Part shown: positions 1-35,270 of the stretch, in pieces
How positions within the stretch are numbered: position 1 is the first letter of the stretch
Layout: each line of letters begins with the position of its first letter
From: Gammaproteobacteria bacterium
GTDB lineage: Bacteria > Pseudomonadota > Gammaproteobacteria > Ga0077536
Assembly (NCBI GenBank): GCA_019747795.1
Contig: JAIEQK010000264.1
Coordinates: 1-35,270 of the forward strand
DNA length: 35,270 nucleotides
Direction of reading: 5' to 3'
Notes under the pieces: generated by a model
Database searches by the model: none
Seen by the model: the letters and a program-made list of their open reading frames with translations, nothing else
What the model was told of the DNA's origin: nothing
Translations under genes and position numbers: made by a program

Positions 1-196
1 CCTCCACACTCGGCGGGGCGGACAGCGGCGCGAGCTCGGCGGCGACGTCACGCAGCGCCGCGGTCAGGCGACGCTCGGCCTGGAGATGCGCGCGGCAGCG
101 ATCGCAGCGCGCGAGATGGGCGCGGACGTCCGCGCCGGCCTCGATGCGGCCGGCGGCGATGTCCGCCACCAGCCAGTCAAACTGCGCGCAATTCAT
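1..196 (-). CDS. Anti-sigma factor, zinc-finger type (partial, C-terminus off the left edge)
   Basis: Reading leftwards from an ATG at 196, the frame stays open to the window edge (65 codons). It begins MNCAQFDWLVADIAAG and contains HLARCDRCRAHL, an H-x3-C-x2-C motif typical of the zf-HC2 anti-sigma domain that binds ECF sigma factors. The start overlaps the 3' end of the upstream sigma gene by 20 bp, the usual translationally coupled arrangement for a sigma/anti-sigma pair. Any transmembrane and periplasmic part would lie beyond the edge, so it is unknown whether this is a membrane-bound or a soluble anti-sigma factor. The family call rests on the motif and the neighbour. Confidence 0.75.
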   Translation of the reverse strand, partial: MNCAQFDWLVADIAAGRIEAGADVRAHLARCDRCRAHLQAERRLTAALRDVAAELAPLSAPPSVE

Positions 197-770
197 AGTC
201 TTCACTCCTTTCCGGCAGCATGCCGGGGGCCGCGAGGGCCGCGGCCAGCGCCTTGCGGGCGCGATTGAGACGCGAGCGCACGGTGCCGATGGGCACTTCG
301 AGGATGCGCGCCGCCTCCTGGTAATCCAGTTCCTCCAGCTCGCAGAGGATGGTGACCTCGCGGTAGTAGGCGGGCAGCGCCAGAATCGCCTCGCGCAGCG
401 CGCCGTGCTGCTGGGCGCGGCCCACCCAGTGGGAGGGTTCCAGGGGCTCGATCAGCAGTTCGTCCAGCGGCCCGCCCTCGTCGTCGTCCAGCGCGGCGTA
501 GCGCTGGGCGTCCCGCCAGTGGCGGCGCAGCAGGTTGCGCGCCATGCCGAGCAGGTAGCCACGCAGGTCGCCCTGGGCGGGGTCGTAACTGTGGTTGTCG
601 ATGAGCTGCATGAACACTTCCTGGGTGACGTCCGCCGCCGTGCTCTCGGCGCCGCAGTAGACCATCGCAAAACGGAACACCCGCTGCTGGTGGCGCTGGT
701 AGAGCGTGCTGAACGCCGCGCCGTCGCCGCATTGCATGCGCTGCAGCAGTTCGGTGTCGGTCGGCGTCAT
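177..770 (-). CDS. ECF RNA polymerase sigma factor (sigma-70 family)
   Basis: A 197-aa protein starting MTPTDTELLQRMQCGD. The first half carries sigma region 2 (FSTLYQRHQQRVFRFA, then ADVTQEVFMQL and GYLLGMARNLLRRHWRD). The second half carries region 4, with LPAYYREVTILCELEELDYQEAARIL split over the helix-turn-helix that ends in GTVRSRLNRARKAL. Length and lack of regions 1 and 3 are normal for ECF sigma factors. The ATG at 770 was chosen because residues further upstream are low-complexity and not family-like. It is translated ahead of, and overlaps, the anti-sigma gene, so the pair probably forms one autoregulated unit. The stimulus and target genes cannot be read from the sequence. Confidence 0.9.
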   Translation of the reverse strand: MTPTDTELLQRMQCGDGAAFSTLYQRHQQRVFRFAMVYCGAESTAADVTQEVFMQLIDNHSYDPAQGDLRGYLLGMARNLLRRHWRDAQRYAALDDDEGGPLDELLIEPLEPSHWVGRAQQHGALREAILALPAYYREVTILCELEELDYQEAARILEVPIGTVRSRLNRARKALAAALAAPGMLPERSEDYELRAV

Positions 771-848
771 GGGCCTTGGCGGTCCTCTGGGCTGGTCAAT
801 CGGGTTGCCGCGGCGCGCCGGCAAAGTTCCCGGCGACTCGTCCGCGCT

Positions 849-875
849 TTGACGCGGTGACCGATTTCGCATACA
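849..875 (+). promoter_or_regulatory. Possible sigma-70-like promoter for the enoyl-CoA hydratase gene
   Basis: TTGACG (849-854) is followed after 15 bp by CATACA (870-875), 35 bp before the GTG start at 911, in the 140-bp gap between two divergent genes. The spacing is shorter than the usual 16-18 bp, so this is a weak call. Confidence 0.25.
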
Positions 876-910
876 CCAGCCGCTCCACCGGAGACCTAGA
901 GGAAGCCACC

Positions 911-1705
911 GTGCCGGACCTGCTGGTAGACATTCGCGATTCCATCGCCACCCTCACCTTCAACCGCCCCGAGGCGCGCAACGCGCTCAGCATGGAATTG
1001 CGCACCATGATGCTCGACACCCTGCAGGCCATCGAGCACGACGACAGCGTGCGCTGCGTGGTGCTGCGCGGCGCCGGCGACAACTTCATGGCCGGCGGCG
1101 ACGTCAAGAGCATGGCCCAGCTGATCCAGCAGCCGGCCGACAAGCTCGAGCCTGTCTACCAGAACCGCATCCACGAACTGCACCCCATCATGTACACCAT
1201 GCGGCGCATGGGCAAACCCATCATCGCGAGCGTGGCCGGCGCGGCGGCCGGCGCCGGGGTCAGCGTCGCGCTGTGCGCGGATCTCGTGATCGCCGCCGAC
1301 GACGCCTTCTTCACCCTCGCCTACTGCCATATCGGCACCAGCCCGGACGGCTCGGCCAGCTTCCAGCTGCCGCGCGCCATCGGCATCAAGAAGGCGCTGG
1401 AGATGGCCTTGCTCGGCGACCGCGTCAGCGCGCAGAAGGCGGCCGACATGGGCATGATCAATTTCGTCGTGCCGGCGGCGGAACTGGAGGCCGAGACCGC
1501 CAGGCTCGCCACGCGCCTCGCCAACGGTCCGACCCACGTCTACGGCAACACCAAGAAGCTCTTCTACCGCTCGCTCGAGAACGAGTTCGAGTCCCAGCTG
1601 CAGCTCGAGGCCGAGATGTTCGCCGACTGCGCGGTGCGCGCCGACTTCCGCGAGGGCGTGACCGCGTTCGTGGAGAAGCGCAAGGCGAAGTTCACCGGGC
1701 GGTGA
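911..1705 (+). CDS. Enoyl-CoA hydratase/isomerase family protein, PaaG-like
   Basis: A 264-aa crotonase-fold protein. The GTG at 911 is preferred because AGAGGAAG lies just upstream and the protein then begins VPDLLVDIRDSIATLTFNRP, the normal crotonase N-terminus. The oxyanion-hole segments are FMAGGDVK (about 59-66) and VAGAAAGAG (about 108-116). Around 139-155 it reads CHIGTSPDGSASFQLPR; the Asp at 146 sits where PaaG-type isomerases have their catalytic Asp, while the two Glu residues of classical enoyl-CoA hydratases are not evident. Isomerisation or hydration of an acyl-CoA is therefore likely, with the exact substrate unknown. It stands alone, followed by repeats and an IS element. A role in phenylacetate breakdown is possible but the paa operon is 21 kb away. 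Confidence 0.85.
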   Translation: MPDLLVDIRDSIATLTFNRPEARNALSMELRTMMLDTLQAIEHDDSVRCVVLRGAGDNFMAGGDVKSMAQLIQQPADKLEPVYQNRIHELHPIMYTMRRMGKPIIASVAGAAAGAGVSVALCADLVIAADDAFFTLAYCHIGTSPDGSASFQLPRAIGIKKALEMALLGDRVSAQKAADMGMINFVVPAAELEAETARLATRLANGPTHVYGNTKKLFYRSLENEFESQLQLEAEMFADCAVRADFREGVTAFVEKRKAKFTGR

Positions 1706-1710
1706 TCGCC

Positions 1711-1780
1711 TGTAGGTCGGGTTTCAACCCGACATTCATTGCCAGAGGCTTCATGGAAGCCCTGGAACGAATGTCGGACT
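1711..1780. repeat. REP-like palindromic unit A (right palindrome interrupted by the IS element)
   Basis: The unit starts TGTAG and holds the palindrome GTCGGGTTTCAACCCGAC at 1716-1733 (8-bp arms, 2-nt centre). A spacer follows, with ATTCATTGCCAG early and CTGGAACGAAT late, and then the left arm GTCGGACT of a second palindrome at 1773-1780. The matching right arm AGTCCGAC is at 2935-2942, on the far side of the transposase gene. Related units lie at 2948-3031 and 19440-19473. Confidence 0.8.
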
Positions 1781-2934
1781 GAAGGAACTTCTGAAGAAGT
1801 CCCCGATCAAGGCGGGAACGAGGTCTTGAGGGATTCTGGGATGGGCAAGCAGCTGAGTTTCGGCGAGGGCTTTCAGAAGTACGCGAAGACGACGAAGCGG
1901 TCAGTATTCCTGTCGGAGATGGACCGGGTGGTACCGTGGACTGAGCTGTGCGCGTTGGTCGAGCCGGTCTACCCGGTGGCGGGCAATGGCCGTCCGCCCC
2001 GACCGCTCGAGCAGATGCTGCGGGTGTATCTGCTGCAGCAGTGGTTCAACCTGTCAGACCCGGCGGCCGAGGACGCGCTGTACGACTCGCTGTCGATGCG
2101 GCGCTTCGTGGGCTTGGACCTCGGTGAAGAGTCGGCACCTGACGAGACGACGCTGTGCCGGTTTCGGCATCTGCTGGAGAAACACCGGCTGGGCGAGGCG
2201 ATATTCCGGTGCGTGATGGCGCACCTCAAAGCTCATGGTCTGAAGGTCGGCACGGGCACCATCGTGGACGCGACGGTGATCAGTGCGCCGCAGTCGACGA
2301 AGAATCGAGAAGGGAAGCGCGATCCTGAGATGGCGTCTGGCCGGAAGGGTAACCAGTGGCACTTCGGAATGAAGGCGCACATTGGGGTGGACAGTGAGAC
2401 GAAGGTCATCCACTCAGTGGCGGCGACACCTGGGAATGCGGCTGACGCGAACAGCATCGGCGCGCTGCTGCACGGTGGAGAAACGGCGGTGTGGGGCGAC
2501 GGGGCGTACCAGGGACGAACGGAAGTCATCAAGGCGGTGGCGCCGAATGCAGAAGATCTGACCAATCGCCCGTGGCTGCACCGCAAGTGGTGCAACCTGG
2601 TGGCGAGACGCGAGAACCGGGAGAAATCCAAGATCCGGGCGCGGGTCGAGCATCCGTTTCTGGTGCTCAAACGCCTGTTCGGCTTCAGCAGGACGCGCTA
2701 CCGAGGCTTGGCGAAGAACACGCATCGTCTGCTGGTGACCTGTGCGTTGGTCAACCTGTACACGGTCCGGCGGCGACTGCTGGCGATGGGCTGAGGCACC
2801 GCGATGACGCTTCGAGGGCCACCCTGGCAGTCCGCCAGCGGCCGACGGGACCGCATGACAGCCCCACCTGGCCCAACCGATTACCGACCATGCCGCCATC
2901 ACGCGGCGACATGGCCTTAATCAGAGTTTCCTTC
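1781..2934 (+). mobile_element. IS5-family insertion sequence
   Basis: About 1.15 kb containing one transposase gene. The ends are imperfect inverted repeats: the left end reads GAAGGAACTTCTGAAGAAG and the right end, on the other strand, GAAGGAAACTCTGATTAAG. The identical stretch continues outward as TGTCGGACT on both sides, which is REP-palindrome sequence, so the exact boundary and any target duplication cannot be fixed by eye; no direct repeat flanks the element in an obvious way. The interior looks less GC-rich than the neighbouring genes, in keeping with transfer. Confidence 0.8.
1841..2794 (+). CDS. IS5-family transposase
   Basis: A 317-aa DDE transposase that looks intact. The start at 1841 gives MGKQLSFGEGFQKYAKTTKR, the usual IS5-subgroup opening, followed by an IS5-type N-terminal helical domain (RPLEQMLRVYLLQQWFNLSD). 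Catalytic residues are visible as D143 in GTIVDATVIS, D220 in WGDGAYQG and E270 in RARVEHPFLVLK, with the Y-x2-R-x6-K-like region RYRGLAKNTHRLL downstream. The frame is open further upstream to 1739, but that part runs through the repeat and the IS end and is unlikely to be translated. It cuts and joins the ends of its own element; with both ends and the active site present it may still be active. Confidence 0.93.
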   Translation: MGKQLSFGEGFQKYAKTTKRSVFLSEMDRVVPWTELCALVEPVYPVAGNGRPPRPLEQMLRVYLLQQWFNLSDPAAEDALYDSLSMRRFVGLDLGEESAPDETTLCRFRHLLEKHRLGEAIFRCVMAHLKAHGLKVGTGTIVDATVISAPQSTKNREGKRDPEMASGRKGNQWHFGMKAHIGVDSETKVIHSVAATPGNAADANSIGALLHGGETAVWGDGAYQGRTEVIKAVAPNAEDLTNRPWLHRKWCNLVARRENREKSKIRARVEHPFLVLKRLFGFSRTRYRGLAKNTHRLLVTCALVNLYTVRRRLLAMG

Positions 2935-2947
2935 AGTCCGACACGTC

Positions 2948-3031
2948 TGTAGGTCGGACTTCAGTCCGACATTCGTTCCAGTGCTTCATCCCCAGCATTG
3001 AATCGAATGTCGGGTTGAAACCCGACCTACA
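2948..3031. repeat. REP-like palindromic unit B (complete)
   Basis: Complete two-palindrome unit: TGTAG, palindrome GTCGGACTTCAGTCCGAC (2953-2970), ATTCGTTCCAG, a short loop, then palindrome GTCGGGTTGAAACCCGAC (3009-3026) and CTACA. The outer ends are inverted copies of each other, so the whole unit can fold on itself. It ends 9 bp before the stop of the minus-strand redoxin gene and might act as its transcription end or mRNA stabiliser. Confidence 0.8.
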
Positions 3032-3039
3032 GGTTCGCG

Positions 3040-4212
3040 TCAGGCCGTTTGCCCCAGATCCGCCGGCGGATAGAACTGCCGATCGCCCCGCGCGTCCACC
3101 GCTTCCCAGAAGTCCGGCCCGGAGTTCAGGGTGCCGACCTTGTCCGGGTCGAGCATGTTGGACTGGCGACGGTAGTTCCAGCTCTCCGGGCACAGCCGCA
3201 CCGCTTCCTTGAAGTGGTGCTTGGCCCGCTCGAGCTGACCCTTCGCGTACAGATGCCGGCCGAGCCGCACATGGGTCGCGGCGAGCACGTCGGCGGCGCT
3301 CGGGCCGCGCATGCGCTTGCGCACTTCCTCAGGTGAGAGCGCATAGCCGCTCGCGGCGCCGTGCTTCGCCCAGTCGCGCAGCGCGTCGATGTAGGCGTCG
3401 CGATGGGCCATGCCGCGTTCGGCGTCAGCGTCGGGGATCTCGAAGGTCTCGCGGTTCATCGAGCGCACCATGTCGATGGTGCCGGCCGATTCCGCCGGTC
3501 GCACGATGCGGCCCTGCTCGTCGATCCACACCCCCTGCGGCACGTTGGTGATGCCGTAGAGCTCCGCCACCACGTGCGCCTCGTCGATGAGACAGGTGTA
3601 GGTCGGCGGCGCCTGCCGCGCCCACAGCGCGGGTGACCAGCCCATCAGCCGCGCGAGGGCCTCTGGCCGTTCACGGCAATCGGCGGCGCGAATCGCGGCT
3701 TCGACGGCTTTCTTGCCACCGGTGTCCAACGCTACGGCGAGGATCTCCACGCCCTGGTCCTTCAGCTCTGCATACACTGCCTGCCACACGGACAGGTCAA
3801 AGCTGCAGCCTCAGTAGGAGCCCCAGGAGAACATGAAGACTTTCTTGCCGCGAAAGTCGGAGAGCGAATGCAGCTTGCCGTCGAGGTCCGGCAGGGTGAA
3901 GTCCGGCGCTTCCAGCGAGAACAGCGCGTCGTGACGCGTGCCGACGCTCTCGCCGAAGGCGATGGCGTTGCCGTCTTCCAGCATGGGCTGCCCCATGTGG
4001 CGGGCGAAGGCGGCCAGATCGACCTTGCCGTCCTTCGTCCAGGTGGGCTGCACGCGCACGCAGGCGTCGCCGCGGCACAGGCCCTCGGTCTCGAGCTTCC
4101 AGCCGGTGGCGGCCTGCATGTCCGCCGGCGCCAGCCATAGATGTTGGCCCTCGCGCGTCGCGGCCACGTTTTCCGTGACCCGATCGTCGTAGAGCAGGGT
4201 GGTGTTGGTCAT
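3040..4212 (-). CDS. Redoxin domain-containing selenoprotein (in-frame TGA read as selenocysteine)
   Basis: One continuous reading frame of 390 residues from the ATG at 4212, crossed only by a TGA at 3811-3813 (residue 134). Residues 1-95 are an N-terminal region I do not recognise. Residues 100-133 (LEAPDFTLPDLDGK, then RGKKVFMFSWGSY) are the start of an AhpC/TSA-redoxin fold. The TGA comes next, followed by GC and SFDLSVWQ, so the motif is U-G-C where cysteine homologues have C-G-C. Beyond it the fold continues (ILAVALDT, VPQGVWIDEQGRIV with the cis-Pro loop), and a TPR-like helical pair follows (LGRHLYAKGQLERAKHHFKEA). The protein is probably a cytoplasmic thiol/selenol reductase or peroxidase; no signal peptide is seen. 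The alternative is a nonsense mutation or sequencing error, but continued coding quality after the TGA and its position at the redox residue argue against that. Confidence 0.8.
3768..3808 (-). promoter_or_regulatory. Candidate bacterial SECIS hairpin downstream of the UGA
   Basis: Counting from U1 of the UGA, an upper stem can form between nt 13-19 and 29-34 (UUUGACC with GGCAGG, one bulged A, two G-U pairs). It is closed by a 9-nt apical loop UGUCCGUGU whose second base is G. A lower stem pairs CUGCA (6-10) with UGCAG (42-46). The loop begins 16 nt after the UGA, and the position, loop size and early G agree with the loose bacterial SECIS consensus. The stem is weak and was found by eye, so the call is tentative. 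Confidence 0.4.
3811..3813 (-). other. Putative selenocysteine (UGA) codon, residue 134 of the redoxin protein
   Basis: On the minus strand the codons read TCC TAC TGA GGC TGC AGC. The frame is identical before and after, with no frameshift. The TGA lies two residues before Cys136, giving U-x-C in the place of a redox-active C-x-C after the strand MFSWGS. Redoxin families with Sec/Cys exchange at this site are known; that this copy is decoded as Sec depends on selA, selB, selC and selD elsewhere in the genome. Confidence 0.75.
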
Positions 4213-4246
4213 GAGTATTCCTTGGCGAGCGCGAAGCCGCGCGGCG

Positions 4247-5449
4247 TCACTTTAGACTCTCGCGGGGGACCAAGTCACGGGCGAGCAGCACGAACAGCGC
4301 CGCCGCGGCCGCGAACAGGGCGCCGCCGCCGAACGCGCCCGCCGCGCCGAAGCCATCCCACAGGAGTCCGGCCAGGGCGCTGGCCGCGAGCATCGCCACA
4401 CCGCTCGTCAGGTTGAACAGGCCGAAGGCGGAGCCGCGCAGCGCGGCCGGCGCATGGTCGGCGACCAGCTTGGCGAGCAGGCCCTGGCTCAACGCCATGT
4501 GCAGACCCCACAGCGCGATGCCCGCGAAAGTGAGCGGGAGAGCGCTAGCCGCGGCGAGCAGCAGGTCGGCGACGATGAGCGCGCCCAGCGCCGCCAGCAG
4601 CAGCCCGCGGGCCGCCACGCGATCGGCGAGCAGCCCCGCGGGATAGGCGCCGAGCGCGTAGACCACGTTCATCGCCACCAGCACCGCCGGCGCGAGCGCG
4701 AGCGGGAGTCCCACGGCGTGGGCCTTCAGCACCAGGAAGGCCTCGCTGAAGCGCGCCAGGGTGAACAGCACGCCGAGCGCCACCACGCGCCAGAAGCCGG
4801 CATCCAGCGCGCGCAGCTCGGCGAGCGCGATGGGCGCGCGCGGCGGGGCACGTTCCGCGGACCCGGGCGCGTCCTCCACGCCGAACAGCACCGTCAGCAC
4901 GCACAGCGCCGCGGGCAGCGTCGCGCACCAGAACACCAGGCGGAAGTCGTCGGCGAAGAGCGCCATGAGACCGATGGCGGCGAGCGGGCCGAGAAACGCC
5001 CCGACCGTGTCCAGCGACTGGCGCAGCCCGTAAGCCTGGCCGCGCTGCACGAGCGGCGTGACGTCGGCGATGAGCGCGTCGCGCGGCGCGCCGCGCAGGC
5101 CCTTGCCGATCCGATCGATGAAGCGCGCGCCGAACACCAGGGTGGCGCTGCCGGCGAGCGGGAACAGCGGCTTGGCGAGCGCGCCCAGGCCGTAGCCGAG
5201 CAGGATGAGCGGCTTGCGTCGGCCGAGCCGGTCGGACAAATAGCCTGAGAACACCTTGGCGATGGCGGCGGTGGCCTCGGCCACGCCGTCGATGACGCCG
5301 ACCAGGGACATGCTCGCGCCGAGCGACACGGTCAGGAACAGCGGCAGCAGCGCGTGGATGATCTCGGACGAGGCATCCATCAGCAGGCTGACGAGGCCGA
5401 GCGCCCAGACGGTGCGGGGCAGGGGCGGGCGCGACGCTGAGGATGGCAT
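4247..5449 (-). CDS. MFS transporter, substrate unknown
   Basis: A 400-aa integral membrane protein with about 12 hydrophobic segments. The ATG at 5449 gives MPSSASRPPLPRTVWALGLV, so helix 1 follows at once; the open frame upstream of it is Arg/Ala-rich and not membrane-like. The cytoplasmic loop between helices 2 and 3 carries the MFS signature (SGYLSDRLGRRKPL), with a related motif, GLLADRVAARGLLL, in the second half. The MDASSEIIHALLPLFL opening matches a group of MFS proteins usually annotated without substrate. It is divergent from nirB across a 205-bp gap, so joint control is possible. The nitrate-signature motifs of NarK-type carriers are not apparent, so a nitrate or nitrite role is not claimed. 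Confidence 0.85.
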   Translation of the reverse strand: MPSSASRPPLPRTVWALGLVSLLMDASSEIIHALLPLFLTVSLGASMSLVGVIDGVAEATAAIAKVFSGYLSDRLGRRKPLILLGYGLGALAKPLFPLAGSATLVFGARFIDRIGKGLRGAPRDALIADVTPLVQRGQAYGLRQSLDTVGAFLGPLAAIGLMALFADDFRLVFWCATLPAALCVLTVLFGVEDAPGSAERAPPRAPIALAELRALDAGFWRVVALGVLFTLARFSEAFLVLKAHAVGLPLALAPAVLVAMNVVYALGAYPAGLLADRVAARGLLLAALGALIVADLLLAAASALPLTFAGIALWGLHMALSQGLLAKLVADHAPAALRGSAFGLFNLTSGVAMLAASALAGLLWDGFGAAGAFGGGALFAAAAALFVLLARDLVPRESLK

Positions 5450-5654
5450 GGCCGAACCTTGGCGCACACGGCGACCGAAAAGCAATCGCGCCGGCGCCCT
5501 GCCCTGGTGCGGACGGCGCGCCGACGGTGCGCTTTGGACCGCGCTGTCGCCGACGACTCGCCAGGAGGCAGGTGACGCGCGCTGGCCTCGCATTTGCAGC
5601 GCACGGTGAGCGCGCCTCGTGCGCGCGCCTCGTCCGACCCAGGAGCGCCTTCAC

Positions 5655-8102
5655 ATGGCCCGCAAGCTCGTCATCATCGGCAACGGCATGGCCCCTGGCC
5701 GCCTGCTCGAAGCGCTGCTCGAGCAGGATCGCGAGGCCTTCGCGATCACGGTGTTCAACGCCGAGCCGCGGGTCAATTACGACCGCATCCAGCTGTCGCC
5801 CGTGCTGGCGGGCGACAAGTGCTTTGATGACATCGTCATCCACGACGATGCCTGGTACGCCGCGCACGGCATCACGCTGCACAAGGGCCTGGCGGTGACC
5901 GCCATCGATCGCGCGGCGCACGAGGTCATCGCCGCCGACGGCAGCCGCGCGGCCTACGACGAACTGGTGATAGCCACCGGCTCGCGGCCGCTGTTGCCGC
6001 CGCTGCCGGGGCGCGAGCTGGCCGGCGTGGTGACCTTCCGCGATCAGGACGACGTCGACACGATGCTCGCGGCCGCCGCGCGCGGCGGTCGCGCGGTGGT
6101 GATCGGCGGCGGGCTGCTCGGTCTCGAGGCCGCCGCGGGCCTGGCCGCGCGCGGCATGCAGGTCACGGTGCTGCATCTCGCCGCGAGCCTCATGGAGCGC
6201 CAGCTCGACGCCGCCGCCGGCTACCTGCTGGCCGAGGCGCTGCGCGGGCGGGGCATAGAGGTCGTGACGGAGGCGGAGACCCGCGCGCTGCTTGGTGACA
6301 TGCGCGTCACCGGCGTGGAACTGCGCGACGGCCGGCGCTACCCGGCGGACCTCGTGGTGGTCGCCATCGGCATCCGTCCCAACGTCGAGCTGGCGGACGC
6401 CGCGGGTCTCGCCGTCGCCCGCGGCATCCTGGTCGACGACGGGCTCGCCACCTCCGACCCCGCCATCCACGCGCTCGGCGAATGCGTCGAGCATCGCGGC
6501 CAGTGCTACGGCCTCGTTGCGCCGCTCTACGAGATGGCCCGCGTGCTGGCCACGCGGCTGCTGGGCGGGACCGCCAGCTACGCGGGGTCCACGCTCTCGA
6601 CCCGGCTCAAGGTGAGCGGCATCGAGGTCTACTCTGCCGGCGACTTCGCCGACGGCGAGGGTCGCGAGGAAATCGTGCTGCGCGACGCCGCGCGGCACAC
6701 CTACAAGCGCCTGACCGTCGCCGACGACCGCATCGTCGGCGTGGTGCTCTTCGGCGACACGCGCGATGGGCCCTGGTTCTTCCAGCAGCTGCGCGAGGGC
6801 ACGGACATCGGCGCGTGGCGCGACACCCTGATCTTCGGCCAGCATCACCAGGGCGACGCCGCGCCGGACCCGTCAGCCGCGGTCGCCGCGCTACCGGACA
6901 GCGCGGAGATCTGCGGCTGCAACGGCGTGTGCAAGGGGCGCATCGTCGGCGCGATTCGCGAGCAGCGCCTCACCACCGTCGAACAGGTGCGCGCCCACAC
7001 CAAGGCCTCGTCGTCCTGCGGCTCCTGTACCGGGCTGGTCGAGCAGCTCCTGAAGTGCGAACTCGGCGACGGCTTCCGCGTCGACGCCGCGCCGCCGATG
7101 TGCGGCTGCACCGCGCTCGGCCACGACGACGTGCGGCGGCTGATTCTCGCGCGCGCGCTGAAGTCCATTCCCGAGGTCATGCAGGCGCTCGAGTGGCGCA
7201 CCTCCTGCGGCTGCGCGAAGTGTCGCCCGGCGCTCAACTACTACCTGCTCGCGGCCTGGCCCGGCGAGTACCGGGACGATTACCAGTCGCGCTACATCAA
7301 CGAGCGCGCCCACGCCAACATCCAGAAGGACGGCACGTTCTCGGTGGTGCCGCGCATGTGGGGCGGCATGACCACGCCGGCCGAGCTGCGCGCCATCGCC
7401 GACGTCGCCGAGCGCTTCGGCATTCCGGCGGTGAAGGTCACCGGCGGTCAGCGCATCGACCTGCTCGGGGTGCGCAAGCAGGACCTGCCGGCGGTGTGGG
7501 CCGAGTTGAACGCGGCGGGCATGGTCTCGGGACACGCCTACGGCAAGGCCTTGCGCACGGTGAAGACCTGCGTCGGCAAGGAGTGGTGCCGCTTCGGCAC
7601 GCAGGATTCCACCGCGCTCGGCATTCGCCTGGAGAAATACCTGTGGGGCGCGTGGACGCCGCACAAGGTCAAGCTCGCGGTGTCGGGCTGTCCGCGCAAC
7701 TGCGCCGAGGCCACCTGCAAGGACTTCGGCGTGGTATGCGTGGACTCGGGCTATGAGCTGCACTTCGCCGGCGCCGCCGACATGCACGTCAAGGCCACCG
7801 AACTGTTGGGCAACGTGGCTAGCGAGGACGAGGTGCTCGAATACTGCGCGGCCACGCTGCAGCTCTACCGCGAGCAGGGCCACTACCTCGAGCGCATGTA
7901 TACCTGGGCGGCGCGGGTCGGCGTCGCCACCATCCGCGCGCTGATCGTGGACGAGCCCGACAAGCGCGCCGCGCTGGTCGCGCGCTTCGAACTCGCCCAG
8001 CGCCACGCCCAGCACGACCCCTGGGCGCAGCGCGCCCACGGCCGCGAGAGTCGCGAGTTCCAGCCGCTGGCGCGGGTGGTGCGGGCGCGGGCCACGGCAT
8101 GA
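5655..8102 (+). CDS. nirB: Nitrite reductase [NAD(P)H], large subunit
   Basis: An 815-aa protein, close to the usual NirB length. The ATG at 5655 gives MARKLVIIGNGMAPGRLLEA, the FAD-binding Rossmann start. An NAD(P)H-binding motif lies at VVIGGGLLGLEAA. A BFD-like [2Fe-2S] domain begins at C420 (CGCNGVCKG, then SSCGSCTGLVEQ), followed by a second cysteine cluster (MCGCTALG and CGCAKCRPAL). The C-terminal sulfite/nitrite-reductase half holds the 4Fe-4S/siroheme ligands C639 and C645 (TCVGKEWCRFG) and C679 and C683 (SGCPRNCAEAT). Electrons pass from NAD(P)H through FAD and the clusters to siroheme, reducing nitrite to ammonium in the cytoplasm. It overlaps nirD by 4 bp. No nitrate reductase or nitrite carrier gene is adjacent. 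Confidence 0.96.
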   Translation: MARKLVIIGNGMAPGRLLEALLEQDREAFAITVFNAEPRVNYDRIQLSPVLAGDKCFDDIVIHDDAWYAAHGITLHKGLAVTAIDRAAHEVIAADGSRAAYDELVIATGSRPLLPPLPGRELAGVVTFRDQDDVDTMLAAAARGGRAVVIGGGLLGLEAAAGLAARGMQVTVLHLAASLMERQLDAAAGYLLAEALRGRGIEVVTEAETRALLGDMRVTGVELRDGRRYPADLVVVAIGIRPNVELADAAGLAVARGILVDDGLATSDPAIHALGECVEHRGQCYGLVAPLYEMARVLATRLLGGTASYAGSTLSTRLKVSGIEVYSAGDFADGEGREEIVLRDAARHTYKRLTVADDRIVGVVLFGDTRDGPWFFQQLREGTDIGAWRDTLIFGQHHQGDAAPDPSAAVAALPDSAEICGCNGVCKGRIVGAIREQRLTTVEQVRAHTKASSSCGSCTGLVEQLLKCELGDGFRVDAAPPMCGCTALGHDDVRRLILARALKSIPEVMQALEWRTSCGCAKCRPALNYYLLAAWPGEYRDDYQSRYINERAHANIQKDGTFSVVPRMWGGMTTPAELRAIADVAERFGIPAVKVTGGQRIDLLGVRKQDLPAVWAELNAAGMVSGHAYGKALRTVKTCVGKEWCRFGTQDSTALGIRLEKYLWGAWTPHKVKLAVSGCPRNCAEATCKDFGVVCVDSGYELHFAGAADMHVKATELLGNVASEDEVLEYCAATLQLYREQGHYLERMYTWAARVGVATIRALIVDEPDKRAALVARFELAQRHAQHDPWAQRAHGRESREFQPLARVVRARATA

Positions 8103-8422
8103 ACGGGCCGGCGGGCGACTGGCTGGCGGTGGGGCGCGTGGCCGACATTCCGCGACGCGGCGCGCGCCGGGTGGAGACGCCGTGGCTCACCATCGCGCTG
8201 TTCCGCACCGCCGACGACCGCGTGTTCGCGCTCGAGGACCGCTGCCCGCATCGCGGCGGACCACTGTCCGACGGTATCGTGCACGGCACGCTCGTGACCT
8301 GCCCACTCCACGGCCAGGTGGTAGGACTGGAGTCAGGGCGCGTACAGCCGCCCGACCCGGGCTGCGTGCGGTCTCTGCCGGTACGCATCGAGGACGGCCG
8401 CGTGAGCGTGGGGCTGCCGTAG
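8099..8422 (+). CDS. nirD: Nitrite reductase small subunit, Rieske-type
   Basis: A 107-aa Rieske-fold protein starting at an ATGA overlap with nirB. The [2Fe-2S] ligands are present: C49-x-H51 in CPHRGGPLSDG and C68-x2-H71 in CPLHGQVV. Many NirD proteins have lost these ligands, so this one belongs to the cluster-binding type. It should form the NirBD complex with the preceding subunit. The overlap implies coupled translation. Confidence 0.93.
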   Translation: MNGPAGDWLAVGRVADIPRRGARRVETPWLTIALFRTADDRVFALEDRCPHRGGPLSDGIVHGTLVTCPLHGQVVGLESGRVQPPDPGCVRSLPVRIEDGRVSVGLP

Positions 8423-8556
8423 CCGCGCCCGGCGGCGGAACCAAGCGCCGCCCTCGGACTCAGTTCCAGCATGGCGCGGCGCGCGCCGCCGGCTTAGAGT
8501 GAAGGCGGCGAGCGCTTCGCGCTCAAGCAAATTCAGCCGAGGCCGCCAGTTCCTCC

Positions 8557-8988
8557 ATGCAGTCCAGTTTCCAGTCCCCGTCCGTCGCCAACCTGCCGCG
8601 CTGGCTGTGGACCACCGCCGGCGCCGTGCTGTTCGTGCTCGGTGTGATCGGCATCGCGCTGCCGGTGATGCCGACGGTGGTCTTCTGGATCGGCGCGGTG
8701 GCCTGCTTCAGCCGCGGGCATCCGGCGCTCGCGAGGCCCATTCTCACCCATCCGCGCTTCGGCCCACCCATCAGCCTGTTCCTCGCGCACGGCGTCATCG
8801 CGCCCGCCGGCAAGCGCGCGGCGCTGCTGGCGATGACGGGCTCCGCCGTGCTGATCGTGGTCCTGTCCCGCTCCATCGCGCTGACCGCGGCCGCGCTCTG
8901 CGGCCTGGCGCTCGCGGCCCTGTACGTGGCGACGCGACCCGCCGTGGCGCCCAGCCTGGTCGGCGAGGGCTACCAGTCCCGCGGCTGA
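8557..8988 (+). CDS. DUF454 (YbaN) family inner-membrane protein
   Basis: A 143-aa protein with four likely membrane helices. The central stretch LFVLGVIGIALPVMPTVVFW followed by IGAVACFSRGHP is the DUF454 signature (G-x2-G-x2-LP-x2-PT), and the later HPRFGPPI segment also fits. The function of the family is not established. The gene follows nirD after 134 bp that show no clear structure, so it may or may not share its transcript. Confidence 0.85.
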   Translation: MQSSFQSPSVANLPRWLWTTAGAVLFVLGVIGIALPVMPTVVFWIGAVACFSRGHPALARPILTHPRFGPPISLFLAHGVIAPAGKRAALLAMTGSAVLIVVLSRSIALTAAALCGLALAALYVATRPAVAPSLVGEGYQSRG

Positions 8989-9061
8989 GCGTCGGCTGCC
9001 GGCCACCCCCCGCGGCGTGGCATCATCCCCCGGCATTCGCATTCAACCGGGGAGATTTTCC

Positions 9062-9616
9062 ATGCGCCTGTCCGCGCCTCGCATACCGCCTCTGGAAGCC
9101 GATCAGTGGAACGCCACCGCGCGCGAAGCGATGGCGCCGTTCATCAAGGCCGGCACCGCGTTCAACATTTTCAAGACCATGACCAACCACGCGGATCTCA
9201 TGAAGCGCTGGATGGTGTTCGCCAACCACGTGCTGTTCAAGTCCACGCTCGCGCCGCGCGAACGGGAACTCGTGATCCTGCGCATCGGCTATCTGTGCAA
9301 GGCGGGCTACGAGTGGGGGCAGCACGTGCAGGTGGCGCGCGGCTACGGCATGAGCGACGACGAGATTCGCAGCGCGAAGACCGGGCCGGCCACGCCGGGC
9401 CTGTCCGATAAGGATCGCCTGCTGCTCCAGGCCACCGACGAACTCCACGCCGACGCCTTCATCTCGGACGCGACCTGGAACGAGCTGACCCGGCACTTCG
9501 ACACCCAGCAGCTGATGGACCTGGTGTTCGCGGTCGGTCAGTACAACCTGGTGTCGATGGCCTTGAACACCTTCGGTGTGCAGCCCGACGAGGGCCTGCC
9601 AGGCTGGGACATCTAG
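9062..9616 (+). CDS. Carboxymuconolactone decarboxylase (CMD/AhpD-like) family protein
   Basis: A 184-aa protein. The ATG at 9062 follows GGGGAGA and gives MRLSAPRIPPLEADQW. The core helix pair reads LAPRERELVILRIGYL and CKAGYEWGQHVQVARGYG, the CMD family motif with a conserved E-x2-H. Only one Cys is present, so the C-x2-C peroxidase centre of AhpD is absent. Such proteins are widespread in proteobacterial aromatic or terpenoid degradation loci, but the reaction of this subgroup is unknown. The neighbours give no pathway context. Confidence 0.85.
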   Translation: MRLSAPRIPPLEADQWNATAREAMAPFIKAGTAFNIFKTMTNHADLMKRWMVFANHVLFKSTLAPRERELVILRIGYLCKAGYEWGQHVQVARGYGMSDDEIRSAKTGPATPGLSDKDRLLLQATDELHADAFISDATWNELTRHFDTQQLMDLVFAVGQYNLVSMALNTFGVQPDEGLPGWDI

Positions 9617-9828
9617 GCGCGCGGGCCGTCGGGCCGCGGGTGGCGGCGCGATGGTCGACTGGCCGTCATGTGTGACGTCCTTGGCGAATCCCAGCAGCGT
9701 GGTGTGACGCATTCTGCGAATGCGATGCCATACGGTGGCGCAGCGCCGCGGCGGTGTCTTCCCATCGCGCGTATCAACCACAAGCCGCCGACGCGTGCCC
9801 ACCTTCAACGCCAAGGAGTTTCGTGAGC

Positions 9829-11118
9829 ATGAAGCCTCGTACCTTCACCGCCCTGTCGCTGGTCCTCGCCGCGAGCATCGCGCCCCTGAGCTTGCCGCCG
9901 GCCGCCATCCCCGCCGCCCTCGGCATCGCGCATGCCGCGGACACGCTGCCGGTCGACCTGGACAGCGACAACGATCGCCTGCCGAACCGGCGCGACACCG
10001 ACGACGACAATGACGGTATTCCGGACGCGCGGGACCGGGACGACGACAATGACCGCATTCCGGACACGCGCGACCGGGACGACGACAACGACGGGACGCT
10101 GGACGTCCGCGACCGGGCGGACAACGACGGAGACAACGACGGCGTGCCGGACGCCCGCGATCGGGACGACGATGACGACGGCATTCCGGATACCCGGGAC
10201 CGGGACGACGACAACGACGGCGTCCGCGATGAGCTCGACAATGACGATGACGATGACGACAACGACGGCATCACCGACGCGCGAGACACCGATGACGACA
10301 ACGACGGCATCGTGGACGCGCAGGACTGCGATGACGACGACGACGATGTCTCCGATCTGAACGAGGACTTCGACGACACTGACGACGACGACGACGGCAT
10401 CGCTGACCGCCGCGACCGCGACGACGACAACGACGGCGTACTCGACGCCCAGGACACCGATGACGATAACGATGGCGTGCCGGACGCCCGCGACCGCGAC
10501 GACGACAACGACGGCATCGCCGATAACGTCGATGACGACGATGACAACGACGGCATCGCTGACCGGGACGACGTGGCCGGCGGCGACAGCGACCACGACT
10601 GCCAGGCTGACGCGGCGGACGAGGACGACGACAATGATGGCTTGGCCGACGTCGACGATGATGACGACGACGACGACGGCACCTCGGATGACGAAGAGTC
10701 GGACAGCCAGGACCTGGATGAGGATGGGGTCGAGGACGATCTCGACTTCGACGACGACAACGATGGCGTGGCCGATCCCAGCGACAGCGACGACGACAAC
10801 GACGGAGTGGCGGACGCGGTGGACGTCGACGACGACAACGACGGCGTCGCGGACGTCAGCGACGATGACGACGACAACGACGGCGTCGACGACGATGAGG
10901 AAGTGAGCGACTGCGACCTCGACGGCGACGTCGATGACGACGGTGTCCTCGATGCCGAGGACGACGACCGCGACAACGATGGCGTTGATGACGGCGAGGA
11001 CGATGACGACGACAACGACGGCGAGGACGACGATGCCGACGATGACGACGACAACGATGGCATCGAGGACGGCATGGAAGGCGAGCAGTGCGGCGGCGGC
11101 GAGCCGCCGGCGGCGTGA
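9829..11118 (+). CDS. Secreted Asp-rich protein with thrombospondin type 3-like calcium-binding repeats
   Basis: A 429-aa protein. The ATG at 9829 is chosen over an in-frame GTG at 9823 because the ribosome-binding AGGAG (9814-9818) is then 10 bp upstream. Residues 1-36 form a Sec signal peptide (hydrophobic core, cleavage likely after AHA). From residue 45 to about 414 it consists of about 24 units of roughly 13 residues around DDDNDGxxDxxD, the D-x-D-x-D-G calcium-coordination pattern of thrombospondin type 3 repeats. No catalytic domain, transmembrane anchor or sorting signal follows; the end is GEQCGGGEPPAA. Four cysteines are scattered in the repeats and tail. The expected product is an extremely acidic, calcium-dependent extracellular or periplasmic polymer. 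Its function is unknown. Confidence 0.85.
   Translation: MKPRTFTALSLVLAASIAPLSLPPAAIPAALGIAHAADTLPVDLDSDNDRLPNRRDTDDDNDGIPDARDRDDDNDRIPDTRDRDDDNDGTLDVRDRADNDGDNDGVPDARDRDDDDDGIPDTRDRDDDNDGVRDELDNDDDDDDNDGITDARDTDDDNDGIVDAQDCDDDDDDVSDLNEDFDDTDDDDDGIADRRDRDDDNDGVLDAQDTDDDNDGVPDARDRDDDNDGIADNVDDDDDNDGIADRDDVAGGDSDHDCQADAADEDDDNDGLADVDDDDDDDDGTSDDEESDSQDLDEDGVEDDLDFDDDNDGVADPSDSDDDNDGVADAVDVDDDNDGVADVSDDDDDNDGVDDDEEVSDCDLDGDVDDDGVLDAEDDDRDNDGVDDGEDDDDDNDGEDDDADDDDDNDGIEDGMEGEQCGGGEPPAA
9961..11070 (+). repeat. Coding tandem repeat, about 39-bp period
   Basis: The gene body repeats a GACGACGACAACGACGGC core about every 39 bp, with occasional longer units. Copies differ by synonymous and linker changes (for example ATTCCGGACGCGCGG and GTGGCGGACGCGGTG), so this is an old, diverging array rather than a recent expansion. 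Confidence 0.85.
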
Positions 11119-11218
11119 CCTCCAGGGGGCCGGGTCGACGCGGCGCCGCCGCTAGACCTGGGCTCCGAGTCCCGAAGGGGCGACCAGCCAGGCCGACCCT
11201 CGCGGGGCGCTGAAAGGC

Positions 11219-11256
11219 GCGCCTCGCCGCATCGCGCATGCGATCCGGCGAGGCGC
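11219..11256. terminator. Strong hairpin between convergent genes, possible bidirectional terminator
   Basis: GCGCCTCGCCG (11219-11229) pairs with CGGCGAGGCGC (11246-11256). After one C/C mismatch, ATCGC pairs with GCGAT around a GCAT loop, giving 16 base pairs in total. It lies 100 bp after the Asp-rich gene and 9 bp beyond the stop of the minus-strand CDGSH gene. There is no clear T tract on either side, so rho-independent activity is uncertain. Confidence 0.5.
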
Positions 11257-11264
11257 CAGACGGC

Positions 11265-11504
11265 TCAGCCCTTGGTGTGGGCGCCGTCGCACATCGGCTG
11301 CTTGGCGGTCGCCTTGCAGCCGCAGAAGAACACCTTCTTGCTCTCGGTGGCGTCGTACTTCACCGGCGTCATGCCGGTGTCCTTATGGGCGCCATCGCAG
11401 AACGGCTGGCGCGCGCTCTTGCCGCAGGCGCACCACCAGTAACTCTTGCCGGCTTCCACATCGACCGCGAAGGGCGTATCGGAAGCGCGCACGGGTGTGG
11501 TCAT
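11265..11504 (-). CDS. CDGSH iron-sulfur domain protein (two CDGSH motifs)
   Basis: A 79-aa protein with two tandem CDGSH zinc-finger-like motifs: C25-x-C27 with C36DGAH40, and C61-x-C63 with C72DGAH76. Each has the 3-Cys/1-His ligand set of mitoNEET-type [2Fe-2S] clusters. The double-motif, short form matches the bacterial relatives of mitoNEET-related protein 2. It is likely a soluble cytoplasmic electron- or cluster-transfer protein. Lys and Asp/Thr residues surround the motifs and no membrane segment is present. It lies downstream of the YceI gene on the same strand with a 37-bp gap, so the two may be co-transcribed. Confidence 0.92.
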   Translation of the reverse strand: MTTPVRASDTPFAVDVEAGKSYWWCACGKSARQPFCDGAHKDTGMTPVKYDATESKKVFFCGCKATAKQPMCDGAHTKG

Positions 11505-11541
11505 CTCTATCCTCCTGTTGGCCGGGCCGTTGCCCGTCGTT

Positions 11542-12120
11542 TTACTTCTTCGTGCCTTCGATGCCGAAAGTCAACTCGACCGTGGTCGAGGCCGGGCCGA
11601 GGTCGAACTGGTCGACACCGAAATCGGCGCGGGTCATGGTGTAGGTGCCGACGAAGCCGGCGCGGTAGCCGCCCCACGGATCCTTGCCTTCACCGACCTT
11701 CTCGATCTGCACGTCGATGGGCTTGTCCACGCCGTGGAAGGACAGCACGCCGGACAAGACGCCCTTGTCGGCGCTGCCCTTGTAGCCGGTGCTCTTGAAG
11801 GTCGCGGTGCCGAACTTGTCGGTCTCGAGGAACTCCTTGCTGCGCAGGTGCTTGTCGCGCTCGGCGTGGTTGGTGTTGATCGACGACGTATCGACCGACA
11901 CCTCGATGGTGCTGGCCTCGGGCTTGGCCGGGTCGTAGCTGAACTTGCCGTCCATCTTGTCGAAGCGGCCGAACATCCAGCTGTAGCCGAGATGCTTGAT
12001 CTTGAACTGCACGAACGAGTGGGTGGGATCGAGCGCGTAATCGGCGGCGTGGGCCGCGCCACTGACCGTGGCGCAGGCGAGGAGCGCGGCGGCCAGCGGG
12101 CCCTGGTGCGAAAGTTTCAT
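11542..12120 (-). CDS. YceI family periplasmic protein
   Basis: A 192-aa protein with a Sec signal peptide (MKLSHQGPLAAALLACATV, cleavage likely after AHA before ADYALD). The mature part is a YceI-type lipocalin-like beta barrel: DYALDPTHSFVQFKIKHLG, later SFHGVDKPIDV, then a barrel end YTMTRADFGVDQF. The family binds polyisoprenoid-type lipids such as ubiquinone-8 in known structures; the physiological role is unclear. The ATG at 12120 is preceded by a good ribosome-binding site (AGGAGAACCCC on the minus strand). It may be transcribed with the CDGSH gene. Confidence 0.92.
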   Translation of the reverse strand: MKLSHQGPLAAALLACATVSGAAHAADYALDPTHSFVQFKIKHLGYSWMFGRFDKMDGKFSYDPAKPEASTIEVSVDTSSINTNHAERDKHLRSKEFLETDKFGTATFKSTGYKGSADKGVLSGVLSFHGVDKPIDVQIEKVGEGKDPWGGYRAGFVGTYTMTRADFGVDQFDLGPASTTVELTFGIEGTKK

Positions 12121-12160
12121 GGGGTTCTCCTGGTGCGTTGTTGAAACCGGCGTGTCGCCC

Positions 12161-13027
12161 TCAGTGGGCGACGGCGCCGGAGCGAAAGGCATAGCAGTCC
12201 ATCGACACCACGCCGTACATGTGGCTGTGGTGCAGCCGTTCTCCCCGCCACGACACGCCCGCCGCGCCGAGCGCGACGAACAGCGGCAGCAGGTGCTCGG
12301 GGCTCGGATGGGCGCGCGCGGCGTGGGGCGCGCGCTCGTGGTAGGCGAGCAGGGCATCGACGTCGTGGGCGGCGATGCGCGCGGCCACCCAGGCGCTGAA
12401 CTCGTCGACGTAGGCAGGCACCGACTCCGCGGACGGCGTGCCGCGCTGCGCGCGCCAGTCGGCCAGGTTGTGGGTGAGCGCGCCCGAACCGATCACCAGC
12501 ACGCCTTCGGCGGCCAGCCCGGCCAGCGCGCGGCCCAGGCGCCAGTGATGCAGCGGCGAGCGCGTCGGGCAGACCGACATCTGCAGCACCGGTACATCGG
12601 CGTCCGGGTACATGCAGGCAAGCGGGATCCAGGTGCCGTGATCGTAGCCGCGCTCGGCATCGCAGGTCGCGGCGAAGCCGGCCTCGCGCAGTCGCCGCTC
12701 GACCTCGCTGGCCAGCTCGGCCGCGCCAGGGGCGGCGTAGCGCATCGCCTCCAGCGCCGGCCCGAAGCCGGAGAAGTCGTGCACGGTGGCGGGCTCGGCG
12801 GCCGAGCTCAGTGCGACCTCCTGCGTTTCCCAGTGGGCGGTGACCAGGAGCAGCGCGCGCGGCCGTGGCAGCGTCGCGCCCAGAGAGGCGAGAAAGTGCC
12901 GCGCGGGCCGCTCCTCGAGCACCAGGGTGGGGGCGCCATGGGAGACGAACAATGAAGCGACGGGGTCGATGATGGCCGTTCCTTGGGAGGTCGCGGAGCG
13001 CGCGGCGCGAGGATTATTCGAATCCAC
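12161..13027 (-). CDS. Extradiol ring-cleavage dioxygenase family protein (LigB / DODA-YgiD type)
   Basis: About 288 aa. Metal-ligand histidines of the LigB fold are visible in VSHGAPTLVLEE, VTAHWETQE and SGALTHNLADW, and YDHGTWIPL supplies the conserved H-G-x-W-x-PL motif. Enzymes of this subgroup open catecholic rings such as DOPA or act on related phenols; the substrate here is unknown. The start is uncertain: the GTG at 13027 has no ribosome-binding site and falls among the regulatory palindromes at 13016-13037. An AAGGA upstream of two ATC codons (near 12973) suggests a shorter protein with a rare start. It is divergent from a LysR gene that probably controls it. Confidence 0.8.
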   Translation of the reverse strand: MDSNNPRAARSATSQGTAIIDPVASLFVSHGAPTLVLEERPARHFLASLGATLPRPRALLLVTAHWETQEVALSSAAEPATVHDFSGFGPALEAMRYAAPGAAELASEVERRLREAGFAATCDAERGYDHGTWIPLACMYPDADVPVLQMSVCPTRSPLHHWRLGRALAGLAAEGVLVIGSGALTHNLADWRAQRGTPSAESVPAYVDEFSAWVAARIAAHDVDALLAYHERAPHAARAHPSPEHLLPLFVALGAAGVSWRGERLHHSHMYGVVSMDCYAFRSGAVAH

Positions 13028-13077
13028 TGATTCGAATACAATCCGGCGAAATTGAAATTGATTGTTTCGATTCGAAA
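13016..13077. promoter_or_regulatory. Cluster of ATTCGAAT palindromes between divergent genes (candidate LysR operator)
   Basis: ATTCGAAT occurs at 13016-13023 and 13030-13037, 14 bp apart, and ATTCGAAA at 13070-13077, just before the LysR gene. The region is AT-rich against a very GC-rich background. LysR-type regulators usually bind interrupted palindromes in such divergent promoter regions; that this one binds here is inference. Confidence 0.5.
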
Positions 13078-13095
13078 GACAATTTGAGGGCCGCC

Positions 13096-14037
13096 ATGGA
13101 CAAGCTCGGCGCGATGCGCGCCTTCGTGAAGGTCGCCGAGACCGGCAGCTTCTCCGCCGCGGCGAGCCTGCTCGGGCGTTCCAAGGCGGTCATCAGCAAG
13201 CAGCTCGCGATGCTGGAGGCCGCGCTCGGCGTGCAACTCCTCGTGCGCACCACGCGCCGTGTGCGCCTGAGCGACGCCGGGCGCGCCTACCTCGAGCGCT
13301 GCGCGCCGCTGCTCGCCGATCTCGAAGACCTCGAGAGCAGCGTGCAGCAAAGCCAGTCCTCGCCGCGCGGGCTGCTGCGGGTCGCGGGCCCGCAGACTTT
13401 CTCCGAGCTCCACCTGGCCACGCCGCTGCGCGCGTTTCTCACCCGCTATCCCGAGCTCGAGGTGGAACTGGTGCTGACCGACCGGCTGGTGGATCTCGTC
13501 GAACAGGGCTTCGACGTGGCGCTGCGCATCGGCGAACTGGAGGACTCGCGCCTGCTCGCGCGGCGCCTGGCCGACAGCAGCATCGTGATCTGCGCCGCGC
13601 CCGCCTACCTCGCGCGGCGCGGCGTGCCGCGCACGCCGGAGGCGCTCGCCGAGCACGACCTCGTGCTGGACAGCAACCTGCGCCAACCGCAGACCTGGCG
13701 TTTCCAGCGCGGCTCGCGCACGGTCGGTGTGCGCGTCGCGGGACGCCTGCAGGTCAACAGCGCGGTGATGGTGCGGCACTTCCTGCTGGAGGGGGCCGGC
13801 ATAGGCCTGTGCCCGGGCTTCGTCGTGGAGGACGACATTGCCGCCGGAAGACTGGTGCCGGTGCTGGAGAAGTTCGCCGGCTACCGGCTCGGCATCTACG
13901 CGCTCTATCCCCACACCCGCCACGTGCCGCGGCGGGTACGGGTGTTCGTCGACTTCCTGGCCGACTACTTCGCCGCGCGTGGGCGCGGCGCGGATTCAGC
14001 GCTGCGGCTCGAGCACGATGACCGGGATCTCGCGTGA
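13096..14037 (+). CDS. LysR-family transcriptional regulator
   Basis: A 313-aa regulator. The ATG at 13096 follows GAGGG by 5 bp and gives MDKLGAMRAFVKVAETGSFS. The winged helix-turn-helix occupies residues 1-60 (AAASLLGRSKAVISKQLAML, then LLVRTTRRVRLSDAGRAYL). The periplasmic-binding-protein-like effector domain covers about 90-295 (GLLRVAGPQTFSELHLATPL, and GAGIGLCPGFVVEDDIAAGRL). It belongs to the CrgA-like subgroup. It is divergent from the dioxygenase-family gene and probably regulates that gene and itself. Its 3' end overlaps the convergent oxidoreductase gene by 42 bp. Confidence 0.93.
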   Translation: MDKLGAMRAFVKVAETGSFSAAASLLGRSKAVISKQLAMLEAALGVQLLVRTTRRVRLSDAGRAYLERCAPLLADLEDLESSVQQSQSSPRGLLRVAGPQTFSELHLATPLRAFLTRYPELEVELVLTDRLVDLVEQGFDVALRIGELEDSRLLARRLADSSIVICAAPAYLARRGVPRTPEALAEHDLVLDSNLRQPQTWRFQRGSRTVGVRVAGRLQVNSAVMVRHFLLEGAGIGLCPGFVVEDDIAAGRLVPVLEKFAGYRLGIYALYPHTRHVPRRVRVFVDFLADYFAARGRGADSALRLEHDDRDLA

Positions 14038-14454
14038 CGCGGCGCGCGCCTGGTAGTCGTTGAAGGGCGGGTACATGGCGGCCATCTGCTGCCAGATGGC
14101 GGCGCGCTCGGCGCCCGCGACGACGCGCGCGCGGGCCTTGAACACGTCGTTCGCGACCTTCACCTCGCAGACCGGGTCCTTGCGCAGGTTGTGGTACCAG
14201 CCGGGATGCTTCGGATCGCCGCCCTTGGAGGCGATGATCGCGTAGCCGCCGTCGACCTTGCCGTACAGGAGCGGCATCAGCGAGGGCTGGCCGGACTTCG
14301 CGCCCACGGTGGTGAGCAGCAGCGTCGGCAGCGGGCCGGGCCCGCCGGCGAAGGTCGAGTCCCACAGGTGGGCGGCGGCGCCGTCCTTCAGGTATTTCTC
14401 GCGGTGTTCGGCGATCCAGCCACTCTGGCTGGCCGCGACGATGGGATCACTCAT
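13996..14454 (-). CDS. Nitroreductase/deazaflavin-dependent oxidoreductase family protein (Ddn-like)
   Basis: A 152-aa split-barrel protein. The motifs TTVGAKSGQPSLMPLLY, GGDPKHPGWYHNL and DPVCEVKV are the hallmarks of the Ddn/DUF385 family, best known from actinobacteria, where members bind cofactor F420. Whether this organism makes F420 or the protein uses flavin or another ligand cannot be told. The start at 14454 gives MSDPIVAASQ. It overlaps the LysR gene tail to tail and is divergent from the SirB1-like gene after 102 bp. Confidence 0.88.
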   Translation of the reverse strand: MSDPIVAASQSGWIAEHREKYLKDGAAAHLWDSTFAGGPGPLPTLLLTTVGAKSGQPSLMPLLYGKVDGGYAIIASKGGDPKHPGWYHNLRKDPVCEVKVANDVFKARARVVAGAERAAIWQQMAAMYPPFNDYQARAASREIPVIVLEPQR

Positions 14455-14556
14455 GACGCTGTCCTCGCTTGGTATGTCGGGGCGCCATTGTCGTCGCTCG
14501 CCGCTGCCAGCGAAACCGACCGCGGCGGCCGGGCTTGCGGCTAGAATGACAGGACC

Positions 14557-15321
14557 ATGTCCGACGCCGCCCTGCTCGACGAATTCATCGCCTTTGCCGC
14601 CACGCCGCGCGGCGCGGTGGAGGGCGCGTTCCTGGTCGGCCGGGCCATCGACCCCGGCTTCGACGTCGACTGGTGTCGCACCGAACTCGCGCGGCTCGCG
14701 GGCGGCGCGGGGCGCAACGCGCTCGAACTGGTCGCGCATCTGCGCGCGCAGGGCTTTGCCGGCGCCAAGGACTATTACCGTGTGGGCAACAGCTCGCTGA
14801 TGGAAGTGCTGCGGACCAAGCGTGGCATTCCCATCTCGCTCGCCATGGTGGTGGCGGGGGTGGCCGAGCAGTGCGGCATGGTCGCGGTCGGCATCAATTT
14901 TCCGAGCCATTTCCTGGTGGCGGTGGAGGGCGTGCTGATCGATCCCTTCACCATGCAGCCGGCCGACAGGCGCGAGTGCGAAGCCTGGCTGGAGGCGCGT
15001 GGCATGGCGGTGGAGGGCGCGTTCAAGAGCGCGTCGGCCCCCGAGGTGATGCTGCGCATGCTGAACAACCTGCGCCTGCTCGCGCTCGGCCAGGGCGATC
15101 ACAGCCGCGCGCTGGAGCTCTCGGACTACCAGCTGGCGGTGGCGGCCGAGCGCCTGCCCCTGCACCTCGAACGGGTCGAATCCTGGCTCGCCCTCGGCGT
15201 GACCGGCATGGCGCGCCACGAACTGGAGAGCGCGCTCGCGCTCGCCGACAACGCGGCGCTGCGCCAGCAGATCGCCGCGCGCATCGCCGCGCTCGAAACC
15301 AAGCCGTCGAGCCTCAACTAG
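14557..15321 (+). CDS. SirB1 family protein (transglutaminase-like core plus TPR-like tail)
   Basis: A 254-aa protein. The core reads YYRVGNSSLMEVLRTKRGIP, then ISLAMVVAGVAEQCGM, GINFPSHFLVAV and LIDPFTMQ, the conserved blocks of the SirB1 / transglut_core2 family. The usual catalytic Cys of transglutaminases is replaced in this family, so protease or transferase activity is doubtful. The C-terminal 90 residues form helical pairs typical of its TPR-like tail. The TAG stop at 15319-15321 lies inside the left inverted repeat of the MITE-like element, so the element supplied the present C-terminus. Function unknown. Confidence 0.88.
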   Translation: MSDAALLDEFIAFAATPRGAVEGAFLVGRAIDPGFDVDWCRTELARLAGGAGRNALELVAHLRAQGFAGAKDYYRVGNSSLMEVLRTKRGIPISLAMVVAGVAEQCGMVAVGINFPSHFLVAVEGVLIDPFTMQPADRRECEAWLEARGMAVEGAFKSASAPEVMLRMLNNLRLLALGQGDHSRALELSDYQLAVAAERLPLHLERVESWLALGVTGMARHELESALALADNAALRQQIAARIAALETKPSSLN

Positions 15322-15501
15322 CCCGCATTTCTCACACGTGTTCTGCTGCGGTCGCCGATCTGCGCGCAAATGCAGGCCGTGCTCGCAAAACCCTCCCCGA
15401 CATACTGTCGAGTATGCCTGCGTCGTCGTTTGCTCCGCGCGGCCTGAATTTGCGGCACCTCGACGCCCTCGCGACGAACACGTGTGAGAAATGCGGGCTA
15501 G
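15318..15501. mobile_element. MITE-like element, copy 1 (184 bp, perfect terminal inverted repeats)
   Basis: The left end CTAGCCCGCATTTCTCACAC (continuing to 15343) is exactly inverted at 15476-15501, giving 26-bp perfect terminal repeats. The inside has no gene; it holds a small palindrome CATACTGTCGAGTATG at 15401-15416 and a conserved block ending TCGACGCCCTCGCGAC. A diverged copy in the same orientation is at 17404-17587. Non-coding, short, with inverted ends and more than one copy, it fits a miniature transposable element moved in trans. Confidence 0.75.
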
Positions 15502-15517
15502 CGCCCCCCCGCGCCAC

Positions 15518-16282
15518 TCACGTCGCGCCGCGGGCGTCGTGCGCGAGCAGGAGATCGTGGTAGAGCGCGATCAGCACGGTGGTGATCAGCGGCAGCGCGA
15601 GCGTGTAGAGCAGCAGCGTGCCGGCGTTCACCAGGAAGGCGAGCAGCGGCGCGTCGAGCGCGCCGGCGCTGATCCCGAGCGCGGACATGATCGGCAACAC
15701 CTGGCCCACGAGTCCCAGCACCACGACCAGCGTGGTCGGCGCCGACACGATCAGCGACCCCCGCCACCAGTGTCCGCGCAGCAGCGCGAAGCTGCGCTTG
15801 TGGCTCTCGACAGTGCCGCGGTCCTCGGCGATCAGGACGACGGGGTAGAGCATCAGCGCCACGCCGAGATAGATGCCGGGCACGATCAGCACGGCGAGAC
15901 CGATGGACACCAGCAGGGCATAGAGCGCGGTCGCCGCCAGGGTGCGCGGCAGCAGGCGCAGGGCGCGCCGCAGAGCGCTGCCCAGGCCCATGTCCTGGCC
16001 GTAGGCCCGCGCCCAGCAGCGCGCCGTCATCGCCATCCAGGGCACCAGGCTCGCCACCAGGCAGAGCAGGACCGTCAGCATCGCGCCTTCGTCCGGCAGC
16101 GGCGATCGCGATGCGCCGCGCGCGGCGAGCAGCGTCGGCAGATGGGGCAGCAGCGCGATGGCCTGTGCGGCGACAGCGAGGGGCGCGCTCACGGCGAGCG
16201 TGTCGCGGTACAGCGCGACGCCGGTGGCCAGCACGCCGCGCGCCGACTGGGACGAGGTCGGCAGATGGAACCCGTCGCTCAT
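15518..16282 (-). CDS. Integral membrane protein, uncharacterised
   Basis: A 254-aa protein with about six hydrophobic segments (for example TLAATALYALLVSIGLAVLI, VPGIYLGVALMLYPVVLIAE, TTLVVVLGLVGQVLPIM). The GIYLGVALMLYPVVLIAEDR and ALLRGHWWR-type segments resemble the YciC-like / BPSS1780-like groups of membrane proteins in proteobacteria, which have no established function. It lies on the minus strand just upstream of MITE copy 1. The gap to the ketopantoate reductase-like gene upstream is 51 bp, so the two probably form one transcript. Confidence 0.7.
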   Translation of the reverse strand: MSDGFHLPTSSQSARGVLATGVALYRDTLAVSAPLAVAAQAIALLPHLPTLLAARGASRSPLPDEGAMLTVLLCLVASLVPWMAMTARCWARAYGQDMGLGSALRRALRLLPRTLAATALYALLVSIGLAVLIVPGIYLGVALMLYPVVLIAEDRGTVESHKRSFALLRGHWWRGSLIVSAPTTLVVVLGLVGQVLPIMSALGISAGALDAPLLAFLVNAGTLLLYTLALPLITTVLIALYHDLLLAHDARGAT

Positions 16283-16333
16283 GGCGGCCTCCTGTCGCCC
16301 GCGCCGCCGCGCGTCGCGCAGTATAGGCGCGCC

Positions 16334-17371
16334 TCACGCATCCGCGGCGAGGAGCGGCGCGAGCGCGGCGAGGTTGTCCAGGCTGATGCCGCGCCGGCCG
16401 GCCTCGATGTCCTCGACCATGGCGGCCAGCCGCGCGTTCAAGGGCGCCGGCGCGCCACAGGCGTTCGCCTCGGCGGCGAGGTAGCCGTTCAGGAAGCCGA
16501 TCTCGGTGCGCCGTCCCCGCTCCAGGCTCTGCAGCGCCGAGGGGCGCACCGCGCCGTAGGGCGCGGCGAGCCCCGCCACCGCTGCGTCGCACGCGTCGCG
16601 CGTCGCGGCATCGGCCGCGTGCGGCAGGTAGAAGCGATGATGATCGATCACGACCTGTTCGAGCGTCACGCCGCGCGCCCGCGCGGTGTCCAGCGCTTCG
16701 CGGTAGGCACGCAGGAAGAGCGCCCGTCCGTCCGCGCGCGCGACCAGTTCGCCGAGCGTGAGTCCCGACACCGCGCACAGCCCGGAGACCGCGCAGTTCC
16801 ACGCGAGCTTGGCCCAGAGCACGCCGCTGATGTTGGCGCTGAGGGTGGTCGGTACGACGTGATCCAGCAGGGCCTTCAGCGCGACCAGCGGCGGCGAACT
16901 GGCAGCACCCGGCTGGCCGATGAAGATCTCGCCGCCACTGGTGCGCCGATACTCGCCCGGCGCCAGCATCTGCGCGCCGAAGGCCACGCTTGCGACCAGG
17001 GTGCGCGCCGCGCCGGCCAGCGCCGCCACGCGCTCGCCGACCATGCCGTTCTGGAACGTCACCACGTGACCCGTGGCGCAGAGCCGCGGCAGGCAGTCGC
17101 GCGCCGCCTGTTCGACCGCGCCGGCCATCATCGCGAGCATGAGCCAGTCGCAGCGGAGATCGGGCGGCAGTTCGTGCTCCGCGGTGTACACCGCGGCGCG
17201 CGCCTGCTGGCGGCCCGCCGGCGTCTCGAGCACGAGGCCGTGCGCGCGGATCGCGGCGGTGATGGCCGGGTTGGCGGTCAGCAGCGTGACGTCTTGGCCT
17301 GCCGCCAGCAGCGCGCCGGCCAGCACGCCGCCGACGCTGCCCACGCCGGCGAGGAGAATGCGTGCGCCCAT
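16334..17371 (-). CDS. 2-dehydropantoate 2-reductase (ketopantoate reductase) family protein
   Basis: A 345-aa protein, longer than typical PanE (about 300). The N-terminal Rossmann motif is G9-V-G11-S-V-G14, with N108 in FQNGM. The ApbA/PanE C-terminal helical domain has the catalytic-type K188 in LWAKLAWN and the substrate-binding TEIGFLNGYL. Known members reduce ketopantoate with NADPH in pantothenate (CoA) synthesis, but many paralogues act on other 2-oxoacids; no other pan gene is nearby. It is followed closely by the membrane protein gene, and MITE copy 2 sits 32 bp upstream of its start, where its promoter should be. Confidence 0.85.
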   Translation of the reverse strand: MGARILLAGVGSVGGVLAGALLAAGQDVTLLTANPAITAAIRAHGLVLETPAGRQQARAAVYTAEHELPPDLRCDWLMLAMMAGAVEQAARDCLPRLCATGHVVTFQNGMVGERVAALAGAARTLVASVAFGAQMLAPGEYRRTSGGEIFIGQPGAASSPPLVALKALLDHVVPTTLSANISGVLWAKLAWNCAVSGLCAVSGLTLGELVARADGRALFLRAYREALDTARARGVTLEQVVIDHHRFYLPHAADAATRDACDAAVAGLAAPYGAVRPSALQSLERGRRTEIGFLNGYLAAEANACGAPAPLNARLAAMVEDIEAGRRGISLDNLAALAPLLAADA

Positions 17372-17403
17372 GGGGTTCCGAGTACGAATGGCGAGCCGCG
17401 ATT

Positions 17404-17587
17404 CTAGCCCGCATTTCTCGCACGCCTTCCGCTGTGGCCGCCGACCCTGCGCGCAGACTCAGGCCGTGCTCGTAAGACCCGCCTCGACATAGTGTCGACC
17501 ATGCCCTCGTCGTCTTTTGCCCCGCAAGGCCCGAATTGGCGGCATCTCGACGCCCTCGCGACGAACACGTGTGAGAAATACCGGCCG
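17404..17587. mobile_element. MITE-like element, copy 2 (diverged)
   Basis: Starts CTAGCCCGCATTTCTCGCAC and ends with GAACACGTGTGAGAAATACC, in the same orientation as copy 1. The terminal repeats are no longer perfect, and by eye the interior is roughly three-quarters identical to copy 1. It lies in the divergent gap between the ketopantoate reductase-like and VOC genes, and may contribute promoter sequence to either. Confidence 0.7.
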
Positions 17588-17666
17588 GCGCGCGGGCGGC
17601 GCGCGGCTTCGCCTGCGCGTGGCGATTTGCTGTAATCGATGCTTCGTGTCACTCAGGAAGCCGCCC

Positions 17667-18191
17667 ATGTCCCAGCCGCTCTACACCGTGCGTCAGCTCG
17701 CCTACGTGGTGCGCGATCTCGATGCCGCGCTCGATTACTGGACGAAGGTGGTGAAGGCCGGCCCGTTCTTCGTCGCCGAGCACTGCCCGCTCCGCGACCA
17801 GCGCTACTTCGGCCGTCCGTCCGCCGTCGACCTCAACATCGCGCTCGGCAACAGCGGTGCCCTGCAGATCGAACTCATCCAGCAGTTGAACGACGAACCG
17901 TCGGTCTACCAGGAGTTCCTCGCGAGCGGACGTGTGGGCGTGCATCACTTCGGGCTCATGCCGGTCGACTACGCCGCGACCTGCGCCGAGTACCGCGCGC
18001 GCGGCCACGCGGCGGCGTTCCAGTGCACGGTGGGCGGCGCGGAACTCACCTACTTCGACACCGTCGCGACGCTCGGCCACTACGTCGAACTGTGGGACAA
18101 CCACGCGGTGTTCAAGGATCTCTTCGACATGGTCGAGCAGGCTGCGGTCGGCTGGGACGGCCGTGACCCGGTGCGCGCGCTGCCGCTGTGA
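17667..18191 (+). CDS. VOC (glyoxalase/bleomycin resistance) family protein
   Basis: A 174-aa protein with one vicinal-oxygen-chelate domain: QLAYVVRDLDAALDYWTKVV opens the first beta-alpha-beta module, GVHHFGLMPVDY the second, and GHYVELWDN supplies the last metal-ligand-type Glu. The second module carries the His (VHHFG). Such proteins include isomerases, dioxygenases and lyases; the AGPFFVAEHCP and QIELIQQ segments resemble methylmalonyl-CoA epimerase-like VOC proteins often found with ring or steroid catabolism, but no specific reaction is claimed. It overlaps the symporter gene by 4 bp, so it may act on what that carrier imports. Confidence 0.85.
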   Translation: MSQPLYTVRQLAYVVRDLDAALDYWTKVVKAGPFFVAEHCPLRDQRYFGRPSAVDLNIALGNSGALQIELIQQLNDEPSVYQEFLASGRVGVHHFGLMPVDYAATCAEYRARGHAAAFQCTVGGAELTYFDTVATLGHYVELWDNHAVFKDLFDMVEQAAVGWDGRDPVRALPL

Positions 18192-19444
18192 CGACGCACA
18201 CCGGCGCGGGCGGCGCCTCGAGCCGCCTGACGCGTTTCATCCTGCTGGCGTTGGTGACGGGGGGCGCCTGCGGCCTGTACGTGCACGCCGCCCTGCCAGC
18301 CGAGGCCGCGCGCTTCGCGGCCGGCGTCCAGCTGTTGCCGCTGGCCTTCCTGCGCCTCATCAAGATGATCATCTCGCCGCTGGTGTTCGCCACGCTGACC
18401 GTCGGCATCGGGCGCATGGGCGACGTGGCGACGGTCGGCCGGGTGGGCGGCAAGGCGCTCGCGTGGTTCATGTTCGCCTCGCTCATGTCGCTGTCGCTGG
18501 GACTGCTGCTGGTCGGCTGGCTGGAGCCTGGCAAGGCCGTGCAGCTCGAGCTGCCGACCGCGGCCGCGAGCGGCGTGGAGCGCGGCGCGCTGAGCCTCAA
18601 GGGCTTCCTCGAGCACACCATCCCGACCAGCGTGGTGGACGCGATGGCCCGCAACGAGATCCTGCAGCTGGTGGTGTTCTCTGTGTTCTTCGGCACCGCC
18701 ATGGCGGCGCTCGGCGAACGCACGCGCCAGCTCGCCGACGTGCTCGACGCGCTCGGCCACGTAATGCTGAAGGTCACGTCCTACGTGATGCTCGCCGCGC
18801 CACTTGCGGTGTTCGGCGCGCTGGCGAGCGCGGTCGCCAAGGATGGTCTCGCGGTGCTCGGCGCCTACGGCGTGTTCATGCTCGAGTTCTACGCGAGCCT
18901 GGGCGTGTTGTGGCTGGTGCTGCTGGGGCTCGGCGTCGCGATGCTCGGGCCGCGCGTGCTGCGCCTGGTGCGGCGCCTGCGCGAGCCGCTCCTGCTCGCG
19001 TTCTCGACCGCGAGCTCGGAAGCCGCCTATCCGAAGACCTTGGAAGAGCTCGAGCGCTTCGGCGCGAGCCCGCGCATCGCGAGCTTCGTGCTGCCGCTCG
19101 GCTACTCCTTCAATCTCGACGGCTCGATGATGTATTGCACCTTCGCGGTGATGTTCATCGCGCAGGTGTACGGCATCGAACTCGCCTTCGGTGAGCAGGT
19201 CGCCATGCTCGCCGTGCTGATGCTGACCTCCAAGGGCATCGCCGGCGTGCCGCGCGCGTCACTGGTGGTGATCGCCGCCACGCTGGCGCAGTTCAACATT
19301 CCCGAGGCCGGCCTGCTGCTCCTGCTCGGCATCGACCATTTCCTCGACATGGGCCGCTCCGCGACCAACGTCATCGGCAACAGCCTCGCGACGGTGCTGG
19401 TGTCGCATTGGGAAGGCGAGCTCAAGCACGATCACGCCTTGTAG
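18188..19444 (+). CDS. Dicarboxylate/amino acid:cation symporter (DAACS family)
   Basis: A 418-aa membrane protein starting at GTG in a GTGA overlap with the VOC gene. It shows the GltP/DctA fold: LRLIKMIISPLVFATLTVGI early on, the serine-rich hairpin LLAFSTASSEAAYPKTLEEL, the FVLPLGYSFNLDGSMMYCTF segment, and near the end IDHFLDMGRSATNVIGNSLA, which carries the cation- and substrate-binding NMDG-like and D-x3-R-x2-N motifs. It should import C4-dicarboxylates, glutamate or a related acid with H+ or Na+. The TAG stop is part of the TGTAG start of a REP-like repeat. Confidence 0.93.
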   Translation: MTTHTGAGGASSRLTRFILLALVTGGACGLYVHAALPAEAARFAAGVQLLPLAFLRLIKMIISPLVFATLTVGIGRMGDVATVGRVGGKALAWFMFASLMSLSLGLLLVGWLEPGKAVQLELPTAAASGVERGALSLKGFLEHTIPTSVVDAMARNEILQLVVFSVFFGTAMAALGERTRQLADVLDALGHVMLKVTSYVMLAAPLAVFGALASAVAKDGLAVLGAYGVFMLEFYASLGVLWLVLLGLGVAMLGPRVLRLVRRLREPLLLAFSTASSEAAYPKTLEELERFGASPRIASFVLPLGYSFNLDGSMMYCTFAVMFIAQVYGIELAFGEQVAMLAVLMLTSKGIAGVPRASLVVIAATLAQFNIPEAGLLLLLGIDHFLDMGRSATNVIGNSLATVLVSHWEGELKHDHAL

Positions 19445-19473
19445 GTCGGGTTTCAACCCGACGTTCGTTCCAG
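19440..19473. repeat. REP-like half unit
   Basis: TGTAG, palindrome GTCGGGTTTCAACCCGAC at 19445-19462, then GTTCGTTCCAG. It matches the left half of the units at 1711 and 2948. The right half is absent and a different palindromic repeat begins 12 bp later. The stop codon of the symporter gene lies in its first bases. Confidence 0.8.
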
Positions 19474-19484
19474 AGCGCGTCGCA

Positions 19485-19539
19485 GCCAAACGGGGACAGA
19501 CCACGGTTGCGAAGCAACCGTGGTCTGTCCCCGTTTGGC
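19485..19539. repeat. Perfect 26-bp hairpin repeat (GGGGACAGACCACGGTT family), copy 1
   Basis: GCCAAACGGGGACAGACCAC (continuing to 19510) is exactly inverted after a 3-nt GAA loop, ending at 19539. It lies between the convergent symporter and luciferase-like genes, 3 bp from the stop of the latter. A second copy is at 29425-29465. It could end transcription from both sides, although no T tract follows. Confidence 0.85.
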
Positions 19540-19542
19540 CCT

Positions 19543-20451
19543 TCAATCGAACACCGCGAACAATTCCTCGAAGGCCTGCAACTGGCCGCCGTTGGCGGAG
19601 CTCGGCACCAGTATCGGAGTCTTCACGCCGGCCTCGTACCAGCGCGCGAGTTCCTCGCGGATGCGTGACGGCGGGCCGGCGAGCGTGGTGTCGTCCAGCC
19701 ACTGGTCGCTCAAGGCCTCGCCGACGCGGTCCAGCCGCTGCTCGGCGACGCAGCGTTCCACCGCGTCCATCTCCGCGCCGTAGCCGGCTTCACGCCAGTA
19801 GTTGCGGTAGTTGGGCAGCAGCGCGTAGCTCGACAGGGTCTTGCGGTTGACCGCGCGCGCGGTGGCGAGGTCGTCGTGCACGCAGGTCGGAATCATGTTC
19901 GCGACGAAGAACGCCTCGTCGGCGCGCTTCTCCGCCGGCACGCCCGCGAGAGAGAAGGCCATGTGGCTGCGCGCGGCATTGGCGAACACCAGGCCGTCGC
20001 CCACCTCCACCGCGAGCGCGATCATGCGTCGGCGGAGCGTCGCGAGCACCACCGGCGGCAGCGCGCCGGCGCGGTTGGCGGCGCGGTAGGCCGTCACGAA
20101 GGCGCGGGTGTCCTCCAGCGGCTTCCCGCCGGCGAGGCCGCGGGTGGCGAGCGAGGGCGCGTGGGCGACACCGATGCCGAAGCGGAAGCGGCCGGGCGCG
20201 AGTTCGTGGATGAAGGCGGTGGTCTGGGCGTAGTCCTCCGCCTGCCGGTAGTAGATCGGCTGCACCGTGGTGCCGAAGGGGATGGTGTCGGTGGCCAGCG
20301 CGAGCGCTTCGCAGAGCGCGAGGCCGTCGCCGAAGCTCGGGCAGTAGAGCCCAGCGTAACCGCGGGCTTCGATTTCCTTGGCCAGCGCCAGCGTGCGCTG
20401 GCGGCGACCGGGAACGGCAGCGAGACTGAGAGCGGGTTTCGCGAGCGACAT
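19543..20451 (-). CDS. Luciferase-like (LLM class) flavin-dependent oxidoreductase
   Basis: A 302-aa TIM-barrel protein of the bacterial luciferase/F420-dependent superfamily. Recognisable blocks are AKEIEARGYAGLYCPSFGDG, the T-x-PFGTTVQPIYYRQ strand, FIHELAPGRFRFGIGVAHAP and, near the end, GPPSRIREELARWYEAGVKT. The cofactor may be FMN or F420, which this family does not allow one to decide by eye. The start at 20451 gives MSLAKPALSLAAVPG. It stands alone; the RhlE gene upstream on the same strand is separated by 75 bp. Confidence 0.88.
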   Translation of the reverse strand: MSLAKPALSLAAVPGRRQRTLALAKEIEARGYAGLYCPSFGDGLALCEALALATDTIPFGTTVQPIYYRQAEDYAQTTAFIHELAPGRFRFGIGVAHAPSLATRGLAGGKPLEDTRAFVTAYRAANRAGALPPVVLATLRRRMIALAVEVGDGLVFANAARSHMAFSLAGVPAEKRADEAFFVANMIPTCVHDDLATARAVNRKTLSSYALLPNYRNYWREAGYGAEMDAVERCVAEQRLDRVGEALSDQWLDDTTLAGPPSRIREELARWYEAGVKTPILVPSSANGGQLQAFEELFAVFD

Positions 20452-20526
20452 GCCGGGCTACCTGCGCGGGTGGAGTCGGCGGTCATTGTAGACCGCCGCT
20501 CCGCGTGGGCGACCCGAGCCCGAGCG

Positions 20527-21885
20527 TCAGGCGGCCGGGCGACGCGGCGCCTGGCCGTGGCCCTGGCGGACTTGGACGTTGCCGTTGACGTTGCCATTGC
20601 CGCCGCCGCCGCCGCTGCGCTTGCGACGCCGCTTGCGCTGCTGGCCGCCGGGGGCGTCCTTGGTCTCTTTGCGCGGCGCCGCCGGCTGCTGCGCGCGTGC
20701 GCGACGCTCCTGCTGCTCGGCCACGCGATCGGCGCCCAGTGACTGCGCGGTCTGCGGCACGAAGCCGGCGGCCTCGGCCACCGGCAGACGACGCTTCACC
20801 AGGCGCTCGATGGCGCGCAGCTGCGAAGTCTCCTCGCGGTCGACCAACGACACGGCATGCCCGTCGGCGCCGGCGCGACCGGTGCGGCCGATGCGATGCA
20901 CGTAGTCTTCCGGCACGTGGGGCAGCTCGAAATTCACCACCTGCGGCAGCTGGTCGATGTCCAGGCCACGCGCGGCGATGTCGGTCGCGACCAGCACCTG
21001 GATGCGGTTCGACTTGAAGTCCTCGAGCGCGCGGGTGCGGGCGTTCTGGCTCTTGTTGCCGTGGATCGCGGCCGCATCGATGTTCTCGCGCGCCAGCTTG
21101 CGCGCGAGGCGATCGGCGCCGTGCTTGGTGCGGGTGAAGACCAGCACCTGGTGCCAGTCGTGCAGCTTGATCAGGTGCGCGAGCAGCGCCGGCTTCTGAT
21201 CCTGCTCGACGTGGTAGATCTCCTGGGTCACGGTGTCGGCGGCGACCCGCTCGGAGTTGACGGTGATCTCCTGCGGCTGGTGCAGGATGCCCTGCGCGAG
21301 CTGGCGGATGTCGGGATTGAAGGTCGCCGAGAACAGCAGGTTCTGGCGCTTGGCCGGCAGCAGCTTCAGCACCTTGCGGATGTCGTGGATGAAGCCCATG
21401 TCGAGCATGCGGTCGGCTTCGTCGAGGATCAGCACTTCGAGGTGCTTGAAGTTCACCTCGCCCTGGCTGTGCAGGTCGAGCAGGCGGCCGGGGGTCGCGA
21501 CCAGGATGTCCAGGCCGCGGCGCAGGACGTCGATCTGCGGATTGATGCCGACGCCGCCGAACACCACCGCGCTCTTGAGCTTCAGGTGCGCGCCGTACTG
21601 CACCAGGCATTCCTGGATCTGCGCGGCGAGTTCACGGGTGGGGGCGAGGATCAGCGCGCGCGGCGCGCGCCGTTGGGCGCCCTCGGCGGCCGCCAGGCGC
21701 TGCAGCAGGGGCAGCGCGAAGGCGGCGGTCTTGCCGGTACCGGTCTGGGCGGCGGCCATCAGGTCGCGGCCGGACAGCACCGCCGGAATGGCCTGGCGCT
21801 GGATCGGGGTGGGCGTGCTATAGCCTTGCGCTTCAACCGCGCGCAGCAGGGTCTCGGCCAGGCCGAGGGAGGCAAATGTGGTCAA
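20527..21885 (-). CDS. rhlE: DEAD-box ATP-dependent RNA helicase, RhlE type
   Basis: A 452-aa helicase with every core motif: Q motif ([13 protein letters not shown]), motif I Q47TGTGKT53, motif [11 protein letters not shown], motif III FSATF, motif [12 protein letters not shown] and motif [12 protein letters not shown]. The C-terminal tail is basic and Gly/Asn-rich ([12 protein letters not shown], then repeats of NGNVNGNV), an RNA-binding extension. The start is a TTG at 21885 with AAGG 8 bp upstream; no ATG is available at the right place. It unwinds RNA in ribosome assembly and mRNA decay. The 150-bp leader upstream is unassigned and could hold an autoregulatory 5' UTR. Confidence 0.93.
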
Positions 21886-22036
21886 TGTATAAACCTTGCG
21901 AAGTTGCCGGCACGCGCTGCCGGCGATGCGGGTGTGTCGAGACGACGCGCGTTGTCAGGGCGGGCAGGACACCAGCGGCACGTCGCCGCTGCGGCGCACA
22001 GCTTAGCCCATATGGCGGCCGCAGGCGAGGCGCGCT

Positions 22037-22639
22037 TCAGTTCATGCGGATGTTGAAGGCCACCGAGACCCGCGCTTCGTCGGTCTGGTTGGGCGTCACC
22101 CAGTGCCTGAGCCAGCCGGGAAAGAACAGGATGTCACCCTCGACGGGCGTGATGCTCACGGCCTGTTCCATCAGCGGCGTGCTCGCGCCGAGCTTGGTGT
22201 AGCAGCGCCAGTGGGACGTCGGGCTGCCCTCGCGCGCGTCGAGGAACTGGATCAGGCCCTGGTCGGCGTGGTCGATCTTGAGGTACACGCAGCCGGACAG
22301 CACTGCGTCCGGATGGGTGTGCAGGGCATTGAAGTGCCCGCGACGGTTGACGTTGGCCCACAGGAGGCCGTCGTCGAACACGCCGCGCGGCGAGAATTCG
22401 GGCGCCACCTGGTTGGCGAGCGCCATGATGCGGCCGATGAGCCAGCCGAATTCGGCGTGCCGGTAGAGGTCGTCGTCGCTCTGCCAGCCGTCGAAATTAG
22501 TGCGCTCCACGCCCTGGGCCGCCACCTCCAGCACCTCGATGCGCGCCAGCATGGCGGCGCGCTGCGCTGGCCAGTCGGGCGTGTCCGCCGCCAGGTTGGT
22601 CCGCCACACCGGCGTGTAGAAGAGTCGCATTTCCTGCAT
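22037..22639 (-). CDS. Putative 2OG-Fe(II) oxygenase (TIGR02466-like)
   Basis: A 200-aa protein. The double-stranded beta-helix shows GHFNALHTHPDAVLSGCVYLK and, near the end, GDILFFPGWLRHWVTPN with a following RVSVAFN; these supply the metal histidines and the Arg that usually binds 2-oxoglutarate. The pattern fits the TIGR02466 family of uncharacterised 2OG-Fe(II) oxygenases. The ATG at 22639 has GGAG 7 bp upstream and is preferred to the ATG three codons later. Target unknown. It is divergent from paaA. Confidence 0.8.
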   Translation of the reverse strand: MQEMRLFYTPVWRTNLAADTPDWPAQRAAMLARIEVLEVAAQGVERTNFDGWQSDDDLYRHAEFGWLIGRIMALANQVAPEFSPRGVFDDGLLWANVNRRGHFNALHTHPDAVLSGCVYLKIDHADQGLIQFLDAREGSPTSHWRCYTKLGASTPLMEQAVSITPVEGDILFFPGWLRHWVTPNQTDEARVSVAFNIRMN

Positions 22640-22735
22640 CGCGAGTCTCCGATGTCGCGAGTTCGTCCTTCTGTCCGGCCGCGATTGTAGGGCAGGGCAG
22701 CGCCAGGGCGGAGGTCCGTTCTTGCTACAAAAATC

Positions 22736-22762
22736 TTGACCGAATGAATAATTCTGTAATAC
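22736..22762 (+). promoter_or_regulatory. Likely promoter/operator of the paa operon
   Basis: TTGACC (22736-22741) and TAATAC (22757-22762) with a 15-bp spacer that contains the inverted repeat GAATGAATAATTC. The stretch 22728-22762 is sharply AT-rich within GC-rich DNA and ends 58 bp before the paaA start. PaaX, encoded at the operon's end, is the obvious candidate to bind here; that is inference. Confidence 0.5.
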
Positions 22763-22820
22763 GTTGCGCTCGTCCGCCGCGGGCCGCGTCGCCCGCTCCA
22801 CCCACACGAGGCTGCTCCCC

Positions 22821-23777
22821 ATGGCCGACCAACCCTTGACCGATCCCCTCGCCCGTTTCGAGCGCACCATCGCCGCCGAAGAGAAGATCGAGCCGCGCGA
22901 CTGGATGCCGGACAAGTACCGCCAGAATCTCATCCGCCAGATCTCCCAGCACGCGCACTCCGAGGTCGTGGGGCAGTTGCCCGAGGGCAACTGGATCACC
23001 CGTGCCCCGAGCCTGCGACGCAAGGCCATCCTGCTGGCCAAGGTTCAGGACGAGGCGGGACATGGGCTCTATCTCTACAGCGCGGCCGAGACCTTGGGCG
23101 TATCGCGCGAGCAGATGCTGGACGACCTGCTGTCGGGCAAGGCCAAGTACGCCAGCATCTTCAACTACCCGACCTTGTCCTGGGCCGACGTCGGCGCCAT
23201 CGGCTGGCTGGTGGATGGTGCTGCGATCGTCAACCAGATCTCGCTGTGTCGCACCTCCTACGGTCCCTACGCGCGCGCCATGGTGCGCATCTGCAAGGAG
23301 GAGAGCTTCCATCAGCGCCAGGGCTTCGAAATCATGCAGACGCTCGCCGCCGGCACGCCGGAGCAGAAGGCCATGGCGCAGGACGCGCTCGACCGCTGGT
23401 GGTGGCCGACCCTGATGATGTTCGGGCCGCACGATGCCGAGTCGGCGCACAGCCAGCAGTCCATGCAGTGGAAGATCAAGCGCCAGTCGAACGACGAACT
23501 CAGGCAGAAGTTCGTCGACCAGACCGCCCTGCAGGCCGCGCACATCGGCCTCGTCATTCCCGACCCCGAACTCAAGTGGAACGAAGCGCGCGGCCATTAC
23601 GACTTCGGCGAGATCGACTGGGAGGAATTCAACCGCGTGCTGAACGGCCACGGGCCGTGCAACCGCGCGCGTCTCGCCGCGCGACGCAAGGCCCACGAGG
23701 ACGGTCAGTGGGTGCGTGACGCGATGATGGCCCATGCCGACAAAGAGGCGGCCCGCGCGCGCGGCGTCGCGGCCTGA
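22821..23777 (+). CDS. paaA: 1,2-phenylacetyl-CoA epoxidase, catalytic subunit A
   Basis: A 318-aa ferritin-like di-iron oxygenase subunit of normal length. Iron ligand motifs are seen in [20 protein letters not shown] (E-x2-H) and [17 protein letters not shown] (second E-x2-H), with CoA-binding basic residues in [17 protein letters not shown]. With PaaC as structural partner it epoxidises the ring of phenylacetyl-CoA using O2 and electrons from PaaE. It is first in a tight run paaA-B-C-D-E-X. Confidence 0.97.
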
Positions 23778-23791
23778 TCAGGAGAGCATCG

Positions 23792-24076
23792 ATGAGCAGC
23801 AAGCATCTGCCGCTGTGGGAAGTCTTCATCCGTAGCCGGCGCGGTCTCGATCACAAGCACATCGGCAGCCTGCACGCCGCCGATCCCGAACAGGCGCTGC
23901 AGGCCGCGCGTGACACCTACACGCGACGCCAGGAGGGCGTCAGCATCTGGGTGGTGCGCTCGTCCGACATCCATGCCAGCCAGTTCGAGGACGAGGCGGC
24001 GTTCTTCGACCCGGCGGCGGACAAGATCTACCGTCACCCGACCTTCTACGACGTGCCCGAAGAGTTGAAGCTGTGA
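23792..24076 (+). CDS. paaB: 1,2-phenylacetyl-CoA epoxidase, subunit B
   Basis: A 94-aa protein opening LPLWEVFIRSRRGLDHKHIG and containing ARDTYTRRQEGVSIWVVRSS, near-invariant PaaB sequence. It has no cofactor and bridges PaaAC heterotetramers in the multicomponent oxygenase. It starts 14 bp after paaA with GGAG upstream and overlaps paaC by 4 bp. Confidence 0.96.
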   Translation: MSSKHLPLWEVFIRSRRGLDHKHIGSLHAADPEQALQAARDTYTRRQEGVSIWVVRSSDIHASQFEDEAAFFDPAADKIYRHPTFYDVPEELKL

Positions 24077-24825
24077 ACGCCGCGCACTACGAATACGTGC
24101 GGCGCCTCGGCGACAACGCGCTGGTGCTCGGCCAGCGCCTGTCGGAGTGGTGCGGCCACAGCCCGTTCCTCGAAGAAGACATCGCGATGGCCAACACCGC
24201 GCTGGACCTCATCGGGCGCGCGCGCATGCTCTACACCCACGCGGCCGCGCTCGAAGGTCGTGGTCGCGACGAGGACGCGCTGGCCTACGGGCGCGACGAG
24301 CGCGAGTTCGGCAATTTCCTCATGTGCGAGCTGCCGAAGGGCGACTACGCCTTCACCCTGGTGCGCCAGTACCTGCTGGACGTCTACCACCATCGCCTGT
24401 TCACCGCGCTCACCACGTCCCGCGACGAGACGCTTGCAGCCATCGCCGCCAAGGCGGTGAAGGAGGCGGCCTATCATCTGCGTCGCAGCGGCGACTGGGT
24501 GGTACGCCTCGGCGACGGCACCGACGAGAGTCGCGATCGCTGCCAGGCGGCGCTGGACGAACTGTGGGGCTATACCGACGAACTCTTCGCCGGTGACGCG
24601 GTGGACGCGGCCATGGCGGAGGCCGGCATCGGCGTGGCGCCCGCGTCGCTCGCCGAAGGCTGGCGCGCGGAAGTCGAGGCCCTGTTCGACCGCGCGCAGC
24701 TCGCGCTGCCGCGTGACGACTGGCAGGCGAGCGGCGGACGCGCGGGTCTCCACACCGAGCACATGGGCCGCCTGCTCGCCGAACTGCAGTTCGTGCCCCG
24801 CGCCTATCCGGGCGCGCGGTGGTGA
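24073..24825 (+). CDS. paaC: 1,2-phenylacetyl-CoA epoxidase, structural subunit C
   Basis: A 250-aa ferritin-like protein from a GTG at 24073 (GTGA overlap). Blocks RLGDNALVLGQRLSEWCGHS, EEDIAMANTALDLIGRARML and FGNFLMCELPKGDYAFTLVR are characteristic of PaaC, which resembles PaaA but has lost the di-iron centre and serves as its structural partner. Length is as expected. Confidence 0.96.
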   Translation: MNAAHYEYVRRLGDNALVLGQRLSEWCGHSPFLEEDIAMANTALDLIGRARMLYTHAAALEGRGRDEDALAYGRDEREFGNFLMCELPKGDYAFTLVRQYLLDVYHHRLFTALTTSRDETLAAIAAKAVKEAAYHLRRSGDWVVRLGDGTDESRDRCQAALDELWGYTDELFAGDAVDAAMAEAGIGVAPASLAEGWRAEVEALFDRAQLALPRDDWQASGGRAGLHTEHMGRLLAELQFVPRAYPGARW

Positions 24826-25331
24826 TGGCGACCGGGCGTCCCACCGGCAGCGCGACCGTCGTGGCGACGGTGCGCGAACTGCTGGAGGACGTGCGCGACC
24901 CCGAGATCCCGGTGCTGACGCTCGCCGATCTCGGCGTGCTGCGCGACGTGGCGGTGGAGGGCGGCTGCGTGACGGTCACCATCACGCCGACCTACAGCGG
25001 CTGTCCGGCCATGCACACCATGGAAGCCGACGTGCGTCGCGTGCTGGCAGAGGCCGGCTATCGCGACGTGGTGGTGAAGACCCGCCTCGCGCCGGCCTGG
25101 ACCACCGACTGGCTGACGCCGGCGGCGCACGCCAAGCTGCGCTCGGTCGGCATCGCCCCGCCGGTCAGCGTCACCACCGACAAGCGCGCGCTGCTCGGCC
25201 AGGACGTGCCCTGTCCGCGCTGCGCGTCCGGTCGCACCGAGAAAGTGAGCGAGTTCGGCTCGACCGCCTGCAAGGCGCTGTACCGCTGCCGCGACTGTCT
25301 CGAACCCTTCGACTATTTCAAGTGCCTGTGA
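24825..25331 (+). CDS. paaD: Phenylacetyl-CoA epoxidase maturation protein D
   Basis: A 168-aa MIP18/DUF59-type protein. The ATG at 24825 shares a base with the paaC stop (TGATG). The N-terminal domain has VRDPEIPVLTLADLGVLRDV and PTYSGCPAMHTMEADV, the C-terminal end four cysteines of a zinc-type site (CPRCASG, ACKALYRCRDC) and a terminal FDYFKCL. PaaD is needed for assembly of the oxygenase iron centres or clusters. Confidence 0.94.
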   Translation: MATGRPTGSATVVATVRELLEDVRDPEIPVLTLADLGVLRDVAVEGGCVTVTITPTYSGCPAMHTMEADVRRVLAEAGYRDVVVKTRLAPAWTTDWLTPAAHAKLRSVGIAPPVSVTTDKRALLGQDVPCPRCASGRTEKVSEFGSTACKALYRCRDCLEPFDYFKCL

Positions 25332-25353
25332 TTGACGGGCCACGAGGACTGCC

Positions 25354-26448
25354 ATGGTCGCCGCCGGTTTCCATTCCCTGACCGTCGCCGAGGTGCAACG
25401 CGAGACCGAGGACGCGGTGTGCCTGCGCTTCGAGGTGCCGCCGGCGCTGGCCGCGACCTTCGCCTTCACCCAGGGGCAGTACCTGACCCTGCGTCGCGAT
25501 CTCGACGGCGAGGACGTGCGCCGGTCCTATTCCATCTGCAGCGGCGTCGATGACGGCGAACTGCGGGTCGCGGTGAAGCGCATCGAGGGTGGGCGCTTCT
25601 CCACCTGGGCGAACGACGAGCTCACCGCCGGCACCGCGGTGGAGGTCATGCCGCCCGCCGGCAGCTTCCACACGCCGCTCGCCGCCGAGCACGACAAGAA
25701 CTACCTGTGCATCGCGGCCGGCAGCGGCATCACGCCGGTGCTGTCCATCGTCAAGTCGATCCTGTCGCGCGAGCCGCGCAGCCACGTGACCTTGCTCTAC
25801 GGCAACCAGAAGGTCGCGAGCATCATGTTCCGCGAGACGCTGGAAAGGCTCAAGAATCGCTACATGGCGCGCTTCCAACTCATTCACGTGCTGTCGCGCG
25901 AACATCGCGACGTCGACATCCTGAACGGCCGCATCGACAACCGCAAAGGCGCGGCGCTGTGCCGCAACCTGCTCGACCTGTCGGCGGTGGACGAGTTCTT
26001 CCTGTGTGGCCCGGAGGGCATGATCTCCGAGGTGTCGCGCGGCCTGCGCGGCGCGGGAGTCGACGAGGCGCGCATCCACTACGAGCTGTTCGGCGCCTCG
26101 GCGGCCGACGCGGCGGCGGCCATCGAACGTCACCAGGCGCGTGCACGGCGCTACGCCGGCAAGGTGAGCCGCGTGACGGTCAAGGCCGACGGCCGCGAGA
26201 CGGTGTTCGAGCTTTCCCCGGACGGCGAGAACATCCTCGACGCCGCGCTCGAAGCCGGGGTCGACCTGCCGTTCGCCTGCAAGGGCGGCGCCTGCGCGAC
26301 CTGCAAGGCCCGCGTCACCCACGGCGAAGTCGAGATGGACGTGCGCCACGCGCTGGAGGACAGCGAGATAGCCGCCGGTTTCGTGCTGAGCTGCCAGGCG
26401 CATCCGCTGTCCGACGAGGTCACCCTGGACTTCGATCGCGCGGTGTGA
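25354..26448 (+). CDS. paaE: Phenylacetyl-CoA epoxidase, reductase subunit E
   Basis: A 364-aa reductase. The flavin domain has RRSYSICSG (FAD, R-x-YS motif), the NAD(P)H domain GSGITPVLSIVKSIL and FFLCGPEGMI, and the C-terminal plant-type ferredoxin ligands C309, C314, C317 and C347 (FACKGGACATCKARV and LSCQAH). It passes electrons from NADPH to the PaaA di-iron centre. It ends in a GTGTGA that also offers the paaX start. Confidence 0.96.
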   Translation: MVAAGFHSLTVAEVQRETEDAVCLRFEVPPALAATFAFTQGQYLTLRRDLDGEDVRRSYSICSGVDDGELRVAVKRIEGGRFSTWANDELTAGTAVEVMPPAGSFHTPLAAEHDKNYLCIAAGSGITPVLSIVKSILSREPRSHVTLLYGNQKVASIMFRETLERLKNRYMARFQLIHVLSREHRDVDILNGRIDNRKGAALCRNLLDLSAVDEFFLCGPEGMISEVSRGLRGAGVDEARIHYELFGASAADAAAAIERHQARARRYAGKVSRVTVKADGRETVFELSPDGENILDAALEAGVDLPFACKGGACATCKARVTHGEVEMDVRHALEDSEIAAGFVLSCQAHPLSDEVTLDFDRAV

Positions 26449-27371
26449 GCGTGGGACGGGCGGGCGCGCCGCTCGCCGCGGCGCTGGACACGCTGGCGCG
26501 GAGCCTCGCGCCGCGCGCGGGCTCGCTGGCCGTGACCTTGTTCGGCGACGTCATCGCGCCGCAGGGCAACAGCGTGTGGCTCGGCGACCTGGTGGCGGCG
26601 ATGCGCGACTTCGGTCTGAACGAGCGCCAGGCGCGTACCGCGCTGTTTCGCCTGGTGCGCGAAGGCTGGCTGGAAGCGCGCGCCGTGGGACGTCGCAGTC
26701 TCTACGCCTATACCCCCTGGGGACAACGCCAGTACGCGCGCGCCGCGGAACGCATCTATGCCGTCGACTCGCCGACCTGGGATGGGCAGTGGACCCTGGT
26801 GTCGAACGTCGCGCTCGCGCCCGCCACGCGCGACGAGTTGAAGCGCCGGCTCGGCTGGCTCGGCTTCGGCGCGCTGGGCGCGGGGCTGCTCGCCCATCCG
26901 CGCGCGCCGCAGGCGGCGCTCGCCGACACGCTGCGGGAACTCGACTGCGGTGAACAGGTGGTGGTGTGGCGCGCCTCGGCGGCGCTCGACGCGCCGCTGG
27001 TCACCCTGGCGCGCGGCGCCTGGCGCCTGGACGAGCTGGGCCCGCGCTTCGCCGAGTTCGTCGCGCGCTTCGCGCCCTTCGAGGCCTTGCTGCATGGCGC
27101 GGTGGCGCCGCGCGAGGCCTTCATCCTGCGCGTGCTGCTGGTCCACGAGTACCGGCGCATCCTGCTCCGCAGCGCCGATCTGCCGCCCGAACTGCTGCCC
27201 GCCGCGTGGCCCGGCCACGCCGCTCGGGCGCTGGCCACGCGTCTCTACCAGCACCTGCACGTGCCGGCCTGTACCCATGCCCGCGCGCTGCTCGGCAACG
27301 AGAACGGGCCGCTGCCCGCGCCCGAGCCGGCCTTCGCCGCGCGTTTCGGCGGGCTCGCCGCCGGGGTCTGA
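26445..27371 (+). CDS. paaX: PaaX-family transcriptional regulator (phenylacetyl-CoA-responsive repressor)
   Basis: A 308-aa protein beginning at GTG 26445 (4-bp overlap with paaE; a GTG at 26451 is the alternative). The N-terminal winged helix reads AVTLFGDVIAPQGNSVWLGD followed by LNERQARTALFRLVREGWLE, the PaaX signature, and the central and C-terminal domains fit the family (DGQWTLVSNVAL, FILRVLLVHEYRRILLRSAD, LPPELLPAAWPG). PaaX represses paa genes until phenylacetyl-CoA binds. Here it is the last gene of the operon it should control, which implies negative feedback. Confidence 0.93.
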   Translation: MSVGRAGAPLAAALDTLARSLAPRAGSLAVTLFGDVIAPQGNSVWLGDLVAAMRDFGLNERQARTALFRLVREGWLEARAVGRRSLYAYTPWGQRQYARAAERIYAVDSPTWDGQWTLVSNVALAPATRDELKRRLGWLGFGALGAGLLAHPRAPQAALADTLRELDCGEQVVVWRASAALDAPLVTLARGAWRLDELGPRFAEFVARFAPFEALLHGAVAPREAFILRVLLVHEYRRILLRSADLPPELLPAAWPGHAARALATRLYQHLHVPACTHARALLGNENGPLPAPEPAFAARFGGLAAGV

Positions 27372-27461
27372 AACGGCAGCGCCTCGCATGGCTATTTGCC
27401 CGAGGCGCCACTAGCATTACTCCACCCCGGCATCCGTGCCGACAAGCGAGGCCTTTCTGCA

Positions 27462-28892
27462 ATGAACATCGCCGCCACGCCCAGCACGCTGCGCGAGATC
27501 GCCGACATGCCGGCGCCGAAAGGTCTGCCGCTGTTCGGCAACCTGTTCGAGATCGATCTGAACCACTTCCACCAGGTTCTCGAACGTTGGGCCGACCAGC
27601 TCGGACCGGTCTACAGCTTCGCCATCGGGCCGCGGCGCATGGTGGCGCTGGCCGATCCGGAGGCGATGAAGCGCATGTTCCGCGAGCGGCCCGACACTTT
27701 CCGTCGCACGCGGCGCCTGGCCGACGCGCTGGCGGAAATGCGCTTCACCGGCGTGTTCTCCGCCGAGGGCGAGACCTGGCGGCGCCAGCGCAAGCTGGTG
27801 GCGATGGCCTTGAACACCGCGCATCTCAAGTCCTTCTACCCGAGCATGCGCACCACCACCGAGCGTCTTCTGGCGCGCTGGCAGCGCGCGGCGCGCGACG
27901 GCGCGGACGTGGATCTCTGCGCGGATCTGATGCGCTACACCGTCGACGTCACCACCCAGCTCGCGTTCGGCATCGACTTCAACACGCTCGAGACCGAGGG
28001 GCCGGTCATCCAGCAGAAGCTCGACAAGGTCTTTCCGGTGCTGAACTCCCGCATCAACGCGGTGTTCCCCTACTGGCGGCATTTCCGCCTGCCGCGCGAT
28101 CGGCAACTGGACGCCGCGCTGGCGGACATCCAAGTGCGCGTCAACGCGATCATCGCCGACGTGCGCGCGCGCATGGCCGCCGATCCTGCGCTGTACGAGG
28201 CGCCGACCAACTTCCTGGAGGCGATCATCGCCGCCAAGGAAGCGGAAGGCATCGAGTTCTCGGATGACGACATCTACGGCAACGTCTGCACCCTGCTGCT
28301 GGCCGGCGAAGACACCACCGCCAACACCATCGCCTGGGCGGTGAACTTCTTCATCGAACAGCCGGCGCTGTTCGCGCGGGCGCGTGCCGAGGCGGACGCG
28401 GTGCTCGGCGACTCGCCGGTCGCGACCGACGTCGACAAGGCCGGCGACCTGCCCTTCATCGAAGCCTTCTACAACGAGACCATGCGCTTGAAGCCGGTCG
28501 CGCCGATCAACGCCATGGAGCCGCTGGAAGACGTGGAACTCATGGGTTACCGCATTCCACGCGGCACGGTCATCATGATGCTCACGCGGCACATGGCGAC
28601 CGACGAGGCGCGTTTCGGTCATGCCAAGACCTTCGACCCGGACCGCTGGCTGCGCGAGGCGCCGGTGGCGGGCTGCCCGCACGACACCAGCGCCTACGTG
28701 CCTTTCGGCACCGGCCCGCGCTTCTGCCCGGGGCGCAATCTCGCGCTGCTCGAGATCCGCACCGTGCTGTCCATGCTGTGCCGCAATTTCGATGTGCGCC
28801 TCGCCCCCGGCACGCCGCCGGTCGAGGAGCACCTGGCCTTCACCATGATGCCGAGGAATCTCACCGTGCGCCTGACGGCGCGTACCAACTGA
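27462..28892 (+). CDS. Cytochrome P450
   Basis: A 476-aa P450 with no membrane anchor. The I-helix oxygen-binding motif is A281GEDTT286, the K-helix E-x2-R is E339-T-M-R342, the PERF-like segment is FDPDRW, and the haem loop is FGTGPRFCPGRN with the cysteine ligand at 422. The ATG at 27462 gives MNIAATPSTLREIADMPAPK. Substrate unknown. It starts 91 bp after paaX on the same strand, and is followed by a small secreted protein after 13 bp. No dedicated ferredoxin lies next to it, so electron donors would be shared or distant. Confidence 0.93.
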   Translation: MNIAATPSTLREIADMPAPKGLPLFGNLFEIDLNHFHQVLERWADQLGPVYSFAIGPRRMVALADPEAMKRMFRERPDTFRRTRRLADALAEMRFTGVFSAEGETWRRQRKLVAMALNTAHLKSFYPSMRTTTERLLARWQRAARDGADVDLCADLMRYTVDVTTQLAFGIDFNTLETEGPVIQQKLDKVFPVLNSRINAVFPYWRHFRLPRDRQLDAALADIQVRVNAIIADVRARMAADPALYEAPTNFLEAIIAAKEAEGIEFSDDDIYGNVCTLLLAGEDTTANTIAWAVNFFIEQPALFARARAEADAVLGDSPVATDVDKAGDLPFIEAFYNETMRLKPVAPINAMEPLEDVELMGYRIPRGTVIMMLTRHMATDEARFGHAKTFDPDRWLREAPVAGCPHDTSAYVPFGTGPRFCPGRNLALLEIRTVLSMLCRNFDVRLAPGTPPVEEHLAFTMMPRNLTVRLTARTN

Positions 28893-28905
28893 AGGGGAGC
28901 GAGGA

Positions 28906-29403
28906 ATGAGGACGATTCATGCGACGCTGACGCTCTGCGCCGGCCTGCTGCTGTCGACCCAGGTGCCGGCCGCCGACTGCGCCGATGGCAGTGGACCGCA
29001 GGAGGCGGTCAAGAACTACATCAGCGCCATGCAGAACCACACGTTCAGCAAGGCCTACGACTTCGTCACCGCCAAGATGACCGACGGCAAGTCGCGCGAG
29101 GACTGGGCGGCCCAGCAGAAGCTCTTCTACGAGGGCGGCGAGGTCAACGTGCTCGGCATGGATATCCGCAAGGCACAGGCCCCGGCCGACGACGCGGCCT
29201 GCGCGAAGCAGGCCTTCGTGCCGAACATCCTGAAGTCGCGCGACAAGTTCAACAACCAGGGCACCACCGAGTTCGAGGTCTACACCATGGTCAAGGAAGG
29301 CGATGCGTGGAAGATCGACGCCCAGGAGACGCTGTTCGACGCCGAGGGCGTGAAGAAGTGGTTCCCGGGTGAAGAGGTGCCGGATTTCGAGGATCAGTAC
29401 TGA
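28906..29403 (+). CDS. Small secreted protein, uncharacterised (possibly NTF2-like)
   Basis: A 165-aa protein with a Sec signal peptide (MRTIHATLTLCAGLLLSTQV, cleavage likely after PAA or PAAD). The mature part has AVKNYISAMQNHTFSKAYDF, a helical start, and EFEVYTMVKEGDAWKIDAQE, a beta-sheet end of the kind seen in small NTF2-like/DUF4878-type periplasmic proteins; the match is by overall look only. Two cysteines are in the mature protein. It follows the P450 gene by 13 bp with an AGGGGAGCGAGGA ribosome-binding site, so the two are probably co-transcribed. Confidence 0.6.
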   Translation: MRTIHATLTLCAGLLLSTQVPAADCADGSGPQEAVKNYISAMQNHTFSKAYDFVTAKMTDGKSREDWAAQQKLFYEGGEVNVLGMDIRKAQAPADDAACAKQAFVPNILKSRDKFNNQGTTEFEVYTMVKEGDAWKIDAQETLFDAEGVKKWFPGEEVPDFEDQY

Positions 29404-29424
29404 CGTCGAACGAAGCAGGGAAAC

Positions 29425-29465
29425 GGGGACAGACCACGGTTTCTGCGAAACCGTGGTCTGTCCCC
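29425..29465. repeat. Hairpin repeat (GGGGACAGACCACGGTT family), copy 2
   Basis: GGGGACAGACCACGGTTTC (29425-29443) is exactly inverted after a TGC loop. It shares AAACGGGGACAGACCACGGT with copy 1 at 19488. Like copy 1 it lies between two convergent genes, here the secreted protein and the halogenase. Confidence 0.85.
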
Positions 29466-29498
29466 ATGTTGGTCCCCACGGACGGGGGTGAACCGATC

Positions 29499-31028
29499 TC
29501 AGGCCGCCTCGGCCTGCTTCAATCTCTCCAGCGCCTGCCGGTGATCCGGGAAGTGCTGGAGCATGCCTTCGCAGAACTTGCGCATCTCGGCCGGCAGGAA
29601 CACCTGCACATCGCGCGGCGGCTTGCCCGGGCGGGTCGGAAAGCGGCCCATGCCGGCGAGGATGCAGTACCAGGAGGTCGGGCTGTAGACCTGGCGTCCC
29701 GCCTGGCTGCGCAGCTCGCTCAGGAGATCGCCGCCCCTGTCCCACACGGCGAGGATGCGCTCGAGTTCCGGCGTCAGCGGCGTCGCTTCGCGCGCGTTCA
29801 CCCAGTACTCGGTGTCGCTGCGCGAGTTCAACTTGTAGTGGGTGAAGACGTAGTTCTTCACGCCGTCGAAGATGAGATTGATCTTCTCGTTCACGTCGGC
29901 GCGGTAGCGTTCGCTGAAGCCGCCCTGTTCGTAGCGCTGCATGAACATGTCGACCGTGTCCTGCACGATCATGAGCGCGGTTGCTTCCAGCGGCTCGATG
30001 AAGCCCTGCGCGAGTCCGACCGCCAGGCAGTTGCGCACCCAGGACTTCTCCACGCGGCCGACGCGCATGCGCAGGTGCCGCGCCTCCACCGGTGAGTCGA
30101 GCAGGCCGAGTGTCTCGCGCAGTTCGCGTTCGGCGGCGTCCTTGTCGACGTACTCCGAGGAATACACGTAGCCGTTGCCGTAGCGGTTGGTGAGCGGGAT
30201 CTTCCACACCCAGCCGAATTTCAGCGCGCGGGACAGGGTCTCCGAGGGCAGCGTGCCGTCGGCGTCCAAGGGCGTCGGCATGGCGACCGCGCTGTCGTTG
30301 AACAGCCACTGCTTGTAGGGCTGGAAGGGCACGTTCAGCGTCTTGCCGATCAGAAGGCTCGCGAAGCCGGTGCAGTCGACGAAGAAGTCCGCGTCCACCT
30401 GGCCATGCTCGGGGGTGTCCACTCCCGCGATGTCGCCGTTCTCGTGCACCCGCACCTGGTTCACGGTGCCAACGAGGTGGCGCACGCCGCGCGCGGTCGA
30501 CCAGCGCTTGAGGAAGTCGCCGATCAGCGCCGCGTCGAAGTGGTAGGCGTAGTCGGCCACGTAGCCGCTGCGTTCGTCCGGCTGCGGCGCGCGGCGCTGC
30601 CCGGCCAGGTACTGCGAGATGAAGAAGGTGTCGGGATGCGCGTGCACGTCGAGGTTGCGGCTGCGCAGCGAGGCGTTCTGGTAGAAGGCGCGGATCGGGC
30701 CGTCGTCGCTCTGCGAGAAGAACGGGTGGTAGTAGCTCTGGTAGCCGGGCTTGGTCGACCAGTCTGGAAAGCGGATGCCGCACTTGTAGGTGGCGTTGCA
30801 GTGGGGCATCCACTCCGCTTCGCTCACGCCGATACGATCGAAGAAGCGACGCATCTTGGGCGTCGAGCCCTCGCCGACGCCGATGATGCCGATGCTGTCG
30901 GATTCGAGCAGCGTCACTTCGAAACCGTGTTTCGCCCAAGAGTGGACCAGCATCGCGGCGGTCATCCAGCCGGCGGTGCCGCCGCCGACGATGAGAATGC
31001 GCTTGGCTGTGGTGGGTGTATCGGCCAT
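29499..31028 (-). CDS. Flavin-dependent halogenase (tryptophan halogenase family)
   Basis: A 509-aa protein. The FAD-binding motif is V14-G-G-G-T-A-G20, followed by the halogenase VGEGSTP. The diagnostic W273-x-W275-x-I-P278 motif is present (FGWVWKIPL), which blocks monooxygenation. K82 (TYKCGIRF) and E345 (GFIEPLEAT) match the Lys and Glu that in PrnA carry out chlorination with FADH2, chloride and O2. The substrate may be free tryptophan, a bound indole or something else; no biosynthetic cluster, flavin reductase or TonB receptor is adjacent. The start at 31028 gives MADTPTTAKRILIV. The gene lies downstream of the DUF1329 gene but behind a strong terminator, so it is probably expressed separately. 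Confidence 0.92.
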   Translation of the reverse strand: MADTPTTAKRILIVGGGTAGWMTAAMLVHSWAKHGFEVTLLESDSIGIIGVGEGSTPKMRRFFDRIGVSEAEWMPHCNATYKCGIRFPDWSTKPGYQSYYHPFFSQSDDGPIRAFYQNASLRSRNLDVHAHPDTFFISQYLAGQRRAPQPDERSGYVADYAYHFDAALIGDFLKRWSTARGVRHLVGTVNQVRVHENGDIAGVDTPEHGQVDADFFVDCTGFASLLIGKTLNVPFQPYKQWLFNDSAVAMPTPLDADGTLPSETLSRALKFGWVWKIPLTNRYGNGYVYSSEYVDKDAAERELRETLGLLDSPVEARHLRMRVGRVEKSWVRNCLAVGLAQGFIEPLEATALMIVQDTVDMFMQRYEQGGFSERYRADVNEKINLIFDGVKNYVFTHYKLNSRSDTEYWVNAREATPLTPELERILAVWDRGGDLLSELRSQAGRQVYSPTSWYCILAGMGRFPTRPGKPPRDVQVFLPAEMRKFCEGMLQHFPDHRQALERLKQAEAA

Positions 31029-31127
31029 GGATTCAACCTCGTACGGAAAAGTCTCGGTGACGGGACCGCGTCGGCGCAGTATGGTTCGCCGCCTCGCTCC
31101 TCGCCTGACGCCGCGCAAGCACGCGGC

Positions 31128-31160
31128 AAAAAAAAACGCGGGATGGTTGCCCATCCCGCG
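31128..31160 (-). terminator. Rho-independent terminator of the DUF1329 gene
   Basis: On the minus strand, CGCGGGATGG, a GCAA tetraloop and CCATCCCGCG form a perfect 10-bp stem, followed by nine Ts (31128-31136). GNRA loop plus U tract is a textbook intrinsic terminator. It begins about 30 bp after the DUF1329 stop. Confidence 0.93.
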
Positions 31161-31190
31161 TTCCTTGGAACGGTGAGTTCCCCGGGACTA

Positions 31191-32624
31191 TTAGGTACCC
31201 AGGCGGCGCATGGCCGACTGCGTGATGTAGTCCGAGATGAACTTCGTCGGCTCGATCTGATCGTAGCCCGACTTCCAACCGCCCTGGCAGGTCTCCGACT
31301 GGCAGAAGCGCGTGATGCGCTTGGACTGGATGTCGTGGGAGATAACCCAGTTCCAGCTCCACTCGGTACGACCGTCGGACGCCTTGGTCACATGGCTGCC
31401 GTAATCCGGCACGCCAGGCTTGCCCTTGTCGACGTCGGTGTTGTAGTACGCGAAGCCCGGCTCGAAGGACTTCCAGGTCTCGCCGCGGCGGTCGTAGGAG
31501 ATCGCCTGCGGGTACTCCAGGTTACGCGCATCGAGGTAGATGCGGCGCTTCTGCAGCGGCGCGCGCGGGAAGCCGGTGGGCTCGCCCTCGAGCACGATGA
31601 TTTCCGGAATGAGCGACTTGCCGACGTTGTAGTAGGAAGTGCCCTTCGGACCACCGCAGGTCGGGTGCTGCCAGTTCGGCTGGTCGGGACGCCAGTTGTA
31701 GTGCATCGCGCCGAGGAACGGGCCGCGGTGGATGATCTTCCAGTTGCCCCAGGTCAGCATCGGGTCGCCGGCGGCCCATGCATCGGAGAGGAACAGGTTG
31801 ATGCCGGCAACGAGCGGCTCGAAGCGCTGGTTGGTCGGGAACCGGCGCACGCGCTTGAACGCGGGCAGGTAGCCGTACAGTTCCGGGAACTTGGCCTGGT
31901 CGTAGTACCACTCGTTCATGAACGCGGTACCCTTGATGTCGTTGGGTGCCGTGAACCAGACCGACTGGAAGCGGATCATGTCCTCGTGACCGTCGAGGTA
32001 GGTCTTGCCGCCGTTGGAGTTCGGATTGACCAGACCCTGGGTCTGCTGCTGCGCCCACACGAAGTGGTACTCGTACTGCACGTCACCCTCGGCATCCAAC
32101 GCGTAGGTCGGGATGGCGAAGATGTCCTGGTCGTGACGGCCCCAGGACAGGGTCACGTTGGCGATGCACTCCTGGCCGGTCTGCGCGTCCGGGAAGGGAT
32201 GACCACCGATCCACGGCTTGCCGTCCTTGGTGTAGACGTTGCCGTCCGAGCCGAACTGCGCCTGGCCCCAGTTCTTCAGGGTGGCGTCGAGGTAGTAGGG
32301 CGGGAACTGGGCTTCGGTCGCGGTCTGGGTCGGCAGGATGAAGAACGTACGGCCGTCCTGCGCAACTTCCTGGTAGACCATCGGGTCGAGCAGGTCCTGG
32401 ACCAGTTCGACGTTGTCCTTGCTGATGACGTCACCGACCTTGATCTTGCCCTTGGTGTAGGCCTCGATGTTGGTCAGTTCTTCGGGATAAGCCTTGAAGC
32501 TGTCCCCGGATTCGGCCATCAATGGCCACAAGGCGCTCAGGATGCCGGCGCTGCCGAATCCCTTCGCCGTCTTCTCCATGAAGGCGCGACGGCTGTAGTC
32601 GTAGTCGAATTTTTGGATATGCAT
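31191..32624 (-). CDS. DUF1329 domain-containing protein (Tat-like N-terminus)
   Basis: A 477-aa protein. The start ATG at 32624 has GGGGAAAT just upstream. The N-terminus MHIQKFDYDYSRRAFMEKTA has a twin Arg followed by a weakly hydrophobic stretch (GSAGILSALWPLM), a possible Tat signal. The body is rich in aromatic residues and typical of DUF1329 (for example YPEELTNIEAYTKGKIKVGD early and TRFCQSETCQGGW late). Such proteins are thought to be envelope-associated, often with RND lipid or hydrophobic-compound export; the function here is not established. The 294-bp gap upstream (32625-32918) has no gene, only a 7-bp-stem hairpin near 32819-32854. With a strong ribosome-binding site and terminator it looks like a well-expressed monocistronic gene. 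Confidence 0.85.
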   Translation of the reverse strand: MHIQKFDYDYSRRAFMEKTAKGFGSAGILSALWPLMAESGDSFKAYPEELTNIEAYTKGKIKVGDVISKDNVELVQDLLDPMVYQEVAQDGRTFFILPTQTATEAQFPPYYLDATLKNWGQAQFGSDGNVYTKDGKPWIGGHPFPDAQTGQECIANVTLSWGRHDQDIFAIPTYALDAEGDVQYEYHFVWAQQQTQGLVNPNSNGGKTYLDGHEDMIRFQSVWFTAPNDIKGTAFMNEWYYDQAKFPELYGYLPAFKRVRRFPTNQRFEPLVAGINLFLSDAWAAGDPMLTWGNWKIIHRGPFLGAMHYNWRPDQPNWQHPTCGGPKGTSYYNVGKSLIPEIIVLEGEPTGFPRAPLQKRRIYLDARNLEYPQAISYDRRGETWKSFEPGFAYYNTDVDKGKPGVPDYGSHVTKASDGRTEWSWNWVISHDIQSKRITRFCQSETCQGGWKSGYDQIEPTKFISDYITQSAMRRLGT

Positions 32625-32918
32625 TATTTCCCCTGCCTTTCCGAATGGAATGGGTAGTACTGTCGGAGCGTGGGAACGCGCCCCCACCCCGCAGCCAGCA
32701 CCCCTTGCAACGATGCGCGGACGTATCGCCAGCCGCATAAGGTATCGCAGCCCACGGGTTCGTCCAAGACCTGGGGCGTGATGGGGACGTCCCGGGTCCG
32801 CCGGTAAGTCCCCCCATTCGGGCGGGAGGTTCAAACCCCCGGTCGAGCCGCCCGGCGCGGTCCCGGCCCGGGGCGAATCCTTTAATATGCGACGAGCCGA
32901 CCTTCGGAGCAGATTCTC

Positions 32919-33197
32919 ATGGTGACCGCCATCGTGCTCATCCAGACCCGCCACGGGCGCGCCAAGGAAGTGGCCCAGACCCTGGCCGACTTCCCCGAGA
33001 TCTCCGAGGTCTACTCGGTCGGCGGCAGCTACGACGTGGTCGCCATCGTGCGCGTCAAGAAGAACGAGGACATCGCCGACATGGTCACCGAGCGCATGGT
33101 GCAGGTGGACGGCATCGAGCGCACCGAGACCATGATCGCGTTCCAGACCTACTCTCGGCACGACCTGGAGAGCGTCTTCTCCCTGGGGATCGAGTAA
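32919..33197 (+). CDS. Standalone Lrp/AsnC ligand-binding (RAM) domain protein
   Basis: A 92-aa protein consisting of one RAM domain: MVTAIVLIQTRHGRAKEVAQ, then EISEVYSVGGSYDVVAIVRV and a terminal SRHDLESVFSLGIE. There is no DNA-binding helix-turn-helix. Such proteins bind amino acids or other small effectors and can form oligomers. It starts a run of four same-strand genes and the next ORF begins 7 bp later, so it may sense a metabolite of that operon. Confidence 0.9.
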   Translation: MVTAIVLIQTRHGRAKEVAQTLADFPEISEVYSVGGSYDVVAIVRVKKNEDIADMVTERMVQVDGIERTETMIAFQTYSRHDLESVFSLGIE

Positions 33198-33204
33198 GTC
33201 CCAC

Positions 33205-33675
33205 GTGGCCCTGACCTGGTGGCGGCCCCACGCGGTGGTGTGGGGCGAGTGCGATCCCTTCGGCCTGGTCTACTACCCACACATGCTGGCGTGGCTGAAC
33301 GACGTCGAGCACGACCTGTGGCGGGCCCTCGGCCAGCCCATCGAGTCCATGATCGCCCGCGACCGCACCACCTTCGTGATGGGCGAGGTCGCATTCCGCT
33401 TCACCGGGCCCATCCGCTACGGCGAGCCGGTGATGATCTTCCTCCGCCTGGACAGCCTCGGCCGCAGCACGCTGCACTGGAGCACACGGGTGGTCCACGG
33501 CGAGACCGCCGCCCCCGTGTGCGAGGGCACCGCCACCCGGGTCTACGCCCGTGTGCAGGACGACGGCGGGCTCAAGGCCACGGCCATCGGTCCGGAACTG
33601 CGCGCCCTGTTGGCGACCACGCCGCGACCGTCCGCCAGCCTGACACCGACGCTGGCGGCGGTGCTCGACTGGTGA
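33205..33675 (+). CDS. Acyl-CoA thioesterase, hotdog fold (4HBT type)
   Basis: A 156-aa protein starting at GTG 33205. The motif VVWGECDPFGLVYYPHMLAW holds D17, the usual catalytic residue of the 4-hydroxybenzoyl-CoA thioesterase family, and FVMGEVAFRFTGPIRYGEPV completes the fold. It should hydrolyse an aromatic or short acyl-CoA. Downstream lies a thiolase-like gene, so its substrate may be an acyl-CoA of that pathway. Confidence 0.9.
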   Translation: MALTWWRPHAVVWGECDPFGLVYYPHMLAWLNDVEHDLWRALGQPIESMIARDRTTFVMGEVAFRFTGPIRYGEPVMIFLRLDSLGRSTLHWSTRVVHGETAAPVCEGTATRVYARVQDDGGLKATAIGPELRALLATTPRPSASLTPTLAAVLDW

Positions 33676-33736
33676 GTCTCGCGCGGGGACGGCGCTATAG
33701 TCGCCGTCACCAGCTTCGACTCACGGACCGCGCGAC

Positions 33737-34942
33737 ATGACGCCCATCGCCATTCCCCACGGCGCCTACTGGTGCACGCCCTTCGCCCGCTGGCAGGGGA
33801 GTCTCGCCCACCTGCACAGCCTGGAGTTCGCCGCGCGGGTCGCGGCCGAGGCGCTGGCGGCGCGCGGCATCCCGCCCGCGGTGTTCGATTATGGCGTGCT
33901 GGGCATGACCGTCCCGCAGCGCCACAGCTTCTACGGCATGCCCTGGGTGTGCGGGCGGCTGGGCGCGCCGCAGGTCGGCGGCCCGACCATCATGCAGGCG
34001 TGCGCGACCAGCGCGCGGGTGCTGGTGCAGGCGGGGCAGGAGGTGAGCGGCGGCGGCGCGAGCTGCGTGCTCGCCCTGACCGCCGACCGCGTGTCCAATG
34101 GTCCGCACCTGTACTACCCCAACCCGCTGGGCGCGGGCGGCACCGGCGACAGCGAGGACTGGGTGCTGGGCAATTTCGAGCGCGATCCGCTGGCCGGCTG
34201 CAACATGCTGGCAACCGCCGAGAACTGCGCGCGGCGCTGGCAGGTGAGCCGCGAGGCGCAACACGACCTGGTGCTGCGGCGCTACGCGCAATACCTGGAC
34301 GCGACGCGTCCCGATGCCGCGGGCAGGACCTTCCAGTCGCGCTACATGGTGACGCCGCTCGCGGTGCCCGATCAGCGCGGCAAGCGCATCGTCGCCACGC
34401 TGGAGGGCGACGAGGGCATCCACCCGACCACGGCCGAGGGCCTCGCGCGCCTCGCGCCGGTGCAGGCCGACGGCACCGTCACCTACGGCGCCCAGACCCA
34501 TCCCGCCGACGGCAACGCCGGCATGGTGATCACGACCCCGGACCGGGCGCGAGAGCTGGCCCGCGACCCTGGTGTGCGCATCGAACTCGTCGCGAGCGGC
34601 CAGGCGCGCACTGAACTGGCCTACATGCCGGCCGCGCCGATCGCCGCCGCGCGCCGCGCGCTGGACGCGGCCGGGCTCGGCATCGCCGACCTGGCCGCCA
34701 TCAAGTCGCACAACCCGTTCGCGGTGAACGACATCCTCTTCGCCCGCGAGACCGGCGCCCCGCTCGAACGCATGAACAACTACGGCTGCTCGCTGATCTG
34801 GGGCCATCCGCAGGCTCCGACCGGCATGCGCGCCATCATCGAGCTCATCGAGGAACTGGTGATGCGCGGCGGCGGCCACGGCCTGTTCCACGGCTGCGCC
34901 GCCGGCGACACGGCGATGGCGGTGGTCGTGCGCGTGCACTGA
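33737..34942 (+). CDS. Thiolase family protein
   Basis: A 401-aa thiolase-fold protein. The nucleophile C89 (MQACATSARV), H325 (SHNPFAVND) and the second cysteine C387 with preceding His (LFHGCAAGD) are present, so condensation or cleavage of acyl-CoA is plausible. The start MTPIAIPHGAYWCTPFARWQ fits the acetyl-CoA acetyltransferase family, although the N-terminus is divergent. The thiolase G-x-G near the end is GGGHGLFHG. It follows a thioesterase gene by 61 bp. Confidence 0.9.
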   Translation: MTPIAIPHGAYWCTPFARWQGSLAHLHSLEFAARVAAEALAARGIPPAVFDYGVLGMTVPQRHSFYGMPWVCGRLGAPQVGGPTIMQACATSARVLVQAGQEVSGGGASCVLALTADRVSNGPHLYYPNPLGAGGTGDSEDWVLGNFERDPLAGCNMLATAENCARRWQVSREAQHDLVLRRYAQYLDATRPDAAGRTFQSRYMVTPLAVPDQRGKRIVATLEGDEGIHPTTAEGLARLAPVQADGTVTYGAQTHPADGNAGMVITTPDRARELARDPGVRIELVASGQARTELAYMPAAPIAAARRALDAAGLGIADLAAIKSHNPFAVNDILFARETGAPLERMNNYGCSLIWGHPQAPTGMRAIIELIEELVMRGGGHGLFHGCAAGDTAMAVVVRVH

Positions 34943-34948
34943 GCGGCG

Positions 34949-35270
34949 ATGGACGTCGAAGGTGACATCCACGTGCCGGCGCCGCCCGAGGTGGTGTGGG
35001 AGCGACTCATCGATCCGGCCGTCCTCAAGCGCTGCATTCCGGGCTGCACGCGCATGACCCGGCTGGCCCCGCATCGCTTCGAGGCCGAGATCGAGGTGCG
35101 CTACGGGCCGGTGCACGCGAGCTTCCTGACCGACATCGCGCTCACGGACGTGGTCGCGCCCGCGCACTACGTGCTCTCCGGGCGGGGCCACGGCGGCTTG
35201 GCGGGGGTGGGCGAGGGCCGCGCCGAGGTGCGCCTCGACGCCGCGCCGGGCGGCACCGCGGTGCGCTATC
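34949..35270 (+). CDS. CoxG/SRPBCC family protein (partial, C-terminus off the right edge)
   Basis: An ATG at 34949, 6 bp after the thiolase stop, opens a frame that runs to the edge (107 codons). It begins MDVEGDIHVPAPPEVVWERL, then IDPAVLKRCIPGCTRMTRL and HRFEAEIEVRYGPVHASFLT, the pattern of CoxG proteins (carbon monoxide dehydrogenase subunit G, an SRPBCC fold). Relatives assist molybdenum-hydroxylase assembly or bind hydrophobic ligands. The thiolase neighbour argues for a role in acyl-CoA or aromatic metabolism rather than CO oxidation; that is inference. Confidence 0.75.
   Translation, partial: MDVEGDIHVPAPPEVVWERLIDPAVLKRCIPGCTRMTRLAPHRFEAEIEVRYGPVHASFLTDIALTDVVAPAHYVLSGRGHGGLAGVGEGRAEVRLDAAPGGTAVRY

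Follow-up and report, generated by a model that had tools for sequence, protein, structure and literature searches.

The window analysed here, 35,270 nucleotides of contig JAIEQK010000264.1 from a gammaproteobacterial draft genome, carries on its minus strand a gene for a redoxin of 390 residues whose frame contains a single internal stop, a TGA at codon 134. The gene starts with an ATG at 4212, preceded by AAGGA with six bases between, and is terminated by another TGA (3040-3042); the computed mass of the full-length product is 43 kDa. The sequence-only reading had described a frame open except for this TGA, flanked by MFSWGSY and GCSFDLSVW, and both descriptions were confirmed when the frame was read: the protein around the codon is KVFMFSWGSY-U-GCSFDLSVWQA. 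The features of the gene are collected in the table.

Features of the predicted selenoprotein gene (positions in the window)
Feature	Position	Strand	Basis
Coding region, 390 aa, residue 134 predicted as Sec (U)	3040..4212	-	Frame and full-length homologues
UGA predicted to encode Sec134, which opens the U-G-C redox motif	3811..3813	-	TGA in 56/56 site-covering copies
Candidate bacterial SECIS hairpin with a stem of 6 bp and the loop CGUGU (5 nt)	3780..3796	-	Folding and conservation
N-terminal domain, residues 1-96	3925..4212	-	No Pfam match; Cys46 and Cys51 invariant in 28 relatives
AhpC-TSA domain, residues 101-236	3505..3912	-	Pfam; NVP motif at residues 223-225
24-residue insert, residues 173-196, marking the long WGSYUGC branch	3625..3696	-	Alignment, tree
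TPR-like stretch within the helical C-terminal part, residues 311-343	3184..3282	-	TPR_2 26.8 bits, Pfam cut-off 27

The window is GC-rich, with long overlapping frames abundant on both strands, and 53 of its TGAs, the gene's own included, have at least 100 open codons on each side. Thus, an open frame around a TGA means little here by itself, and the comparison with homologues decides.

An MFS transporter gene (4247-5593) lies 34 nt upstream on the same strand, and beyond it a divergent gene (5619-8102) with Pyr_redox, Fer2_BFD and NIR_SIR domains looks like the one for nitrite reductase NirB. On the other strand, about 250 nt past the 3' end of the redoxin gene, there is a DDE transposase gene (1739-2794; DDE_Tnp_1, DUF772), and the stretch just downstream of the redoxin gene (2940-3030) contains, by eye, a pair of similar palindromes, GTAGGTCGGGTTTCAACCCGAC and GTCGGACTGAAGTCCGACCTAC, that look like a REP-type or intergenic repeat. 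Among the 31 loci compared (window included, flanks of unequal length), the MFS neighbour is common only to a genome of the same genus (G019, locus L094), and no conserved operon was found. Scans of the window with ARAGORN and Rfam found nothing.

Comparison with homologues revealed the same codon at the site throughout. Seven relatives of nearly the whole length were found in public genome contigs (67-74% identity over the best segment); TGA occupies the same codon in all seven, and the full-length relatives at these 7/7 loci identify the two sides of the TGA as one protein. These seven recur among the copies from the window's own family, where a search at E 1e-20 found one or more copies in 25 of 36 genomes and all 31 site-covering copies (25 genomes, the codon of the G010 copy having been read as one of them) contain exactly one internal TGA, at the UGC site. 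A repeated search of the 11 family genomes without a match gave one truncated copy, in G032, that ends before the site. Another class of the phylum was searched at E 1e-25; in this second class, the gene was found in 22 of 385 genomes, and TGA occurs at the site in 25/25 covering copies from these 22 genomes (24 read directly as TGA, one printed as a stop where the search counts one TGA). Pooled over the own family (31) and the second class (25), the site is TGA in 56/56 copies and Cys in 0/56. Since the TGA is conserved in relatives, a sequencing error at 3811-3813, which the sequence-only reading had named as a possible flaw, is excluded, and the Cys or sense codon that it had allowed for in close relatives is present in none of the copies found.

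That reading had also taken the TGA for one side of a Sec/Cys exchange, at the first Cys of a C-G-C motif in homologous redoxins. Neither idea is supported by the comparison: TGA is present in every site-covering copy found, no C-G-C form was found, and ordinary homologues such as ResA have CxxC. A full-length Cys homologue was found neither in the 36 own-family genomes nor in the 385 genomes of the second class. A draw of 369 genomes from the window's class gave matches at E 1e-20 in three genomes only, all of the own family and without a Cys form. A draw of 398 genomes from the phylum, searched with the NCBIfam model NF041054, matched 51 genomes at E 1e-15, none above the cut-off of the model and none with a full-length Cys form; only the matches in the window's own genome (G000) and G523 are nearly full length, the others covering the middle part at 57-77 bits. 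Five plasmid records, four of them with a ResA annotation and one unannotated, match no more than 39% of the query and include no full-length Cys homologue, and viral contigs gave no homologue. All these draws are samples, with the best four or five candidates scored per genome, and Cys forms may exist elsewhere, outside the sampled genomes.

Several individual copies deserve a remark. In the L143/L149 copy (G1060, contig C22), the frame before the Sec codon is open for 38 codons only and there is a TAG within the N-terminal half; decay of the gene or an error in assembly may be the cause. The divergent copy L140 (G886, contig C14) reads AYASWUGC and has a Gly at residue 142, which is elsewhere a conserved Val. 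The record CAMCQE010000009.1 (L005), titled 'Klebsiella pneumoniae', contains a gene 70% identical to that of the window; its protein equals that of G014, a genome of the window's family, and the species label therefore looks wrong.

The sequence-only reading had required that the organism decode Sec, and the complement of decoding genes bears this out. The genome of the window (5.9 Mb, 331 contigs, 99% complete) contains (i) a tRNA-Sec on contig C291 at 20917 (62.4 bits, cut-off 47; anticodon TCA by ARAGORN), (ii) selA and selB on the same contig at 16182 (593 bits) and 17573 (418.9 bits), and (iii) selD on contig C281 at 31694 (266.5 bits), the match beginning at profile position 38 near the contig end. 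The three protein matches are above the curated cut-offs. The cut-off for tRNA-Sec leaves room for other tRNAs: ARAGORN classes another match above it in this genome as a tRNA-Ser. Among 14 control genomes, the respective cut-offs were passed by tRNA-Sec in five, selA in one, selB in two and selD in two.

In the second class, selA was found in 22/22 genomes with the gene versus 34/363 without it (56/385 overall), the gene and selA draws being equal in size and the listed genomes common to both; the Fisher p of 6e-21 is uncorrected for relatedness (12 families). In the own family, where selA is so common that co-occurrence says little, the counts are 24/26 with the gene and 7/10 without (p 0.12). 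Two family genomes of 86-87% completeness, G010 and G029, have the gene and no selA match.

A candidate SECIS element follows the predicted Sec codon. The hairpin, CCUGUC-CGUGU-GGCAGG, begins 14 nt past the TGA. In the published bacterial SECIS model, a loop of 3-9 nt with a G within its first two positions closes a stem of 4-16 bp and lies 16-37 nt after the UGA (PMC13188914); the hairpin agrees with this geometry, having a 5-nt loop with G at position 2, a 6-bp stem and a loop that begins 20 nt past the UGA. Folding a 48-mer gives -18.1 kcal/mol, beyond the published limit of -7.5, and the 17-nt hairpin alone gives -6.6, short of this limit, whose legend leaves the folded stretch unspecified; the alignment consensus folds at -7.47 and -7.02 kcal/mol, so that flanks are needed to pass the limit. 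Six 48-mers gave z-scores between -0.04 and -2.53, and that of L121 has another minimum-energy fold. Under loose SECIS-like criteria, 133 of 700 TGAs in the window are followed by a hairpin. Thus, with such hairpins common and energy alone weak, we tested conservation, and the case for the element rests on it.

Synonymous sites were compared in 31 codon-aligned copies (30 of the own family and one from G523). Val142 is GTG in all 31 and Gln144 is CAG in 29, and these two columns have the lowest synonymous diversity relative to expectation among 97 conserved columns. The constraint peaks at residues 139-145 with a z of 22.0 in codon shuffles within each sequence; the best 7-codon block clear of residues 133-151 reaches 11.1, relatedness raising the values of all blocks.

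For 53 aligned copies from both classes, 97.1% of the pair cells are standard. Changes on both sides, from C-G to U-A, occur at two pairs (9 cells), whereas three of the six stem pairs never vary. The covariation score of these 53 rows was reached by 0 of 500 shuffles, in a control that leaves relatedness uncorrected. Three of five measures were reached by 0, 4 and 0 of 500 shuffles, and the remaining two, pairs changed on both sides and further pair types, by 388. In the 31 rows alone, covariation is not significant (54 of 500 shuffles reach the score). Alignment A3 leaves out L121 (the locus of L126) and L140 and L151, which were read by hand; L148-L150 are the loci of L144, L143 and L145 again. 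The loop reads AGUUU in L136 and AGGUU in L140, the copy with Gly for Val142, and both keep the stem and a loop G. A paralogue in the window's own genome has a hairpin identical to that of the window gene, although the two proteins are only 46% identical.

In the encoded protein, Pfam matches above cut-off were obtained for AhpC-TSA (52.2 bits, cut-off 26) and Redoxin (42 bits), and a sub-threshold one for glutathione peroxidase (GSHPx, PF00255; E 5e-4, 20 versus 27 bits). An AlphaFold2 model built from 28 relatives has a mean pLDDT of 90 and a pTM of 0.88. In this predicted model, residues 96-285 match DsbE/ResA structures at Z 13-14 and peroxiredoxins at Z about 12; the ten best rows have Z 13.1-14.4 and rmsd 2.0-2.5 over 133-139 aligned residues, and Foldseek likewise met the thioredoxin fold, with E down to 2.8e-10. 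Besides Cys46 and Cys51, the 28 aligned proteins share invariant Trp130, U134, Gly135, Cys136 and Asn223-Val224-Pro225 (L106, a near copy of L105, and the partial L052 and L122 were left out). For the N-terminal domain, the fragment from the window had no Pfam match, three families each matched one of 19 members at E 0.012 or worse, a PDB sequence search gave no match, and the best Foldseek E was 1.4; its best fold match (5h3k, Z 6.8, rmsd 4.1) is under the 7-8 typical where there is no clear match.

The closest catalogued entry is NF041054 of NCBIfam (WAxxUGC_long, 'ResA-like WAxxUGC motif-containing protein', equivalog). Homology extends across nearly its whole profile, with UGC at the same place, and all 28 aligned proteins match it at E 1e-10. 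The window protein aligns in two stretches (profile positions 8-162 and 155-352 of 354) and has an insert of 24 residues relative to short forms. It scores 297.6 bits against a cut-off of 300, a marginal miss, and its motif is WGSYUGC rather than WAxxUGC. Thus, we placed the window copy on a variant branch, outside NF041054 itself. When ten proteins were scored singly, two passed 300 bits, the long form L099 (311.3) and the short form L110 (304.7).

With ResA, TlpA and DsbE the protein has the predicted thioredoxin fold in common, and the first Cys of the ResA active site is the counterpart of U134 in the alignment; in contrast to the CxxC of ResA, U-G-C has one residue fewer before the second Cys. 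The window protein also differs from this group by an additional N-terminal domain and a C-terminal helical part. ResA, TlpA and DsbE are exported proteins, whereas no signal sequence or hydrophobic N-terminal stretch was seen by eye in the window protein, which is probably cytosolic. Glutathione peroxidases have Sec or Cys followed by Gly, and here the window match stays below the gathering score.

'Prx-like (UGC-containing)' selenoproteins of pfam00578 were described from ocean metagenomes in 2008 (PMC2398784) and tabulated again in later reviews (PMC9312934, PMC13188914); the 'UGC-containing TlpA disulfide reductase family protein' (PMC13188914) is probably of the same kind. The AhpC-TSA domain and the UGC motif are common to these proteins (PMC2398784, PMC9312934) and to that of the window, in a comparison with table rows that carry no length, insert or N-terminal domain. 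For the Prx-like kind, 855 Cys homologues were counted in the ocean data (PMC2398784), whereas for the full architecture of the window protein we found no Cys form in the genomes sampled. A literature search for 'WAxxUGC' with 'selenoprotein' or 'NCBIfam', the only name under which the long branch was sought, gave no match. Since NF041054 and the UGC-containing Prx-like entries cover the kind, the window gene is, by these comparisons, a predicted selenoprotein of a kind already catalogued, and its copy is on a separate branch of that kind.

In a tree of 30 proteins (midpoint root for drawing only; one long branch, G523; L052 left out), 17 long forms are separated from 13 short forms with 100/100 support. 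In the long forms, the motif is WGSYUGC and the distance from U to NVP is 89 residues; the short forms have WSSW, WASW or WAPY and 63-65 residues (L140 has YASW). Four rows gave no distance, of which three are distinct short forms and one is a truncated long form. Among 57 rows, WGSYUGC was observed in the window copy and 17 other long-branch rows. All long forms found belong to the window's own family, and four genomes (G000, G006, G027 and G035) have both forms. In the window's own genome, the second copy is the paralogue on contig C327 (27355-28458; L110:7314-8453, minus strand), a short form with WSSWUGC and one in-frame TGA.

Very probably, the TGA directs the insertion of selenocysteine into the active site of this thioredoxin-like protein, a redox enzyme; for the insertion itself, we rely on the conservation of the TGA, the decoding genes and the hairpin. 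As a whole, we hold with high confidence that the gene encodes a selenoprotein, a thioredoxin-fold oxidoreductase whose UGA at 3811-3813 is read as Sec via the hairpin at 3780-3796. In the proposed mechanism, SelB with Sec-tRNA-Sec would read this UGA, directed by the hairpin just downstream. Sec134, at the position of the first nucleophilic Cys of ResA, would attack a disulfide or peroxide, and Cys136 would resolve it as a selenenylsulfide. Either Cys46/Cys51 would then relay electrons or an external thiol system would reduce the Sec134-Cys136 pair. The presumed role is in thiol-disulfide or peroxide reduction.

Were the TGA a real stop, arising from pseudogene formation, a nonsense mutation or a sequencing error, the two halves would be separate or dead. 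The same triplet does terminate the gene, and errors occur in a draft genome of 331 contigs. However, the codon is TGA in 56/56 copies from two classes, with the frame kept and both halves conserved, and neither an error nor decay would strike the same redox-active codon repeatedly; pseudogene and sequencing error were rejected on these grounds, and a real stop is scarcely credible. Conservation of both halves is what any read-through should produce, translation as an ordinary residue included, whether as Trp after a code change or as Cys or Trp by leaky suppression. Against this explanation, TGA serves as the terminator of the selenoprotein gene, the second-class gene occurs only in genomes with selA (22/22), the SECIS-like element is constrained at synonymous sites, and in the alignment the codon falls on the first Cys of the ResA active site. 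A code change was rejected on these grounds, and we regard an ordinary residue as very improbable.

A further question, compatible with Sec insertion and refining it, is whether the selenoprotein is mainly a peroxidase of the GPx or Prx type and not a thiol-disulfide oxidoreductase. The AhpC-TSA and Redoxin scores, the sub-threshold GSHPx match and the Z of about 12 for peroxiredoxins, near the value of about 13 for ResA, speak for a peroxidase, as does the fact that Sec favours peroxide chemistry. The best matches in both sequence and structure are nevertheless ResA/DsbE, and neither the GPx tetrad nor the TxxC motif of Prx resembles a site with its resolving Cys two residues away. A mainly peroxidatic function is thus a real possibility, somewhat short of an even chance. 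Returning to the thioredoxin-fold selenoprotein as such, we suggest only tentatively, and consider rather unlikely, that the window copy represents an unrecognised Sec-only branch with a separate substrate, in which the insert would act as an active-site lid and a Cys46/Cys51 relay would recycle the Sec134-Cys136 selenenylsulfide.

As the sequence-only reading had foreseen for automated annotation, a Sec codon truncates or splits a gene under the standard code. NF041054 is the one NCBIfam model that comes near to naming the window protein, and since the gene would be split and scores just below its cut-off, annotation may overlook it. Divergent paralogues, and copies from two classes, share an almost unchanged SECIS-like hairpin, and a selenenylsulfide of the CXC type would sit within a ResA-like fold. 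The TGA in every copy found, the lack of a Cys form among the homologues found, the conserved hairpin and the CXC-type bond would together make this protein a usable test case for why some proteins keep Sec without a return to Cys.

In at least three of the 31 loci, the gene for the UGC selenoprotein is near a gene for a fusion of a pyridine-nucleotide oxidoreductase with SelD; fusions of the oxidoreductase-SelD type have been described (PMC2398784). These neighbours are suggestive of a link, not a general one, between the UGC selenoprotein and selenium supply. The fusion gene is on the same strand as a short form at two of these loci, 63 nt upstream in L113 (7823-10216) and 89 nt downstream in L111 (8083-10311), and at the third, L102 (3922-6153), it is separated by 1.06 kb from a long form and lies on the opposite strand to it.
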